A stretch of DNA of 64,000 nt, taken from Kutzneria kofuensis. Lineage in GTDB: Bacteria > Actinomycetota > Actinomycetes > Mycobacteriales > Pseudonocardiaceae. Every line of letters begins with the position of its first letter. Position 1 is the stretch's first letter. Positions 1-64,000 of the stretch are shown piece after piece. Both the position numbers and the translations under genes were made by a program. A model generated the notes under the pieces. The model saw only the letters and a list, made by a program, of their open reading frames with translations. It did no database searches and was not told the DNA's origin. The stretch spans positions 7,380,038-7,444,037 of the forward strand of contig NZ_JACHIR010000001.1 in assembly GCF_014203355.1 (NCBI RefSeq). The letters are read 5' to 3'.

Positions 1-2
1 GC

Positions 3-62
3 ACCTCACACTGGACCACCCCCACCGGCCGCCACTACACGACCCACCCCACCGAATACTGA
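3..62 (+). CDS. C-terminal end of an HNH-endonuclease-like protein (partial)
   Basis: An open frame enters from the left edge and ends at TGA 60-62. Its last residues read HWTTPTGRHYTTHPTEY. That tail resembles the end of actinobacterial DUF222/13E12-type HNH endonucleases, which often finish with a W-T-x-P-T-G-R-x-Y segment. Only about 19 codons lie in the window, so the assignment rests on a short motif. The gene could be intact outside the window or a remnant beside the insertion sequence. Confidence 0.4.
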   Translation, partial: TSHWTTPTGRHYTTHPTEY

Positions 63-130
63 CCGCCCCGGTTCTTTGACAATTCCACAGCGACCAACAA
101 CCGCCAACTCACCGCCCTCTCCGCAAGCTT

Positions 131-250
131 GGGCCGATTTTGTGTGGAGGTGGACGATGGCCTAAGCTCTCCGCGCGAGGGGCAGGCGGAGCCTGCCCCG
201 GAATTGCCCCTCGTAGGCCATCGTCCAGAGGCTCCACACAAAATCGGCCC
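131..250. repeat. 120-bp near-perfect palindrome with nested hairpin
   Basis: The outer arms GGGCCGATTTTGTGTGGAG (131-149) and its reverse complement (232-250) match over 19 bp. A second paired block, TGGACGATGGCCT, follows inward. The centre can fold two ways: GGGGCAGGC/GCCTGCCCC with a GGA loop (179-199), or GAGGGGCA (177-184) with TGCCCCTC (205-212). It lies between the HNH fragment and the insertion sequence and has no coding character. It could be a palindromic intergenic unit or a strong terminator. Confidence 0.8.
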
Positions 251-265
251 ACCCAACAGCGCTAA

Positions 266-1691
266 TACTACAGCCGCACGGTGTGATACTTGTCGGCGTG
301 TCGTGTTCACGGAGACCGCCGATGCGTGATCGACTTGGGTGTGCCGGACATGGAGCAGGACCTCACGGCCCTACCGGAGACGAACGCGGACGATCGCCTG
401 GCGCGGTGGCGGGCAGGGTTCGAGGACATGTTCGCGCTGGTCGCAGGCCGGTTCGCACAGGCAGACTCACGCCACCGGGCCAGGATGTACCTGCTGGGCT
501 TGCTGTCGGGCGCCGAGCGCAAGAACTCCTGGACGATCGCCGAGCAGGCCGGTGACCTGGCCCCTGACGGCATGCAGCGCCTGCTGAACTTCTACCGCTG
601 GGACGCCGACGCGGTCCGAGACGACCTGCGGGACTACGTGCTGGACCAGATCACTGATCCCACCGGGGTCGTGGTCGCCGACGAGACCGGATTCCTCAAG
701 AAAGGCACCAAATCCGCCGGTGTCCAACGGCAGTACTCCGGCACCGCCGGTCGGATCGAGAACTGCCAACTCGGCGTGTTCTTGACCTACGTGTCGGCCC
801 GGGGGCGGGCGTTGATCGACCGCGAGCTCTACCTGCCCGCGTCCTGGACCGACGACCGCGAGCGCTGCGCGGAGGCCGGGATCGACGAGGATGTGGAGTT
901 CGCGACCAAGCCCGTGCTGGCCCAACACATGCTGGCTCGCCTGCTGGAGGCGGGAAGGGACATCGACTGGTTCACCGCGGACGAGGCATACGGCGACAAT
1001 CCCGGCCTGCGAACCTGGCTAGAAGACAACGACATCGACTACGTCATGGCCGTTTCCTGCGATCAGCGCTTCACCACCCCGAAAGGCGCTGTGCGGGCGG
1101 ATGCGTTGGCTCGCAGCGCACCGCGCAAGGGCTGGCAACGCCTGTCGGCCGGTGAGGGCAGCAAGGGGCGCCGGCTGTATGACTGGCTGCTGCTGGACCC
1201 GGGCGCGGACGAGCACCTTCTCGTGGTGCGCCGGTCGATCAGCAAGCCGGACGAGTTGGCGTACTACATCTGCCACACCCGCCGTCCCGTGCCGTTGGCA
1301 GAACTTGTCCGGGTCGCCGGCAGTCGTTGGGGTGTCGAGGAAACCTTCCAGTTCGCCAAGAACGAGACCGGCTTGGACCACTACCAGGTCCGCAAGTATC
1401 AGGCGTGGTACCGACATGTCACGCTGTCGATGCTGGCCGCCGCGTTCCTGGCCGTGACCGCGTCCGCTGAACGCGACCGCGACGCAAAGGGGGCGTCACA
1501 GCCGGCCACGAGTGTTTGATCCCGTTGTCGTGCAACGAGATCAGACGTTTGTGGGCCATCCTGACGCGACCGACGCACCCCCGAGCGCACACTGATCGAT
1601 GGTCGGACTGGCGGCGACTTCATCAGACCCACGCCCGGCGATGCCACTACCAGCGGCAACACCGCAAACATCACAGCCTGCGGCTGTAGTA
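266..1691 (+). mobile_element. IS701-family insertion sequence, complete, 1,426 bp
   Basis: The left end TACTACAGCCGCA (266-278) is matched by the right end TGCGGCTGTAGTA (1679-1691). Imperfect pairing continues inward for about 30 bp. The element is flanked by identical CTAA tetranucleotides (262-265 and 1692-1695), read as a 4-bp target duplication. Length, single transposase and the YTNA-type target fit the IS701 family as I know it. The perfect outer repeats, intact duplication and full-length transposase suggest a fairly recent and possibly still active copy. Confidence 0.93.
350..1519 (+). CDS. IS701-family DDE transposase
   Basis: This enzyme cuts and joins the ends of the surrounding element. 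Family hallmarks are a DETGFLKKG block, the stretch GVQRQYSGTAGRIENCQLGV, a TADEAYGDN block and the C-terminal VEETFQFAKNETGLDHYQVR segment. These place the likely catalytic residues at Asp111, Asp211 and Glu330 or Glu331. I used the ATG at 350 (MEQDLTAL), which gives about 389 residues, usual for the family. The frame is open back to a TTG at 290, but that start has no ribosome-binding site and lies close to the terminal repeat. No frameshift or internal stop was seen. Confidence 0.93.
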   Translation: MEQDLTALPETNADDRLARWRAGFEDMFALVAGRFAQADSRHRARMYLLGLLSGAERKNSWTIAEQAGDLAPDGMQRLLNFYRWDADAVRDDLRDYVLDQITDPTGVVVADETGFLKKGTKSAGVQRQYSGTAGRIENCQLGVFLTYVSARGRALIDRELYLPASWTDDRERCAEAGIDEDVEFATKPVLAQHMLARLLEAGRDIDWFTADEAYGDNPGLRTWLEDNDIDYVMAVSCDQRFTTPKGAVRADALARSAPRKGWQRLSAGEGSKGRRLYDWLLLDPGADEHLLVVRRSISKPDELAYYICHTRRPVPLAELVRVAGSRWGVEETFQFAKNETGLDHYQVRKYQAWYRHVTLSMLAAAFLAVTASAERDRDAKGASQPATSV

Positions 1692-1747
1692 CTAAATACG
1701 CCCCTCACATCGGCCCAACCCAACACCTCTGGCTACCAGCCACCCCC

Positions 1748-3088
1748 TCACCGGCATTGCTCACCCAGCCCCGGCCCCGGTCGCACAACCTCCCGCGCCG
1801 CCGCCCGGCTTGCGTTCCACTCACGGGCGTCGTCGATCGGCAATGGACGCCACGGCATCGCGCACGCCTTCAATCCGTCCGGCAACCCGTCCAGCGCCGG
1901 CAGGATGTCCACCGACAGTCCTGACAGGTACAGCGAATCCAACCGCTGCGTCTGCTGCCACCGCTGCACATCCTGCCGTGCCACCAGGTATTCCGGATTG
2001 ATCGCCGCCAGCACCAGCAGCGACCCCACGGCCGTGGTGATCATCGCTTTCGGCAGCCACCGCCCGCTCAGCTTGATGCCGGCGACGATCACCATCACGT
2101 ACACCAGACCCAGCCAGATCTCGCACGCCTCCACCATCAACCGCAGCACGGTGAAGCCGTACGCCTCCTGGTACGCCCACATGCGACTCAACGCCGACGC
2201 CACCACGACCAGCGTCAGCAATGACAGCGCTCCGACAATTCCGCGCAGCCACAACCGATCCGCCGCCGTCTCGCGCGGCGCGATCCGTGCCGTGACGGCG
2301 ATGACCGCGAGCGTCAGCACAGTGACGGCCGTCAGCTGCCAGAAGGCCGTCCGGGCGTACTGGGCATAGGTCAGGTCGGCGGTCCGCTGCACGTAGGCGC
2401 TGCCGCCGAACCACGACACCATCTGCACGCCCACGAACGCCGCGAACAGCACCACCAGCATTCCCACCGGAATCGCCCACTCCAGCCGGCGAACCACTGT
2501 CTGGCTCGGCTGCATCCGCCGCTGCCGCACGACCGGCCGCAGCGCCCCGGCCGCGAGCAAACCGCCGCCGAAGAACAGGAACAGCATCCGGATCACCGAG
2601 CCACCGTCCACTTTGGGCAGACTGTCGCTCAGCAACGTCGCGAAGTCCGGGTCCGCCGCCGCGAACAGCGCCCCGAAGATCACCACCATGCCCACGCCGA
2701 CCGACACGGACAGCGTCATCCGCCCGCCGCCCCGGATCCGGCTGAACCCCTTGGTGAGGGACGGAAACGCCAGCACCGAGCCGAAAACCAGTGCCGTCGT
2801 CGTGCGGCCGCCGCTCACCGCGAGCGACCCCGTCACCAGCGCCGTCAACAGGCACAGCACGAACAGCCACTCCGCCGCCCGCAGCGTGCCGACGCCGACC
2901 AGCAGCACCGTCACCGCCGCCCAGCCGACGCTGATCAGCTTCGGCCGGCTGATCTGCGTGCACACCACCACGACCAGCAGCAGCGCCGCCGCCAACCAGC
3001 CGACGCCCGGTCTGTCCAGCGGCACCAGCGCCGCCGTGATCACACCGGCGAACAGGACGGGCCACGGTTTCGGGGCAGGATTCATCAC
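1748..3088 (-). CDS. DUF4173/DUF4153-type polytopic membrane protein
   Basis: A 446-residue integral membrane protein with roughly ten to twelve hydrophobic segments along its length. The motif YQEAYGFTVLRLMVEACEIW and the C-terminal part (INPEYLVARQDVQRW, then LDSLYLSGLSVDILPAL) match the actinobacterial DUF4173/DUF4153 family, whose biochemical role is unknown. It ends 53 bases from the IS701 right-hand target duplication, so the insertion just misses its 3' end. The sensor kinase gene lies 120 bases upstream on the same strand, so co-transcription from the response-regulator promoter is possible. Confidence 0.75.
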   Translation of the reverse strand: MMNPAPKPWPVLFAGVITAALVPLDRPGVGWLAAALLLVVVVCTQISRPKLISVGWAAVTVLLVGVGTLRAAEWLFVLCLLTALVTGSLAVSGGRTTTALVFGSVLAFPSLTKGFSRIRGGGRMTLSVSVGVGMVVIFGALFAAADPDFATLLSDSLPKVDGGSVIRMLFLFFGGGLLAAGALRPVVRQRRMQPSQTVVRRLEWAIPVGMLVVLFAAFVGVQMVSWFGGSAYVQRTADLTYAQYARTAFWQLTAVTVLTLAVIAVTARIAPRETAADRLWLRGIVGALSLLTLVVVASALSRMWAYQEAYGFTVLRLMVEACEIWLGLVYVMVIVAGIKLSGRWLPKAMITTAVGSLLVLAAINPEYLVARQDVQRWQQTQRLDSLYLSGLSVDILPALDGLPDGLKACAMPWRPLPIDDAREWNASRAAAREVVRPGPGLGEQCR

Positions 3089-3208
3089 GACTCCAAGACA
3101 GGTGTCATCGCCGTCGCGCCCGAACGGGCGGACGGGGCGTGCTTCATCGGCCGTTCCTGAGCGAACGGCGACCAGGGAAAGGTTCCGGACGGTGAAAGTG
3201 AGGTGTGG

Positions 3209-4231
3209 TCAGGCCGCTGGCAGTGTCACCTTGATCCGGCAGCCGGCGCGTCCCGGGTCGACCACCGCGATGGTGCCGCCGTGCAGGTCCACGACCCACC
3301 GCGCAATGGCCAACCCCAGCCCCGTACCCCCATCGCCGGAGCGTTCCCCACGGGTGAACCGCTCGAACACCCGGTCACGGTCGGCGGCGGCGATGCCGGG
3401 GCCCTGGTCGAGCACCTCGATGACGGTGTGGTCGGCGTGCGCCGAGGCCAGCACCCGCACCAAACCCCCACGGGGACCGTGCCGGGAGGCGTTGTCCAGC
3501 AGGTTGGCGACGACCTGGTGCAGCCGCCCGCGGTCCGCGTAGACGGTGGCGTCGGCGGGGGAGACCTTGACCTCGAACCGGGTGCCCCGGTCGGCGACCT
3601 CGGCCTCGGCGACCATGTCGGCCAGCAGCGGAGCCAGCTCCAGCTGTTCACGGGTCAGCGTCAGCACCCCGGCGTCCAACCGGGACAGGTCGAGCAGCTC
3701 CTCGACGAGCCGGCCGAGGCGCTGGGTCTGGGCCAGGGCGGTGCTCATGGTGGCGGGATCGGCCGGGACCACGCCGTCGACGACGTTCTCCAGCACGGCC
3801 TGCAGCGCGGTGATCGGGGTCCGCAGCTCGTGGGAGACATTGGCGATCAGATCCCGCCGCTGCTGGTCGGCGGCGCCGAGATCGGCGGCCATCTGATTGA
3901 ACGCCGTCGCCAGCTCGCCGACCTCGTCCCGGGCAGTCGCCCGCACCCGGACGGCATACTCGCCGCGGGCGATGGCCTTGGCCGACGCGGTCATCTCCCG
4001 CAGCGGCCGGGTCATCCCGTGCGCCAGCACCTGCGAGGTGAACAGCGCCAGCACGATGGCCATGATGGACGTCGCCGGCGGCAGCCAGCCGATCTGCCAC
4101 CGGAAGAACGCCAGCGCGGTGGCGCCGGAGGCGACCAGCAGAATCCCCAGCTTGAGCTTGATCGACCGCACCGGATCCAGTGGCCGGGGCAGCAGCTCCA
4201 ACCCCGTCAACACCCGATCGGGCAACTTCAT
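3209..4231 (-). CDS. Two-component sensor histidine kinase with HAMP domain
   Basis: A 340-residue membrane sensor kinase. Two adjacent transmembrane segments (about residues 22-65) are separated by only a few residues, so there is almost no extracellular sensor and the signal is probably membrane-borne. A HAMP linker follows, then the dimerisation box NVSHELRTPITAL with phospho-acceptor His134, the N box (NLLDNASRHG), G1 (DQGPGIA) and G2 (GGTGLGLAIARW). I chose ATG 4231, which overlaps the regulator stop codon (ATGA) and implies translational coupling. The longer open frame to 4357 runs inside the regulator gene and is unlikely to be used. Confidence 0.92.
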   Translation of the reverse strand: MKLPDRVLTGLELLPRPLDPVRSIKLKLGILLVASGATALAFFRWQIGWLPPATSIMAIVLALFTSQVLAHGMTRPLREMTASAKAIARGEYAVRVRATARDEVGELATAFNQMAADLGAADQQRRDLIANVSHELRTPITALQAVLENVVDGVVPADPATMSTALAQTQRLGRLVEELLDLSRLDAGVLTLTREQLELAPLLADMVAEAEVADRGTRFEVKVSPADATVYADRGRLHQVVANLLDNASRHGPRGGLVRVLASAHADHTVIEVLDQGPGIAAADRDRVFERFTRGERSGDGGTGLGLAIARWVVDLHGGTIAVVDPGRAGCRIKVTLPAA

Positions 4232-4911
4232 CGCGGCACCTCCAGTGCGTAGCCGACACCGTGCACGGTCCGGATCAGGTCCGCGCCGAGCTTGCGTCGC
4301 AACGCCTTCACGTGACTGTCCACGGTGCGGGTGCTGGCGGCCTCGCCCCATCCCCACACCTCGGCCAGCAGCCGCTCCCGGGGCAGCACCGCCCGCGGCC
4401 GCCCGGCCAGGTGCACCAGCAGCTGGAACTCGGTCGGCGTCAGGTGCACCTCGTCGCCGCCCCGGTGCACCCGCCGCTCGACGACGTCGATCTCCAGGTC
4501 GGCGAGCACGATGCGGTGCCCGTCCAGCTGCTCGGCGCGGCCGGCGCGGCGCAGCAGGGCGTGCACCCGGGCGGCCAGCTCCCGGATGGAGAACGGCTTG
4601 GTCAGGTAGTCGTCGGCCCCGACGGCCAGCCCGACCAGCAGGTCGGTCTCCTCGTCACGGGCGGTCAGCATGAGCACCGGCACCGGCCGGTCGGCCTGGA
4701 TCCGCCGGCACACCTCCAGCCCGTCGAAGCCCGGCAGCATCACGTCGAGCACCACCAGGTCCGGCCGCCGGGCCGCGGCCGCGGCCACCGCGGACGGCCC
4801 GTCGGCGGCGATCTCCACCTCGAAGCCCTCGGCCCGCAGCCGCGCCGCCACCGACTCGGCGATCGTCGGCTCGTCGTCGACGACCAGCACCCTGCGCTGT
4901 CCATCCGCCAT
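4228..4911 (-). CDS. OmpR/PhoB-family response regulator
   Basis: A 227-residue regulator with an N-terminal receiver domain (acidic pair in VVDDEPT, phospho-acceptor Asp56 in VVLDVMLPG, LTARDEE switch Thr, KPF lysine) and a C-terminal winged helix ending TRTVDSHVKALRRKLG and IRTVHGVGYAL, as in PhoB-type DNA-binding domains. It is the cognate partner of the overlapping kinase. Its start at 4911 lies only 33 bases from the start of the divergent Ser/Thr kinase gene, so the two promoters must overlap and one regulator could control both. Confidence 0.94.
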   Translation of the reverse strand: MADGQRRVLVVDDEPTIAESVAARLRAEGFEVEIAADGPSAVAAAAARRPDLVVLDVMLPGFDGLEVCRRIQADRPVPVLMLTARDEETDLLVGLAVGADDYLTKPFSIRELAARVHALLRRAGRAEQLDGHRIVLADLEIDVVERRVHRGGDEVHLTPTEFQLLVHLAGRPRAVLPRERLLAEVWGWGEAASTRTVDSHVKALRRKLGADLIRTVHGVGYALEVPR

Positions 4912-4944
4912 GGGACCGACCCTAGACGCGGGCCGTGGAGAGCG

Positions 4945-6453
4945 ATGGCGGAAGATGTGAAGGTCTCGTGGAGGGGGTTCGACAGCGTGAACCGGGTGGT
5001 GGCCGACAGGTACGTGATCGTCGGCGAGCTGGGCCGGGGCGGCATGGGCGTGGTGTGGCGCGCCGACGACCGGGTGATCGGGCGGCAGGTCGCGCTCAAG
5101 GAGATCCAGGTGCCGCCGGGCGGCCTGGACCGGGTGCTGCGCGAGGCGCGCACCGCGGGCCGGCTCAACGACCCGGGCGTGGTCACCGTGTACGACGTGC
5201 TCACCGACCGCGGCTCCACGTTCGTGGTGATGGAGCTGGTGGAGGCCCCGACGCTGGCCGACATCATGGCCGCGCAGGGACCGCTCGACCCGAACCGGGT
5301 CGCCGCCATCGGCCTGGCGCTGCTGTCCGCGTTGGAGGTCGCGCACGCGGCCGGCATCGTGCACCGAGACGTCAAGCCCAGCAACGTGATGCTGCTGCCC
5401 GGCGACCGCGTGAAGCTGGCGGACTTCGGCATCGCCCGTGCCATGGACGACCCCGGCCACACGGCCAGCGGCGTGCTCGGCTCGCCCGGCTACATGGCGC
5501 CGGAACTGTTCAACGCCGGCTATCCCAGCCCCGCGTCGGACCTGTGGGCACTCGGCGCGACCATGTTCCACGCCGTCGAGGGGCGTGGACCGTTCCACCG
5601 CGACACCACGGCCGCCACCCTGCACGCGATCATGTACGAGGAGCCGCGGCTGCAGCTGTGCCAGGGGCCGCTGGCGGACGTGATCATGGGGCTGTTGACG
5701 CAGGACCCGTACCAGCGGTGGACTCCGGCCCAGGTGCGGCAGGTGTTGTCCGGCGGCCCTCGACTGGCGTCGACGCGGCCGGTGGATCCGTGGGCGGACG
5801 AGCCGAAACCCGGCCGCCGCAAGGCTTTCCTCATCGGCGGCGCGGCCGTGGCGGTGGTCGCCGTGGCGACGACGTCCGCGGTGCTGCTGACCAATTCGGG
5901 GCAGCAGGACGGGGTGGCATCGGCCGCGGCGATCGCCTCGACCACGGCGACGACGTCCGCGCTGCCGACGATGACGACCACGACCGCCACGACAACGTCA
6001 TCGACCACCACCACAACCACCACGACGACGACCACGACCACGTCGAAGGCGCCGCCGCTGGCGTTGCTGCTGCTGACCCGGTACGCCAACCCGAAGGGCT
6101 TCCACTACAGTGGCACGCCCAAGGCCGCCGTGCCGACCGGGTTCAAGGCGGAGGGGCCGCTCGGCTCGCTGGTGGCCAAGCCGGAGCCCGGCACCGTCAA
6201 GTTCTACTCGTGCAAGATGAAGACCACCGACGACCACTTCAGCTCGCTGGACCAGACCGGCAAGTGCGAGGGACAGACCACGGTCGCCCTGCTCGGATAC
6301 GTCTACCAGAGCAAGCCGTCCGGCGTCGTCACCATCCCGCTGTACCGGTGCAACGCCGGGGCCAGCCACTTCGACTCGGTGATGGCGAACTGCGAGAGCT
6401 CCAAGGTCGTCAAGGAGGGCACGCTCGGCTACCTCGTGTCCACCGGCGGCTAG
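4945..6453 (+). CDS. Membrane-anchored Ser/Thr protein kinase with Cys-rich extracellular repeats
   Basis: A 502-residue PknB-type (Hanks) kinase. The cytoplasmic domain has the glycine loop GRGGMGVVW, Lys52 in VALKEIQ, catalytic Asp142 in HRDVKPSN and Asp160 of the DFG motif. One transmembrane helix (about 294-315) follows, then a long threonine-rich linker including a run of more than ten threonines. The extracellular tail holds two related units of about 40 residues (FYSCKMKTTDDHFSS...CEG...LLGYVYQ and LYRCNAGASHFDS...CES...LGYLV), each with a Cys pair and an HF motif. There are no PASTA repeats, so the ligand probably differs from PknB. Start ATG 4945 has GGAG five bases upstream. Confidence 0.92.
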   Translation: MAEDVKVSWRGFDSVNRVVADRYVIVGELGRGGMGVVWRADDRVIGRQVALKEIQVPPGGLDRVLREARTAGRLNDPGVVTVYDVLTDRGSTFVVMELVEAPTLADIMAAQGPLDPNRVAAIGLALLSALEVAHAAGIVHRDVKPSNVMLLPGDRVKLADFGIARAMDDPGHTASGVLGSPGYMAPELFNAGYPSPASDLWALGATMFHAVEGRGPFHRDTTAATLHAIMYEEPRLQLCQGPLADVIMGLLTQDPYQRWTPAQVRQVLSGGPRLASTRPVDPWADEPKPGRRKAFLIGGAAVAVVAVATTSAVLLTNSGQQDGVASAAAIASTTATTSALPTMTTTTATTTSSTTTTTTTTTTTTTSKAPPLALLLLTRYANPKGFHYSGTPKAAVPTGFKAEGPLGSLVAKPEPGTVKFYSCKMKTTDDHFSSLDQTGKCEGQTTVALLGYVYQSKPSGVVTIPLYRCNAGASHFDSVMANCESSKVVKEGTLGYLVSTGG

Positions 6454-6564
6454 CGGATCTTCGTCCGGGCGGCGACGGCGTTTTTGACGTCACGAGGTCA
6501 CGTTCGGGTCCGTAGCGTTGTCCTGGCCGCGCCCCGTTTCACCCCCCGTAACGGGGACCGGCCC

Positions 6565-6603
6565 GCTGTCCCCGGCTCCTCACCCTTCTGGAGCCGGGGC
6601 AGC
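6565..6603. terminator. Bidirectional stem-loop between convergent genes
   Basis: The stem CCCCGGCTCC (6570-6579) pairs with GGAGCCGGGG (6590-6599) and is extended by GCTG/CAGC. It sits between the Ser/Thr kinase gene and the convergent oxidoreductase gene, where a shared terminator is expected. There is no clear U-tract, as is common in high-GC actinobacteria. Confidence 0.7.
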
Positions 6604-6608
6604 CTCTC

Positions 6609-9600
6609 TCAGCGCACCGGCAACGGCTGTTTGCCCAGCTCGGCGACCAGTTCCGTGAGCTGCGACCGGTACTTGCGCACCGAATCGACCTTGATCTGCT
6701 CGTAGCCGCGGACCAGGTCGGGCAGGCCGGCGATGCGCACCGCCAGCTCCTCCGGCGCGCCGTTCAGCCGGCCGACGACGTCCACGTACTCGGCGATCAG
6801 CTCCCGCTCCAGCCGGCGCAGCGCGGTGTGCCCGAACACGTCGAGCCAGCCGCCGCGGACCCGCCGCATCGACCGCAGCACGCGGAACGCCGGTCCGGCG
6901 GTGCGGCCCAGCGCCAGCTTGCGGCGCATGCCCAGCGCCCGCAGCAGCGGCGGGTGGAGCATGACCTTGACCTTGGCGTCGGGGCCGAACTGCTGGCGCA
7001 CAGCCGGGTCGAGGTGCAGGCGGGCCACCTCGTACTCGTCCTTGTACGCCATCAGTTTGTAAAGGTTGCGCGCCACGACCTCCCGCACGGCCTCGCTCTC
7101 CACCCCGGCGAGAACGTCGACATAGCGGCGGGCGTAGCGCGCGTTCTGGTAGCCGATCAGGTCGGCGGTGCGGGTCAGCGCGACCGGCGAGTCGATGCCG
7201 GTCTCCACCAGCATTTCCCGTGCCGCGTCGAGGAACGGCTCCGCCCGCAGCAGCTCGTCCGGCTTGGCGTCCTCGGTGGCCGGCCAGCCCGGTTCGAGGA
7301 CCAGCTTGCGGCCGGCGCGGAACGCCTGGATCGTGGTGGCGACGCCGACGCCGTTCTGCTCGATGGCCGCCTCGATCGACCTGGCGGTCATCGGCAGCAA
7401 CCCGGACTGGTAGGCCGCGCCGATCACCAGGAAGTTCGCCGCGGTGGTGCTGCCGAACAACCGCGCGGCGACGCCGAGCGCGTCCACGGTGACCATCCGG
7501 CCGCCGATCGTGCGGTCGGCGATCGTGCCGAGAAGCGTTGCGCTGGCCGGGAAAACCGCCGACGGGTCGGTGACCGTCGCGCCCGTCGGCGTCTGGCTGG
7601 TGGACACCACCGCGACCGTGCGGTCCGGCGCGCAGCGGTCCAGATTGGACGAAGCCGTGGCGGCGAGGGCGTCGAGCGCCAGGTACGTGTCGGCCGCGCC
7701 GAACCCGACCAGGCCCGGCCGTTCCCGGTGCTCCGGGCCGACCCGCAGGTGCGACACCACCGCGCCGGCCTTCTGGCTCAGCCCGGTCTGGTCCATCGCG
7801 CGGGCGTCCATGCCGTCCAGCAGCGCCGCGGACGCCAGCACCTGGTTGGCCGTCACCACACCGGTTCCGCCGACGCCGACCAGCACCACGTTGGCCTGGC
7901 CCGGTCGCTGCGCCGGCTCCGGCAGGTCGCCGCTCAGCTCCGGCGGGCGAACCTTTGCCTTGGCAGCGCCGGGAACCACGGTCATGAACGACGGGCAGTC
8001 GCCGAGCAGGCAGGAGAAGTCCTTGTTGCAGGACGTCTGGTCGATGCGGGTCTTGCGGCCGAACCCCGTCTCCACCGGCTCGACGCTGAGGCAGTTGGAC
8101 TTGGCGCCGCAGTCGCCGCAGCCCTCGCACACCGACTCGTTGATGAACACGCGCTGCGGCGGCTCGGGTGCCTTGCCGCGCTTGCGCTTGCGGCGCGTCT
8201 CCGCCGCGCAGGCCTGGTCGTAGAGCAGGACGGTCGTTCCCTTGACCGTCCGGAGTTCGCGTTGTACGGCATCGAGATCGTCACGATGCCTGACAGTCAC
8301 GCCGCCGGCCCATGCCGTTCCGCGCGGGTACTTGCCCGGATCGTCCGTCACCACAACGATTTTCGCCACGCCCTCGGCGTGCAGCAGGTGCGTGACGCCG
8401 ACCGGGTCGATGGCGCCCTCGGCGTCCTGACCGCCGGTCATCGCCACCGCGCTGTTGTAGAGCAGCTTGAACGTGATGTTCGTGCCGGCCGACACCGCCT
8501 GCCGGATGGCGAGGCTGCCGGAGTGGAAGAACGTGCCGTCGCCGAGGTTCTGGAACATGTGCCCGGTGCCGCTGAACGGGGCCGCGCCCACCCAGGTCGC
8601 GCCCTCGCCGCCCATCTGCGTCATGCCGAGGCTGCGGTCCATGAACGTGGTCATCGCGTGGCAGCCGATGCCGGCCGAGGCAAGGGATCCGTCCGGCACC
8701 ACCGTGGACCGGTTGTGCGGGCAGCCGGAGCAGAAGAACGGGGTGCGGCTGACCGGCGTCAGCGTCAGCTGCGGGCGCTTGCGGGGCAACGGATGCACCG
8801 CGTCCCTGCCGAACCGTTCCGTCAGCAGCTTGGTCAGCGACAACGCGATCCGGTCGGCGTCGAGCTCGCCGTTGACGGGGATGATGTCCTTGCCCCGCAC
8901 GCGTGGCCGGGTCGGCAGGTCGTACAGCGCGTCCCGGACCATCGGCTCCACGAAGGCCCGCTTGTCCTCGACCACCACGATCTCGTCCAGGCCGTCGGCG
9001 AACTCGCGGACCGTCTCCTGGTCGAGCGGGTGCACCAGGCCCAGGCGGAGCATGCGCACGCGGTGGATCTGCTCGTCGATGCCCAGCCGGTGCAACGCCT
9101 CGCGGAGCTCCACATAGGACCGACCCACGCCGATGAAGCCGATCCTGGCCCCGTCGCCGGCGCCCTCGATGCGGTTGATCCCGTTGGCCCGCGCGAAGGC
9201 CGTGGCCGCGGCCAGCCGGCCGTCCAGCACCTCGCGTTCCATCTCCAGCGCCGCCGGGATGTCCACGCCCGGCTTGCGCGACGGCTGCCACGGGCGGCCC
9301 AGCCAGCTGAACTCCGGCGTCGTCACGTCGAGCGGCTCGTCGACGTCCACCACCTCGGTGGCATCGGCGATGCTGGTCAGGACCGTCATGCCAACCCACG
9401 TGCCGCTGAACCGGGACATCTCGATGCCCAGCCGGCCCAGCCGCAGCACGTCCGCCACCGAGGCCGGCGCCAGCACCGGCATCATCGACTCCGCCAGCGC
9501 CATCGCCGAGTTCGACGGCAGCGTGGAGGACTTCGCCGCCGGGTCGTCGCCGGCCACGACCAGCACGCCGCCCTTGGGGGTCGTGCCCATCCAGTTGCCG

Positions 9601-9941
9601 TGCTTGAAGGCGTCGGACGAGCGGTCGACGCCGGGGGCCTTGCCGTACCAGAGGCCGAACACGCCCTCGTAGCTCGGATCGGGCAGCTGGGTGCTCAGCT
9701 GCGAGCCGTAGACCACGGTCGCGGCCAGCTCCTCGTTGACGCCGGGCACGAACCGGATGTCGTGCTCGGCCAGCAGCGCCGACTGCTTGAGCAGGAGCTG
9801 GTCGAGCCCGGCCAGCGGCGAGCCGCGGTAGCCCGAGACCAGGCCGGCCGTGCGCCACCCGCGGGCGCGATCGGCCTTGCTCTGGTCGACGAGCAGCCGG
9901 GCCAGCGCGTGCACACCGTTGAGCAGCTGCCGATCGGACAC
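6609..9941 (-). CDS. Fused indolepyruvate:ferredoxin oxidoreductase family enzyme
   Basis: A 1,110-residue single-chain 2-oxoacid:ferredoxin oxidoreductase of the indolepyruvate type. This family decarboxylates aryl or branched 2-oxoacids to acyl-CoA using thiamine diphosphate, CoA and ferredoxin. In order: N-terminal pyrimidine-binding domain; CSGCPHN (about residue 400) and the TPP-binding motif around GDGTFFHSG; a cysteine cluster CEGCGDCGAKSNC (about 602-617) and further cysteines in CNKDFSCLLGDCPSF for Fe-S; then the gamma-type domain starting VVLVGVGGTGVVTANQV (about 680) and a DUF6537-like tail. Start GTG 9941 has GGAGGG upstream. The fused alpha-beta-gamma layout is typical of aerobic actinobacteria and proteobacteria. 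The substrate cannot be read from sequence. Confidence 0.9.
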   Translation of the reverse strand: MSDRQLLNGVHALARLLVDQSKADRARGWRTAGLVSGYRGSPLAGLDQLLLKQSALLAEHDIRFVPGVNEELAATVVYGSQLSTQLPDPSYEGVFGLWYGKAPGVDRSSDAFKHGNWMGTTPKGGVLVVAGDDPAAKSSTLPSNSAMALAESMMPVLAPASVADVLRLGRLGIEMSRFSGTWVGMTVLTSIADATEVVDVDEPLDVTTPEFSWLGRPWQPSRKPGVDIPAALEMEREVLDGRLAAATAFARANGINRIEGAGDGARIGFIGVGRSYVELREALHRLGIDEQIHRVRMLRLGLVHPLDQETVREFADGLDEIVVVEDKRAFVEPMVRDALYDLPTRPRVRGKDIIPVNGELDADRIALSLTKLLTERFGRDAVHPLPRKRPQLTLTPVSRTPFFCSGCPHNRSTVVPDGSLASAGIGCHAMTTFMDRSLGMTQMGGEGATWVGAAPFSGTGHMFQNLGDGTFFHSGSLAIRQAVSAGTNITFKLLYNSAVAMTGGQDAEGAIDPVGVTHLLHAEGVAKIVVVTDDPGKYPRGTAWAGGVTVRHRDDLDAVQRELRTVKGTTVLLYDQACAAETRRKRKRGKAPEPPQRVFINESVCEGCGDCGAKSNCLSVEPVETGFGRKTRIDQTSCNKDFSCLLGDCPSFMTVVPGAAKAKVRPPELSGDLPEPAQRPGQANVVLVGVGGTGVVTANQVLASAALLDGMDARAMDQTGLSQKAGAVVSHLRVGPEHRERPGLVGFGAADTYLALDALAATASSNLDRCAPDRTVAVVSTSQTPTGATVTDPSAVFPASATLLGTIADRTIGGRMVTVDALGVAARLFGSTTAANFLVIGAAYQSGLLPMTARSIEAAIEQNGVGVATTIQAFRAGRKLVLEPGWPATEDAKPDELLRAEPFLDAAREMLVETGIDSPVALTRTADLIGYQNARYARRYVDVLAGVESEAVREVVARNLYKLMAYKDEYEVARLHLDPAVRQQFGPDAKVKVMLHPPLLRALGMRRKLALGRTAGPAFRVLRSMRRVRGGWLDVFGHTALRRLERELIAEYVDVVGRLNGAPEELAVRIAGLPDLVRGYEQIKVDSVRKYRSQLTELVAELGKQPLPVR

Positions 9942-10064
9942 TTCGACCCTCCTTCACCCTGCGCAGGTTGACCTAGATTGCACGTCGACCGAGGGCTTAT
10001 GCGCAATATGAGGGTCGTCCGATTGAGCGATATGCTCAGCCGGGATGGCCCAAGGGACGAGAGG
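9942..10064. promoter_or_regulatory. Divergent promoter region, oxidoreductase / Lrp-type regulator
   Basis: These 123 bases separate two divergent starts. Two related blocks, GCGCAATATGAGG (about 10,001-10,013) and GAGCGATATGCTC (about 10,026-10,038), are AT-rich against the surroundings and about one and a half helical turns to two turns apart. They are candidate binding sites for the adjacent Lrp/AsnC protein. Location and repetition are visible; binding is inferred. Confidence 0.4.
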
Positions 10065-10541
10065 GTGAGCAGAACGGTGACTCTCGACACACTGGACCTG
10101 CGCATACTGCGTGAGCTGGTGCGACGGCCCCGGGCCGGCATCACGGAGCTGGCCAGCCTGCTCGGCGTCGCCCGCAACACCGCGCACGCCCGCGTCCAGC
10201 GCCTGGAACGCGAGGTCGTCGGCGATCGCGGCCGTGGCGTCGACCTGGCGGCGATGGGGTTGGAGGTCACCGCGTTCGTGACGCTGGAGGTCGCCCAGGG
10301 CCGCTTCAACGAGGCCGTCGCCGGTCTCAAGACCGTGCCCTACGTGTTGGAGGCGCACGGCATCGCCGGCGCCGGCGACCTGCTCGTGCGCGTTGTCGCC
10401 CGTAGCAACCAACACCTGCACCAGGTGGTCGCGTCCGTATTGGCGTGTCCGGGCGTGCTGCGCAGCACCACCGCCGTGTCGCTCACGCAGCCCGTGTCCT
10501 ACCGGGTGGATCCGCTGTTCGAGGTGGTCCAGGGCGAGTGA
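10065..10541 (+). CDS. Lrp/AsnC-family transcriptional regulator
   Basis: A 158-residue regulator. An N-terminal helix-turn-helix (LDLRILRELVRRPRAGITEL then ARNTAHARVQRLE) is followed by an alpha-beta ligand-sensing domain of the AsnC type (AHGIAGAGDLLVRVVARS). GTG 10,065 is taken as the start because it places the usual 'TLDxLDLRIL' opening near the N terminus. The frame stays open to 9978, and GTG 10,077 is another option. It is divergent from the indolepyruvate oxidoreductase gene, a layout in which Lrp-type proteins usually control their neighbour in response to an amino acid or 2-oxoacid. Confidence 0.88.
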   Translation: MSRTVTLDTLDLRILRELVRRPRAGITELASLLGVARNTAHARVQRLEREVVGDRGRGVDLAAMGLEVTAFVTLEVAQGRFNEAVAGLKTVPYVLEAHGIAGAGDLLVRVVARSNQHLHQVVASVLACPGVLRSTTAVSLTQPVSYRVDPLFEVVQGE

Positions 10542-10544
10542 GGG

Positions 10545-10925
10545 TCATCCCGCCTTGTCGGCCTTGGCCTTCAGCTGCTGCTGCTCCCGCCGGAACTCCG
10601 CCTGGATCTCGCGCTCGCGCACCAGCCAGTCGGGGTTGCTCTCCTTCAGCTCGTCGATCTGGGCGGTGGTCAGGGCCTCGGTGATGCCGGCGCGGGCCAG
10701 GCCGCCGATGGAGACGCCCAGCTTGGACGCGATCACCTGGCGCGGGTGCGGGCCGTTGCGGCGCAGGTCGCGCAGCCACTCCGGCGGGTTGGCCTGCAGC
10801 TCGTTCAGCTCGTCGCGCGACACGACCCCGTCCCGGAACTCCTCGGGCGTGGCCTCCAGGTACACGCCCAGCTTCTTCGCCGCGGTCGCCGGCTTCATCG
10901 TCTGGGGTGTCTTCTGCGACGTCAT
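10545..10925 (-). CDS. DUF5997-family protein
   Basis: A 126-residue soluble, charged protein beginning MTSQKTPQTMKPATAAKKLG. The MKPATAAKKLGVYL opening and the block PPEWLRDLRRNGPHPRQVIA identify the actinobacterial DUF5997 family, of unknown function. Its C terminus is rich in Lys, Glu and Gln and may be a helix or short coiled coil. The middle part (RQVIASKLGVSIGGLARAGI) looks like a small helical DNA-binding-type module, but this is only an impression. It is divergent from a LysR-effector-domain gene 33 bases away; I recall this pairing from other actinobacteria, suggesting they act together. Confidence 0.8.
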   Translation of the reverse strand: MTSQKTPQTMKPATAAKKLGVYLEATPEEFRDGVVSRDELNELQANPPEWLRDLRRNGPHPRQVIASKLGVSIGGLARAGITEALTTAQIDELKESNPDWLVREREIQAEFRREQQQLKAKADKAG

Positions 10926-10958
10926 GGGCACAGGGTAGTGGCCGGTAGCCTTGGCCCC

Positions 10959-11684
10959 GTGACTGCACCTGCGTCGTTCCGGCTCGCCTACGTGCCGGGG
11001 GTGACTCCCGCCAAGTGGGTGCGCACGTGGCAGGAGCGGATGCCCTCCGTCCCGCTGACCCTCGTCCGGGTGACGGCCGCTGCCGCCGAGGACGCCGTCC
11101 GTGCCCGTGACGCCGACGCCGTGCTGCTCCGGCTGCCCGTCGACCGCACCGGCCTGCACGCCATACCTCTCTATACGGAGACCACCGTCGTGGTCGTCCC
11201 CAAGGACCACTTCCTGGCCGCCGCCGACGAGCTCACCGCCGCCGACCTGGCCGACGACGTCGTGCTCCATCCGCTCGACGACGTCCTGGAGTGGACCGAG
11301 CCCCTCCCCGGCAAGCCCGCCCTCGAACGCCCGGCCACCACCGAGGACGCCGCCGAGCTGGTCGCCGCCGGGGTCGGGCTGCTGGTCGTGCCCCAGTCGC
11401 TGGCCCGGCTGCACCACCGCAAGGAGCTCACCTACCGCCCGTTCCCGCCGGCCCCGACCTCGCAGGTGGCGCTGTCGTGGCCGGCGGAGGAGACCACGGA
11501 CCTGATGGAGCAGTTCATCGGCATCGTGCGAGGTCGGACGGTGAACAGCAGTCGCGGGAGCCAGCCGGAACCGGCCAAGGCCAAGCGCGCCGAGCCGCGG
11601 AAGCCGGCGGCCGGCGCGAGTCGGCAGCGGAGCGCAGGCGCCGCGCGAGGTGGCGGGCGAGGAAAGCCGCGCCGCCGCGGCTGA
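10959..11684 (+). CDS. LysR-type substrate-binding-domain protein without HTH
   Basis: A 241-residue protein starting at GTG 10,959 (TAPASFRLAYVPGVTPAKWV). The fold matches the effector-binding half of LysR regulators: FRLAYVPGV, AVLLRLPVD, LYTETTVVVVPKDH, DLADDVVLHP and AAGVGLLVVPQSLA. The N-terminal winged helix of true LysR proteins is absent, and no frame upstream could supply it. The last 45 residues are basic and low in complexity (AKRAEPRKP..RGGGRGKPRRRG), possibly for nucleic-acid contact. It is divergent from the DUF5997 gene. It may be a ligand sensor that works through that partner (inference). Confidence 0.82.
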   Translation: MTAPASFRLAYVPGVTPAKWVRTWQERMPSVPLTLVRVTAAAAEDAVRARDADAVLLRLPVDRTGLHAIPLYTETTVVVVPKDHFLAAADELTAADLADDVVLHPLDDVLEWTEPLPGKPALERPATTEDAAELVAAGVGLLVVPQSLARLHHRKELTYRPFPPAPTSQVALSWPAEETTDLMEQFIGIVRGRTVNSSRGSQPEPAKAKRAEPRKPAAGASRQRSAGAARGGGRGKPRRRG

Positions 11685-11719
11685 GCGGTGGCGGGCCTGG
11701 AACCCGCCGCCGCATCCGA

Positions 11720-12568
11720 TCAGTCCTTGTTCGCGGCGAGGTGCTCCAGCAGCAGCGGGATCACCTTGTCCGCCGAGTCCTCGGGCAGCCAGTGGCTGGC
11801 CCCGGCCAGCTCGACGAACCGGTACGGCCCGTCCACCCAGTCCTTGGTGGCCTCGGCGGCGGTCCGTCCCAGCGCCTGGTCCTCGCTGCCCCAGACGAAC
11901 AGCGTCGGCGCCGACACGCGGCCGGCGGGGATGTCCAGGTCGTCGGTGGCCACGGCCCGGTACCAGTTCAGCGCCGCGGTCAGCACTCCCGGCTCGGAGA
12001 GCCGCTTGACGTTGCGCTCCACCAGTTCCTCGGACACCCGGCCGCCGTAGGCGGCCCGCAGCCGGTTGCCGTTGTCGGCGAGGACGGCCTGCTCGGCGCC
12101 CCCGACGTTGCCGCGGAACAGTCGGATGTAGGCGAACTTCTCGTACTGGTCCCGGTCGGACTGCACGGCGGCGTGCAGGGCCTGGGGGTGCGGCGTGGCC
12201 AGCACGGTCAGGGACTTGAGCCGGTCGGAGTGCGCACCGGCCAGCGTCCACGCGACGGCGCCGCCCCAGTCGTGGGCGACGAGGTGGAAGCGCCCGCCGC
12301 CCTGGGAGTCGGCGAAGCCCAGGGCGTCGGACACCAGGTTGTCCACGGTGTAGTCGGAAACCGACGTGGGCCGCGCGCCGGGGGAGTAGCCGCGCTGGTC
12401 GACGGCCACAGCCCGGTAGCCGGCCGCGCCCAGCGCGGTGAGCTCCTCGGTCCAGCAGTCGGCGAACTCGGGGTAGCCGTGCAGCAGCAGCACCAAGTCG
12501 CCGTCCGCGGGACCGGCGGCGAGCGCGTCGAACACGTGCTCGCCGAGCGTGATCGTCAGTGATTCCAT
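11720..12568 (-). CDS. Alpha/beta hydrolase, epoxide-hydrolase-like
   Basis: A 282-residue alpha/beta hydrolase. The oxyanion-hole region LLLHGYPEF is followed by the nucleophile elbow AHDWGG with Asp100, which is the epoxide hydrolase/haloalkane dehalogenase arrangement and not the serine form. The acid lies in WGSEDQALG and the catalytic His in GASHWLPED. These motifs favour a soluble epoxide hydrolase. The natural substrate is unknown. The gene is convergent with the LysR-like gene and stands 28 bases downstream of the NmrA-type reductase gene on the same strand, so read-through is possible. Confidence 0.85.
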   Translation of the reverse strand: MESLTITLGEHVFDALAAGPADGDLVLLLHGYPEFADCWTEELTALGAAGYRAVAVDQRGYSPGARPTSVSDYTVDNLVSDALGFADSQGGGRFHLVAHDWGGAVAWTLAGAHSDRLKSLTVLATPHPQALHAAVQSDRDQYEKFAYIRLFRGNVGGAEQAVLADNGNRLRAAYGGRVSEELVERNVKRLSEPGVLTAALNWYRAVATDDLDIPAGRVSAPTLFVWGSEDQALGRTAAEATKDWVDGPYRFVELAGASHWLPEDSADKVIPLLLEHLAANKD

Positions 12569-12596
12569 GCCGGCAGTCTGCCGGAGAACCCCCGGG

Positions 12597-13430
12597 TCAG
12601 CGGCCGAGAGTGGCGGCGATCGAGGACGTCAGCGGCGTGGTCGGGTGCCCGATCAGCCGCGACAGGTCGCCGGAGCCGTCGACCAGCGCCCCGCCGGCCA
12701 GGTTGCCGTCGACCTCGACGAGCAGGTCCACCACGTGCGGCGGCAGGCCGGCCTCGGTCAGGGCGGCGCGGTGCTCGGCCGAGCTCAAGTTCCGGTACTC
12801 GACGGCCTTGCCGGTCACGTCGGCGACCGCGGCGGCCAGGTCCTGGTAGCTCCACGCCACGTCGCCGGCCAGCTCGTAGATCTTGTTCTCGTGCCCGGTC
12901 CCGGTCAGCACGGCGACGGCGGCCTCGGCGTAGTCGGCCCGGGCGGCGGTGGCCAGCCGGCCCTCGCCGGCGCTGCCGATGAAGGACCCGGTGGCCGCGG
13001 CCTGCTGGAAGGTCGGCGCGTACATCTCCGTGTACCAGCTGTTGCGCAGGAAGGTGAACGGGATGCCGGCCTCGCGGATCATCACCTCGGTGGCCTTGTG
13101 CTCGGCGGCGAGGCTCAGCGGGCTGGTGTCGGCGTGCAGGATGCTGGTGTACACGAGGTGCGGCACGCCGGCGGCCTTGGCCGCGTCCACGACGGCGCGG
13201 TGCTGGTCGACGCGCTTGCCGACCTCGCTGCCGGAGATGAACAGCACCTTGTCGGCGCCGTCGAACGCGCCGGCCAGGCTGGCCGGGTCGTCGTAGCTGC
13301 CGACCCGCACCGGCACGCCGAGGTCGGCGGCCTTGGCCGGGTCGCGGACCAGCCCCACGGTGTCGGCGGCGGGCAGACCAGCGAGAACGAGACGGCCGAG
13401 GGCGCCGGTGGCGCCGGTCACGACAATCAT
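12597..13430 (-). CDS. NAD(P)H-binding NmrA/QorB-type quinone oxidoreductase
   Basis: A 277-residue atypical short-chain reductase. It opens with the nucleotide motif MIVVTGATGALGRLVL and continues like QorB (YtfG)-type NAD(P)H:quinone oxidoreductases: VRVGSYDDPASLAGAFDGAD, VLFISGSEVG, HLVYTSILHAD, FLRNSWYTEMY. It lacks the YxxxK catalytic pair of classical SDRs, as expected for the NmrA group. It is divergent from a one-cysteine HxlR/DUF24 regulator across a palindromic operator, the layout of the redox-controlled qorB/qorR pairs. A role in quinone or electrophile detoxification is likely. Confidence 0.85.
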   Translation of the reverse strand: MIVVTGATGALGRLVLAGLPAADTVGLVRDPAKAADLGVPVRVGSYDDPASLAGAFDGADKVLFISGSEVGKRVDQHRAVVDAAKAAGVPHLVYTSILHADTSPLSLAAEHKATEVMIREAGIPFTFLRNSWYTEMYAPTFQQAAATGSFIGSAGEGRLATAARADYAEAAVAVLTGTGHENKIYELAGDVAWSYQDLAAAVADVTGKAVEYRNLSSAEHRAALTEAGLPPHVVDLLVEVDGNLAGGALVDGSGDLSRLIGHPTTPLTSSIAATLGR

Positions 13431-13470
13431 CTGACGTGCTCCTTCGTTCAGGTTCGTACCGTCACGAGGA

Positions 13471-13495
13471 TTGCACTAACTTTTAGAAAGTGCAA
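13471..13495. promoter_or_regulatory. Palindromic operator between qorB-like and HxlR genes
   Basis: The outer arms TTGCACT (13,471-13,477) and AGTGCAA (13,489-13,495) form an inverted repeat with an AT-rich centre, 40 bases from the reductase start and 30 from the regulator start. It is the obvious site for the adjacent HxlR-type protein and overlaps the region where both promoters must lie. Confidence 0.65.
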
Positions 13496-13525
13496 ACTGC
13501 AGGGTTGTGCTGTGCGTGAGCTACC

Positions 13526-13924
13526 ATGGGTGGCATGAGCGGGTCCGACTTCGAGGAGCACGGCCGCGTCCTGTTCGACGTGTTCGCCCGCAACTGCTCG
13601 TCCCGGGCGACTCTGGAGCACGTCACCGGGCGGTGGGGAATCCTGGCGCTGGCCGCGCTGCGCGACGGCACGATGCGGTTCAACGCGCTGCGCAGGCGCG
13701 TGGACGGGGTCAGCGAGAAGATGCTCGCCCAGACCCTGCAGGCGCTGGAGCGGGACGGCTTCGTTCGCCGCGACGCGCAGGCGACGATCCCGCCGCGGGT
13801 GGACTACAGCCTCACGCCGCTGGGTGAGGCGACCGCGAAGCGGCTGTTCGAGCTGATCGAGTTCGTCGAGGACCACATGCTGGAGGTCACCGCGAACCAG
13901 GCTCGGTACGACGCTGAGAAATAG
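13526..13924 (+). CDS. HxlR/DUF24-family regulator (QorR-like)
   Basis: A 132-residue MarR-fold regulator of the HxlR family: a winged helix with TGRWGILALAALRDGTMRFN, RRVDGVSEKMLAQTLQALERDG and PPRVDYSLTPLG. A single cysteine (Cys24) lies in the N-terminal arm (ARNCSSR), where QorR-type proteins carry their redox-sensing cysteine. Starts at 13,526 (MGGMSG) or 13,535 (MSGSDF) are both possible; neither has a strong ribosome-binding site. It probably represses itself and the divergent quinone reductase gene until oxidised by diamide- or quinone-like stress (inference from family). Confidence 0.86.
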   Translation: MGGMSGSDFEEHGRVLFDVFARNCSSRATLEHVTGRWGILALAALRDGTMRFNALRRRVDGVSEKMLAQTLQALERDGFVRRDAQATIPPRVDYSLTPLGEATAKRLFELIEFVEDHMLEVTANQARYDAEK

Positions 13925-13941
13925 CCAAGTCAGGACAGGCC

Positions 13942-14094
13942 GCGAGGCCCCGCCGATGCTTCGCACGGTTGCTGGATTTCGCCCGCCGCCACCCGACGCG
14001 CGCCGTCACCCGAGCCGACGCGGCGGGCGAAATCCAGCAAGGGCGAGGCATCGGCTACCCGGGGGCCGAGCCGCGCGCGGAACGCGCGCCATAC
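13942..14094. repeat. 153-bp palindromic intergenic repeat, family A copy 1
   Basis: The core is a perfect 20-bp stem, TTGCTGGATTTCGCCCGCCG (13,969-13,988), paired with 14,021-14,040. It is flanked by partly complementary outer arms (GCCGATGCTTCGC / GCGAGGCATCGGC) and by a GCGCG..CGCGC hairpin. A homologous copy in reverse orientation lies at 42,230-42,383. Stem differences between copies are compensated. No coding character is seen. Confidence 0.88.
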
Positions 14095-14102
14095 ATACGG
14101 AA

Positions 14103-14128
14103 GGGCCCGCGCCGGTCGGCGCGGGCCC
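14103..14128 (-). terminator. Terminator of the cold-shock gene
   Basis: A perfect 12-bp GC stem, GGGCCCGCGCCG / CGGCGCGGGCCC with a 2-base loop, begins 11 bases beyond the csp stop codon on the minus strand. This is a typical intrinsic actinobacterial terminator. Confidence 0.85.
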
Positions 14129-14139
14129 CTCTGTTCGGC

Positions 14140-14343
14140 TCAGATGGCGCGGACGCTCTGGGCCTGCGGGCCCTTCTGGCCCTGGCCGATCTCGAACTCG
14201 ACGCGCTGACCCTCGTCCAGGGTCTTGAAGCCGCTACCCTGGATCTCCGAGTAGTGCACGAAGACGTCGGGACCGCCACCGTCCTGCGCGATGAACCCGA
14301 AGCCCTTTTCGCTGTTGAACCACTTCACATTGCCCTGCGCCAT
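14140..14343 (-). CDS. cspA: Cold-shock protein, CspA family
   Basis: A 67-residue single cold-shock domain. It carries both RNA-binding motifs ([12 protein letters not shown] and DVFVHYSEI) followed by the conserved [17 protein letters not shown] ending. Members bind single-stranded RNA and act as RNA chaperones. Start ATG 14,343 has AGGGAG eight bases upstream; the longer open frame to 14,400 has no support. It is monocistronic with its own terminator. As no cold induction can be inferred, the housekeeping actinobacterial CspA role is equally likely. Confidence 0.96.
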
Positions 14344-14646
14344 ACCACTAACTCCCTGTAAGCCGAGCCAGGCCATCACAACGAAAAGCCCCGGTCTCAC
14401 GGCACATCATGCCACCACGAGGGCCCGTAGCGGAGTGTGCGGCGCGGATAAGTTCGCGATTCTCGCCCGATAGGGGAGTTTTCGCAGGTCAACGGGGGTA
14501 GGCCCGGTACGGTGCGCGGCTCGTCGTCACGTTCGGTGTGCCTCGATCGGGGTAACCAGTGCCGCCGAACGGCCTGATCAACAGGCCTTCCCGTCCACCC
14601 GGTGGTACCGCCGTGACACCATGGGCCGAGCACCTCAGGGGGAGAC
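14344..14646. other. Intergenic region between divergent csp and membrane-protein genes
   Basis: These 303 bases must hold the csp promoter and 5' leader (minus strand) and the promoter of the following plus-strand gene. The only clear signals are the two ribosome-binding sites (AGGGAG near 14,352 and GGGGGAG just before 14,647). Short frames here lack coding bias, and I see no repeat. Confidence 0.5.
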
Positions 14647-15717
14647 ATGACGGACAATCCGGAGCAGTACCTCCAGTACCCGCAGCAGTACGTCCAGCCG
14701 CCCCCGGAGGCGCCCCAGCCAGGTGTGCTCCCGCTGCGCCCGGTGGACGTCGGAGCCATGATCAACGGCTCGTTCCGGGCGATCTTCCGCAACTGGCGGT
14801 CCGCGATCCTGGTGCCGTTGGCCGCTTACCTGACCGCCATGCTCGCCGCCTTCGCGCCGGCGCGCGGCATGATCGCCGCGTTCGCGGACATGGCCGGCCG
14901 GCGGCGGCCGACCGACGATCAGTTCTGGGCCTTCCTCCAGAGCTGGTTGGTCTTCGCGGCCGTGCTGCTGGTGGTGTTCGCCGCGGCGTACGTGGTCACC
15001 CAGGCCGTGGTCACGGTCGTGGTGAGCCGCGCGGTGCTGGGCCGAACCACCACTTTCGGCCAGGCGCTGCGCGCCGCCGCGCCACGGATGCTGCCGCTGT
15101 CCGGCCTGGTGGTGCTCGTCGGGCTGATGGTGTTCGGCTGCGTTTTCGTGCCGTTCGGACTGATGGTGCTGGTGGCCGTGGCCACCGGCTCCGGCGGCGT
15201 GGTCGGCATCGGCATCCTGCTGTGCCTGGGTGGGGTGGTCCTGGCCTACTACCTTCTGATCTCCTACGTGCTTGCGCCGACCGCGCTGATCCTGGAGCCG
15301 GCGCCGGTGCTGACCGCGCTGCGCCGCTCCAGCTGGCTGGTGCGCGGCGGTTGGTGGCGGGTGTTCGGCATCTTCCTGCTGGCCATGGTCATGAGCTACG
15401 TGGCCAGCTACCTGGTGCAGATCCCGATCTCGGCGGTGCAGTTCACCCAGCTGCCGAACATCATGAACAGCCGGAACCCGGATCCGGCGGCGATGTTCGG
15501 CGCGCTGCTCTCGCCGCCCGTGATGATCGCGTTCGGCGTGCTGTACGCCGTGGCGATGGCGATCACACAGCCGTTCATGATCGGCGTGCTCACGCTGCTC
15601 TACCACGACCTGCGGATCCGTAAGGAGAGCTTCCACCTGCCGCTGTGGGAGATGTCGCAGCAGCCGGACGATCTGGTCACCCCACCGCCGTCAGCGCATC
15701 CCGAAGCCACGACGTGA
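14647..15717 (+). CDS. Membrane protein with GPDPase-type membrane domain
   Basis: A 356-residue integral membrane protein. A Pro/Gln-rich cytoplasmic N terminus (about 35 residues) is followed by the conserved entry RPVDVGAMINGSFRAIFRNW and five to six hydrophobic segments. This matches the membrane domain of glycerophosphodiester phosphodiesterases found alone in many actinobacteria. There is no catalytic phosphodiesterase part. The motif ALRRSSWLVRGGWWRVFGI between the later helices is typical of the family. Function is unknown; an envelope role is plausible. GGGGGAG precedes the start. Its last 41 bases overlap the convergent soxG gene. Confidence 0.75.
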   Translation: MTDNPEQYLQYPQQYVQPPPEAPQPGVLPLRPVDVGAMINGSFRAIFRNWRSAILVPLAAYLTAMLAAFAPARGMIAAFADMAGRRRPTDDQFWAFLQSWLVFAAVLLVVFAAAYVVTQAVVTVVVSRAVLGRTTTFGQALRAAAPRMLPLSGLVVLVGLMVFGCVFVPFGLMVLVAVATGSGGVVGIGILLCLGGVVLAYYLLISYVLAPTALILEPAPVLTALRRSSWLVRGGWWRVFGIFLLAMVMSYVASYLVQIPISAVQFTQLPNIMNSRNPDPAAMFGALLSPPVMIAFGVLYAVAMAITQPFMIGVLTLLYHDLRIRKESFHLPLWEMSQQPDDLVTPPPSAHPEATT

Positions 15718-16177
15718 GGTAGCCGGCGAACGAGGGTCGCACCAGCAGCCGGTACGTCGGCGCGTCGTCGACCTGGTAGAGCACCACGTTGGCGCGGGCC
15801 AGCATGGTCTGCGCGCACCGGCCCGGGCCGAAGGCGCGCGGGTGCAGGTCGATCGAGCAGCCCTGCTCCAGCACCTCACGGGCGTCTGCCCCGGACAGCT
15901 CCAGGGCCACTCGGTTGGCCGAGACGTCCACGACGGAACCGGGGGTGTCGCCGAGCGCGGCCCGCAGCTGGGCTTCGGTCGCGCCGAACACCAGCCACTG
16001 GTCGGGTCCGAGCCACAGCACGGCCTCGGAGCCGGTGTTCGGCACCACCGGCAGCGGCGTGCCGAGCAGCTCCCCGATCCGGGTCACCGCCGGGCCGACG
16101 GGATCGACCCGCAGGTCGACCTGGTGCGGCAGGTCGACCTCGCGCAGCTCGACGGTCGTGGTGTGGCCCTCACCCAT
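15677..16177 (-). CDS. soxG: Sarcosine oxidase gamma subunit
   Basis: A 166-residue subunit of heterotetrameric sarcosine oxidase, the last gene of soxBDAG. It folds like a piece of the GcvT/YgfZ family: VGPAVTRIGELLGTPLP, GPDQWLVFG, VVDVSANRVALELSG, LEQGCSIDLHPRAFGPGRCAQTMLARANVVLY and a final RPSFAGYLTSWLRDAL. The WLGPDQWL and CAQT.LA.A.V.L motifs are those of SoxG. It overlaps the end of soxA by 8 bases, implying coupled translation, and overlaps the convergent membrane-protein gene by 41 bases. Confidence 0.92.
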   Translation of the reverse strand: MGEGHTTTVELREVDLPHQVDLRVDPVGPAVTRIGELLGTPLPVVPNTGSEAVLWLGPDQWLVFGATEAQLRAALGDTPGSVVDVSANRVALELSGADAREVLEQGCSIDLHPRAFGPGRCAQTMLARANVVLYQVDDAPTYRLLVRPSFAGYLTSWLRDALTAVG

Positions 16178-18884
16178 CTCGGCGCGTCCCCTCCGGGTCG
16201 TAGAAGATCGGCTCGGTCACCGTGGCGGCGATCGTCCGATCGGCCAGCGGCGCCAGCACGGTCCGGCCGACGAGCTGCCTCCCACCCTTGACCAGCGCCA
16301 GCGCGAAGGTCCGTTCCAGCGCGGCGCTGTGGTAGCTGGACGTCACGTGGCCGATCATCGGCACCGGCGGCTCCAGCGGCGTGTCCGGCGCGATCAGCTG
16401 CGCGCCTTCGGGCAGCAGGTCGTCGGGGTTCTGCGGCAGCAAGCCGACCAGCTGCTTGCGGTCCGGCCGGGACGTGTCGGGCCGCTGGTACGAGCGCTTG
16501 CCGACGAAGTCCTTGCGTGGCGAGACGATCCACTCCATGCCGAGGTCGTGCGGGGTGACCGTGCCGTCGGTGTCCTGGCCGACGATCACGTACCCCTTCT
16601 CCGCCCGCAGCACGTGCATGGTTTCGGTGCCGTACGGCGTCGGCAGTCCGGTCGCCATCACGGCGTCCCAGACGCGGGCGCCGTGCCGGCCGTCCACATG
16701 GATCTCGAAGGCCAGCTCGCCGGAGAACGACACCCGGGCGATCCGCGCCGGGGTTCCGTCGCCCAGCTCGACGTCGCGGAACGTCATGAACTCGAACGCC
16801 GCCGCCGAGCAGTCCACGTCCGGCGCGACCAGGGCCATCACGGTACGGGCCTGCGGTCCGACGACCGCGATCGTCGCCCACTGCTCGGTGACGGAGGTGA
16901 ACCACACCTTGAGGTCCGGCCACTCCGTCTGCGCCCACTCCTCGAACCAGTCCAGCACCGCGGCCGCGTTACCCGTGGTTGTCGTGGCCAGGAACCGGTT
17001 CTCGGCGATGCGCATGACCACGCCGTCGTCGAACACCATGCCGTCGGCCTTGCACAGCAGCCCGTACCGGCAGTGGCCGACCTTGAGCTTGGCGAACGCG
17101 TTGGTGTACATGCGGTTCAGGAACTCGCCGGCGTCCGGACCCTGGATGTCGATCTTGCCAAGGGTGGACGCGTCCATCACCGCGACGCCGGTGCGCGCGG
17201 CCCGGCACTCGCGGAGCACGGCCGCCTTCATGTCCTCGCCGGGCCGCGGGTAGTACCAGGGACGCTTCCACTGGCCGACGTTCTCGAACACCGCGCCGTT
17301 GCGGACATGCCAGTCGTGCATCGGCGTCATGCGCACGGGATCGTGCAGCTCGCCTCGATCCCGACCGGCCAGCAGGGCGAACGACACCGGCGTGTAGGGC
17401 GGGCGGTAGGTCGTGGCGCCAACGCCACCCGGCGTGGACGCCCCGAGCAGCTGCGCGATCACGCCGATCGCCGCGAACCCGGCGGTTTTGCCCTGGTCGT
17501 GTGCGGTGCCGATGGTGGTGTACCGCTTCACGTGCTCCACCGACCGCATGCCCGCTCCGGTCGCCCGGCGCACGTCGGCGACGGTCGCATCCCGTTGCAG
17601 GTCAACGAACTGGCGGTCCTCCGGGCCGTCCACGAACCACACCGGTTCCGGGGGTGCGGTGGCTTCCGTCGTGGTGTGAGGAACTTCCGGCAGGGTGCCG
17701 GCGAATCCGGTCAGCCGTGCCGCCTCCAGGCCGGCTCGGAAGCCTTCGTCCAGGCAGCCGGCGAGGTCGTAGACGGCGTTCGCGGCGCCCACGATGTGCT
17801 GCGCCTGCACGGACTTGTCCGGCACGAAGGCGGCGACCCGCTCGTCGTACCGGGTCTTGCCCTGGGACTGGGAGAACAGGTGCACGGCCGGGTTCCAGCC
17901 GCCGGACACCGCCAGCAGATCACAGGCGATCAGTCGGTCGCCCACCCGCACGCCGCCGATTCGGCGCGTGCCCAGCGCCTGCCGCACCACCGAGCCGGTG
18001 AGCACCTCGATGCCGAGTTCCCTGGCCCGGCTGACCAGCCCGGCCGGAGGATTCGGTCGACTGTCTACAATCGCCGATGTACGGTCGGCCAGGTCGAACG
18101 CCGTCTCGTATGCGCTGTCGTTCGTCGTCGCGACCACGATGTTTTCGCCCGGCAGCGCCGCGTACCGGTTGACGTACTGGCGGACCGCCGAGGACAACAT
18201 GATGCCCGGCAGGTCGTTGTCGACGAACACCAGCGGCCGCTCGTGCGCGCCGGTCGCCAGCACCACCCGCCGTGCGCGAACGTGCCATACGCGGTGCTTT
18301 TCCGCCAGGGCAACGAAGTTCTGGTCGTAGTAGCCGAATGCCGTGGTGCCGGTGAGAACCCTGGTCTCCGGCAAGGAGTCGAGCTCCTCGACGGCGTCGG
18401 CCAGCCAGTCCAGCAGCCGGTTCTCCGTCAGGAGCGAGCCGCCGAGCTCGCGCTGCTCGTCGGCGAGGATCGTGCGCGCCCCGGTCCGCCCCGCTGCCAG
18501 CGCCGCGGCGACGCCCGCCGGGCCGCCGCCGATCACCAGCACGTCGCAGTGCACGTTCCGCTTGTCGTACCGGGCCGGATCCGGCGTGTCGGTCAACCTT
18601 CCCTTGCCCGACAACAGGTTTGCCGCCAGGCCGTCGACCAGCTCGACGGTCGTGGCCAGCTGCATGGGATCGTCCAGCTGCACCAACGCGTTCGGCTCGT
18701 CCACGCCCGCCGCGAAGATCCCGCGCGGCCGTCCCCGGTACGTGCTCGGCGCGACCTCCAGCAGCCCGTTCGCGATCATCGCCGACGCCAGCGTGTCGCC
18801 GGCGCAGCCCGTGTACTCGATGTCGTCCACGGTGAAGCGCAACGGCTTCGTGCGGTCGATTCGACCGCCCTCGGGGAGTCTCAT
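16170..18884 (-). CDS. soxA: Sarcosine oxidase alpha subunit
   Basis: A 904-residue subunit of the enzyme that converts sarcosine, O2 and tetrahydrofolate to glycine, H2O2 and methylene-THF. The N terminus has a 2Fe-2S-like fold without its cysteines (FTVDDIEYTGCAGDTLASAM). An NAD-binding domain follows (VIGGGPAGVAAALAAGRTGA, then ATGAHERPLVF). The C-terminal third is a GcvT-type tetrahydrofolate domain (REC.A.RTGVAVMDASTLGKI, EKGYVIVGQDTDGTVTPHDL, FVGKRS). It is slightly shorter than the 960-odd residues common in corynebacterial and Pseudomonas SoxA. The start overlaps the soxD stop by 4 bases. Confidence 0.96.
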   Translation of the reverse strand: MRLPEGGRIDRTKPLRFTVDDIEYTGCAGDTLASAMIANGLLEVAPSTYRGRPRGIFAAGVDEPNALVQLDDPMQLATTVELVDGLAANLLSGKGRLTDTPDPARYDKRNVHCDVLVIGGGPAGVAAALAAGRTGARTILADEQRELGGSLLTENRLLDWLADAVEELDSLPETRVLTGTTAFGYYDQNFVALAEKHRVWHVRARRVVLATGAHERPLVFVDNDLPGIMLSSAVRQYVNRYAALPGENIVVATTNDSAYETAFDLADRTSAIVDSRPNPPAGLVSRARELGIEVLTGSVVRQALGTRRIGGVRVGDRLIACDLLAVSGGWNPAVHLFSQSQGKTRYDERVAAFVPDKSVQAQHIVGAANAVYDLAGCLDEGFRAGLEAARLTGFAGTLPEVPHTTTEATAPPEPVWFVDGPEDRQFVDLQRDATVADVRRATGAGMRSVEHVKRYTTIGTAHDQGKTAGFAAIGVIAQLLGASTPGGVGATTYRPPYTPVSFALLAGRDRGELHDPVRMTPMHDWHVRNGAVFENVGQWKRPWYYPRPGEDMKAAVLRECRAARTGVAVMDASTLGKIDIQGPDAGEFLNRMYTNAFAKLKVGHCRYGLLCKADGMVFDDGVVMRIAENRFLATTTTGNAAAVLDWFEEWAQTEWPDLKVWFTSVTEQWATIAVVGPQARTVMALVAPDVDCSAAAFEFMTFRDVELGDGTPARIARVSFSGELAFEIHVDGRHGARVWDAVMATGLPTPYGTETMHVLRAEKGYVIVGQDTDGTVTPHDLGMEWIVSPRKDFVGKRSYQRPDTSRPDRKQLVGLLPQNPDDLLPEGAQLIAPDTPLEPPVPMIGHVTSSYHSAALERTFALALVKGGRQLVGRTVLAPLADRTIAATVTEPIFYDPEGTRRDG

Positions 18885-19123
18885 CGGACGATCTCATGTG
18901 TCGCCGTGTCGCGGACGATGCTGAACCAGCGCCGGCACCCGGCCGCGTGCGACCAGCGTTCGGCGAACGGGCCCTTCGGATTGTCGCGTACGAACAGGTA
19001 TTCGCCCCAGTCCTCATCGGACAGTTCCGCCGGCCGCTCCGGGTACGGCACACCCGCCTGGCCGCCGTAGTGGAACTCGGTCTCGTCGCGGTCGCCGCAC
19101 CAGGGGCACGGGATGAGCAACAT
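18881..19123 (-). CDS. soxD: Sarcosine oxidase delta subunit
   Basis: An 80-residue zinc-binding subunit unique to heterotetrameric sarcosine oxidase. The zinc ligands of the family are present: Cys6 and Cys9 in PCPWCGDR, and the His and Cys in WSHAAGCRRWF. The stretch GEYLFVRDNPKGPFAERW is diagnostic. It begins 12 bases after soxB, with AGGGAGGT as ribosome-binding site, and overlaps soxA by 4 bases. Confidence 0.96.
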   Translation of the reverse strand: MLLIPCPWCGDRDETEFHYGGQAGVPYPERPAELSDEDWGEYLFVRDNPKGPFAERWSHAAGCRRWFSIVRDTATHEIVR

Positions 19124-19135
19124 CGGTACCTCCCT

Positions 19136-20341
19136 CTAGTGTGCGACGGCCGCGGCGCCGTGCTCGTCGATCAGCGCCCCCGTGGTGAACCGCTCCAGGG
19201 CGAAGGGCGCGTTCAGCGGGTGCGCCTTGCCGGTCGCCAGCGTGTGCGCGTACGTCCAGCCGGAGGCCGGTGTCGCCTTGAAACCGCCGGTGCCCCAGCC
19301 GCAGTTGACGAAGAGGTTGTCCACCGGGGTCGGGCCGATGATCGGCGACGCGTCCGGGGTGACGTCGACGATGCCGCCCCAGGTGCGGAGCACGTGCGCC
19401 CGGGCGAAGATCGGGAACAGCTCCAGCGCGGCCGCCATCTGCTGCTCGATCACGTGCACCGAACCGCGCTGCGCGTAGGAGTTGTACGGGTCGATGCCCG
19501 CGCCCATGACCAGTTCGCCCTTGTGCGCCTGGCTGACGTAGACGTGCACGTGGTTCGACATCACCACGCACGGGTGCACCGGTTCCAGCAGCTCCGACAC
19601 CAGCGCCTGCAGTGGATGGCTCTGCACCGGCAGCCGCACGCCCGCCAGGCTGGCCAGCACACTGCTGTGCCCCGCCGCCGCGAGCCCGACCCGGCCGGCG
19701 CCGATCGGCCCCAGGTTCGTCTCCACCCCGACGACCTTGTTGCCGTCCTTGAGAAATCCCGTGACCTCGCAGCCCTGGACCAGGTCCACGCCCAACTCGT
19801 CCGCCTTGCGCGCGAACGCCCATGCCACGTGATCGTGCTTGGCGATGCCCGCTCGCGGCTGCAGCGTCGCGCCCAGCACCGGGTAGCGCACGTCCGGCGA
19901 GGTGTTGACGATCGGGCAGAACTTGCGGACCTCGTCCGGGTCCAGCCACTGCGCGTCCACCCCGTTCAGCCGGTTCGCGTTCACCCGGCGGGTTCCCTCG
20001 CGGACGTCCTGCAGCGTGTGCGCCAGGTTCAGCACTCCCCGCTGGCTGAACAGGATGTCGTAGTCCAGCTCGGCGGACAGGCCCTCCCACAGCTTGAGGG
20101 CGTGCTCGTAGATCGCCGCGCTCTCGTCCCACAGGTAGTTCGAGCGGATGATCGTCGTGTTCCGGGCCATGTTCCCGCCCGCCAGCCACCCCTTCTCCAG
20201 CACCGCCACCCTGCGGATGCCGTGGTTGGCCGCCAGGTAGTACGCGGTGGCCAGCCCGTGCCCGCCACCGCCGACGATGACCACGTCGTAGCCGGACCTG
20301 GGTTCGGGATTCCGCCACAGCCGGTCGGGGTGCTCGGACAT
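19136..20341 (-). CDS. soxB: Sarcosine oxidase beta subunit
   Basis: A 401-residue FAD/FMN-carrying catalytic subunit and first gene of the sox operon. The dinucleotide motif [18 protein letters not shown] is followed by [32 protein letters not shown] and, near the end, [10 protein letters not shown]-like sequence with [14 protein letters not shown], as in the DAO-fold SoxB family. Substrate oxidation and the covalent FMN site belong to this subunit in characterised enzymes. ATG 20,341 has GGAGG six bases upstream; the longer frame to 20,416 runs through the operator and is rejected. The conserved 36-bp operator ends only 24 bases upstream. Confidence 0.96.
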
Positions 20342-20364
20342 GACACCTCCAGGGAGCCTGCGCT

Positions 20365-20400
20365 GTTGCAGATTAAGCGCACCGTTGCGCTCTCCACAAC
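20365..20400. promoter_or_regulatory. 36-bp operator, copy 1 (soxB promoter)
   Basis: GTTGC at 20,365 is followed exactly 19 bases later by the 17-bp palindromic box GTTGCGCTCTCCACAAC (20,384-20,400). The same two-part arrangement recurs before the ferredoxin and betB genes. It lies 24 bases from the soxB start, where a bound protein would block transcription. The adjacent IclR protein is the likely ligand. Confidence 0.75.
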
Positions 20401-20468
20401 ACCCGTGCCGTGGCACCCCGCGAGTCCCGCTCTCCGTCCTACCGAAATACGGTTTCGGGCATACCCCC

Positions 20469-20583
20469 GCGAGTCCCGCTCTCGGGCACCTCGGCGAGTT
20501 CCGCCCTCGGGCTACTTCCGGCGTGGTTGCGTCAGGTGGGTGGGCCCGAGGACGGAACTCTCCAGCCCGAGAGCGGGACTCGC
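20469..20583. repeat. Nested inverted repeat between soxB promoter and iclR
   Basis: GCGAGTCCCGCTCTCGGG (20,469-20,486) is the exact reverse complement of 20,566-20,583. Inside it a second pair, GAGTTCCGCCCTCGGG (about 20,496-20,511) with 20,545-20,560, matches 15 of 16 bases. A further direct copy of GCGAGTCCCGCTCT lies at 20,420-20,433. The arms resemble the outer arms (GCGAGTCACGCTCT) of the elements at 51,377 and 58,974. It starts 11 bases after the iclR stop, so it may also end iclR transcripts. Confidence 0.8.
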
Positions 20584-20593
20584 GTGCTGGCGG

Positions 20594-21367
20594 TCAGCCG
20601 GTGTGGCCGATGCGGTGGCTGATCTCCTTCGCGCCATCGGCCGCCAGCCGGGCGACCTCGGCGAACCGGTCGGTCGTCAGCCGGTACGACGGCCCGGACA
20701 CGCTCAACGCCGCCACGACGTTGCCGTCCATGCCGCGGATGGGCACGGCCACGGCGTTCAACCCGATCTCCAGCTCGTCGGCGGTGCTCGCCCAGCCGGC
20801 GGCGAGGGCGGCGTCGAGCTCGGCGCGGAGCAGGCCGGAGTCGATGATGGTGCGAGGGGTGTACATGGTCAGGGGCCGGGCCAGCAGTTCCTCGCGGATG
20901 GTCGCGGGCTGGTTGGCGAGCAGGACCTTGCCGCTGGAGGTGGCGTGCAGCGGCGTCCGCTGCCCGACCCAGTTGATGGTGGCGACGGTGGCGTTGCCCC
21001 GCACCTGGCTGACGTTGATCGCGTAGCCGCCGTCGAGGATCGCGACGTTGACGGTCTCGCCGACCTGGGCGGCCAGCCGCTCGCACACCGGACGGCTCTC
21101 CCGGGACAGGTCCATCTGCGCGGCGGTGGCCCCGGCCAGCCGGACGATGCCGAAGCCGAGCCGGTACTTGCCGCGGTCGCCGGTCTGCTCGACGAGCCCT
21201 CTGGAGTCCAGCACGGACACCAGCCGGAACGCGGTGGACTTGTGCACCCCCAGCTCGGCGGCCAGTTCGGTGATGCCCATCTCGCCGTGCAGGGCCAGGA
21301 ACTCCAGGACGGAGACCGCGCGGTCGACCGACTGCACGAGTGCGGCCGACCCCTCGCTTGAAGCCAT
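20594..21367 (-). CDS. IclR-family transcriptional regulator of betaine/sarcosine genes
   Basis: A 257-residue regulator. The N-terminal winged helix (SVDRAVSVLEFLALHGEMGI, then AELGVHKSTAFRLVSVLDSRG) is followed by the IclR effector domain (GETVNVAILDG, TPLHATSSGKVLLA, and AVAVPIRGMDGNVVAALSVSGP). It sits in the middle of the choline-to-glycine block, divergent from the Rieske ferredoxin gene and upstream of soxBDAG. IclR proteins often control catabolic operons next to them in response to a pathway intermediate. Three copies of a shared operator close to start codons suggest that it represses the whole set (inference). Confidence 0.93.
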   Translation of the reverse strand: MASSEGSAALVQSVDRAVSVLEFLALHGEMGITELAAELGVHKSTAFRLVSVLDSRGLVEQTGDRGKYRLGFGIVRLAGATAAQMDLSRESRPVCERLAAQVGETVNVAILDGGYAINVSQVRGNATVATINWVGQRTPLHATSSGKVLLANQPATIREELLARPLTMYTPRTIIDSGLLRAELDAALAAGWASTADELEIGLNAVAVPIRGMDGNVVAALSVSGPSYRLTTDRFAEVARLAADGAKEISHRIGHTG

Positions 21368-21425
21368 GCGCGCACTGTAGTCGAGCTGATGGAGCCTTGA
21401 CGGCGCATCGCCGGGTGCTCACTCT

Positions 21426-21461
21426 GTTGCGTGCAGCACGACAAGTTGTGCTATACGCAAC
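21426..21461. promoter_or_regulatory. 36-bp operator, copy 2 (iclR / ferredoxin promoter)
   Basis: GTTGC at 21,426 is followed 19 bases later by the 17-bp palindromic box GTTGTGCTATACGCAAC (21,445-21,461). It lies in the divergent region between iclR and the ferredoxin gene and ends 11 bases before the ferredoxin start. One bound complex could control both directions. Confidence 0.75.
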
Positions 21462-21472
21462 CGGAGGTCGAA

Positions 21473-21790
21473 GTGATCGAGGTGTGCAGAGTCGCCGAAC
21501 TGCCGCCGGGGGAGGCGGTCAGAGTCGCGACCGTCGACCCGCCCATCGCCGTCTTCCATACGGAAGGCGGCGAACTGTATGCAGTCGACGACACCTGCAC
21601 GCACCAGGACGCCTCGCTGGCGGACGGCTGGCTGGAAGGCTGCACGGTGGAGTGCCCGCTGCACGCCTCCTGCTTCGACCTCCGCACGGGCCAGCCGAGC
21701 GGCCCGCCGGCGACGAAGCCGATCCGCACCTACCCGGTGATCGTCGAGGACGGCGTTATCCGGGTGGCCTACAGCGAAGTGGCCTGCTGA
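21473..21790 (+). CDS. Rieske-type [2Fe-2S] ferredoxin
   Basis: A 105-residue small Rieske protein. The cluster motif is C-T-H-x16-C-P-L-H (CTHQDASLADGWLEG followed by CTVECPLHASC), as in ferredoxins of aromatic-ring dioxygenases. I chose GTG 21,473 because GGAGG lies five bases upstream; the frame to 21,431 would run through the operator. The stop overlaps the start of the reductase by one base (TGATG). It most likely carries electrons from that reductase to the Rieske betaine demethylase encoded at 30,026, since no other Rieske oxygenase is near. Confidence 0.93.
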   Translation: MIEVCRVAELPPGEAVRVATVDPPIAVFHTEGGELYAVDDTCTHQDASLADGWLEGCTVECPLHASCFDLRTGQPSGPPATKPIRTYPVIVEDGVIRVAYSEVAC

Positions 21791-22947
21791 TGCGCACGGC
21801 GGCGGTGGTCGGCGCCTCCCTGGCCGGTCTGTCCACGGCCCGCGCCCTGCGCCAGCAGGGCTTCGACGGCCGCCTGGTCATCGTGGGCGACGAGCCGCAC
21901 CGGCCGTACGACCGGCCACCGCTGTCCAAGGAGTTCCTGGCCGGCAAGAGCTCGGACATCGGCCTGCGCACGCCGGACGACGAGGCGCTGGACTTCGACT
22001 GGCGGTTGGGCACGCGGGCGCTGAGCCTGCACCCGCGCGACCGGTCCCTGCAGCTGTCGAACGGCCAGACGCTGCGCTGCGACGGCGTGGTCATCGCGAC
22101 GGGTGCCCGGGCGCGGTGGCTGCCGGGCACCGAGGGCGTCAACGGCGTCCACGTCCTGCGGACGTTGGACGACGCGATCCGGCTGCGCAGCGAACTCGTG
22201 CCGGGTGCCCAACTCGTGGTCGTCGGGGCCGGCTTCATCGGCGCCGAGGTGGCGTCGACCGCCCGCTACCTGGGCGCGGACGTCACGGTCATCGAGACGG
22301 AATCCGTGCCGCTGGCCCGCCAGCTCGGGTCGGAGATGGGTCTGGTCTGCGCCGGCCTGCACGCCGACCACGGCGTCCGCCTGATCACCGACGTCCCGGT
22401 GAAGCGCATCCTCGGGGCGAGCCGGGTCCGCTGCGTGGAGCTGGCCGACGGCCGGCAGATCCCGGCGGACGTGGTGGTCGTCGGCATCGGGGCGACGCCG
22501 AACTTCGAGTGGCTTGCCGGCTCGGGGCTGCAGCTGGCCGACGGCGTCGTCACGGATGCGGCCTGCGCGACCGGGTTGCCCGAGGTGGTGGCGGTGGGCG
22601 ACGTCGCCGCGTCGTACAGCGTGTACCTGCACGACCGGCATCGCGCCGAGCACTGGACCAACGCCCTGGAGCAGCCTCTCACGGCGGCGGCGACGCTGCT
22701 GGGCGAGCCGCGGCCGCACCTCTCCGCGCCGTATTTCTGGTCAGACCAGTACGGGGTTCGCATCCAGTTCGCCGGTCGCCGGAGGGAGGGGGACACCGTC
22801 CGGGTGATCGAGGGCAACACCGACCAACGCAGCTTCCTCGCCGTCTACGAACGTGGTGATCTGCTGGTCGGGGTGCTCGGCATGAACCAGCCGAAGTTGT
22901 TCTCCCGGTGGCGACGGCAGCTGGCCAGGCCGGTGCTGGCCCCTTGA
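21790..22947 (+). CDS. NAD(P)H:ferredoxin reductase, FAD-dependent
   Basis: A 385-residue reductase of the putidaredoxin-reductase/BphA4 type. The FAD motif (AAVVGASLAGLSTARALR), RPYDRPPLSKEFL, ATGARARWLPG, the NAD(P) motif VVVGAGFIGAEVASTARYLG and the second FAD block (EVVAVGDVAA) are all present in the usual order. The C-terminal reductase domain includes PYFWSDQYGVRIQFAG. Translationally coupled to the ferredoxin, it forms a two-component electron-transfer chain. In Pseudomonas the equivalent GbcB combines reductase and plant-type ferredoxin in one protein, so this locus uses a different solution. Confidence 0.94.
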   Translation: MRTAAVVGASLAGLSTARALRQQGFDGRLVIVGDEPHRPYDRPPLSKEFLAGKSSDIGLRTPDDEALDFDWRLGTRALSLHPRDRSLQLSNGQTLRCDGVVIATGARARWLPGTEGVNGVHVLRTLDDAIRLRSELVPGAQLVVVGAGFIGAEVASTARYLGADVTVIETESVPLARQLGSEMGLVCAGLHADHGVRLITDVPVKRILGASRVRCVELADGRQIPADVVVVGIGATPNFEWLAGSGLQLADGVVTDAACATGLPEVVAVGDVAASYSVYLHDRHRAEHWTNALEQPLTAAATLLGEPRPHLSAPYFWSDQYGVRIQFAGRRREGDTVRVIEGNTDQRSFLAVYERGDLLVGVLGMNQPKLFSRWRRQLARPVLAP

Positions 22948-22972
22948 CGAGCCGGCGGGCACCGTCAATGCT

Positions 22973-23008
22973 GTTGCGAATTCAGCGTGCCGTTGCGTAA
23001 TCAGCAAC
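22973..23008. promoter_or_regulatory. 36-bp operator, copy 3 (betB promoter)
   Basis: GTTGC at 22,973 is followed 19 bases later by the 17-bp box GTTGCGTAATCAGCAAC (22,992-23,008), the most symmetrical copy. It ends 20 bases before the betB start. Copies 1 and 3 also share bases outside the palindrome (ATT.AGCG..CCGTTGCG). Confidence 0.75.
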
Positions 23009-23028
23009 AAGCCTGATCGGGGGTCCTC

Positions 23029-24492
23029 GTGGCGGAACTGTTCATCGGCGGGAACTGGACGGCCGGGAGCGACACCCGTCCGGTGCTCAACCCGTTCGAC
23101 GGCAGCGTGCTCACGACAGTCGCCGAGGCCGACGCGAAGGACGCCCTGAGAGCCGTGCGAGCCGCCAGGGCGGCCTTCGATGCGGGCTCGTGGCCGAGGA
23201 CGCCGGCGGCCGAGCGCGGCGCGCTGCTGAACACCGTCGCCGACCTGCTGCTGCGCGACCGCGACGACATCGCCAGAACGGAGACGCTGGACACCGGCAA
23301 GACGCTCGGCGAGAGCATCGCGGACGTGGACGACGTCGTCCGCGTCTTCCGCTACTACGCCGACCTGGCCGACAAGCACCCGGGCCGGATCGTCGACACC
23401 GGCATCCCGAACGCGCAGAGCAAGATCGTGTACGAGCCGGTCGGCGTCTGCGCGCTGATCACGCCGTGGAACTACCCGCTGCTGCAGGCGTCCTGGAAGA
23501 TCGCGCCGGCGCTGGCCGCCGGCAACACGATCGTGGTCAAGCCGAGCGAGATCACGCCGCTGACCACGATCGCCCTGGTCCGCCTGATCGAGGAGGCCGG
23601 GATCCCGGCCGGCGTGGTCAACCTGGTGTTGGGCGCGGGCGCCACGGTCGGCGCGGCGCTGGCCGAGAGCGACGACGTGGACCTGGTGTCGTTCACCGGC
23701 GGCCTGGCCACCGGGCAGCGGATCATGGTCGCGGCCGCCGGCAACGTCAAGAAGGTCGCCCTCGAACTCGGCGGCAAGAACCCGAACATCGTGTTCGCCG
23801 ACGCCGACCTTGAGACCGCCAAGGACCAGGCGCTCAACGCCGTCTTCCTGCACGCCGGCCAGGTCTGCTCGGCCGGGGCCCGGCTCCTGGTGCAGGACAG
23901 CATCTACGACGAGTTCGTCGCCGAGATCGCCGCCCGCGCCGACCGGATCCGGATCGGCAACGGCCTGGACGAGAACAGCCAGAGCGGGCCGCTGGTGTCC
24001 GAGGAGCACCGCGCCAAGATCGAGCGGTACGTCGAGTCCGCGATCGCCGAGGGCGCGAAGCTGCTCGCCGGCGGCCGCCGGCCCGACGAACCCGAGCTGC
24101 AGCAAGGATTCTTCTACCGGCCGACGGTGTTCGCGGACTGCCGCCGCGACATGACCGTGGTGCGAGAGGAGACGTTCGGCCCGATCCTCACCGCCGAACG
24201 CTTCTCCACCGAGGAGGAAGCCGTCGAGCTCGGCAACGACACCGACTACGGCCTCGCCGGCGCGGTCTGGACCCGCGACGCCGGCCGGGCCGCCCGGGTC
24301 GCCGGCGCGCTGCGGCACGGCACGATCTGGATCAACGACTACCACCCCTACCTGCCGCAGGCGGAATGGGGCGGCTTCAAGCGTTCCGGCATCGGCCGCG
24401 AGCTCGGTCCCACCGGCCTCGACGAGTACCGCGAGGCGAAACACGTCTACACCAACACCGATCCGAAACCACTCGGCCTGTTCCCGGGGTGA
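23029..24492 (+). CDS. betB: Betaine aldehyde dehydrogenase
   Basis: A 487-residue NAD(P)-dependent aldehyde dehydrogenase, expected to oxidise betaine aldehyde to glycine betaine. The fold motifs are [20 protein letters not shown], the general base Glu246 in LELGGKNPN and the nucleophile Cys280 in [12 protein letters not shown]. The family placement as BetB rests on overall similarity and on the choline dehydrogenase gene that follows with a stop-start overlap. GTG 23,029 is preceded by GGGGG. It is the first gene of a five-gene run (betB, betA, permease, DMG dehydrogenase, Rieske oxygenase) with almost no gaps. Confidence 0.9.
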
Positions 24493-26131
24493 TGAGGATG
24501 TACGACTTCGTCGTGGTCGGCGGCGGGTCCGCCGGCAGCTGCCTGGCCAACCGACTGTCCGCCGATCCCGCCACGAAGGTCCTGGTGCTGGAGGCCGGCC
24601 GGCCGGACTACTTCTGGGACGTGCTGGTCCACATGCCGGCCGCCCTCACCATGCCGATCGGAAACCGCTTCTACGACTGGAAGTACGAGTCCGAGCCGGA
24701 GCCGGCGATGGGCGGCCGGCGCATCTACCACGCCCGTGGCAAGGTGCTCGGCGGCTCGTCCAGCATCAACGGCATGATCTTCCAGCGCGGCAACCCGCTG
24801 GACTACGAGCGGTGGGCCGCCGACGAGGGCATGAAGTCCTGGGACTACGCGCACTGCCTGCCGTACTTCAAGAAGATGGAGAACTGCCTGGCCGGCGCGG
24901 ATGAGTACCGCGGCGGCGACGGGCCGCTGGTCCTGGAGCGCGGGCCGGCGGACAGCCCGCTGTTCAAGGCGTTCTTCCAGGCCGTGCAGGAGGCGGGTTA
25001 CCCGCTCACCAAGGATGTCAACGGATACCAGCAGGAGGGCTTCGCCCCGTTCGACCGCAACCTGCACCGCGGCCGGCGGCTCAGCGCGGCCCGCGCGTAC
25101 CTGCACCCGGTGCGCAACCGTCCCAATCTGACGATCCGGACCCGGGCCTACACGACGAGGATCCTGTTCGAGGGCACGCGGGCGGTCGGGGTCGAGTACG
25201 TCCAAGGTGGACGGACGAAGGAGGTCCGGGCCGGCGAGGTCATCCTGTGCGGCGGCGCGATCAACTCGCCGCAGCTGCTGCAACTCTCCGGCGTCGGGAA
25301 TGCCGAAGAACTGAAGGCATTGGGCATCGACGTCGTGCACGACCTGCCCGGCGTGGGGGAGAACCTCCAGGACCACCTGGAGGTGTACATCCAGTACGCC
25401 TGCACCAAGCCGGTGTCGGTCGCGCCGTACATGAAGTGGTACCGCAAGCCGATGGTCGGGTTGCAGTGGTTGTTCCGCAAGGGACCCGGCGCCACCAACC
25501 ACTTCGAGGGCGGCGGCTTCGTGCGCGGCAACGACGAGGTGGCCTACCCGAACCTGATGTTCCACTTCCTGCCGATCGCCGTGCGCTACGACGGTTCCCT
25601 ACCGGCCGGTGACCACGGCTACCAGGTGCACGTGGGACCGATGTACTCCGACGCCCGCGGCTCCGTGAAGATCACGTCCCGTGATCCGCGGGTGAAGCCG
25701 GCGCTGCGGTTCAACTACCTGACCACCGAGCAGGACCGCCGCGAGTGGGTGGAGGCGGTCCGGGTCGCGCGGAACATCCTTACCCAGCCGGCCTTCGACC
25801 CCTACAACGGTGGCGAGATCTCGCCCGGGCCGTCGGTCCAGACCGACGAGGAGATCCTGGCCTGGGTGGCCAAGGACGGAGAGACGGCGCTGCACCCCTC
25901 GTGCACGTGCCGGATGGGGGTGGACGAGCAGTCCGTCGTGGACCCGGAATCGCTGCGGGTGCACGGGGTCGAGGGGCTGCGGGTCGTCGACGCGTCGGTG
26001 ATGCGCTACGTCACCAACGGCAACATCTACGCGCCGACCATGATGATCGCGGAGAAGTCCGCGGACCTGATTCTCGGTCGGCAGCCCCTGCCGCCGGCCG
26101 AGGTGGAGTTCTACCGCCACCGGGAGCAGTG

Positions 26132-26132
<1 letters not shown>
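24492..26132 (+). CDS. betA: GMC-family choline dehydrogenase
   Basis: A 546-residue FAD enzyme of the glucose-methanol-choline family, expected to oxidise choline to betaine aldehyde. It shows the FAD motif [17 protein letters not shown], both GMC signatures ([19 protein letters not shown] and [15 protein letters not shown]), the active-site HPSCTCRMG histidine and the closing [14 protein letters not shown]. The start at 24,492 overlaps the betB stop (TGATG); ATG 24,498 (MYDFVVVGG) is an alternative. Within GMC enzymes a substrate other than choline cannot be excluded, but the flanking pathway supports choline. Confidence 0.88.
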
Positions 26133-30018
<3,886 letters not shown>

Positions 30019-30025
30019 GAAGGGA

Positions 30026-31165
30026 ATGTCCGTGACCGCCAGCCTCATCCCCACGCTACCCGGCGCGTACTACACGGATCCGGAGATCTTCCGGCAGGAG
30101 CAGGAACGCGTCTTCGAGGCGATGTGGTTCTGCGCCGTCCGGGCCACGGACATCCCGACGCCGGGCAAGTTCCGCACCGTCCAGATCGGACGGGAGAGCG
30201 TGCTGGTCTCGCGCGCAAGGGACGGTGCGGTCAAGGCGTTCCTGAACATCTGCCGCCACCGGGGTGCCAAGCTGTGCCTGGACGAGGAAGGCGAGGTCAA
30301 GCGCGCCTTCCAGTGCCCGTACCACGCGTGGACGTACGGTTTGGACGGCAAGCTCGTCGCCGCCCCGAACCTGACCAAGATGCCCGACATCGACCGGGTC
30401 GAGTACGGCCTGGTCAACGTGCACGTCCGGGAATGGCTCGGCTATGTCTGGGTGTGCCTGGCCGACAAGCCGCCGTCCTTCGAGGACGATGTCGTCGGCG
30501 CCTGCACCGAGCGTCTCGGCGACGCCGACGCCATCGGCCACTACGATGTCGCCAATCTCGAGGTGGGCCGGCGGATCGTCTACGACGTCAAGGCCAACTG
30601 GAAGCTCATCGTCGAGAACTTCATGGAGTGCTACCACTGCGCCACCATCCACCCCGAGCTCACCGAGGTGCTGCCCGAGTTCACCGAGGGCCTGGCCGCG
30701 CAGTACTACGTCGGTCACGGCGCCGAGTTCGGCGACGAGATCCGGGGCTTCACCGTCGACGGCAGCGAGGGTCTGGACCGGATCCCGACCGTCACCGAGG
30801 AGCAGGACCGGCGCTACTACGCCATCACCGTCAAGCCGCAGGTGTTCATCAACCTCGTGCCCGACCACGTGATCCTGCACCGCATGTTCCCGCTGGCCGC
30901 CGACCGCACCGTGGTCGAGTGCGACTGGCTCTACCTGCCCTCGGTCGTCGAGTCCGGCAAGGACGTCTCCCGGTCCGTCGAGCTGTTCCACCGGGTCAAC
31001 GAGCAGGACTTCGAGGCGTGTGAACGCTGTCAGCCGGCCATGAGCTCCCGCGCCTACGCCAAGGGCGGTGTGCTCGTGCCCAGCGAGCACCACATCGGCG
31101 TCTTCCACGAGTGGCTCCTGGGCAAGCTCGTCCAGGCGCAACGAGGCCGGGTCCGCCCGGCGTAG
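30026..31165 (+). CDS. Rieske oxygenase, GbcA-like glycine betaine demethylase
   Basis: A 379-residue Rieske non-haem iron oxygenase alpha subunit. The Rieske centre is Cys76-x-His78 (ICRHRGAKLC) and Cys97-x2-His100 (CPYHAWTYGLDG). The mononuclear iron site is in ENFMECYHCATIHPEL with His204 and His209, plus an acidic ligand near VNEQDFEACERCQ. The NFMECYHC and HPEL motifs and the place in the operon match GbcA-type enzymes that turn glycine betaine into dimethylglycine and formaldehyde. Stachydrine and carnitine demethylases are close relatives. Electrons should come from the ferredoxin/reductase pair at 21,473-22,947. ATG 30,026 or GTG 30,032 could start it. Confidence 0.9.
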   Translation: MSVTASLIPTLPGAYYTDPEIFRQEQERVFEAMWFCAVRATDIPTPGKFRTVQIGRESVLVSRARDGAVKAFLNICRHRGAKLCLDEEGEVKRAFQCPYHAWTYGLDGKLVAAPNLTKMPDIDRVEYGLVNVHVREWLGYVWVCLADKPPSFEDDVVGACTERLGDADAIGHYDVANLEVGRRIVYDVKANWKLIVENFMECYHCATIHPELTEVLPEFTEGLAAQYYVGHGAEFGDEIRGFTVDGSEGLDRIPTVTEEQDRRYYAITVKPQVFINLVPDHVILHRMFPLAADRTVVECDWLYLPSVVESGKDVSRSVELFHRVNEQDFEACERCQPAMSSRAYAKGGVLVPSEHHIGVFHEWLLGKLVQAQRGRVRPA

Positions 31166-32109
31166 GAGCCGGCGGCGACCAGCAGCCCGATGCCGAGCCC
31201 GCCGAACGCCAAACCGCCGAATCCGGTCATCCACGCGGTGTCGGTCGCGGTCGGCAGTGGCCACACCGGAGCCGGGGGAGCGACCAGACCAAGCAGCCAC
31301 GCCGCCGACAGGACTGTCAGCACGATGCCGTACGCGCCGAGGCTGACGCCGGTGAGCCAGGCCGGCGGTAGCGGCAGCAGCCGAGGCAGGCGGGTGCCCC
31401 AGCGCTGGACCAGGCTGAGCATCAGCAGCCCGCACGCCACCGCGGCCAGCACGGTGAAGTCGATGCCCGCCGACGACAGCGCGTTCATCAGCGCGGAGTC
31501 GCCGGCGTTGGCGGCCCGCCACTGTTCGCCGGTGACGCCGAGCGCCGTGCCGCCGAGCGTCCAGACGATCTTCGTGGCGGCCCACGGCACGACGCCGAGC
31601 ATTGCCGAGTACACGGTCCAACGGACGCCTCGACCCGCCGTCGAGGCAGCCGGATGCACGAGCGGGCCGCCGTAGCCGCCGGGATGATCACGGCCGCACC
31701 GAGGGCACCGACCGCGTGACACCCGGAGACGTGACACCAGCGTCGCCAGCAGCGGCCCCACACCGAGCACGTCGAGCGCCATGTGCACCAGCGCTATGCC
31801 GCCGACGCCGTCACCCGAGCCCGAGGCCAGGGCCACCAGCTCCATCGGCGAGCCGAAGGTGCCGATTCCGAACACGATCGTCGTCACGAACAGCAGCGGC
31901 ACATGGCCGCGAACCGCCGCGACCGCCGCCACGACGGCGGCCAAAGCAAGGAACACCTGCACCCAGGCCGGAAACGCGAAGTGCGGGCCGAGTGGCAGCT
32001 GAGCTCCGGCCAGCACCCACCCGACCTGCACGCCGGCGTAGCAGACACCCCAGACCGCCGTCACCCACGGCACCCACGCCGGCCAACGCCCCCACATGCC
32101 GCCGAGCAT
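31054..32109 (-). CDS. Hypothetical polytopic membrane protein
   Basis: I do not recognise this 351-residue protein. It has about seven to eight hydrophobic segments, a short cysteine pair in RGRCPRCGRDHPGG near the middle and a repeated Trp-rich start (MWGRWPAWVPWVTAVW). Coding bias is strong from 32,109 to about 31,170. The last 37 codons lie inside the 3' end of the convergent Rieske oxygenase gene (112-base overlap), and this tail is Arg/Ser/Pro-rich with poor coding character. A missing stop or recent frame change near 31,165 may have lengthened it. It is divergent from the large SARP regulator. Confidence 0.65.
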   Translation of the reverse strand: MLGGMWGRWPAWVPWVTAVWGVCYAGVQVGWVLAGAQLPLGPHFAFPAWVQVFLALAAVVAAVAAVRGHVPLLFVTTIVFGIGTFGSPMELVALASGSGDGVGGIALVHMALDVLGVGPLLATLVSRLRVSRGRCPRCGRDHPGGYGGPLVHPAASTAGRGVRWTVYSAMLGVVPWAATKIVWTLGGTALGVTGEQWRAANAGDSALMNALSSAGIDFTVLAAVACGLLMLSLVQRWGTRLPRLLPLPPAWLTGVSLGAYGIVLTVLSAAWLLGLVAPPAPVWPLPTATDTAWMTGFGGLAFGGLGIGLLVAAGSYAGRTRPRCAWTSLPRSHSWKTPMWCSLGTSTPPLA

Positions 32110-32142
32110 GCCCGCAACCGGCTGAGTGACCTCTCAGACGGT

Positions 32143-32171
32143 TTGATTTCCCAGCTCATAACGGGTATTTA
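32143..32171 (+). promoter_or_regulatory. Sigma-70-type promoter of the large SARP gene
   Basis: TTGATT (32,143-32,148), a 17-base spacer and TATTTA (32,166-32,171) form a good housekeeping promoter in a locally AT-rich stretch. The expected start of transcription lies about 25-30 bases before the GTG start of the regulator. Confidence 0.6.
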
Positions 32172-32204
32172 GAACGAACGGGGGCATGACGGTCGGGAGT
32201 GCGG

Positions 32205-34889
32205 GTGGGCGCGGAGTTCCGCGTGCTGGGTGAGCTCCGGGCAACGGTCGACGGCCGTGACGTCGACCTGGGACCCCGGCGGCAGCGGTGTGTGCTCGCG
32301 GTCCTGCTGGTCGAGACCGGCCGGGGGGTGTCGGTGGACGAGCTGATCGACCGGGTGTGGGGTACGGCGGCGCCGCAGCGGGCGGCCGGCACGCTGTACA
32401 GCTACCTGTCCCGACTGCGCGGGGCCCTCGGCGGCGCGACCCTGGTCAACGCCAGCGACGGCTACCGGCTGGCGATCGGCCCGGACGACGTGGACCTGCA
32501 CCGCTTCCGGCGGCTGATCGCGGAGGCCCGGGCGAGCGACCGGGACGAGGTCGCCGGCGAGCTGTTCCGGCAGGCGCTGGGGTTGTGGCAGGGGCAGGCG
32601 CTCAGTGGCCTGTCGAGCCCGTGGCTGGACGACATGCGGAGCCAGCTGGAGCAGGAGCGGCTGGCCGCCCGGCGCGACCACGTCGACATCGAACTCCGCG
32701 CCGGCCGGCACGCCGAGCTGCTGTCCGAGCTGACCACGGAGGCGACGCGCCGCCCGGAGGACGAGCGGCTCGCCGGGCAGCTGATGCTCGCCCTCTACCG
32801 CAGTGGACGGCAGGCCGACGCGCTGCGGCACTACGACCTCACGCGACGGTGGCTGGCCGAGGAGCACGGCGCGGACCCGTCGCCGCCGCTGCAGGAGGTC
32901 TACCAGCGGATCCTCACCGGCGACCCGCGGTTGGCCGGCACCACCGCGCCCGTGCCGCGGCAGCTGCCGGCCGCGCCGGCGTGGTTCACCGGCCGCCGCC
33001 GGGAGCTCGCCGAGCTGGACCGCGCCGGGGCGATCTCGGTGATCGCAGGCACGGCCGGCATCGGCAAGACCTCGCTCGCGCTGCACTGGGCGTACCAGCG
33101 GCTGGACCGGTTCCCGGACGGCCAGCTGTTCGTCAACCTGCACGGCTTCGCACCCGGCGGCGAGCCCGTCTCGCCGGCGGGGGCGATCGGGGCCCTGCTG
33201 GACGGCCTCGGCGTGCTGGTGGGGGCGCGCCCGGTCGATCTCGACGCCCAGATCGCGCTCTACCGCAGCCTGGTCGCCGGCCGGCGGATGCTGATCGTGC
33301 TGGACAACGCCGTGGACGCCGCGCAGGTGGCGCCGCTGTTGCCGGACAGCCCGTCCGGCACGGTGGTCATCACCAGCCGGAACCGGCTGAGCGGGCTGGT
33401 CAAGACGCCGGTGCCGATCGAGGTGCTGTCCGAGGAGGAGTCCCGGGACCTGCTCGTCCGCCGGCTGGGCACGTCCCGTGTCGCCGCCGAGCCCGATGCC
33501 GTCGAGGAACTCGTCGCCTACTGCGGCGGCTCCCCGCTGGCGCTGGGCATCGTCGCCGCACGCGCGGCCGTGCACCCCGACTTCGCGCTGGCCGGCCTGG
33601 TCGCCGAGTTCCGCGACGCCTCGACCCGACTCGACGCGCTGGACGAGGACCACCCGATGGCCAGCCTGCCGGCCGCGCTGTCCTGGTCGTACAACGCTTT
33701 GACGCCCGAGCAGGCGGAGATGTTCGCGCTGCTGGGCCTGGCGCCGGGGCCGGACATCGGGCTGCCGGCCGCCGCCGCCCTCGCCAACCGTCCCGCGGCC
33801 GCCCTGGTACGGGCGTTGGAGCGGGTTTCCCTTGTGCAGCAGGACAAGCCGGGCCGCTACCGGATGCACGACCTGGTCCGCCTGTACGCCCGGGACCGGG
33901 CCTGCCACGATCTCTCGTCGGAGCAGCGGACCTCGGCGCTGCTGCGGTTGACCGACCACTACCTGCACTCCGCCTACGCCGGCGACCGGCTGATGTACCC
34001 GTCCCGTACGCCGATCGAGCTCACCGAGCCGGTGCCGGGCAGCCGCCCGCACCACCACGCCGACGTCGCCGGCGTGGTGGCGTGGTTCGACGCCGAACAC
34101 TCGTGCGTGCTGGCGACGCTGCGGCTCGCCGAGGAGCAGGGCTGGCACCGGCTGGTGTGGCAGCTGGCGTGGAGCCTGGACACCTTCCACCACCACGGCG
34201 GCCACGTGCACGACGACCTGGCGACATGGACGGCCGCCGCCCGCCACGTCGACGACGACCTCCGGGGGCTCACCCTGCGCCGCCTGGGCACCGCCTACTC
34301 CCGCCTCGGCCGGCACGCCGAGGGCATGGAGCACCTCCTGCGGTCCTTGGCGCTGGCCGAGGAGGCCGAGGACGACGCCGCCCAGGCGCACTGCCACCGC
34401 GCGCTCGCGGCGGCCGCGGGCTTGGCCGGCGACAACCGGTCCGCCCTCGACCACGCCATGTCGGCCCTGCGCTACTACGAGAAGCTGGACAGCCCGATCC
34501 AGCAGGCCAACGCCCTCAACCAGGTCGGCTGGTACGCGGCCCAGATCGGGCAGTACGCGATGGCCCGCAGCCACTGCGAGGCCGCGCTGGCGGTGCTGCG
34601 GGACCACCCCGACCCGCAGGGCGAGGCGGACACCCTGGACAGCATGGGCTACATCTGCCATCACAGCGGCGAGCACGCGCTCGCTCTCGGCTACTACCGG
34701 CGGGCTCTCGCCCAGTGGCGCAAGGTCGGCGCGGCCGCCCTGATCGCCGAGGTGCTGGAGCGGGTCGGCGAGACCCACACCGCCCTCGGCGACCACGAGC
34801 AGGCCCGCGCCGCGTGGCGGCAGGCGTTCGAGCACTACCGGTCCCAGAACCGCCCGACCGATGCGGCCCGGGTCGAACGACTCCTCTAG
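32205..34889 (+). CDS. AfsR/SARP-family regulator with NB-ARC and TPR domains
   Basis: A pathway-type transcriptional activator of about 894 residues. N-terminal winged helix (FRVLGELRATVDGRDVDLG, then VDELIDRVWG), bacterial transcriptional activation domain (about 95-240), a STAND ATPase with Walker A IAGTAGIGKTSLAL (about residue 280) and Walker B RMLIVLDN, and C-terminal TPR repeats (HAEGMEHLLRSLALAEEAED and following). I took GTG 32,205 because GGGAG lies five bases upstream; GTG 32,199 is in frame too. SARPs often control antibiotic clusters, but no biosynthetic genes lie nearby. The stop codon shares CTAG with the convergent permease gene. Confidence 0.93.
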   Translation: MGAEFRVLGELRATVDGRDVDLGPRRQRCVLAVLLVETGRGVSVDELIDRVWGTAAPQRAAGTLYSYLSRLRGALGGATLVNASDGYRLAIGPDDVDLHRFRRLIAEARASDRDEVAGELFRQALGLWQGQALSGLSSPWLDDMRSQLEQERLAARRDHVDIELRAGRHAELLSELTTEATRRPEDERLAGQLMLALYRSGRQADALRHYDLTRRWLAEEHGADPSPPLQEVYQRILTGDPRLAGTTAPVPRQLPAAPAWFTGRRRELAELDRAGAISVIAGTAGIGKTSLALHWAYQRLDRFPDGQLFVNLHGFAPGGEPVSPAGAIGALLDGLGVLVGARPVDLDAQIALYRSLVAGRRMLIVLDNAVDAAQVAPLLPDSPSGTVVITSRNRLSGLVKTPVPIEVLSEEESRDLLVRRLGTSRVAAEPDAVEELVAYCGGSPLALGIVAARAAVHPDFALAGLVAEFRDASTRLDALDEDHPMASLPAALSWSYNALTPEQAEMFALLGLAPGPDIGLPAAAALANRPAAALVRALERVSLVQQDKPGRYRMHDLVRLYARDRACHDLSSEQRTSALLRLTDHYLHSAYAGDRLMYPSRTPIELTEPVPGSRPHHHADVAGVVAWFDAEHSCVLATLRLAEEQGWHRLVWQLAWSLDTFHHHGGHVHDDLATWTAAARHVDDDLRGLTLRRLGTAYSRLGRHAEGMEHLLRSLALAEEAEDDAAQAHCHRALAAAAGLAGDNRSALDHAMSALRYYEKLDSPIQQANALNQVGWYAAQIGQYAMARSHCEAALAVLRDHPDPQGEADTLDSMGYICHHSGEHALALGYYRRALAQWRKVGAAALIAEVLERVGETHTALGDHEQARAAWRQAFEHYRSQNRPTDAARVERLL

Positions 34890-36352
34890 ACCGCGGCGGG
34901 TTCCTCGGAGCGTTCCTTGGCGTCGTCCAACACGATCCGGCCGAGGACGGCGTACGTCTCGGGCCGGAACCGCCGCAGTGCCAACGCTCCGACGACGCCC
35001 AGCACGAACAGCGCGCCGACGATCCACGGGATGGCGTGGAAGAACGGCGTCGAGGCGGCGGCGCCCGCGGCCGCGTCGAGATTGTCCACCAGCAGCCACA
35101 CCACGGCGATCATGCCGATGCCGCCGAGCAGGGGAGCGGTGAACGTCGTGAACCAGTGCCGGGATTCCTTGTGGTTGCGGGAGAAGTAGCCGATCACCGC
35201 GAACGAGCAGAGCGTCTGCACGATCAGGATCGCCATCGTGCCGAGGATCGCCATCAGCGTGTACAGGCTCAGGTACGGGTCCTGGCCGGCCAGGCTGAAC
35301 AGGGCGACGATCACCACGGCGATGACGGTCTGGGTGAACGAGGCGACGAACGGCGAGCCGTGCTCGGGATGGGTCCGCCCCAGCCGCCGCCAGATCAGGC
35401 CCTCCCGCCCGATGGCGTACATGTACCGCGCGGCGCACTGGTGGAACGCCATGCCGCACGCGAACGAGCCGGTGATCAGCAGCCACTGGAACAGCAGCAC
35501 CGCCCAGTGACCGACGAACGTCTCGGTGGGACCGAAGAAGAAGCCCAGCGGGTCCTGGGCCGCCACCTGGACGGAGCGGGCCAGGCCGTTGCCGGCGATG
35601 GCCATCCAGGACACGAAGACGTAGAAGATCCCGACGCCGACCACGGAGATCAGGGTGGCCCGCGGAATGGTCTTCTTCGGCTCCCGCGACTCCTCTCCGT
35701 ACATCGCGGTCGACTCGAAGCCCACCCACGACCAGAAGGCGAAGAACAGCCCCAGCCCGGCCGCCGGCCCGCCGAACGCGTTGAGCGGGTCGACGGGAGA
35801 CAGGGGGATCCCGTCGGGTCCGCCGCCGCGCACGAGGACGGCGACGGCCATCAGGAACAGCATGCTGACCTCGCCGACCAGCATCACGCCGAGCACCCGT
35901 GAGGTCAGGTGGATGTCGAAGTACGACAGGATCGCCGTCGCCGCGAGCATGATCGCCGCGAACAGCTGCCACGGCAGGTGCACGCCGAACTGGGCCAGCA
36001 CCGTGCTCTGCGCGAAGTACGCGAAGATCCCGACGATCGAGGCCTCGAACACGATGTAGGCCATCACCGCCAGCAGCCCGCTGGCCAGGCCGACGACACG
36101 GCCGAGGCCCTGCGACACGAAGCCGTAGAACGCGCCGGTGGCGGTGATGTGCTTGGTCATCGCCACGTAGCCGACGGAGAACACCGTCAGCACCACGGTG
36201 GCGAACAGGTAGCCCGCCGGTGCGCCGATTCCGTTGCCGAAACCGACCGCGACCGGAACGTTGCCGGTCATCGCGGTGATCGGGGCGGCGGTGGCGATCG
36301 CCATGAACACCACCCCGACCACGCCCACCGAGTTGGCGCGTAAGCGATCCAT
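34886..36352 (-). CDS. APC-family amino acid/polyamine permease (first copy)
   Basis: A 488-residue transporter with about twelve transmembrane helices: VVFMAIATAAPITAMTGNVP, ITATGAFYGFVSQGLG, FWSWVGFESTAMYGEESREP and GMAFHQCAARYMYAIGREGL. The opening and the FESTAMYGEE motif in helix six are those of APC amino acid transporters. It begins 16 bases after the aminotransferase stop, so the two are one transcription unit, and it probably imports that enzyme's substrate. Its stop codon overlaps the stop of the convergent SARP gene within a single CTAG. Confidence 0.9.
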   Translation of the reverse strand: MDRLRANSVGVVGVVFMAIATAAPITAMTGNVPVAVGFGNGIGAPAGYLFATVVLTVFSVGYVAMTKHITATGAFYGFVSQGLGRVVGLASGLLAVMAYIVFEASIVGIFAYFAQSTVLAQFGVHLPWQLFAAIMLAATAILSYFDIHLTSRVLGVMLVGEVSMLFLMAVAVLVRGGGPDGIPLSPVDPLNAFGGPAAGLGLFFAFWSWVGFESTAMYGEESREPKKTIPRATLISVVGVGIFYVFVSWMAIAGNGLARSVQVAAQDPLGFFFGPTETFVGHWAVLLFQWLLITGSFACGMAFHQCAARYMYAIGREGLIWRRLGRTHPEHGSPFVASFTQTVIAVVIVALFSLAGQDPYLSLYTLMAILGTMAILIVQTLCSFAVIGYFSRNHKESRHWFTTFTAPLLGGIGMIAVVWLLVDNLDAAAGAAASTPFFHAIPWIVGALFVLGVVGALALRRFRPETYAVLGRIVLDDAKERSEEPAAV

Positions 36353-36368
36353 CAGATGAGCTGCCCCT

Positions 36369-37760
36369 TCACAGGAGTTGTTGCGCCTTCTCGAGGGAGG
36401 CGCGCAGGATCTGCTCCATCTCGTCGAAGTGCGACTGGTCGCAGATCAGCGGCGGCGACAGCTGCACGACCGGCTCGGCGCGGTCGTCGGCGCGGCAGTA
36501 GAGGCCGTTGTCGAACAGCGCGCTGGACAGGTAGCCGCGCAGCACCCGCTCCGACTCCTCCGCGGTGAAAGTCAGCTTGGTGTCCTTGTCCTTCACGAGT
36601 TCGATGCCGTAGAAGAAGCCCGCGCCGCGGACGTCGCCGACGATCGGCAGGTCCCGCAGCTTGTCCAAAGTGGACCGGAACGCGGCCTCGTTGGCCAGCA
36701 CGTGGTCGTACAGGCCCTCGTTCGCGATCAGGTCCAGGTTGGCCAGCGCCACGGCGCAGGACACCGGGTGGCCGCCGTAGGTTGAGCCGTGCATGAAGAT
36801 GTTGTGGCCCTTGAGGAACGGCTCCATCAGCCGGTCGCTGGCCAGCACCGCGCCCAGCGGCGCGTAGCCGGAGGTCAGTCCCTTCGCGACGGTGATCATG
36901 TCGGGCTGGTAGCCGTAGCGGTTGGCGCCGAAGTCGTGGCCCAGCCGGCCGAACGCGCAGATCACCTCGTCCGACACGAGTAACACGTCGTAGGAGTCGC
37001 AGATCTCGCGGACCCGCTGCCAGTAGCCGGGCGGCGGCGGGAAGCAGCCGCCGGTGTTCTGCAGCGGCTCCAGGAACACCGCGGCGACGGTTTCCGGGCC
37101 CTCCATGAGGATGGCCTGCTCGACCTGGTCGGCGGCCCAAAGCCCGAACGCCACCAGGTCGTCGGCGTGCTCGCGGGCCCGGTAGAAGTTGGTGTTGGGC
37201 ACCTTGATCGCGCTGGGCACCAGCGGCTCGAAGTCGGCCTTGGCGCCGGGGATGCCGGTGATCGACAGCGCCCCCTGGGAGGTGCCGTGGTAGGCCATCG
37301 ACCGGCTGATCACCTTGTGCTTGGTGGGCTTGCCGGTGAGCTTGAAGTACTGCTTGGCCAGCTTCCACGCGGTCTCGACGGATTCCCCGCCGCTGACCGT
37401 GAAGAAGACGCGGTTCAGGTCGCCGGGCGCGTCCGCGGCCAGCCGTTCGGCCAGTTCGACGGCGGCCGGGTGGGCGTGCGACCACAGCGGGAAGTAGGCC
37501 AGCTTGCGGGTCTGCTCGGCGGCGGCCCGGGCCAGCTCCTCGCGGCCGTGGCCGACCTGCACGGCGAACAGGCCGGCCAGGCCGTCGATGTAGCGCTTGC
37601 CGTTCGTGTCGTAGACGTAGGCGCCCTCGCCGCGCTCGATCACGGGGATGTCCGTGTCCTCGAAGGCGGAGTGGCGGGCGAAGTGCAGCCACAGGTGGTC
37701 GCGGGCCGATGTGGACAGCGCGGCCGCGCCGGCGGTCCCGGGGTGGGCGGTGGCAGTCAT
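36369..37760 (-). CDS. Class III omega-aminotransferase
   Basis: A 463-residue PLP enzyme. It has the family landmarks VFFTVSGGESVETAWKLAKQ, AYHGTSQGALSITG, the aspartate of LLVSDEVICAFGRLG and the PLP lysine Lys293 in ITVAKGLTSGYAPLGA. The type is that of putrescine-pyruvate or beta-alanine/omega-amino acid aminotransferases (SpuC-like). The neighbouring aminoaldehyde dehydrogenase and permeases support polyamine or diamine breakdown, in which this enzyme would form the aminoaldehyde. ATG 37,760 has GAGGA five bases upstream. The open frame to 37,832 runs through the promoter. Confidence 0.9.
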   Translation of the reverse strand: MTATAHPGTAGAAALSTSARDHLWLHFARHSAFEDTDIPVIERGEGAYVYDTNGKRYIDGLAGLFAVQVGHGREELARAAAEQTRKLAYFPLWSHAHPAAVELAERLAADAPGDLNRVFFTVSGGESVETAWKLAKQYFKLTGKPTKHKVISRSMAYHGTSQGALSITGIPGAKADFEPLVPSAIKVPNTNFYRAREHADDLVAFGLWAADQVEQAILMEGPETVAAVFLEPLQNTGGCFPPPPGYWQRVREICDSYDVLLVSDEVICAFGRLGHDFGANRYGYQPDMITVAKGLTSGYAPLGAVLASDRLMEPFLKGHNIFMHGSTYGGHPVSCAVALANLDLIANEGLYDHVLANEAAFRSTLDKLRDLPIVGDVRGAGFFYGIELVKDKDTKLTFTAEESERVLRGYLSSALFDNGLYCRADDRAEPVVQLSPPLICDQSHFDEMEQILRASLEKAQQLL

Positions 37761-37847
37761 GGCGTCCTCACCGATTTCGTCGTTCAACTGCGTCTCGACT
37801 ACGTTTATCGCACATCGGTGAGGTTGATACAAGGGATTCCGTAGCTG

Positions 37848-38309
37848 CTAGCGGGTGCCCCACTGGTAGGACTGCTTGTGCAGCCGCAGGTAGGGCATGG
37901 TTTCCACGTCCCGCACGCCCTCGACGGTGCGGATCCGGTTGGACATCAGGTCCAGCAGGTCGGCGTCGTCCTCGCAGACCGCCTCGCACAGGATGTCGAA
38001 GCGGCCGGCGCAGACCACCACGTAGTCGATCTCCGGCATCGCCGCGAGCGCGTCCGCGACCGGCTCGATCGGGCCGCTCACCTTCAGCCCGAGCATGGCC
38101 TGCCGGAACAGTCCCACCTGCATGGGGTCGGTGACCGCGACGATCTGCATCACGCCCGACTGCACCAGCTTGGCGACCCGCTGCCGCACGGCGGCCTCGG
38201 ACAGGCCGACGGCCTTGCCGATCGCCGCGTACGGCCGCCTGCCGTCCTCCTGCAGCTGCTCGATGATCAGTTTCGACGCCTCGTCCAGAGGCTCGGTGTT
38301 CCTGCGCAC
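37848..38309 (-). CDS. Lrp/AsnC-family regulator of the aminotransferase cluster
   Basis: A 153-residue Lrp-type regulator: helix-turn-helix (LDEASKLIIEQLQEDGRRPY, then GLSEAAVRQRVAKLVQSGV) and the RAM effector domain (IDYVVVCAGRFDILCEAVC). It is encoded 7 bases after the second permease gene and 87 bases before the aminotransferase. It probably adjusts the cluster to the amino acid or amine taken up, as Lrp-type proteins do for adjacent catabolic genes. Confidence 0.92.
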   Translation of the reverse strand: MRRNTEPLDEASKLIIEQLQEDGRRPYAAIGKAVGLSEAAVRQRVAKLVQSGVMQIVAVTDPMQVGLFRQAMLGLKVSGPIEPVADALAAMPEIDYVVVCAGRFDILCEAVCEDDADLLDLMSNRIRTVEGVRDVETMPYLRLHKQSYQWGTR

Positions 38310-38316
38310 CGGCGCA

Positions 38317-39747
38317 TCATCGCAGTTCCCCGCCGGTTGGCACGGCAGCGGCGACCGTGTCCGCCTCGACGGCGGTGCGTGCGAAGTACGCCGAACCCTT
38401 CCGCCACGCCGCCAGCATCGGCACGACGCCCACCGCGAGCAGGCCCAGCCCGATCCCGTTGACCACGGCCGAGTTGGAGCCGATGGCCTGCACGAACATC
38501 CACAGCAGGAAGACCGCGCCCAGCCCCGGCCACAGCCCGATCAGCACGAAGTTGCGCAGGCTCTTGAACAGCTCGGCCCGGTGCGACACCACGACGGCGA
38601 GGCCGGCCAGGCCGTAGTAGAAGGCGATCTGCAGGCCGATGGCGCTGATCGCGTCGGACAGGATCTCGCCGACCGTGCCGAGGAAGTTGGCCGCCACGAA
38701 CAGCACCACCGACACCACGGCGACGGTGATCGTGGCCAGCGTCGGCGTGCGCCGGCGCAGGTGGGTGCGGCCGAAGGCGCGCGGCAGCGTGCCGTCCCGG
38801 CCCATCGCGAACATCGTCCTGGTGACCTGGATCAGCGTGGTCTCCAGCGTGGCGATCGTGGACAGCACCACCGCGATGGACAGGATCTTGCCGCCCGGGC
38901 CGGGCCAGATCGCCTGGCCGAGCAGGTCGAGGAGGTTGCCGCTGCTGTTGCCGATGGTGTCCGCCGACAGCAGCAGGTTCACCAGCACGGTGAAGCACAG
39001 GAACAGGCCGAACACGATCACCACGCCGACGATGCCGCCCAGGCCGGCGGCTCGGCGCGCGGACCTCGTCTCCTCGTTCAGGTTCGCCGACACGTCCCAG
39101 CCCCAGTAGTAGAACGCGGCGACCAGCGCGGCCGCGGCGAAGCCGCCCATGCCGTCGAAGTGCGTGAAACCCAGCCAGGACCAGGAGAAGTGCTCCACCG
39201 CGATGCTCGGCGCGCGGAGCAGGCCGACCACCAGGAAGATCACCAGGATGGCCACCTCGATGCCGGACATGATCCACTGGGCCCGGGCCGTGACGTGCGC
39301 GCCGAGGTAGACCACCAGCGCCATGGCCGCGAACCAGACCGCGCCGACCAGCGTCACCAGGGCCGTGTTCGAGGCCAGATCCGGGTCGAACAGCGACAGC
39401 GTCAGCGAGCCGGCGGGGATCGCGCCGGCGACCATGAACAGCGTCGCCGAGACGATCAGCGCCCAGCCGGACAGGTAGCCGAGCACGGGGTGCAGGGCGC
39501 GGCCCACCCACGCGTAGCTGGCGCCCGCGTTGACCTCGGTGCGGCCGAGGTGGCTGAACGCCCAGGCGATGCCGAGCATCGGGATGCCGCACCAGAGCAG
39601 CGCCGCCGGGCTGCCGAGACCGGCCACCGCCACCAGCGCGGCCGTGCTCGCGCCGATCGAGTACGCCGGCGCGCTGCCCGCGACGGCCATCATGGCGGTG
39701 TCGGCCGCGCCCAGCACGTCCGCTCGTAACGTGCGCTCCTCTGACAT
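38317..39747 (-). CDS. APC-family amino acid/polyamine permease (second copy)
   Basis: A 476-residue transporter with about twelve transmembrane helices (MMAVAGSAPAYSIGASTAAL, EVNAGASYAWVGRALHPVLG, WDVSANLNEETRSARRAAGL, FAMGRDGTLPRAFGRTHLRR). It is only distantly similar to the other APC permease of this cluster and probably has a different substrate or direction (uptake versus exchange). ATG 39,747 has GGAGG five bases upstream. It is the first gene of the minus-strand unit and is divergent from the aldehyde dehydrogenase. Confidence 0.9.
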   Translation of the reverse strand: MSEERTLRADVLGAADTAMMAVAGSAPAYSIGASTAALVAVAGLGSPAALLWCGIPMLGIAWAFSHLGRTEVNAGASYAWVGRALHPVLGYLSGWALIVSATLFMVAGAIPAGSLTLSLFDPDLASNTALVTLVGAVWFAAMALVVYLGAHVTARAQWIMSGIEVAILVIFLVVGLLRAPSIAVEHFSWSWLGFTHFDGMGGFAAAALVAAFYYWGWDVSANLNEETRSARRAAGLGGIVGVVIVFGLFLCFTVLVNLLLSADTIGNSSGNLLDLLGQAIWPGPGGKILSIAVVLSTIATLETTLIQVTRTMFAMGRDGTLPRAFGRTHLRRRTPTLATITVAVVSVVLFVAANFLGTVGEILSDAISAIGLQIAFYYGLAGLAVVVSHRAELFKSLRNFVLIGLWPGLGAVFLLWMFVQAIGSNSAVVNGIGLGLLAVGVVPMLAAWRKGSAYFARTAVEADTVAAAVPTGGELR

Positions 39748-39929
39748 CGAGCCTCCAGCGATCGGCGGGTGACGGGGGCCACACCCGTGCGGCACAGTGA
39801 AGGCGTTCCGGCGTGCGAAGTCAATGCCCTGGGCGACCGAAACAGCAACTTAATCGACTGGTTGCAATCGATACCGTCGCGCGGGAGCATGGTTCGCAAC
39901 TAAATCCGTGTCTGGGAAGGATCCGTTCG
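39748..39929. promoter_or_regulatory. Divergent promoter region, permease / aldehyde dehydrogenase
   Basis: These 182 bases are AT-richer than their surroundings. They contain GCAAC-N11-GTTGC (39,845-39,865), overlapping an ATCGAC..AATCGAT inverted repeat, and a third GCAAC at 39,896-39,900. This is a plausible set of Lrp sites for the regulator encoded in the cluster. It is unlike the 36-bp operator of the betaine genes, in which the half-sites point the other way. Confidence 0.4.
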
Positions 39930-41360
39930 GTGGCCGACAAGACCGTCTTCACCAACCTCGTCAACGGCGAGCGGGTCGGCGCGGCCGACGGCCGCACCCT
40001 CGACGTCGTCGACCCCTCGACCGGCGAGGTGTACGCCACCGCGCCGCTGTCCGGGCCCGCCGACGTGGACGCCGCCGTCGGCGCCGCGAGCGCCGCCTTC
40101 GAGACGTGGCGCGACACCACACCGGCGGAACGGCAGCTGGCGCTGCTCCGGATCGCCGACGCCATCGAGGCCCGCGCCGACGAGTTCGTTCAGGTCGAGT
40201 CGGCCGACACCGGCAAGCCGCTGGCCGTCACCAAGTCCGACGAGATCCCGCCCTGCGTGGACCAGCTGCGCTTCTTCGCCGGCGCCGCCCGGGTGCTGGA
40301 GGGGCGGTCGGCGGGGGAGTACCTGGCTGGGCACACCTCGTACGTGCGGCGCGAGCCCGTCGGCGTGTGCGCCCAGGTGACGCCGTGGAACTACCCGCTG
40401 ATGATGGCCATCTGGAAGATCGCCCCGGCTCTGGCCGCCGGCAACACCGTGGTGCTGAAGCCGTCCGACACCACGCCGGCGTCGACGACCCTGCTGGCCG
40501 AGGTGTGCGCCGAGTTCCTGCCGCCGGGCGTGTTCAACGTGATCTGCGGCGACCGGGACACCGGCCGGTCGCTGGTGTCGCACGACCGCCCCGACATGGT
40601 GTCGATCACCGGCTCCGTGCGGGCCGGCATGGAGGTCGCGTCGGCGGCGGCTCTGGACCTGAAGCGGACGCACCTGGAACTCGGCGGCAAAGCGCCCGTT
40701 GTCGTCTTCGAGGATGCCGACCTGGAGGCCGCCGCTTCCGGCATCGCCGCCGCCGGCTACTTCAACGCCGGCCAGGACTGCACCGCCGCCACCCGCGTGA
40801 TCGTCGCCGCCTCCGTGTACGAGGAGTTCGCCGCGGCCTTGGCCGCCCAGGCCCGGGAGACGTCCACCGGCGCGCCCACGGAGGACGTCACCTATGGGCC
40901 GTTGAACAACGCTTCCCAGCTGGACCGCGTCGGCGGCTTCATCGGCCGGCTTCCCTCGCACGCCTCGGTCCTGGCCGGTGGTTCCGCCGTCGGCGACCGC
41001 GGCTACTTCTACGCCCCCACCGTGGTTTCCGGCCTACGCCAGGACGACGAGATCATCCAGAACGAGGTGTTCGGGCCGGTGATCACCGTGCAGTCCTTCG
41101 CCGACGAGGCCGAGGCGGTGTCGATGGCCAACGGCGTCAAGTACGGCCTCGCGTCGAGTGTGTGGACCCGCGACCACGGCCGGGCCATGCGGATGGCCAA
41201 GCGCCTCGACTTCGGCTGCGTGTGGATCAACACCCACATCCCCATCGTGGCCGAGATGCCGCACGGCGGGTTCAAGCACTCCGGCCACGGCAAGGACCTG
41301 TCCATGTACGGGCTGGAGGACTACACCCGCATCAAGCACGTCATGTCCTCGTTCGAGTAG
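39930..41360 (+). CDS. Aminobutyraldehyde/omega-aminoaldehyde dehydrogenase
   Basis: A 476-residue aldehyde dehydrogenase: [20 protein letters not shown], Glu250 in LELGGKAPV, nucleophile Cys284 in AGQDCTAATRV. The N terminus (VNGERVGAADGRTLDVVDPSTGE) and general pattern are those of gamma-aminobutyraldehyde dehydrogenases (PatD type). Together with the divergent aminotransferase it would complete conversion of putrescine or a similar diamine to the omega-amino acid. GTG 39,930 is preceded by GGGAAGG. Betaine aldehyde or another aminoaldehyde is an alternative substrate. Confidence 0.85.
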   Translation: MADKTVFTNLVNGERVGAADGRTLDVVDPSTGEVYATAPLSGPADVDAAVGAASAAFETWRDTTPAERQLALLRIADAIEARADEFVQVESADTGKPLAVTKSDEIPPCVDQLRFFAGAARVLEGRSAGEYLAGHTSYVRREPVGVCAQVTPWNYPLMMAIWKIAPALAAGNTVVLKPSDTTPASTTLLAEVCAEFLPPGVFNVICGDRDTGRSLVSHDRPDMVSITGSVRAGMEVASAAALDLKRTHLELGGKAPVVVFEDADLEAAASGIAAAGYFNAGQDCTAATRVIVAASVYEEFAAALAAQARETSTGAPTEDVTYGPLNNASQLDRVGGFIGRLPSHASVLAGGSAVGDRGYFYAPTVVSGLRQDDEIIQNEVFGPVITVQSFADEAEAVSMANGVKYGLASSVWTRDHGRAMRMAKRLDFGCVWINTHIPIVAEMPHGGFKHSGHGKDLSMYGLEDYTRIKHVMSSFE

Positions 41361-41374
41361 CCGCCCCGGTCTCC

Positions 41375-41425
41375 GCACGTGAGTGGCTCACTTGGTCCCG
41401 GGAGCCAAGTGAGCCACTCACGTGC
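41375..41425. terminator. Perfect 21-bp hairpin between convergent genes
   Basis: GCACGTGAGTGGCTCACTTG plus one G (41,375-41,395) is exactly complementary to 41,405-41,425, with the loop TCCCGGGAG. It separates the aldehyde dehydrogenase from the convergent BTAD protein, so a bidirectional terminator fits. The perfect stem with a CACGTG at its base could equally be a palindromic repeat or protein-binding site. Confidence 0.7.
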
Positions 41426-41436
41426 CTCGGCCCTCG

Positions 41437-42129
41437 TCACACCGCCGCGGTGGCCAGGGTTTCGTGGATGAGGCCGCGGATCATCGGCGACGGCGCCATC
41501 CCCAGCTCCCTGGCCAGCAGTGCTCGGTAGTGCTGGTACGCCGACAGCGCCTCCGCCACGTTGCCTTCCGCCAGGTGCACCTCGATCGCCAGGCGGTACG
41601 GGCTCTCCCGCAGCGGATCCGCCCGCACCGCCGCCAGCGCCGCTTGCAGTGCGTCGCCGTGCCTCCCCGCCCGCAGGCACGACGCCGCGAAGCCCTCCAC
41701 CGTGTGCAAGTACAGCTGGCGCAGGCGTTCCCGCTCCACCAGCACCCACTCGTCGTACCAACCCGGCAGCAGTTCGTGCGGGCCCGCCAACAGGCTCGGC
41801 GGTAGCTCCTCGCCGCCCTGCCTCGACATCGCCACCAGCTCGCCCACGTCCAGCCGTAGCCCCGGGGCCAGACTGATCGTGTCGCCGCCCACCCGCACCG
41901 TCGGCGCGGGCAACTGCTGTAGCCGCCACAACGCCGTTCGCAAGCTCGCCAGCGACTTCGCCTCGCTGCCCTCCGGCCACAGCATTCCCACCGCCGTGTT
42001 CCGGTTCGTGTCCCGCCTCAACGCCACCAACGCCAGCAGCCTCTGCTGCGCCTTCGGCACCACCAACTCCCGGCCGCCCACCGTCAGCGCGAAGCCGTCG
42101 AGCAGGGACAGGCGCGCGGCGTCGGACAT
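41437..42129 (-). CDS. Short SARP-type regulator (winged helix + BTAD)
   Basis: A 230-residue protein with the N-terminal winged helix of SARP proteins (LSLLDGFALTVGGRELVVPK, NTAVGMLWPEG, LASLRTALWRLQQ) and a C-terminal bacterial transcriptional activation domain (LPGWYDEWVLVERERLRQLY, ADPLRESPYRLAIEVHLAEG, AEALSAYQHYRALLARELGM). It is short: there is no ATPase or sensor domain. Start ATG 42,129 has GGGGG six bases upstream; the frame open to 42,444 runs through a non-coding repeat. Its target is unknown. Confidence 0.88.
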   Translation of the reverse strand: MSDAARLSLLDGFALTVGGRELVVPKAQQRLLALVALRRDTNRNTAVGMLWPEGSEAKSLASLRTALWRLQQLPAPTVRVGGDTISLAPGLRLDVGELVAMSRQGGEELPPSLLAGPHELLPGWYDEWVLVERERLRQLYLHTVEGFAASCLRAGRHGDALQAALAAVRADPLRESPYRLAIEVHLAEGNVAEALSAYQHYRALLARELGMAPSPMIRGLIHETLATAAV

Positions 42130-42448
42130 GGAGTACCCCCGAAAGATGAGCCGTTCTACGCCGTCATGGTCACGCACAACCAGAGGAGTCACTCCGGCAT
42201 CCGGCCGATACCACCCGAAGGGGCAGCGTGTATGCCGCGCGTGCCGCGCGGGGCTCGGCCCCTTCGGGGGCCGATGCCTCGCCCTTGCCGGATTTCGGCC
42301 GCCGCGTCGGCTCGGGTGGGTGGGTGCGTCGGGTGGCGGCGGCCGAAATCCGGCGACCGGGCGAAGCATCGGCGGGGCCTCGCACTCTCCTGTGTCGGAG
42401 GCCGAAGAAGTGGTCAGGTCGCCGCATTCCTGGCCTGTGACCACAAGG
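42130..42448. other. Intergenic region holding repeat family A copy 2
   Basis: A 319-base gap between the end of the AhpD-like gene and the start of the BTAD protein. About half is the palindromic repeat at 42,230-42,383. The part next to 42,129 must carry the BTAD promoter, but no clear -35/-10 pair is visible. No RNA gene or small reading frame with coding bias was seen. Confidence 0.6.
42230..42383. repeat. 154-bp palindromic intergenic repeat, family A copy 2
   Basis: A homologue, in reverse orientation, of the repeat at 13,942-14,094. The core stem TTGCCGGATTTCGGCCGCCG (42,285-42,304) pairs with 42,337-42,356 at 19 of 20 positions. Outer arms GCGAGGCATCGGC-like and GCGAAGCATCGGC and the GCGCG/CGCGC hairpin are kept. 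Where its stem differs from copy 1, both strands have changed together. Confidence 0.88.
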
Positions 42449-43030
42449 TCAGGCGTAGCCCCGTTTGAGCATCATGGCTGCGGCCTTGTCGAACTCGGCG
42501 TCGGTCGGAATGGCGAAGTCCAGGGCGTTGGCGTAGCGGGTGATGATGTTGAACAGGGCCGCGACCGCCGACGCATCCACGAGTTGTCGCCGTGTGACCC
42601 CAGCGGCCGTCGCCGCTCGGGCTTGGGCGGCTTGCAGTTCGTCCGGGTGCAAGGTCATCGTTTCCAGGACGGCGAGCGTCGCGCGCAGTTGGTCCGAGAT
42701 GGGGGCGGTGCGGTAGTCGGTGAGGCACGCGTCCGCCACCGCCTTGTCCATGCCACGCACGGCGACGGCCCGGTGGGCCCCGACGCAGAAGGGGCACGAG
42801 TTCCACTTGGCGACCATCGCGGCCATCAGTTCCCGCTCCGCCACGGACCACTCACTCGGTCCGCGCATCGCCCGCTGTGTCCACGCGCCGAGTGCCGTGC
42901 CCACGAAGTTCTTGTGGTAGAAGGCAACCCGGGCCGCATCCGGGAGACGTGCGCCCAACGCCGCGGAGATGATCCGAATCAGCGCCCTACTACGGAGGCT
43001 GTCGCCGCGCTCGACCTCAGGCAGACGCAT
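42449..43030 (-). CDS. Carboxymuconolactone decarboxylase/AhpD-like protein
   Basis: A 193-residue AhpD-fold protein. Cys79 and Cys82 in SCPFCVGAH with His86 form the redox pair of AhpD-like peroxidase partners. The rest is helical, as in the CMD family. It may be an alkylhydroperoxidase or a protein disulphide-type reductase; it is not likely to be a true carboxymuconolactone decarboxylase, as no aromatic pathway is nearby. It overlaps the upstream small gene by 14 bases, with GGAGG ahead of ATG 43,030. Confidence 0.88.
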   Translation of the reverse strand: MRLPEVERGDSLRSRALIRIISAALGARLPDAARVAFYHKNFVGTALGAWTQRAMRGPSEWSVAERELMAAMVAKWNSCPFCVGAHRAVAVRGMDKAVADACLTDYRTAPISDQLRATLAVLETMTLHPDELQAAQARAATAAGVTRRQLVDASAVAALFNIITRYANALDFAIPTDAEFDKAAAMMLKRGYA

Positions 43031-43355
43031 CGCTCGCCTCCTCGATGATGCGAGCAGCGGCGTCCCAGCGCGCCAGTCCCGCCCCGACACAGGCCGACAT
43101 GATGATCTCGAATGCCGCTTTGTCGGTGCCCGCTGCCTGCCGGACGGCGTCGACCTCGGCGTCGGTCACCCGGTAGGAGGCTGCGCCGATCTCTCGGGCG
43201 AGGGTGTTGTAGGGCTCGGCGATCGGCGGGCCATCCGCGGCCCTGGCCGACACAGCGGTCCGCAGCGCCGCGTCGGTCACTCCAGCGTCGTTCGCCACCG
43301 CCGTGCGCAGGGCTTCCGCGAGCTCGTGGTGCCGGGCGCCGGTGTCCGTGCTCAT
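43017..43355 (-). CDS. Small protein coupled to the AhpD-like gene
   Basis: A 112-residue acidic, Ala-rich, helical protein, MSTDTGARHHELAEALRTAV at the start and FEIIMSACVGAGLARWDAAA near the end. I know no function. Its helix pattern and the single CVGAG stretch resemble a shortened, cysteine-poor AhpD fold, so it could be a degenerate partner subunit of the following protein. Translation is coupled (14-base overlap), and GGAGGT precedes its ATG. Confidence 0.7.
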   Translation of the reverse strand: MSTDTGARHHELAEALRTAVANDAGVTDAALRTAVSARAADGPPIAEPYNTLAREIGAASYRVTDAEVDAVRQAAGTDKAAFEIIMSACVGAGLARWDAAARIIEEASDASA

Positions 43356-43620
43356 GGGACCTCCATCGGTTCGGCGTGGACGGTAGCGGTTTCAGGAATC
43401 CCAGGCATGCCGGGCGACGAACGCCCTCGGCGCGAGGTGTTGGTTCGAACGGCCTTCCGTGATCGCCGGCGCCTGGCGCATACACAGAGTAGAAAAGGAC
43501 GTGCCCGGTGATCTGATCCGGTGATGCGGACGAATTCCGGGTTTACGGAATGTGATCGGAGATGACTGGTAGGTCACGCCTGGTGTCGCAATTGGCGCAG
43601 CGCGTGAGAGTATCCGGCTC

Positions 43621-44259
43621 ATGTACCACCGTCGCCGCCCAGTGCTGATCGTGGGGTTTTCCCCGCTCACCCGAATCGGATTGGCGCGAGTGTTGTCCCG
43701 GCTGCCGGAGGTGGGGGCGGTGAGTGCGGCGTCGTCGATGGCGGCCGTACGCTTCGCGGCGCGCAACGGCGCGGGGATGGCAGTGGTGGACCAGGCGGCC
43801 GACCCGGGGTTCACGCTGGTACGGACGCTGAGCAGCGGATATTCCTCCTGCCCGGTGGTGGTGCTGCTGACGCCGTCGAGTCACGCGGACGAAGACGCGA
43901 GGTTCGCCTTCGGACAAGGGGCGCAGGCGGTGGCGCTGGCGACGGCGTCCGCCAGCTATCTGCACCAGGTGTTGGCCGGCGTTTATCTCGGGGTCCCGAT
44001 ACAGTCGAAAGGCGAGGCATCCACCGGCGACCAGAAACGCGCCCACACGTTGTCCCAGCGCGAAACGGAAATCCTCGCGCTGATCGCGGAAGGCATGAGC
44101 AGCAAGTCGATCGCGGAACGCCTCGTGGTCTCGGTGGAAACGGTCCGCTCGCACGCGAAGAACATCATCCGCAAGCTGGAGGCGAACGGCCGAGCGGAAG
44201 CGGTTTCCATCGCCTACCGCACCGGCATCCTCGACTCCGACGCCCTCCCACTGGCCTGA
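43621..44259 (+). CDS. LuxR-type regulator with degenerate receiver domain
   Basis: A 212-residue NarL/LuxR-family protein. The C-terminal helix-turn-helix is intact (LSQRETEILALIAEGMSSKS, then VSVETVRSHAKNIIRKLEA). In the N-terminal receiver the acidic pair expected after the first strand is replaced by Gly-Phe (VLIVGFSPL), although Asp57 (AVVDQAAD) remains at the phospho-acceptor position and the later Lys is not obvious. It is therefore probably phosphorylation-independent. No histidine kinase is adjacent. Confidence 0.88.
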   Translation: MYHRRRPVLIVGFSPLTRIGLARVLSRLPEVGAVSAASSMAAVRFAARNGAGMAVVDQAADPGFTLVRTLSSGYSSCPVVVLLTPSSHADEDARFAFGQGAQAVALATASASYLHQVLAGVYLGVPIQSKGEASTGDQKRAHTLSQRETEILALIAEGMSSKSIAERLVVSVETVRSHAKNIIRKLEANGRAEAVSIAYRTGILDSDALPLA

Positions 44260-44334
44260 GAGCGCATGGTTGGGTGGGCTCGCCCCGCCTCTGACGCCGG
44301 AGAGTGCTCGGGTGGCACGCGTGGCATAAAACAC

Positions 44335-44348
44335 TGAACCGTGGTTCA
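44335..44348. promoter_or_regulatory. Palindromic TetR operator
   Basis: TGAACCGTGGTTCA is a perfect 14-bp palindrome ending 8 bases before the GTG start of the TetR gene. Its position over the promoter or start site implies autoregulation, with co-regulation of the overlapping acyl-CoA dehydrogenase gene. Confidence 0.65.
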
Positions 44349-44356
44349 CTGCTTGG

Positions 44357-44968
44357 GTGCCCTACCGTCGCACGCCCCGGGTGCAGGCCCGGCTCGACGC
44401 CCAGCGCGAGGCGCTGCTGGCGGCTGCCGTCGCGCTGCTGTCGGAGCAGGGATACGCGGGCTGCTCGGTGGCGGGGGTGGCGGCGCGGGCGGGCGTCTCC
44501 ACCGGCAGCGTCTACCGGTACTTCCCGGGCAAGGCGGAGCTGGTGGTCGAGGTGTTCCGGGGCCTGGTGGGCCGCGAGGTCCAGGCCGTCGAGGATGCGG
44601 CGAACGGCCCGGGCGACCTGATCGACCGGGTCGTGGCCATCGTGGAGACGTTCGCCAACCGAGCGCTGAAGGCCCCGCGGCTGGCGTACGCACTGCTGGC
44701 GGAGCCGGTGGACGCGCCGGTGGAGGCGGAGCGCCTGGTGTTCCGGCAGGTGTTCCAGAAGGCCTTCGCCATGCACGTCACCGAGGCGATCAAGGCCGGC
44801 GTGCTGCCGGCGCAGGATGCCGGCGTCACCGCCGCGGCGCTGGTGGGGGCGGTGGCGGAGGTGCTGGTGGGCCCGCTGTCGGCGGGCGTCGCGAGCGCCG
44901 ACACCGTGCCGAATCTGGTCCGTTTCACCCTTCGTGCCCTGGGAGCCGACGATGCCGCCCACTCATGA
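44357..44968 (+). CDS. TetR-family transcriptional regulator
   Basis: A 203-residue TetR protein: helix-turn-helix ALLSEQGYAGCSVAGVAARA followed by GVSTGSVYRYFPGKAELVVEVF, then an all-helical ligand domain. GTG 44,357 follows a perfect palindromic operator. Its end overlaps the start of the acyl-CoA dehydrogenase gene by 17 bases, so the pair forms one unit, and the regulator probably senses an acyl-CoA or fatty acid (inference). Confidence 0.9.
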   Translation: MPYRRTPRVQARLDAQREALLAAAVALLSEQGYAGCSVAGVAARAGVSTGSVYRYFPGKAELVVEVFRGLVGREVQAVEDAANGPGDLIDRVVAIVETFANRALKAPRLAYALLAEPVDAPVEAERLVFRQVFQKAFAMHVTEAIKAGVLPAQDAGVTAAALVGAVAEVLVGPLSAGVASADTVPNLVRFTLRALGADDAAHS

Positions 44969-46568
44969 GGTCACCAACCAGGTCCCGCCGCTGGTCGGCT
45001 ACGACGTCGCGGCGCACGCGTCGCTGATCGCGGGCCTCCGCCGCGAGGGAGCGGCGTGGGCGGAGCCGGAGCTGCACGAACTGGGCCGGCTCGCGGGCAG
45101 CGCGCAGGCGCAGGAGTGGGGCCGGGGCGCCAACGCCAACCCGCCGGTGCTGCGCACGCACGACCGCTACGGCAACCGCATCGACGAGGTGGACTTCCAC
45201 CCGTACTGGCACGAGCTGATGACGGTCGGCGTCGAGCACGGGCTGCAGGCCGCGCCCTGGCGGGACGAGCGGTCCGGCGCGCACGTGGCCCGTGCGGCGA
45301 AGTTCTTCGTGTGGAGCCAGGTCGAGGCCGGCCACACCTGCCCGCTGGCCATGACGTACGCGGCGGTCCCGGCCCTGCGGCACAACGAGGAGCTGGCGAA
45401 AACCTACGAACCGCTGCTGGCGGCCAAGATCTACGACTACGGCCTGCGCGAGCCGAGCACGAAACGCGGCCTGATCGCGGGCATGTCGATGACGGAGAAG
45501 CAGGGCGGCTCGGACGTCCGCGCCAACACCACGACGGCGACGCCGACCGAAAACGGCGAATACGTCATCCGCGGCCACAAGTGGTTCACGTCCGCGCCGA
45601 TGTCGGACATGTTCCTCACTCTCGCGCAGGCGCCCGGCGGCCTGTCCTGCTTCCTGCTGCCGCGCGTCCTGCCGGACGGCACCCGCAACCGGATCCACCT
45701 GCAGCGGCTGAAGGACAAGCTGGGCAACAAGTCCAACGCCTCCTCCGAGATCGAGTACGATGACGCGCTCGGCTGGCTGGTCGGCGAGGAGGGCCGGGGC
45801 GTGCCGACCATCATCGAGATGGTCAACAACACCCGGCTGGACTGCGTGATCGGCAGCGCCGCGGGCATGCGCGCCGGCGTCGCCCAGGCGGTGCACCACG
45901 CCAGCCACCGCAGCGCCTTCACCAAGCTGCTGGTCGACCAGCCGCTGATGTCCAACGTCCTCGCCGACCTCACCGTCGAGGCCGAGGCCGCGCTGGTGGT
46001 GATGCTCCGGCTGGCCGGCGCGACCGACCGCGACGAGACGGCGTTCCGCCGGCTCGCGCTCGCGGTGACCAAGTACTGGGTGTGCAAGCGGGCCCCGATG
46101 CACGCCGCCGAGGCGCTGGAATGCCTGGGCGGCAACGGTTACGTCGAGGAATCCGGCATGCCGCTGCTGTACCGGGAGGCGCCGCTGCCCTCGATCTGGG
46201 AGGGTTCCGGCAACGTCGCCGCGCTGGACGCGCTGCGGGCGATGGCCCGGCAGCCCGAGTCGGTGGAGGCGTTCTTCACCGAGGTGGAGCTGGCCGCCGG
46301 CGCGGATGCCCGGTTGGACCGGTCCGTCGAGCTGCTCCGCAAGGAGCTGGCCGACCTCGACGACATCGAGTTCCGGGCCCGCCGGCTGGTCGAGACGATG
46401 GCGTTGGTGCTGCAGGGATCCCTGTTGGTGCGGCACGGCAACCCGGCGGTCGCCGACGCGTTCTGCGCCTCCCGTCTCGGCGAGGACTGGGGCATCGCGC
46501 TCGGCACGCTGCCGTCCGGTGTGGACAGTCGCGCGATCGTCACGAGCTCGTGGACGGAACCCCGCTGA
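44952..46568 (+). CDS. Acyl-CoA dehydrogenase, AidB/isovaleryl-CoA dehydrogenase-like
   Basis: A 538-residue FAD enzyme. The length, about 150 residues longer than ordinary acyl-CoA dehydrogenases, and the motifs GMSMTEKQGGSDVRANTT, HKWFTSAPMSDMFLTLAQ, RLDCVIGSAAGMRAGVAQAV and ECLGGNGYVEESGMPLLYRE are those of the AidB subgroup. AidB in E. coli is part of the adaptive response to alkylation, whereas many actinobacterial members act in acyl-CoA oxidation. Which applies here is open. The last 29 bases overlap the convergent MAB_1171c gene. Confidence 0.92.
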   Translation: MPPTHEVTNQVPPLVGYDVAAHASLIAGLRREGAAWAEPELHELGRLAGSAQAQEWGRGANANPPVLRTHDRYGNRIDEVDFHPYWHELMTVGVEHGLQAAPWRDERSGAHVARAAKFFVWSQVEAGHTCPLAMTYAAVPALRHNEELAKTYEPLLAAKIYDYGLREPSTKRGLIAGMSMTEKQGGSDVRANTTTATPTENGEYVIRGHKWFTSAPMSDMFLTLAQAPGGLSCFLLPRVLPDGTRNRIHLQRLKDKLGNKSNASSEIEYDDALGWLVGEEGRGVPTIIEMVNNTRLDCVIGSAAGMRAGVAQAVHHASHRSAFTKLLVDQPLMSNVLADLTVEAEAALVVMLRLAGATDRDETAFRRLALAVTKYWVCKRAPMHAAEALECLGGNGYVEESGMPLLYREAPLPSIWEGSGNVAALDALRAMARQPESVEAFFTEVELAAGADARLDRSVELLRKELADLDDIEFRARRLVETMALVLQGSLLVRHGNPAVADAFCASRLGEDWGIALGTLPSGVDSRAIVTSSWTEPR

Positions 46569-47727
46569 GCTCGGCGGCCATCCGCGCCCGCACCAACGCG
46601 ACCGCCTTGGAGTGCGCGAACGCTCGCGACACCTGCGCCAGCCAGCGGGTTTCCGCCGCCAGGCTGGGATCCACGCGGTGCGGGTCGGCCACCCCGGCCG
46701 GGTAGCTGACGCCGGCGTCGTGAGCGAGCACGGCGGCGGCGATCGTCGCCGCCTCGATGGTCGCCTCGCGACGGGAAGGATGGGTGCCGGCGCGGCGCAC
46801 CGCGTCCGAAGCCCACTCCTGCACCGAGGGATGGATGTGCCCGCGCAGCGCCAACTGCGCGTCGCGGATCTCGATCACGTGCCGGTACAGCGCGAACTCC
46901 ACGCCGCCCTGCTGACGGGCGACGGAACTCAGCGCGATCGCCGGCATCGCTGCGTGCATCGCCGCCCACAGCGGCCGCAGCTGCGCATACCGCCACTGCG
47001 CGCCGAGCCAGCGGACCGGGCCACTCAGGTACGGTCCCCACACGGTCAGCGTCGCCCCGGCGGCCGACACCAGCACGCAGCAAGCGGCCAGCACCGCCGA
47101 CACCTCGTCCTCGCTGGTGGTGTTCTGGTGCTGCGACAACGCGATCCGGATGTCGTCGAACTGCCACGCCGCCCACAGCACGCCGATCAGCGCGCCGACG
47201 GTGATCAGGCGTAGCCCGGTGCGCAGCAGGCTCGGCTCGACCATCCGGGCGTAGCGGCCGATCAGCGTGGTGAACGTCAGCAGCCCCCACACCTCGTAGC
47301 AGATCAGCACCACGTCGTAAGCCACGAAGAAGCCGACCCGGTCCGGCGTGAACGTCACGACGTCGGCCGACTGGTCCGCGCCGGAGACGAAGAACAGCAC
47401 CAGGCAGGTGGCCATCGTCCACGCCGTGACCAGCACGTACCGGCGGCCACGGATCGCCGCCGGCCGCACCGAGTTGGCGAACAGGATCAGGAAGCCCAGC
47501 GCCGCCACCTTCAGCTCGTCGCTGACCAGGCCGGCGATCGCCGGCATCGGGCCGGTGATCTCCAACGTCATCCAGGCGTCCAGGCCGAGCGCGCCGGCGA
47601 TGCACACGGCGAAGCCGGCGATGTGCCGGTGGCCGGGCGTCTGCCGGTCCGCGCCGGCCAGCCGCACCTTGTAGCAGACCACCACGACGGCGACCAGGCA
47701 GCCGAGATAGGCCAGGACCTCAATCAT
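46540..47727 (-). CDS. MAB_1171c-family putative transporter
   Basis: A 395-residue protein. The N-terminal 230 residues have about seven hydrophobic helices. The C-terminal cytoplasmic part (RPLWAAMHAAMPAIAL, FALYRHVIEIRDAQLALRGH and the following helical stretch to ETRWLAQVSRAFAHS) matches the MAB_1171c family, which I know from many actinobacterial genomes and whose function is unproven. It is the last of a three-gene minus-strand unit behind an XRE regulator and an ImmA-like metalloprotein, overlapping the latter by 8 bases. A role as a signalling or transport membrane component is inference. Confidence 0.85.
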   Translation of the reverse strand: MIEVLAYLGCLVAVVVVCYKVRLAGADRQTPGHRHIAGFAVCIAGALGLDAWMTLEITGPMPAIAGLVSDELKVAALGFLILFANSVRPAAIRGRRYVLVTAWTMATCLVLFFVSGADQSADVVTFTPDRVGFFVAYDVVLICYEVWGLLTFTTLIGRYARMVEPSLLRTGLRLITVGALIGVLWAAWQFDDIRIALSQHQNTTSEDEVSAVLAACCVLVSAAGATLTVWGPYLSGPVRWLGAQWRYAQLRPLWAAMHAAMPAIALSSVARQQGGVEFALYRHVIEIRDAQLALRGHIHPSVQEWASDAVRRAGTHPSRREATIEAATIAAAVLAHDAGVSYPAGVADPHRVDPSLAAETRWLAQVSRAFAHSKAVALVRARMAAELSGVPSTSS

Positions 47728-48250
47728 CGTGTCGCCGCCGCGGCCGGGAGCCGAACAGCTGGTCCAGCCGGACGACCTCGGCCGGCGCCCCCGCCGACGG
47801 CGGCCGCGGCAGCCGCGCCGCCCGCTGGGCGATCAGCGACGCCAACAGCTCGGCCTCGCGCTCCTCGATCTCGGTGTAGACGGTGCGGCCGAGCACGCGG
47901 CGCACCAGCTCCGGCGACAGGTTCGGCATCAGCGCCCGCGTCGCGGCGGCGTCGATCTCCGCGGTGCCGGTGTGCCCGCACAGCAGGTGCGCGACCTCGT
48001 GCATGAGGATGTGCTGCTGGTGCAGTTCGGTGGTGTTGACCGGGTACAGGATGTAGTCAGCGCTGTCCGTGGTCATCAGCAGGCCGCACGGGGCGCCGGC
48101 GGTCGCGGGCACCGGCATCAGCTCGATCCGCCGGCCGCGGTGCTCGGCCACGGCGTCGGCGAACGTGTCCGGGCGGAACGGGGCGGGCATCGGCACCGAG
48201 TCGGCCAGCTCCCGGCAGCGTCGCCACAGCTGCTTGTCCTGCCGCACCAT
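47720..48250 (-). CDS. ImmA/IrrE-like zinc metallopeptidase-type protein
   Basis: A 176-residue protein with the zinc-protease motif HEVAHLLCGH (His84, Glu85, His88) in a short alpha-beta domain, as in ImmA/IrrE-type peptidases that cleave or regulate XRE repressors. The gene directly follows an XRE regulator and overlaps the MAB_1171c gene by 8 bases. AGGAG lies just upstream of GTG 48,253, ATG 48,250 and GTG 48,247; any of the three may start it. Cleavage of the neighbouring repressor is an inference from ImmA-ImmR systems. Confidence 0.82.
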   Translation of the reverse strand: MVRQDKQLWRRCRELADSVPMPAPFRPDTFADAVAEHRGRRIELMPVPATAGAPCGLLMTTDSADYILYPVNTTELHQQHILMHEVAHLLCGHTGTAEIDAAATRALMPNLSPELVRRVLGRTVYTEIEEREAELLASLIAQRAARLPRPPSAGAPAEVVRLDQLFGSRPRRRHDD

Positions 48251-48259
48251 CACTCCTGA

Positions 48260-48691
48260 TCAGCGGGAGTCCCCGTCGCGGATCGCCTCCCTGCGGGCGA
48301 TCGCATCGATCATGTCACTGATGGTGTCGAGCCCGGCGGGTGAAAGCGTTACTGCTCTCAGCGCAACATTGCGTACGCCGGCGTCCCGAAGGGCGCCGAG
48401 CAGCTCCAGCTCCTCGGCGATCTTGGCGCTCTGCTCGTCGTCGAAGAAGTAGGCGGGGGAGACCTGGAAGAACTGGGCCAGCGCCTCCAGGTGCCGCTTG
48501 GTGGGGTTGTCCCGGCGGCCGGTGCGCAGCTGCCACAGGTAGGTGGTCGAGAAGCTCTCGCCGGTGGCCTCGCGGCAGGCCTTGGCCACCTCGTCGTGGC
48601 TGTACTGCTCGCGGTTGGGCTTGCGGACCACCTGGAACAGCTTGTCGATCTTCGCGGCGAGTGACGTCCGCTCGGGCTCGGGCGCCGACAC
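48260..48691 (-). CDS. XRE-family helix-turn-helix regulator
   Basis: A 143-residue protein. The DNA-binding part (KIDKLFQVVRKPNREQYSHD, then EVAKACREATGESFSTTYLW and QLRTGRRDNPTKRHLEALAQ) matches the EspR-like HTH fold found in mycobacteria and related actinobacteria. The C-terminal helices could dimerise the protein. It is the first gene of the XRE-ImmA-MAB_1171c module, and the ImmA-like gene follows after only 9 bases. It probably regulates the module. Confidence 0.88.
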   Translation of the reverse strand: MSAPEPERTSLAAKIDKLFQVVRKPNREQYSHDEVAKACREATGESFSTTYLWQLRTGRRDNPTKRHLEALAQFFQVSPAYFFDDEQSAKIAEELELLGALRDAGVRNVALRAVTLSPAGLDTISDMIDAIARREAIRDGDSR

Positions 48692-49059
48692 CGTCCACCT
48701 CCCTCAGCACGGATGAAGCCGACGTACCTAGGTATTCATCACAGTTTACAGGCGGCGACCGGGGTGCACGCGCCGACGGCGAGGCTACGCCGACCGGTTA
48801 CGGCGTTGTCGCACCGGTCAGAACGCCCAAAACACCCGATGATCGATTGGCGCAACCCTGCTACCCAGCGGTTTCGTGCCGTCGACGGTGCCGATCACCG
48901 TCGTCGAATGTGACGATCAATTCGGTGAGTTGTCCCGTGGCTGCGCCGATCAGCATGCGGGCCCTTGGTCCGAACCGGTCGGAGTCCGCCCCGGACGGGT
49001 CCGCCGGGCGCACGTGCAGTGCACTTGCGACTGTCGCCGGCTCCCGAATTCGTGGTGTG
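48692..49059. other. Intergenic region upstream of the XRE module
   Basis: These 368 bases separate the XRE gene from the 3' end of the GntR gene. A relatively AT-rich stretch at about 48,730-48,752 (GTATTCATCACAGTTTACA) probably carries the XRE promoter. A 31-codon minus-strand frame near 48,861-48,956 has only about 60% GC at third positions and no ribosome-binding site, so I do not call it. No repeat was found. Confidence 0.5.
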
Positions 49060-49683
49060 TCAGCGGATCGCGAGCTGCGCCCGCAGCGTCGCGTCGAGGT
49101 GGGCGGTGATCGCCTCACGTGCCGGGCCGGGATCGCCCGCGGCCAGCGCCGCCACGATCGCCTCATGCTCCGTCAGAACGGCCTCGCGGCGGCCCGCGCT
49201 GCCGCCACGCAGTGCCACCAGGCCGGAGACGACCTGCCGCGCTCGCAACGTCTCGTAGGTGCGGGCCAGCATCTCGTTGCCGGCGGCGCGCACCAGGATC
49301 GTGTGGAAACGTGTGTCCGCCTCGATGAACGTACGGTCATCCTTGCCCCTCTGGTCGGCCAGCGCCGCCAGCAGCTCCTCGATCGGCGCCGTGCCGGTGG
49401 CCAGCACGCGTTCGGCCGCGAACCGCTCCAGCACGCCGCGCAGCTCGATCAGCTCGCGCAGCTCGCCCGCCGTCAGCTCCGGAATGTACGCGCCGCGCTT
49501 GGGGACGAGACGGACGAGTTCCTCGGCGGACAGCATCAGCAGCGCCTCACGGATGGGCGTGCGGGATACGCCGATGCGGTCGGCGATGTCCTGCTCGTTC
49601 AGGAACGTGCCCTGGGCGGCCGGATCGGCCAGCACGGTGTTGCGCAGGTAGTCGTAGGCGCGGTCCCGCCCGGAAACAGACAT
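49060..49683 (-). CDS. GntR-family (FCD domain) regulator
   Basis: A 207-residue FadR-type regulator. The GntR winged helix (FLNEQDIADRIGVSRTPIRE then ALLMLSAEELVRLVPKRGAY) is followed by an FCD ligand domain whose metal-binding residues are likely in FIEADTRFHTILVRAAGNEM and ITAHLD. The start at 49,683 lies almost directly at a -10-like TATACT, so the transcript is probably leaderless. It is divergent from the nitrilase gene, and both share the GTATAC operator, so it is likely the local repressor. Confidence 0.9.
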   Translation of the reverse strand: MSVSGRDRAYDYLRNTVLADPAAQGTFLNEQDIADRIGVSRTPIREALLMLSAEELVRLVPKRGAYIPELTAGELRELIELRGVLERFAAERVLATGTAPIEELLAALADQRGKDDRTFIEADTRFHTILVRAAGNEMLARTYETLRARQVVSGLVALRGGSAGRREAVLTEHEAIVAALAAGDPGPAREAITAHLDATLRAQLAIR

Positions 49684-49690
49684 CCTCCGA

Positions 49691-49707
49691 GTATACGGAC
49701 GGTATAC
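49691..49707. promoter_or_regulatory. GTATAC inverted operator in a divergent promoter
   Basis: GTATAC-GGACG-GTATAC, itself nearly symmetrical, is placed between starts only 34 bases apart. Each GTATAC contains a -10 hexamer for one direction (TATACT leftward, TATACA rightward), so occupancy by the GntR protein would close both promoters. Confidence 0.7.
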
Positions 49708-49717
49708 ACTGAAGCCC

Positions 49718-50515
49718 GTGCGTATCGCGCTGAGCCAGTTCGTGTCCGACACCGACCCCGAGGTCAACCTCGCGACGATCGGCGAGCAGGTCGCCGAGGC
49801 GGCCCGCCTCGGCGCGCGGATCGTGGTGTTCCCCGAGGCCGCGATGGCCCGCTTCGGCATCCCGCTCGGCGGCCTCGCGCAGCCGCTGGACGGGCCGTGG
49901 GCCTCGGCCGTGCGGGACATCGCCAAGCGGCACGACGTGCTGGTCGTCGCCGGCATGTTCACGCCGTCGGACGACGGCCGGGTGCGCAACACGCTGCTGG
50001 TCACCGGTCTCGGCGTCGACGAGCACTACGACAAGATCCACCTGTTCGACGCCTTCGGCTTCGCCGAGTCCGCCACCGTCGCCCCCGGCGACCGCAGCGT
50101 CACGGTCGAGGTGGACGGCGTCGGCATCGGCGTCGCCACCTGCTACGACCTGCGCTTCCCCCAGCTCTTCCAGAAACTCGCCCGGTCCGGGGCGTCGGTG
50201 ATCCTCGTGCCGGCGTCGTGGGGATCGGGGCCCGGCAAGCGCGAGCAGTGGGAGCTGCTGGTCCGGGCTCGGGCCCTGGACTCCACCAGCTGGCTCGCCG
50301 CCTGCGGGCAGGCCGATCCGTCGACCGTCGGCGTCACGACCAAGCCCGGCGTCCCCACCGGCATCGGCTACAGCGCCGTCGTGTCGCCGCTGGGCGAGAT
50401 CCGGGCCCAGGCGGTGGACCGGCCGGAGTTGCTCGTCGTGGACATCGATCCGTCCGAAGTGGACGATGCCCGCTCGAAGGTTCCGGTGCTGGCCAACGCC
50501 CGCGACTTCAGCTAA
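49718..50515 (+). CDS. Nitrilase-superfamily carbon-nitrogen hydrolase
   Basis: A 265-residue amidase-type enzyme with the Glu-Lys-Cys triad: Glu40 in VVFPEAAM, Lys106 in YDKIHLFDAFGF and Cys142 in GVATCYDLRFPQLF. The set of motifs is nearest to the Nit/omega-amidase branch (2-oxoglutaramate-type amidases or deaminated glutathione amidase). The GTG start 49,718 lies about 10 bases from the -10-like element, so a leaderless mRNA is probable. The substrate is open. Confidence 0.9.
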   Translation: MRIALSQFVSDTDPEVNLATIGEQVAEAARLGARIVVFPEAAMARFGIPLGGLAQPLDGPWASAVRDIAKRHDVLVVAGMFTPSDDGRVRNTLLVTGLGVDEHYDKIHLFDAFGFAESATVAPGDRSVTVEVDGVGIGVATCYDLRFPQLFQKLARSGASVILVPASWGSGPGKREQWELLVRARALDSTSWLAACGQADPSTVGVTTKPGVPTGIGYSAVVSPLGEIRAQAVDRPELLVVDIDPSEVDDARSKVPVLANARDFS

Positions 50516-50591
50516 CGGTCGGCCCCGCATCTGCCAATACCGGGGTGAACCGGCGGGCGGATGAAGGTGGTGTCGCTGTGGGGTCGTGGCG

Positions 50592-50696
50592 ATGTTCAGC
50601 GGCATCACCGTCACGGACATCGTGTCCAGCGCGTTCCCGCTGATCCTCGGCTACTTCTTCGGCCAGGCCGGCGGCCGATCGGCGGGTGGGTCCTAG
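50592..50696 (+). CDS. 34-codon small membrane-type protein
   Basis: A very short frame, MFSGITVTDIVSSAFPLILG continuing to GYFFGQAGGRSAGGS. An in-frame GTG two codons earlier (50,586) is an alternative start. Almost every codon ends in G or C (31 of 34 by my count), the signature of real coding sequence here. Residues 10-25 form one hydrophobic helix. It lies 76 bases after the nitrilase gene on the same strand. Its stop TAG (50,694-50,696) overlaps the stop of the convergent PPOX gene within CTAG. I do not recognise a family. Confidence 0.6.
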   Translation: MFSGITVTDIVSSAFPLILGYFFGQAGGRSAGGS

Positions 50697-51088
50697 CGGA
50701 CGTTGCCGAGGACCCTGTGGATGGCGATCTCCAGCACGACCCGGTTCGGGTTGACGCGGGGCTGCCGATAGCGCTCCGCGTAACGTCGCACGGCGTCGGC
50801 AATCGCTTGCGGATCCTCGTTGAGGGTGGCGACACCCTCCACTGTGGACCAGCGTCGACCGTCCACCTGGCACACGGCGGCGTTGACCTTGCCGGCCTTG
50901 CGGAGCTGGCGGGCCTTGGCCGAGTTGCCGTCGGTGATGACGCGGGCGATGCCGGCGTCGAGGTCGAGGGTCACGCCGACGGGCACGACGTGCGGCGTGC
51001 CGTCGGGGCGGACGGTGGTGAGAGTGCACAGGTGCCGCTCCCGCCAGAACTCGGCGAAAGCGGCACCGGTCGTGCTGAAGTCGGACAC
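50693..51088 (-). CDS. PPOX-class F420- or flavin-dependent protein
   Basis: A 131-residue split-barrel protein of the pyridoxamine-phosphate-oxidase fold: FWRERHLCTLTTVRPDGTPH, VVPVGVTLDLDAGIARVITDG, AVCQVDGRRWSTVEGVATL. This pattern belongs to actinobacterial families that bind F420 or FMN and reduce unknown substrates. No catalytic signature tells the cofactor. It stands alone, convergent with the small protein gene and followed upstream by a small membrane protein gene on the same strand. Confidence 0.85.
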   Translation of the reverse strand: MSDFSTTGAAFAEFWRERHLCTLTTVRPDGTPHVVPVGVTLDLDAGIARVITDGNSAKARQLRKAGKVNAAVCQVDGRRWSTVEGVATLNEDPQAIADAVRRYAERYRQPRVNPNRVVLEIAIHRVLGNVR

Positions 51089-51100
51089 CCTGTCAGGGTA

Positions 51101-51295
51101 TCAACGCCGCCGCCCGCGCCAGGCCGGGCGACGCCAGGTGGGACGGTTCGTGCCGATGCCGGCCAGGTGCAGCGCCACGCACAGCAGGCCGGCGGTGAGC
51201 AGGTTCGTCGGCGTCAGCACGGATCCGAGCGAGATGCCGGCGAGGTCGATCAGCAACGCCAGGGCGAAAAGTACCGCCGCGATCACGGCAACCAT
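51101..51295 (-). CDS. Small two-helix membrane protein
   Basis: A 64-residue protein. Two hydrophobic segments (MVAVIAAVLFALALLIDLAG and LTAGLLCVALHLAGIG) are followed by a strongly basic end (RRPAWRGRRR). GGAGGAG lies nine bases upstream of ATG 51,295. This pattern is common among unnamed small actinobacterial membrane proteins, and no function can be inferred. It is placed 12 bases upstream of the PPOX gene and could share its transcript. Confidence 0.7.
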   Translation of the reverse strand: MVAVIAAVLFALALLIDLAGISLGSVLTPTNLLTAGLLCVALHLAGIGTNRPTWRRPAWRGRRR

Positions 51296-51376
51296 GACTG
51301 CGCTCCTCCTTGTCGGCCCCAGGAGCCCTGGAATACCCGGCGCCGGCAACGGCGGAACGAGCCATTCGGAGCAATC

Positions 51377-51488
51377 GGCGAGTCACGCTGTGGGGCACAC
51401 CGAATGTAGGTTTCGGGCAGAAGTGAGCTCCGGGGCTCACTTCTGCTCCAGTCTTACATTCGGTGTGCCTGAGAGCGTGACTCGCCGG
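51377..51488. repeat. 112-bp three-stem palindromic element, family B copy 1
   Basis: Three nested inverted repeats: CGGCGAGTCACGCT / AGCGTGACTCGCCG (51,377-51,390 and 51,475-51,488), GGCACACCGAATGTA / TACATTCGGTGTGCC (51,395-51,409 and 51,456-51,470) and GCAGAAGTGAGC / GCTCACTTCTGC (51,418-51,429 and 51,436-51,447). It lies just downstream of gltD. Its homologue is at 58,974-59,081. No target duplication or coding sequence is visible. Confidence 0.9.
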
Positions 51489-51493
51489 GGTTC

Positions 51494-52933
51494 TCAGGCG
51501 ATGGCGCGGTCGGTGGGGCGGATGGGGGCGGGGAGGACGTCGCGGCCGGTGAGGTAGGTGTCCACCGCCGCGGCGGCGGAGCGGCCCTCGGCGATGGCCC
51601 ACACGATGAGCGACTGGCCGCGGCCCATGTCGCCGGCCACGAAGACGCCCTCGACGCTGGTGGCGAAGGACCGGTCCCGGGCGACGTTGCCGCGGGGATC
51701 CAGCTCCACACCGAGCTCCTCCACCAGACCCTCGCGCTGCGGGCCGACAAAACCCATGGCCAGCAACACGAGTTGGCACTCCAGCTCCCGCTCCGTGCCC
51801 TCGACGGGCACGAACCGGCCGTTCTCCATCCGAACCTCGACCAGCTTGAGGCCCCGCAGCTGCCCCTCGTCGTCGCCGAGGAACTCGACGGTCGACACGG
51901 AGTACAGCCGCTCCCCGCCCTCCTCGTGCGCCGACGTGACCCGGTACAGCATGGGATAGGTCGGCCACGGGTGGTGCGGGGCCCGCGACGCCGGCGGCTG
52001 GGGCATGATCTCCAGCTGCGTCACGGAAGCGGCGCCCTGCCGGTGCGCGGTGCCAAGACAGTCGGCGCCGGTGTCGCCGCCGCCGATCACCACGACGTGC
52101 TTGCCGGCGGCGTTGATCGGCGACTGCGCGTACGCCTTGTTGGCCGGCGGCAGGTACTCCATCGCCTGGTACACGCCGGTGAACTCACGCCCCGGCACGG
52201 GCAGGTCCCGCCACGCGGTCGCGCCGCCGGCCAACACCACGGCGTCGTAGGAACTGCGAAGCTCCTCTACCGTCACGTCAACGCCGACGTTCACGTTGGT
52301 GCGGAACTCCGTGCCCTCGGCCCGCATCTGGTCGAGCCGGCGGTCCAGCCGCCGCTTCTCCATCTTGAACTCGGGGATGCCGTACCGCAGCAGCCCGCCG
52401 ACGGCGTCGGCCCGCTCGTACACGACGACGTCGTGCCCGACCCGGGTCAGCTGCTGCGCCGCCGCCAGCCCGGCCGGGCCGGAGCCGATCACCGCCACCT
52501 TCTTGCCGGTGCGAGTGGCCGGCGGCTGCGGGACGACCCAGCCCTCGTCCCAGGCCCGGTCGATGATCTCCACCTCGACCCGCTTGATGCTGACCGGGTC
52601 GGAGTTGATGCCGAGCACGCACGCCGCCTCGCACGGCGCCGGGCACAACGTCCCGGTGAACTCCGGGAAGTTGTTGGTGGCGTGCAACCGCTCGATGGCG
52701 TCGCGCCAGTCCTGGCGCCACACCAGCGTGTTCCACTCCGGGATCAGGTTGCCCAGCGGACAACCCTGGTGGCAGAACGGGATGCCGCAGTCCATGCAGC
52801 GGCCGGCCTGCTTCTCCAGCCGCTGGTGCCCGAACTCCTCGTACACCTCACGCCAGTCGGTGAGCCGGATGTCCACCGGACGGTGGCTGGCGTTCTCCCG
52901 CGGCGTGGTGAGAAAGCCCTTGGGGTCAGCCAT
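51494..52933 (-). CDS. gltD: Glutamate synthase small (beta) subunit
   Basis: A 479-residue NADPH-dependent subunit that supplies electrons for glutamate synthesis from glutamine and 2-oxoglutarate. The N-terminal 4Fe-4S region has [17 protein letters not shown] and [15 protein letters not shown] ([20 protein letters not shown]) and NADPH ([20 protein letters not shown]) motifs follow, then the [20 protein letters not shown] ending. It overlaps gltB by 8 bases and is translated with it. Confidence 0.97.
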
Positions 52934-55900
52934 GTGCGGCCTCCATGATCGCGGTGTCCACGTCCCTGCCGTCGGCCTCCGCGCTGGCCCGCGCGGCCAG
53001 CACCCGCTTGTAGTCCTTGGGCATCACCTTGGTGAACCGGCCCACGGCCAGCTCCCAGTCGGCCAGCAGCAGGTCCGCCACCGCCGACTCGGTCTCCCGG
53101 CGGTGCCGGTCGATCACCTCGTGCAGGAACGCCTGGTCCTCCTCGGTCAGCTCGTCCAGGTCCACCATCTCCTGGTTGACCCGCACCGGGTTGAGGTCCA
53201 GCACGTACGCGACGCCGCCGGACATGCCGGCCGCGAAGTTGCGGCCGGTCGCGCCGAGCACGACGGCCCGGCCCCCGGTCATGTACTCGCAGCCGTGGTC
53301 GCCGACGCCCTCGACGACGGCCAGCGCGCCGGAGTTGCGCACGCAGAACCGCTCGCCGACCTTGCCGCGCAGGAACAGCTCGCCGCTGGTCGCGCCGTAC
53401 GCGATCACGTTGCCGGCGATGATGTTCTGCTCGGCCACCAGCGGCGCCGACGGATCCGGGCGGACCGTGACGCGCCCGCCGGACAGGCCCTTGCCGAGGT
53501 AGTCGTTGGCGTCGCCGACCAGCCGCAGCGTGATGCCGCTGGGCAGGAACGCGCCGAACGACTGGCCGGCGGTGCCGGTGAACGTCACGTCGATGGTGTC
53601 GTCCGGCAGGCCCTCGCCGCCCCAGCGCTTCGTGAGCTCCGAGCCGAGCATCGTGCCCACGGTCCGGTTGACGTTGCGTACGGGCAGCTCCAGCCGTACC
53701 CGGTCGCCCGAGCCCAGCGCGCCCTCGGCCAGCTGGATCAGCGTGTTGTCCAACGCCTTCTCCAGCCCGTGGTCCTGATCCGTGGTGCGGTGCCGGGCCG
53801 CGCGGGGCGGCAGCTCGGGCACGTGGAAGATCGGCGTCAGGTCCAGCCCGGCCGCCTTCCAGTGCTCGACCGCGCCGGCGGTGTCCAGCAGCTCGGCGTG
53901 CCCGACCGCCTCCTCGACGGACCGGAAACCCAGCTGCGCCAACAGTTCCCGGACCTCCTGCGCGACGAACTCGAAGAAGTTCACCACGTACTCGGCCTTG
54001 CCGCTGAACTTCTCCCGCAGCACCGGGTTCTGCGTGGCCACACCGACCGGGCACGTGTCCAGGTGGCACACCCGCATCATCACGCAGCCCGACACCACCA
54101 GCGGCGCGGTGGCGAAGCCGAACTCCTCCGCGCCGAGCAGCGCGGCGATCACCACGTCCCGGCCGGTCTTGAGCTGGCCGTCGGTCTGCACGACGATCCG
54201 GTCCCGCAGCCGGTTGGCCAACAGCGTCTGCTGCGTCTCGGCCAGGCCCAGCTCCCACGGCGCGCCGGCGTGCTTGATCGAGGACAGCGGCGACGCGCCG
54301 GTTCCGCCGTCGTGGCCGGAGATCAGCACCACGTCGGCGTGCGCCTTGGACACGCCCGCCGCGACCGTGCCGACGCCGACCTCGGACACCAGCTTCACGT
54401 GGATGCGGGCGGCCGGGTTGGCGTTCTTCAGGTCGTGGATCAGCTGGGCCAGGTCCTCGATGGAGTAGATGTCGTGGTGCGGCGGCGGCGAGATGAGGCC
54501 GACACCGGGCGTGGAGTGCCGGGTCTTGGCGATCCACGGGTACACCTTGTTGCCGGGCAGCTGCCCGCCCTCGCCGGGCTTCGCGCCCTGCGCCATCTTG
54601 ATCTGGATGTCCTGCGCGCTGACCAGGTACTCGCTGGTCACGCCGAACCGGCCGCTGGCCACCTGCTTGATCGCCGAGCAGCGCTCGGGATCGTCGAGCC
54701 GGTCGGCGTCCTCGCCGCCCTCGCCCGTGTTGGACTTGGCGCCGAGCCGGTTCATCGCGATCGCGAGAACCTCGTGCATCTCCTTGGAGATCGAGCCGTA
54801 CGAGATCGCGCCGGTCGCGAACCGCTTGACGATCTCGGAGACCGGCTCGACCTCCTCGATCGGCACCGGCGGCCGCACGCCGTCGCGGAACTTGAACAGC
54901 CCGCGCAGCGTCATCAGCCGCTCGGCCTGGTCGTCGACCGCCTTGGTGTACTCCTTGAACACCTCGTACTGCCGGGTGCGGGTGGAGTGCTGCAGCTTGA
55001 ACACCGTGGTCGGGTTGAACAGGTGCGCCTCGCCCTCGCGGCGCCACTGGTACTCGCCGCCGACCTCCAGCTCGCGGTGGCTGGCGTGCACGCCGTCGGC
55101 GGGGAACGCCTTGCGGTGCCGGCGGGCCACCTCCTCGGCGATCTCGTCGAAGCCGACGCCGCCCAGCCGCGACGTGGTGCCGGTGAAGCACTCGTCGACG
55201 ACCTCCTTGCCGACGCCGATCGCCTCGAAGATCTGCGCGCCGGTGTAGGAGGCCACCGTGGACACGCCCATCTTGGACATCGTCTTGCGGACGCCCTTGC
55301 CCAGCGCCTTGATCAGGTTGCTGGTGGCCTTGTGCGGCTCGACGTCCGGCAGCTCCTCGACCGTGGCCATCGCCAGGTACGGGTTGACCGCGGCGGCCCC
55401 GTAGCCGATGAGCAGCGCGATGTGGTGCACCTCGCGGGCGTCGCCGGCCTCGACGATGAGGCCGACCTTGGTGCGCGTCTTCTCCCGTACCAGATGGTGG
55501 TGCACGGCGCCGGTCAGCAGCAGCGAGGGGATCGGCGCGTACTTGGCGTCCGCGCCGCGATCGGACAGCACGATCAGCCGGGCGCCGTCGTCGATCGCCT
55601 CGGACACCTCGGTGCGGATCTCGTCCAGCCGGGCCCGCAGCGCCTCGCCGCCGCCGTCGACCCGGTACCGGCCGAGCACGGTGACCGCCTGGAAGCCGGG
55701 CATGTCGCCGTCGTCGTTGATGTGCACGAGCTTGGCCAGCTCGTCGTTGTCCAGCACCGGGAACTCGAGCGAGATCCGCCGGCAGGACGCCGGGGTGGCG
55801 GCCAGCAGGTTGGTCTCCGGGCCGACGGTCGCGGTCAGGGAGGTGACCAGCTCCTCCCGGATCGCGTCCAGCGGCGGGTTGGTCACCTGCGCGAACAGCT

Positions 55901-57425
55901 GCGTGAAGTAGTCGAACAGGCTGCGGGAGCGGTCCGACAGCACGGCGAACGGGGCGTCGTTGCCCATCGAGCCGATCGGCTCCGCGCCGGTCAGCGCCAT
56001 CGGCCGCAGCAGGATCTGCAGTTCCTCCTCGGAGTAGCCGAAGACCTGCTGCCGGGTGACGAGGGCGGCGTGCTTGGGCACCTCGCGCTCGCGGGCCGGC
56101 AGCTCGGCCAGCCGGACCATGCCGGCGTCCACCCAGTCCTGGTACGGGTGTTCGGCGGCCAGCCCCGACTTGATCTCCTCGTCGTCCACGATCCGGCCGG
56201 CCTCGGTGTCCACGAGGAACATCCGGCCCGGCTCCAACCGTCCCTTGCGGACAACCTTGGCCGGGTCGATCTCCAGCACACCGGCCTCGCTGCCCAGCAC
56301 GACCAGGCCGTCGTCGGTGACCCAGTAGCGGGCGGGCCGCAGGCCGTTGCGGTCGAGCACCGCGCCGATCACGCTGCCGTCGGTGAACGACACCAGCGCC
56401 GGGCCGTCCCACGGCTCCATCAGCGCCGAGTGGAACTCGTAGAACGCGCGCCGGGCCGGATCCATCTCGGTGTGGTTCTCCCACGCCTCGGGGATCATCA
56501 TCAGCACCGCGTGCGGCAGCGAGCGCCCGCCGAGGTGGAGCAGCTCCAGCACCTCGTCGAAGGACGCCGAGTCGCTGGCGTCCCGAGTGATCACCGGGAA
56601 CAGCCGGGCCAGGTCGCCGGGGATGAGGTCCGAGGCGAGCATGGCCTCCCGCGCGTCCATCCAGTTCCGGTTGCCGCGCAACGTGTTGATCTCTCCGTTG
56701 TGCGCGATGTACCGGTACGGGTGGGCCAGCGGCCAGGACGGGAACGTGTTGGTGGAGAACCGGCTGTGCACCAGGCCGATCGCGCTGTCCACCCGCTCGT
56801 CCACCAGGTCGGGGAAGAACCGGGCCAGCTGCGGCTCGGTGAGCATGCCCTTGTACACGATGGTGCGGCCGGACAGGCTCGGGAAGTACACGTCGGCGTC
56901 GTGCTCGGCGCGCTTGCGGACGCAGAACGCGATCCGCTCCAGCGCGATGCCGTGGACCGCGTCGTCCACCGGGGCGAGGAACAGCTGGGCGAAATGCGGC
57001 ATCGTGCTCGCCGCGGTCGGCCCGACGTGCTCGGTGTCGACGGGCACGTCCCGCCAGCCCAGCACTCTCGTGCCCTCCTCGGCGGCGATCCGCTCGACGG
57101 CGGCGATCGCCGCCGCGCGTTCGGCGGTGTCGACCGGCAGGAACGCCGTGCCGACGAGGTAGCCGCCGGCCGCCGGCAGCGGCAGGTCGGTCACCTCGCG
57201 GAAGAACGCGTCCGGCACCTGGATCAGCAGGCCGGCGCCGTCGCCGGTCTCCGGCTCGGCGCCGCGCGCGCCCCGGTGCTCCAGGTTGCGCAGCGCGGTC
57301 AGGGCCTTGCGCACGATGTCGTGGTCGCGGCGGCCGGCGAGATCGGCCACGAAGGCCACGCCGCACGCGTCGTGCTCGAACTGCTCGTCGTACAGGCCCC
57401 CGATGTGGGGGTGGTGGTGGATCAC
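52926..57425 (-). CDS. gltB: Glutamate synthase large (alpha) subunit
   Basis: A 1,499-residue GOGAT large subunit. A short N-terminal extension is removed to expose Cys21 ([13 protein letters not shown]), the nucleophile of the class II glutaminase domain. A central FMN/synthase domain follows ([50 protein letters not shown]), then the 3Fe-4S cysteines in [20 protein letters not shown] and the C-terminal beta-helix ([40 protein letters not shown]). GTG 57,425 has GGAGGG upstream. The operon gltBD is the main ammonium-assimilation route with glutamine synthetase. Confidence 0.98.
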
Positions 57426-57746
57426 GGCTTGCGGCCCTCCCGTGGTGGGACGCCCTGTCGCGGGGGCGTGCGTCTGACGCGGGGGTGCTCGAAATGGCCC
57501 GGGAACGGGCGGTTAGGGTGTTCGCACGACGCTGTGCGTTGACCGACGGCCCTCTTGAGGCAGGTCGATGTCGCCCCGGGGGTGGGCGGGGTCTTGTGAC
57601 GATAGTGTGAACGTGGGGTTATCCGCACTACCCGTGTCGCAGGCCACAGCAACTTGCATCTCAATTGTTGCGCAGATGGCCGTGTTTCGCCTGGTCGGCG
57701 GTACCGCGGACTAGGCTCGATGATCTCAGCATCCGGGAGGTCACTG
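57426..57746. other. Divergent region between gltB and a serine hydrolase gene
   Basis: This 321-base gap must contain the gltB promoter and leader (minus strand) and the hydrolase promoter. GCAAC-N13-GTTGC at 57,649-57,671 is a possible regulator site, and GTTCACACTATCG on the minus strand near 57,605 could include a gltB -10. No good -35/-10 pair or riboswitch structure could be settled by eye. No small gene was found. Confidence 0.45.
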
Positions 57747-58967
57747 GTGTCCGTGAAGATCACCGCAGATCCGGCCGAGCACGGCTTCGACGCCGGGCGG
57801 CTGGCGCGCGTCGACCGCCGCTTCGACCGCTACGTCGACGAGGGCAAACTGCCCGGCTACCTGGCCGTCGTCACCCGACACGGCGAGGTCGTGCACGTCG
57901 GCCACGGCGGGCTGCGGGACGTGGAGGCCGCGCTGCCGGTCGCGCCGGACACGCGCTGGCGGATCTACTCCATGACCAAGCCGGTCACCTCGGTCGCCGC
58001 GATGATGTTGTTCGAACGGGGCGAGTTCGAGCTGACCGACCCGATCTCGCGGTGGCTGCCCGAGTTCGCCGCGCCGCGGGTGTACGTGAAGGGATCCTCG
58101 GCCGCGCCCGGCACCGTGGCGGCGACGGAACCGATCCGGGTCTGGCATTTGTTAACCCACACCGCCGGCTTGACCTACGGCTTCCACCATGCCCACGCGG
58201 TGGACGAGATCTACCGCCGCAACGGCTACGAGTGGGGTTTCCCGGCCGGGCTGGACCTGGCCGGCACCGTCGAGGCGTACGCGTCGATGCCGCTGGTGCA
58301 CCAGCCCGGCGCGGAGTGGAACTACTCGGTGGCCACCGACGTGCTCGGGCGGCTCGTCGAGGTCGTCTCCGGGCAGCGGCTGGACGAGTTCTTCGCCGAG
58401 CACATCTTCCGCCCGCTGGGCATGGCGGACACCGGTTTCTGGACCGACAGCGACCAGCTCGCCGCCCTGTACTCGCCGGAGCCCGGCACGGGCCGGTTGC
58501 TGCGCAACGAGGCCATGGGCGCGGCGGCTTCCCGGCCGCCGGCCGTCCTGTCGGGCGGTGGCGGCCTGGTGTCGACCGCCCTGGATTACCACCGGTTTAC
58601 GCAGATGTTGCTGCGCCGCGGGGAACTCGACGGCGTGCGGCTGCTGTCGCCGCGGACCGTCGACCTGATGACGGTCAACCACCTGCCCGGCAACGCCGAC
58701 CTGGAGGCGTTCGGCCGGCCGCTGTTCGCCGAGACGTCCTATCTGGGCGTCGGTTTTGGGCTCGGCTTCTCGGTGACGCTGGACCCCGTCGCCGCGAAGT
58801 CCTTGGCGCCGGCGGGGGAGTACGCCTGGGGCGGCGCCGCCAGCACCGCGTTCTGGGTCGACCCGGCGAACGAGGTGACGGCCATGTTCTTCACCCAGCT
58901 GCTCCCGTCCAGCACCTACCCTCTCCGCCCCCAGTTCCGGACCCTCACCTACCAAGCCCTCCGGTGA
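57747..58967 (+). CDS. Serine hydrolase, class C beta-lactamase fold
   Basis: A 406-residue penicillin-binding-protein-like hydrolase. The nucleophile is Ser75 with Lys78 in YSMTKPVTS; Tyr193 in WNYSVATD takes the place of the YxN tyrosine. HLLTHTAGLTYGF and AYAWGGAASTAFWVDP are those of the EstB/LovD-like beta-lactamase family, so esterase or transesterase activity is more likely than resistance. There is no signal peptide, so it is cytoplasmic. GTG 57,747 is chosen because GGGAGG lies six bases upstream; ATG 57,720 is less likely. Confidence 0.88.
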   Translation: MSVKITADPAEHGFDAGRLARVDRRFDRYVDEGKLPGYLAVVTRHGEVVHVGHGGLRDVEAALPVAPDTRWRIYSMTKPVTSVAAMMLFERGEFELTDPISRWLPEFAAPRVYVKGSSAAPGTVAATEPIRVWHLLTHTAGLTYGFHHAHAVDEIYRRNGYEWGFPAGLDLAGTVEAYASMPLVHQPGAEWNYSVATDVLGRLVEVVSGQRLDEFFAEHIFRPLGMADTGFWTDSDQLAALYSPEPGTGRLLRNEAMGAAASRPPAVLSGGGGLVSTALDYHRFTQMLLRRGELDGVRLLSPRTVDLMTVNHLPGNADLEAFGRPLFAETSYLGVGFGLGFSVTLDPVAAKSLAPAGEYAWGGAASTAFWVDPANEVTAMFFTQLLPSSTYPLRPQFRTLTYQALR

Positions 58968-58973
58968 ACCCCC

Positions 58974-59081
58974 GCGAGTCACGCTCTGCGGCACACCGAA
59001 TGTAGGTTTCGCGCAGAACTGAGCCCCGAGGCTCAGTTCTGCCTGATTCCTACATTCGGTGTGCCTGAGAGCGTGACTCGC
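58974..59081. repeat. 108-bp three-stem palindromic element, family B copy 2
   Basis: A homologue of the element at 51,377. Stems: GCGAGTCACGCTCT / AGAGCGTGACTCGC (58,974-58,987 and 59,068-59,081), GGCACACCGAATGTA / TACATTCGGTGTGCC (58,990-59,004 and 59,051-59,065) and GCAGAACTGAGC / GCTCAGTTCTGC (59,013-59,024 and 59,031-59,042). It begins 6 bases after the hydrolase stop codon and precedes the SDR gene. The central stem differs from copy 1 by a paired G-C to C-G change. Confidence 0.9.
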
Positions 59082-59152
59082 CGGGGTGGGTGTGGCGCAC
59101 CCAGGGTGGCGCTCCCTTCCTGGGCGTGGTGGCCGACGGTGGACTGGTCGGC

Positions 59153-59857
59153 ATGTCGAAAGTCGTTCTTGTCACCGGAGCCAGCAGCGGTATCGGCGCG
59201 GCCACCGCGCACCACCTGGCCGCCGCCGGCCACCGCGTCGTCGCCGGCGCGCGCCGCGTCGACCGGCTCGCCGCGCTCGCCGGCCCCTCCGTCGACGTCC
59301 ACCCGCTGGACGTCACCGACCTGGACAGCGTCCAGGCATTCGTCGACGCCGCCGTAGACCGGCACGGCCGGGTCGACGTGCTGGTCAACAACGCCGGCGT
59401 GATGCCGCTGTCGCCGATCTCGGACCTGCGGATCGACGAGTGGAACCAGATGATCGACGTCAACCTGCGCGGTGTGCTGCACGGCATCGCCGCCGTGCTG
59501 CCGAGGATGCGCGCGCAGGGTGGCGGCCACATCGTCAACGTCTCCTCGGTGTCCGGGCACCGCGTCGACCCGACGGCGGCCGTCTACAGTGCCACGAAGT
59601 TCGCCGTTCGGGCGCTGTCCGAGGGTTTGCGCCAGGAGAACACCGACATTCGCGTCACCGTCGTCAGTCCGGGCTTCACGGAGAGCGAACTCACCGACCG
59701 CGGCGGGGCGCCCGAGGCGCAGGCCGCCGCCCGCGCCGCCGCGCGGCAGTTGGCCATCCCGGCGTCGGCAATCGCCGAGGCGATCGGGTTTGCCGTGGAC
59801 CAGCCGTCCACTGTGGACGTTAACGAACTCGTCGTGCGGCCGACGGCCCAGACCTGA
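59153..59857 (+). CDS. Short-chain dehydrogenase/reductase (classical SDR)
   Basis: A 234-residue oxidoreductase. The NAD(P) motif TGASSGIGAATAHHL, NNAGVMPLS, active-site Ser in VNVSSVSGHR and the YSATK pair place it in the classical SDR group. Related actinobacterial proteins reduce carbonyls of unknown type. ATG 59,153 (MSKVVLV) is the best start although no good ribosome-binding site precedes it; the frame stays open to 59,090, next to the repeat. Substrate unknown. Confidence 0.9.
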   Translation: MSKVVLVTGASSGIGAATAHHLAAAGHRVVAGARRVDRLAALAGPSVDVHPLDVTDLDSVQAFVDAAVDRHGRVDVLVNNAGVMPLSPISDLRIDEWNQMIDVNLRGVLHGIAAVLPRMRAQGGGHIVNVSSVSGHRVDPTAAVYSATKFAVRALSEGLRQENTDIRVTVVSPGFTESELTDRGGAPEAQAAARAAARQLAIPASAIAEAIGFAVDQPSTVDVNELVVRPTAQT

Positions 59858-59949
59858 TGCACGTCCGGAGCTGGTCCCGCTCCAGCTCGCGCCGCGTGGA
59901 AAACCTGTAGGGTCAGTGAGTTCGGAGGATTTCTACGCATGGGGTGACG

Positions 59950-60984
59950 ATGCGAGCGACCTTGCTCTACGGAAAGGGCGACATCCGCGTCGAGGAGGTG
60001 CCGGACCCGAAGATCCAGCAGCCGACCGACGTCGTGGTGCGGGTGACCCGGTCCTGCGTGTGCGGCAGCGACCTGTGGCCGTACCAGAGCGCGCCGGAGG
60101 TCGAGGGCGGCCGCCGGATCGGCCACGAGTTCATCGGCGTGGTCGAGGAGATCGGCGCGGACGTGGCGACGCTGGCCAAGGGCGACGTCGTGGTGGCGCC
60201 GTTCCTGGTGTCCGACAACACGTGCGACTACTGCCGCGCCGGCCTGCACACCTCGTGCCGCAACGGCGGCAACTGGGGCGCGCGGGGCGTCGACGGCGGC
60301 CAGGGCGAGTACGTGCGCGCCCCGCACGCCGACGGCACGCTGGTGAAGCTGCCGGTCGGCGAGGACGACGAGCTGATGCCGTCGCTGCTGACGCTGTCCG
60401 ACGTGTTCAGCACCGGCCACCACGCGGCCCGCACGGCCCGGGTGGAGAAGGGCTCCACGGTCATCGTGATCGGCGACGGCGCGGTGGGCCTGTCGGCGGT
60501 GCTGGCGGCCAAGCGGCTCGGCGCCGAGCAGATCGTGCTGCTGGGCCGGCACCAGGCCCGTACGGACCTGGGCCGCGAGTTCGGCGCCACCGACGTCGTG
60601 CCGGAGCGTGGCGAGGAGGCCATCGCCAAGGCCAAGGAGCTGACCGACGGTGACGGCGCGTTCCACGTGCTGGAGTGCGTCGGCACGCTGCCGGCGTACG
60701 AGACGGCGCTGGGCGTGGTCCGTCCCGGCGGCGCGATCAGCCGTGTCGGCGTGCCGCAGTACACCGAGGGGCCGGTCGGCCGCGTGCTGTTCAACCGCAA
60801 CGTCACGCTGACCGGCGGCGTCGCCCCGGCCCGCGCCTACATCGAGGAGCTGCTGCCGGACGTGCTGTCCGGTGCGATCCAGCCGGGCCGGGTCTTCGAC
60901 CGCACGATGCCGTTGACCGAGATCCCCGAGGCCTACCGGGCGATGAACGACCGGGAGGCGCTCAAGGTCCTGATCAAGCCCTGA
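59950..60984 (+). CDS. Zinc-dependent alcohol dehydrogenase (MDR family)
   Basis: A 344-residue medium-chain dehydrogenase. Catalytic zinc ligands are Cys38 in SCVCGSDLWPY and the His59-Glu60 pair in IGHEFIGVV. The NAD(P) motif is VIGDGAVGLSAVLAAKRLG. The structural-zinc lobe keeps only three cysteines (Cys92, Cys95, Cys103 in NTCDYCRAGLHTSC), with the usual third cysteine missing, so that zinc may be absent. GTG 59,944 two codons earlier is a possible start. The final 11 bases overlap the convergent desaturase gene. Confidence 0.9.
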   Translation: MRATLLYGKGDIRVEEVPDPKIQQPTDVVVRVTRSCVCGSDLWPYQSAPEVEGGRRIGHEFIGVVEEIGADVATLAKGDVVVAPFLVSDNTCDYCRAGLHTSCRNGGNWGARGVDGGQGEYVRAPHADGTLVKLPVGEDDELMPSLLTLSDVFSTGHHAARTARVEKGSTVIVIGDGAVGLSAVLAAKRLGAEQIVLLGRHQARTDLGREFGATDVVPERGEEAIAKAKELTDGDGAFHVLECVGTLPAYETALGVVRPGGAISRVGVPQYTEGPVGRVLFNRNVTLTGGVAPARAYIEELLPDVLSGAIQPGRVFDRTMPLTEIPEAYRAMNDREALKVLIKP

Positions 60985-61909
60985 GCCGGCTCAGGCGGCG
61001 GGAGCTGGGCCAGCGCACGTCGTGCACCCAGCCCAGCTTCTCGAAGATCCAGATCAGCCGCGCCGACACGTCGACCTGGCCCCGCAGCACGCCGTGGCGT
61101 GCCGAGGTCGGGTCGGCGTGGTGCAGGTTGTGCCAGGCCTCGCCCATGCTCAGGATGGCCAGCGGCCAGAAGTTCGCCGACCGGTCCCGCGCCGCGAACG
61201 GCCGTTCGCCGATCATGTGGCAGATCGAGTTCACCGACCACGTGACGTGGTGCAGGAAGGCCACCCGGACCACACCCGCCCAGAAGAAACCGGTTACGGC
61301 GCCCCACCACGACCAGGTGACCAGGCCGCCGACCAGCGCCGGCAGCAGCAGCGTGACGGCGGTCAGCGGGCCGAACAGGCGATGCACCAGACGCATGTCT
61401 GGATCGGCTTCCATGTCCGGCGCGAATCGCTGCCGGTTGGTCAGGTCCCGGTCGAAGATCCAGCCCATGTGGGCGTGCCAGAAGCCGCGGACCAGGGCCG
61501 CCGGCGAGGTGCCGAAGTTCCACGGCGAGTGCGGGTCGCCCTCGCGGTCGGAGAACGCGTGGTGCCGGCGGTGGTCGGCGACCCAGTGCAGGACGGGGCC
61601 CTGCACGGAGAGGCTGCCGGCCACCGCCAGCGCGATCCGCATCGCCCGGCCCGTCTTGAACGAGCCGTGGGTGAAGTAGCGGTGGAATCCGACGGTCACG
61701 CCGAGGCAGCTGACCGTGTAGAAGAACGCCGCCGAGATGAGGTCGGCCCAGCCGACTCCCCAGCCCCACAGCACGGGGACCGCGGCGACCAGCGCTATCG
61801 CCGGCACTGTCGCGAAGATGTACACGGCGACCTGCGCGGGCATCTTGCGCTTGCCCTCGAGCAGCGTGGTCATCCGGCGGGTGTCCTTGGCTTCGGCCAG
61901 GGTCGTCAT
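60974..61909 (-). CDS. Acyl-CoA/fatty-acid delta-9-type desaturase
   Basis: A membrane-bound di-iron desaturase of about 311 residues. All three histidine boxes are present (GFHRYFTHGSF, HRRHHAFSD and EAWHNLHHADP) between four hydrophobic segments. Members introduce a double bond into acyl-CoA or phospholipid chains and adjust membrane fluidity. Starts at 61,930, 61,909 and 61,873 are possible, and none has a strong ribosome-binding site. It lies downstream of a MarR regulator whose stop codon is within a palindromic site (61,962-61,975), so local control is likely. Confidence 0.9.
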   Translation of the reverse strand: MTTLAEAKDTRRMTTLLEGKRKMPAQVAVYIFATVPAIALVAAVPVLWGWGVGWADLISAAFFYTVSCLGVTVGFHRYFTHGSFKTGRAMRIALAVAGSLSVQGPVLHWVADHRRHHAFSDREGDPHSPWNFGTSPAALVRGFWHAHMGWIFDRDLTNRQRFAPDMEADPDMRLVHRLFGPLTAVTLLLPALVGGLVTWSWWGAVTGFFWAGVVRVAFLHHVTWSVNSICHMIGERPFAARDRSANFWPLAILSMGEAWHNLHHADPTSARHGVLRGQVDVSARLIWIFEKLGWVHDVRWPSSRRLSRLRA

Positions 61910-61961
61910 GCGCCGAGAGTACGGGTCCATGGTGCGGGTTACCCCAAACCCGCCGGTGAAG

Positions 61962-61975
61962 ACTAGTTGTCTAGT
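61962..61975. promoter_or_regulatory. MarR-type palindromic operator
   Basis: ACTAG-TTGT-CTAGT is a near-ideal short MarR-type site. It overlaps the last codon and TAG stop of the MarR gene and lies 53 bases upstream of the chosen desaturase start, so it is in place to control desaturase transcription independently of the upstream genes. Confidence 0.6.
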
Positions 61976-62411
61976 GGTTTGCCTCGGCCTGCACGTTGGC
62001 CGCGAGCAGCGCCAGCGTGTCGCCCAGCTCGGCCAGCCGCTCCGGCGGGATGCCTCTCCGCAGCCGCTCGTCGAACTCCGTCGCCGCCTTGCGGAGCCGG
62101 TGGAAGGCCTGCTCGCCCTCGTCCGTCAGCTCGATCTGATGCACCCTCCGGTTGGCCGGGTCCCTCCTTCGGGTGATCAGCCCGTCCCGCTCCATGCCGG
62201 ACAGGTGATGCGTCATCGTCGCTTCCCGCAGCTCCAGCGCCTCGGCCAGGTCCCGCTGGGTCGCGCCGGGGTTGATCTTGAGCTGGAGCAGCACGAGCCA
62301 GGCCGACTGGGAGCTGCCGGCCGCCGCGAGCGCGTCCTCGAAGGCCCGGCTGAGGGTGCGTGCCACGCGGGCGACCGCGAGTCCGATCGGTGGCTGGTGT
62401 GGACGGCCCAT
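61971..62411 (-). CDS. MarR-family transcriptional regulator
   Basis: A 146-residue MarR protein: SQSAWLVLLQLKINPGATQR, then the recognition helix ELREATMTHHLSGMERDGLI and the wing TRRRDPANRRVHQIELTDEG. It is encoded 10 bases after the NTF2-like gene on the same strand. Its stop lies within a palindromic operator, so it probably regulates the downstream desaturase. Confidence 0.93.
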   Translation of the reverse strand: MGRPHQPPIGLAVARVARTLSRAFEDALAAAGSSQSAWLVLLQLKINPGATQRDLAEALELREATMTHHLSGMERDGLITRRRDPANRRVHQIELTDEGEQAFHRLRKAATEFDERLRRGIPPERLAELGDTLALLAANVQAEANH

Positions 62412-62421
62412 GCCGGTGAGC

Positions 62422-62790
62422 TTAGGCGGGGCGGCCGATGGGGCTCAGCTGCGTGCCGGCCAGCCGCCATCCGTCGTGCTCTCGCACCCAGATGTGGGTC
62501 GACCGGAACTGCCCGTCCGACGGCGTTCCCCGATACGCGGCCTTCTGTTCGTGGACGCCGACCACCAGCGCCGTGTCGCCGATCTCCCGCACCTGCCGGT
62601 CCCGCCAGTCCAGTTCGGACGTCACGAGGTCGCCGCTGCGGTACCGGTCGAGCCACTGGGTCTTGTCCAGCACGAACCCGAACGGCCCCACCAGCGTGAA
62701 GCTCTCGGTCGCCAGCTCGTCCAGTGTGGACACGTCTCCGGCGATCTCCGCCCTGGCCCACCGGTTCTCCAGCTCGTCGATGCTTGTCAT
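62422..62790 (-). CDS. NTF2-like (DUF4440-type) protein
   Basis: A 122-residue cone-shaped-fold protein of the nuclear transport factor 2/SnoaL superfamily: ELENRWARAEIAGDVSTLDE, LVGPFGFVLDKTQWLDRYRS, ALVVGVHEQKAAYRG and THIWVREHDGWRLAGTQLSP. Members range from isomerases to ligand-binding proteins, and no catalytic residues can be assigned. AGGAGGAG precedes ATG 62,790, and the first bases overlap the end of the NmrA-type gene by 4. Confidence 0.88.
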   Translation of the reverse strand: MTSIDELENRWARAEIAGDVSTLDELATESFTLVGPFGFVLDKTQWLDRYRSGDLVTSELDWRDRQVREIGDTALVVGVHEQKAAYRGTPSDGQFRSTHIWVREHDGWRLAGTQLSPIGRPA

Positions 62791-63632
62791 GACTCCTCCT
62801 TGAAGTGCTTTTCCGCCCAGCTCCTGAACGTCGTCGCCGGCCGGCCCAATACCTGCTCGACGACGGGCGAGATGTCCGCCCCGTAGTCGCCGTTCATGAC
62901 GTGCTCCACCATCGCCTCGGCGATGTCCCGGGCCATGCCGCCCCGCACGATGCCGTCGATCGTCTGTTCCACCGTCGGCTCCGCCAGCGTCAGCCGACGG
63001 CCCAGGATCTCCCCGACGATCGCCAGTTCCCGTTCCGGCGTCAGGACTTCCGGCCCCGACAGCTCCAGCGTCTCGTTCGCGAGGTCGCTGTTCGTGAACG
63101 CCTCCACGGCCACCGCCGCGATGTCCTCCGGCGCGATCGGCGCCGTCGCCTTCTTCGCGAACGCCACCTGCACGGTGTCGCCTCGGCGCAGCATGTGCTT
63201 CCACACCAACGTGTTCGACATGAACCGCCCCGGCCTGAGCATCGTCCACTCGATGCCGCTTTCCGTCACCGCCGCCTCGTCCTCGCGATGCCAGTCCGCC
63301 ACCAGCTCGTGGCTCGATTCCCCTCCCTCCGCCACCGACAGCTTCACCAGGTGCCCGACGCCCGCCTCCCGGGCCGCCCTCACCTGTTCCACCGTGTGCA
63401 GCTTTCGGCTCCCCGTGGCCTGCGCCGTCATCAGGAACGCCCGCTCAACTCCCTCGAACGCCTTCCTCAGGCTCTCCGGCTCGTCACAGTCGCCCTGCAC
63501 CACCTCCACGCCCTCCGGAAACCGCACCCCTTCCGGCCTGCGCGTCATCGCCCGCACCGGCAGCCCTCGCTCCAGCAGCTGCCCCACCACCTCGGCGCCC
63601 ACGTGCCCCGTCGCCCCCGTCACCAGGATCAT
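62787..63632 (-). CDS. NmrA-family NAD(P)-binding protein
   Basis: A 281-residue atypical SDR: MILVTGATGHVGAEVVGQLL, VVQGDCDEPESLRKAFEGVE, AFLMTAQATG, HLVKLSVAEGG and TMLRPGRFMSNT. This series is typical of NmrA-like sensors or reductases (similar to the protein at 12,597 but in another branch). ATG 63,632 is favoured because a consensus promoter ends 7 bases upstream; the frame to 63,650 would overlap the -10. It heads the four-gene unit NmrA, NTF2-like, MarR, desaturase. Confidence 0.88.
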   Translation of the reverse strand: MILVTGATGHVGAEVVGQLLERGLPVRAMTRRPEGVRFPEGVEVVQGDCDEPESLRKAFEGVERAFLMTAQATGSRKLHTVEQVRAAREAGVGHLVKLSVAEGGESSHELVADWHREDEAAVTESGIEWTMLRPGRFMSNTLVWKHMLRRGDTVQVAFAKKATAPIAPEDIAAVAVEAFTNSDLANETLELSGPEVLTPERELAIVGEILGRRLTLAEPTVEQTIDGIVRGGMARDIAEAMVEHVMNGDYGADISPVVEQVLGRPATTFRSWAEKHFKEES

Positions 63633-63639
63633 GCCGTGA

Positions 63640-63669
63640 ACCTTAGACACCTAAGACTTAGATGTCAAA
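63640..63669 (-). promoter_or_regulatory. Strong promoter with operator-like CTAAG/CTTAG spacer
   Basis: On the minus strand TTGACA (63,669-63,664) and TAAGGT (63,645-63,640) are 17 bases apart. Between them lies CTAAGTCTTAG, a palindrome and partial repeat (GACATCTAAG / GGTGTCTAAGG). The ATG follows 7 bases after the -10, so a leaderless mRNA is expected. The spacer palindrome is an obvious repressor site. Confidence 0.7.
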
Positions 63670-63683
63670 GTATCGCCCCGGGA

Positions 63684-63713
63684 GATGCCACATGCGCCTT
63701 CCCATGTGGCATC
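63684..63713 (-). terminator. 11-bp perfect hairpin
   Basis: GATGCCACATG (63,684-63,694) pairs perfectly with CATGTGGCATC (63,703-63,713). It lies after the stop of the minus-strand enoyl-CoA hydratase gene and before the NmrA promoter, so it probably ends the hydratase transcript. A second, weaker CATGTGGC is at 63,733. Confidence 0.55.
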
Positions 63714-63749
63714 AGGGCGCACACGGGAAGCGCATGTGGCGTTTGGCCG

Positions 63750-64000
63750 TCAGCGGCCCGTCCACCTCGGCGGACGCTTCTCGGCGAAGGCCTGGGCGCC
63801 TTCGCGGGCGTCGGCGGAGGCGAAGACGGGGCCGACGATGTCCTGCTGACGGTCGAAAGCCTCCGACGCGGGCCAGTCGGGGGACTCCACGATGACCTTC
63901 TTGGTGGCGCGAACGGCGAGAGGGCCGTTGGCGGCGATCTCGGCGGCCAGGGAGCGGGCGACGGACAGGGCCTCGCCGGGGGAGGCGAGGCGGTTGACGA
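63750..64000 (-). CDS. Enoyl-CoA hydratase/isomerase family protein, C-terminal part (cut by window edge)
   Basis: Minus-strand frame entering from the right edge and ending at TGA 63,752-63,750. The last 83 residues (VNRLASPGEALSVARSLAAE ... AFDRQQDIVGPVFASADARE ... FAEKRPPRWTGR) are the C terminus of a crotonase-fold protein. The catalytic part lies outside the window, so the reaction cannot be told. Confidence 0.85.
   Translation of the reverse strand, partial: VNRLASPGEALSVARSLAAEIAANGPLAVRATKKVIVESPDWPASEAFDRQQDIVGPVFASADAREGAQAFAEKRPPRWTGR

Follow-up and report, generated by a model that had tools for sequence, protein, structure and literature searches.

Soil and plant litter commonly contain choline and glycine betaine, and a bacterium feeding on these compounds has to choose between keeping betaine as an osmoprotectant and burning it. 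The choline-to-glycine locus of Kutzneria kofuensis raises the question of why one two-part DNA pattern is repeated before three of its genes, and which protein reads it there. The window, that is, the whole 64,000-nt stretch analyzed here, covers positions 7,380,038 to 7,444,037 (forward strand) of contig NZ_JACHIR010000001.1 in assembly GCF_014203355.1. An initial annotation described the pattern as a 36-bp element, GTTGC followed at a fixed distance by GTTG-N9-CAAC, and linked it to the IclR-family protein of the locus. The sequence comparisons described below lead us to consider it probable (about 0.86) that the three sites are operators of this protein, which is encoded between them.

The locus and its three sites

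The genes of the locus (window coordinates) and the profile scores behind their assignments are the following.

15677..16177, minus strand, soxG-like, sarcosine oxidase gamma subunit (TIGR01375 115.5 bits, under the cut-off of 143.95)
16170..18884, minus strand, soxA, sarcosine oxidase alpha subunit (TIGR01372 1182.1 bits, cut-off 1164)
19136..20341, minus strand, soxB, sarcosine oxidase beta subunit (TIGR01373 640.7 bits, cut-off 529.45)
20594..21367, minus strand, IclR-family regulator of 257 aa, the proposed binder of all three sites (Pfam IclR_C 140.2 bits, HTH_IclR 54.5 bits)
21473..21790, plus strand, Rieske-type ferredoxin (Pfam Rieske 80.4 bits)
21790..22947, plus strand, ferredoxin reductase (NCBIfam HcaD 273.5 bits, under the cut-off of 450)
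23029..24492, plus strand, betB, betaine-aldehyde dehydrogenase (TIGR01804 635.6 bits, slightly under the cut-off of 668.6)
24492..26132, plus strand, betA, choline dehydrogenase (TIGR01810 856.7 bits, cut-off 732.1)
26132..27646, plus strand, amino-acid permease family permease (Pfam AA_permease_2 143.7 bits; best NCBIfam model ureacarb_perm, 525.7 bits, under the cut-off of 740.45)
27646..30018, plus strand, dimethylglycine dehydrogenase-like flavoprotein, with the substrate inferred (Pfam DAO, FAO_M, GCV_T)
30026..31165, plus strand, GbcA-like Rieske glycine betaine monooxygenase (best model NF058607, 221.7 bits, under the cut-off of 670)

The pattern GTTGC-N14-GTTG-N9-CAAC has exact matches in the window at 20365-20400, 21426-21461 and 22973-23008, the three places, with identical spacing, from which the initial annotation started. 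The gaps to the start codons of soxB (ATG, minus strand), the ferredoxin gene (GTG) and betB (GTG) measure 23, 11 and 20 nt, respectively, within the range of 11 to 24 bases given there; the iclR start lies 58 nt from the second site. With up to two mismatches, the window contains five matches, compared to a mean of 1.24 in shuffled sequences, where five were reached once in 100 shuffles. Of the two extra matches, one is site 2 read on the minus strand (one mismatch) and the other is a place at 25249 (two mismatches) that we judge unrelated to the operator.

Frequent random occurrence in the genome would have spoken against an operator. The 12-letter core GTTG-N15-GTTG-N9-CAAC has only three exact matches in the whole genome (10,435,448 bases), all at this locus, and the reversed control pattern has none; from base composition, 0.41 matches would be expected in the genome and 0.0025 in the window. 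At two mismatches, the genome yields 27 matches against 30 in the control, so that no further sites can be claimed there; this lack of excess speaks for chance likeness or shared promoter sequence. Nevertheless, three exact matches against none, all at a single locus, together with 164 sites against none in related loci and 28 against none in held-out loci (see below), make such an explanation practically negligible. A two-mismatch match before a SteA gene (L186; NF040608 457.7 bits, cut-off 150) was judged unrelated. Two other Kutzneria genomes contain a related match, and these two copies score 18.4 and 13.5 bits.

A probable operator of four half-sites

Judged by its letters, the element is a 38-bp symmetric operator, TGTTGCG-N24-CGCAACA, composed of two tandem 17-bp palindromes GTTG-N9-CAAC that have their centers 19 bp apart and together present four putative half-sites. 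In 105 sequences of related loci, the perfect palindrome occurs 109 times, compared to 13 in the reversed control, and pairs at 19 bp occur 46 times, compared to one in the control, with 0 to 8 pairs at any of the other distances between 12 and 44. Among 82 nonredundant sites, the 36 bp are preceded by T in 76% and followed by A in 65%; these two letters (T0 and A37) lie beyond the scoring matrix and are conserved as well, so the element extends to 38 bp rather than the 36 bp initially described, the letters and spacing of which are exact. Letters that played no part in the seed selection are conserved, too, with 1.6 and 1.0 bits at positions 5 and 6 and 1.0 and 1.2 bits at positions 31 and 32 of the unsymmetrized profile. 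Thus, the operator has both hallmarks of a tandem IclR operator, a 17-bp palindrome with GTT and AAC ends and centers 18-22 nt apart. The three sites, with the letters matched (out of four) in successive boxes and the score under the symmetric matrix, are the following.

20364..20401, site 1, before soxB (minus strand): boxes 4, 1, 4, 4; 29.5 bits
21425..21462, site 2, between iclR and the ferredoxin gene: boxes 4, 3, 4, 4; 44.3 bits
22972..23009, site 3, before betB: boxes 4, 1, 4, 4; 33.3 bits

The sites differ in the fourth box (positions 14-17), which is nearly complete in site 2 (CGAC) and matches in one of four letters in each of sites 1 and 3, where the left palindrome is without its inner half. 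The outer half-sites appear nearly invariant, whereas one inner half-site may decay; its apparent decay in sites 1 and 3 explains why the initial annotation saw a third half-site next to a palindrome and suggested an asymmetric or tetrameric complex.

The asymmetric version, a three-box operator consisting of GTTGC and the GTTG-N9-CAAC palindrome, has a counterpart in the complexes proposed for PcaU, PobR and HmgR, and such half-site arrangements are already reported for the IclR family (PMC8222616). An operator of this type has exactly three boxes, forming one group 1 pair and one group 2 pair; motifs of this kind are known from 32 IclR groups (PMC8222616), and three boxes fit sites 1 and 3, in which the fourth box is so poor. 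Furthermore, in the 105 sequences, three complete boxes are found at 57 places and all four at only 4. The relatives, however, carry a degenerate fourth box. Across the 82 nonredundant, gene-oriented sites, the inner boxes on the left and on the right match to the same degree (4.02 and 3.96 of 6, compared to the expected 1.7), although the symmetric matrix used to select these sites inflates both figures; the better-matching inner box is the left one in 29 sites and the right one in 34. In 37 nonredundant three-box sites chosen blind to the fourth box (with no filter, or one using positions 5 and 6 only), that box matches in 1.76 of 4 letters on average, compared to 1.0 by chance, with C14 (24/37, p 2e-4) and A15 (15/37, p 1.5e-4) significant and A16 (8/37, p 0.18) and C17 (18/37, p 0.06) not. 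An earlier test on 24 sites used a matrix filter that rewarded the fourth box; the 37-site test agrees with it at a weaker p. Finally, the side on which the weak inner box lies varies from gene to gene: it faces downstream for soxB and upstream for the ferredoxin gene and betB. Taken together, these observations render a genuine three-box operator quite improbable and argue for the symmetric operator of four half-sites. A candidate fifth half-site, a CGCAC box one 19-bp period upstream in the ferredoxin and dmg flanks, was rejected as weak over the 82 nonredundant sites (2.39 of 6, where 1.7 is expected and the mirror position gives 1.44).

Conservation in related loci and the link to iclR

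Absence of the motif from orthologous loci was another outcome that would have weighed against the proposal. In the 105 sequences of related loci, which are not independent of each other, 164 sites score at least 20 bits and none do so in the reversed sequence, the matrix being built from 29 nonredundant seeds drawn from the same sequences. Among held-out iclR loci of other families, 17 of 29 have a site of at least 20 bits (28 sites in total), with none in the reversed control even at 16 bits, although a few training seeds derived from Nocardioides loci; the other 12 have no site at this threshold, some with betA or gbcA in view. The sites before soxB recur in five other Kutzneria regions (L072-L076), and those before betB in two Nocardioides loci (L069 and L070). 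Overall, 149 of the 164 sites precede the start of a homolog of a window gene at distances of -45 to +350 nt; a ferredoxin start is in range of 57 sites and an iclR start in range of 68. The sites lie near gene starts, beside or near the regulator gene.

The operator is tied to those iclR genes that have pathway genes nearby: 79 of 81 such loci contain a site, compared to 5 of 20 iclR loci without pathway genes (Fisher p = 6e-12, relatedness ignored). Two loci with pathway genes lack a 20-bit site, one with five such genes (L124, best 17.8 bits) and one with soxA (L147). All 10 high-scoring sites without linkage to iclR stand before genes of the pathway or folate-demethylase-like genes, namely, gbcA, dmg/soxB or ferredoxin genes (L197-L201) and genes for folate-dependent demethylase-like proteins (L168, L170, L194-L196; L195 by tblastn only); conversely, none of the 11 low-scoring exact matches fetched (of 19) has a pathway gene nearby. 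Nineteen genomes were listed as lacking an IclR match, and 18 of these have no GbcA at E<=1e-60. G068, listed without IclR, has a split iclR match that adjoins its site.

The link between iclR and the operator comes from sequence, and the five sites at iclR loci devoid of pathway genes fit with a different regulator of the same genomes binding the motif, with iclR merely a neighbor. Against this, the half-sites fit the GTT-11-AAC skeleton of the IclR family (PMC8222616), the motif is present at nearly all iclR loci with pathway genes, and even the split iclR of G068 adjoins its site, so that another regulator is very improbable. Hence the original association of the IclR protein with a repeated operator holds up: the pattern is rare in the genome, kept at orthologous loci and tied to iclR.

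The regulator and its likely mode of action

The regulator belongs to the IclR family by both of its domains, with HTH_IclR and IclR_C scores well above the Pfam gathering cut-offs of 22 and 24 bits, respectively. The profile search in Pfam and NCBIfam matched IclR-family and weaker winged-helix models only, and no AraC model, so the protein is not of the GbdR type; the initial annotation had described GbdR as an AraC-family activator with different sites. The best NCBIfam model is BhcR (NF045644), with 181.4 bits against a cut-off of 350, which places the protein outside the BhcR family proper. Site-bearing and orphan regulators have the same consensus, VHKSTA.RLV, in the recognition-helix region. 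When the AllR alignment is compared with Table 1 of PMC11323563, with a tentative placement of G160, A161 and D212 of E. coli IclR, the protein retains both serines of the S-x-S motif and has S, S and T at the G, A and D positions. By this reading, the pocket would differ from that of E. coli IclR at three of five oxygen-binding positions, which hints at an acid other than glyoxylate without naming it and makes any specific inducer a guess.

We infer that two IclR dimers, i.e., a tetramer, would bind side by side on the four half-sites of each operator. The element stops 11-23 nt short of the start codons, near the place that a ribosome-binding site requires, and would therefore be expected to cover the core promoter or the transcription start point; a consensus scan of positions 20300-23100 detected no sigma-70-type promoter, so this overlap is predicted from distance. 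The short gaps point to repression, which we regard as probable: the bound protein would repress soxBAG, the ferredoxin-reductase genes and the operon extending from betBA to gbcA, and probably iclR itself, until an acid of the pathway (glycine betaine, dimethylglycine or sarcosine) releases it. The protein could instead bind and activate, or repress itself and activate the operons, as argued for BhcR, the nearest curated model, which is required for expression in vivo (PMC11323563). However, an activator normally binds further upstream, and the short gaps in the window, along with one common distance in 24 of the 50 sites with ferredoxin as the nearest gene, leave little room for a downstream promoter. 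We therefore consider activation unlikely.

The same operator before a folate-linked operon

In some genera, the operator precedes a folate-linked operon (seven loci) that encodes a methyltransferase resembling DmdA together with an MTHFR-like protein; some loci add a formate-tetrahydrofolate ligase (seen in L134) and a dimethylglycine dehydrogenase-like protein (seen in L134 and L168). The best model for the first gene is DMSP demethylase, at 303-326 bits and under the cut-off of 410, in five loci (L134, L168, L170, L194 and L196); in L148 and L195, the gene is DmdA-like by tblastn likeness only. An MTHFR-like gene comes next in all four loci in which the next gene was scanned (L134, L168, L170 and L196). 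GbcA is absent at E<=1e-40 from four genomes with the folate arrangement (G029, G093, G129 and G025) and from G113, and is present in three others with this arrangement (G045, G078 and G136). Tentatively, the operator might mark a regulon, spread over several actinobacterial families, for the removal of methyl groups from glycine betaine; its folate operon would act on betaine or a related compound and demethylate it without GbcA, which depends on oxygen.

A conserved regulator of the IclR type, whose 38-bp operator is sharp and searchable, appears to make the betaine choice across several actinobacterial families. The operator could serve as a handle for finding pathway genes by sequence, the folate-linked operon included, and as a sensor element once the inducer is identified.

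Comparison with known systems

The operator architecture is already known for the IclR family. No paper on an IclR-type regulator of betaine breakdown was among the matches listed in our literature search. GbdR of Pseudomonas likewise controls glycine betaine breakdown but is an activator of the AraC family, not the IclR family. TtgV (PDB 2xrn/2xro) is an efflux-pump regulator with a different operator sequence. It belongs to the IclR family like the regulator described here (phmmer E 5e-15) and is a tetramer when bound to DNA, as is also mentioned in PMC8222616. BhcR of Paracoccus denitrificans, the closest curated family, shares the divergent gene arrangement but serves a glyoxylate pathway as an activator in vivo (PMC11323563), and our regulator scores under its cut-off.

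Among known operators, the three-box sites of PcaU, PobR and HmgR (via PMC8222616) resemble sites 1 and 3 in the extra half-site next to a palindrome; here, in contrast, there is a degenerate fourth box across relatives, and the whole is symmetric. The TphR operator of Comamonas, TTTTTGCGCATAGCGCAAAAA (Table 1 of PMC8222616), has a core, TTGCGCATAGCGCAA, close to one operator half here, GTTGCGTATAGCGCAAC, but belongs to a terephthalate pathway in a proteobacterium and is listed as a single palindrome. The main text of PMC8222616 (Suvorova and Gelfand 2021), which describes tandem palindromes 18-22 nt apart for 94 orthologous IclR-family groups and site centers mostly at -20 to -80, names neither betaine nor sarcosine. 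There is a close likeness to its group 1 GTT-11-AAC tandem motifs, which share the 17-bp GTT...AAC palindrome, the location near the start codon and the presumed tetramer; the spacing here is mostly 19, within the 18-22 nt between centers reported there, and, against the published consensus GTTYCRYW3RYGRAAC, C5 and R6 fit, whereas letter 4 is G here and Y there.

Operator copies and their genes in the window

A pattern search finds GTTGC-N14-GTTG-N9-CAAC as an exact match at each of the three places where the initial annotation had put a two-part operator. These sites and the genes around them are:

20364..20401, site 1, facing soxB
20594-21367, minus strand, iclR
near iclR, minus strand, soxB, soxA and a soxG-like gene (model matches)
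21425..21462, site 2, between iclR and the ferredoxin gene
22972..23009, site 3, facing betB
plus strand, genes for a Rieske ferredoxin, then a reductase, betB, betA, a permease, a dimethylglycine dehydrogenase-like protein and a GbcA-like oxygenase (model or domain matches)

Jointly, these genes would encode a choline-to-glycine route; the names GbcA, SoxG, BetB and reductase are likely but not certain because the scores fall under the cut-offs of the best models. At 20414-20589, in the gap that separates site 1 from the end of iclR, a GC-rich 19-nt repeat occurs in three direct copies, two identical and one at 79%, together with an inverted partner at 20565-20589 whose arms of 20-21 nt are 90-100% complementary; this is possibly an interspersed genome repeat or a terminator-like element.

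The 12-letter core, GTTG-N15-GTTG-N9-CAAC, is rare: the whole genome (10,435,448 bases, 5 contigs) has 3 matches, all at this locus, vs 0.41 expected from base composition and 0 for the reversed control pattern. A weaker look-alike occurs in three Kutzneria genomes (L037; G002:C1:4848951; and, in the genome under study, L186:1501-1536, contig C1 6575430, where it stands before steA) and was judged unrelated.

Anatomy of the operator across relatives

Homologues of the IclR protein (E≤1e-60) are present in 112 of 150 family genomes. The comparison drew on 100 regions, each 12.0 to 19.6 kb long, 98 of them around IclR matches and 2 (L168, L170) for motif matches alone; with the window and L068-L071 these make a set of 105 sequences (2.05 Mb), from which three Kutzneria duplicates (L065-L067) and some IclR matches were left out, including second copies from G125 and G141 next to exact motif matches. 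Three complete boxes, that is, 4-letter half-sites, occur at 57 places and four at 4 places, with none in the reversed sequence. Pairs of GTTG-N9-CAAC palindromes, one perfect and the other matching at least 6 of 8 letters, number 46 at a distance of 19 bp, where the control has 1; every other distance from 12 to 44 gives 0-8. A symmetric matrix built from 29 nonredundant seeds yields 164 sites scoring 20 bits or more, vs 0 in the reversed sequence, so that the operator is indeed kept at related loci; sites 1, 2 and 3 score 29.5, 44.3 and 33.3 bits.

The conservation of the box letters is inflated in the profile because the seeds were picked by their boxes. Letters outside the seed choice are conserved as well, with 1.6, 1.0, 1.0 and 1.2 bits at positions 5, 6, 31 and 32 of the unsymmetrised profile. 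So are T0 and A37, which lie beyond the matrix: among 82 nonredundant sites, 76% carry the T and 65% the A. The consensus is TGTTGCGtAttgCGcAACnnGTTgCGcaaTaCGCAACA. The best reading of these sequences is that the operator would consist of two tandem palindromes with four half-sites, the outer boxes strong and the inner ones weaker.

The initial annotation had read a third half-site in a fixed place beside a palindrome, suggesting an asymmetric or tetrameric complex of the IclR protein. In the window the third half-site is indeed special at two of the sites: the fourth box (positions 14-17) matches 1 of 4 letters in sites 1 and 3, which taken alone can fairly be called three-box sites; at site 2, 3 of 4 letters match. 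In the relatives the fourth box, though degenerate, is still there. In 37 nonredundant three-box places, picked blind to the fourth box, this box matches on average 1.76 of 4 letters vs 1.0 expected, with G at position 13 in 23 places (p 7e-4), C at 14 in 24 (p 2e-4), A at 15 in 15 (p 1.5e-4), A at 16 in 8 (p 0.18) and C at 17 in 18 (p 0.06). Moreover, when the 82 sites are turned towards the gene, the inner box is as well conserved on the left as on the right (4.02/6 and 3.96/6), the left being the better in 29 and the right in 34. Therefore, a fixed asymmetric complex is not needed.

Link to iclR and pathway genes

Pathway genes lie in the fetched region at 81 of 101 iclR loci; a site is present at 79 of them and missing at L124 (best 17.8 bits) and L147. 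The 20 iclR loci without such genes comprise 15 without a site and 5 with one, which in two (L134, L148) precedes a DmdA-like gene, that is, one resembling the folate-dependent DMSP demethylase.

Across the 150 genomes there are 88 distinct exact matches in 61 genomes, 69 of them, in 52 genomes, with at least 20 bits. Among these 52, only G068 belongs to the 20 genomes listed without IclR (18 further unmatched genomes lie outside this list), and at its locus a split iclR match adjoins the site. The other 19 listed genomes include 18 without GbcA at E≤1e-60; the single match is a fragment in a genome that is 74% complete. All 10 high-scoring exact matches remote from IclR matches (L168, L170, L194-L201) precede pathway or DmdA-like genes. 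Of the 19 low-scoring exact matches, 11 were fetched (L203-L213, one of them truncated at a contig end), and no pathway gene lies near any of these.

At 15 loci (L142:9365-10210 and 14 others), orphan relatives of the regulator share its recognition-helix consensus, and the fetched regions contain neither sites nor pathway genes. L142, the sole siteless orphan annotated, stands beside an LpqB-domain protein, thymidylate kinase and a histidine kinase and response regulator, presumably mtrAB. Seven clusters (L084, L088, L089, L097, L104, L112, L114) carry another copy of IclR, which has 50-52% identity to that of the window and differs slightly in the letters flanking the recognition helix.

A possible folate-linked operon and loci beyond the family

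The operator also precedes a DmdA-like GCV_T methyltransferase gene at L134:9658, L148:9529, L168:9298, L170:9744, L194:4017, L195:4067 and L196:4030, assigned by a model match in five loci and, in L148 and L195, by tblastn likeness. All loci scanned further (L134, L168, L170, L196) have an MTHFR-like gene next, with a dimethylglycine dehydrogenase-like gene in L134 and L168 and formate-tetrahydrofolate ligase in L134. GbcA at E≤1e-40 is absent from four of the genomes with this arrangement and present in three.

In a class-wide draw, 52 of 296 genomes have IclR homologues. New loci, all from other families, were obtained for 29 of the best matches: 17 carry a total of 28 sites scoring 20 bits or more and the other 12 carry none, with 0 sites in the reversed control even at 16 bits. 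The operator in its present shape is not universal, because the misses include some with betA or gbcA in view.

Proposed mechanism and comparison with known regulators

In the window, 11, 20 and 23 nt separate the site end from the start codon, and 24 of 50 ferredoxin-nearest sites share the window's distance. For ferredoxin and soxB, a GGAGG-like ribosome-binding site stands between the operator and the start codon, which suggests that transcription would begin inside the operator or at its edge, where bound IclR protein should block the polymerase; an acid of the pathway would presumably release it.

A literature search over titles and the starts of abstracts, covering few subscription journals, gave no IclR-type regulator for the breakdown of choline, betaine, dimethylglycine or sarcosine among the matches listed; in this literature no description of the pathway's actinobacterial regulator was found. 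The supplementary tables of PMC8222616 cover 181 orthologous groups and may already contain a prediction of this regulon. Worth following are the set of targets and what appears to be an extension of it to an operon for folate-linked demethylation; the proposed mechanism is ordinary. On the comparative evidence, the predicted operator is real, well conserved and of a known architectural kind: PMC8222616 describes IclR-family proteins as tetramers on tandem palindromes with a preferred site centre at -22, and the right-hand palindrome of site 2 is centred at about -20.
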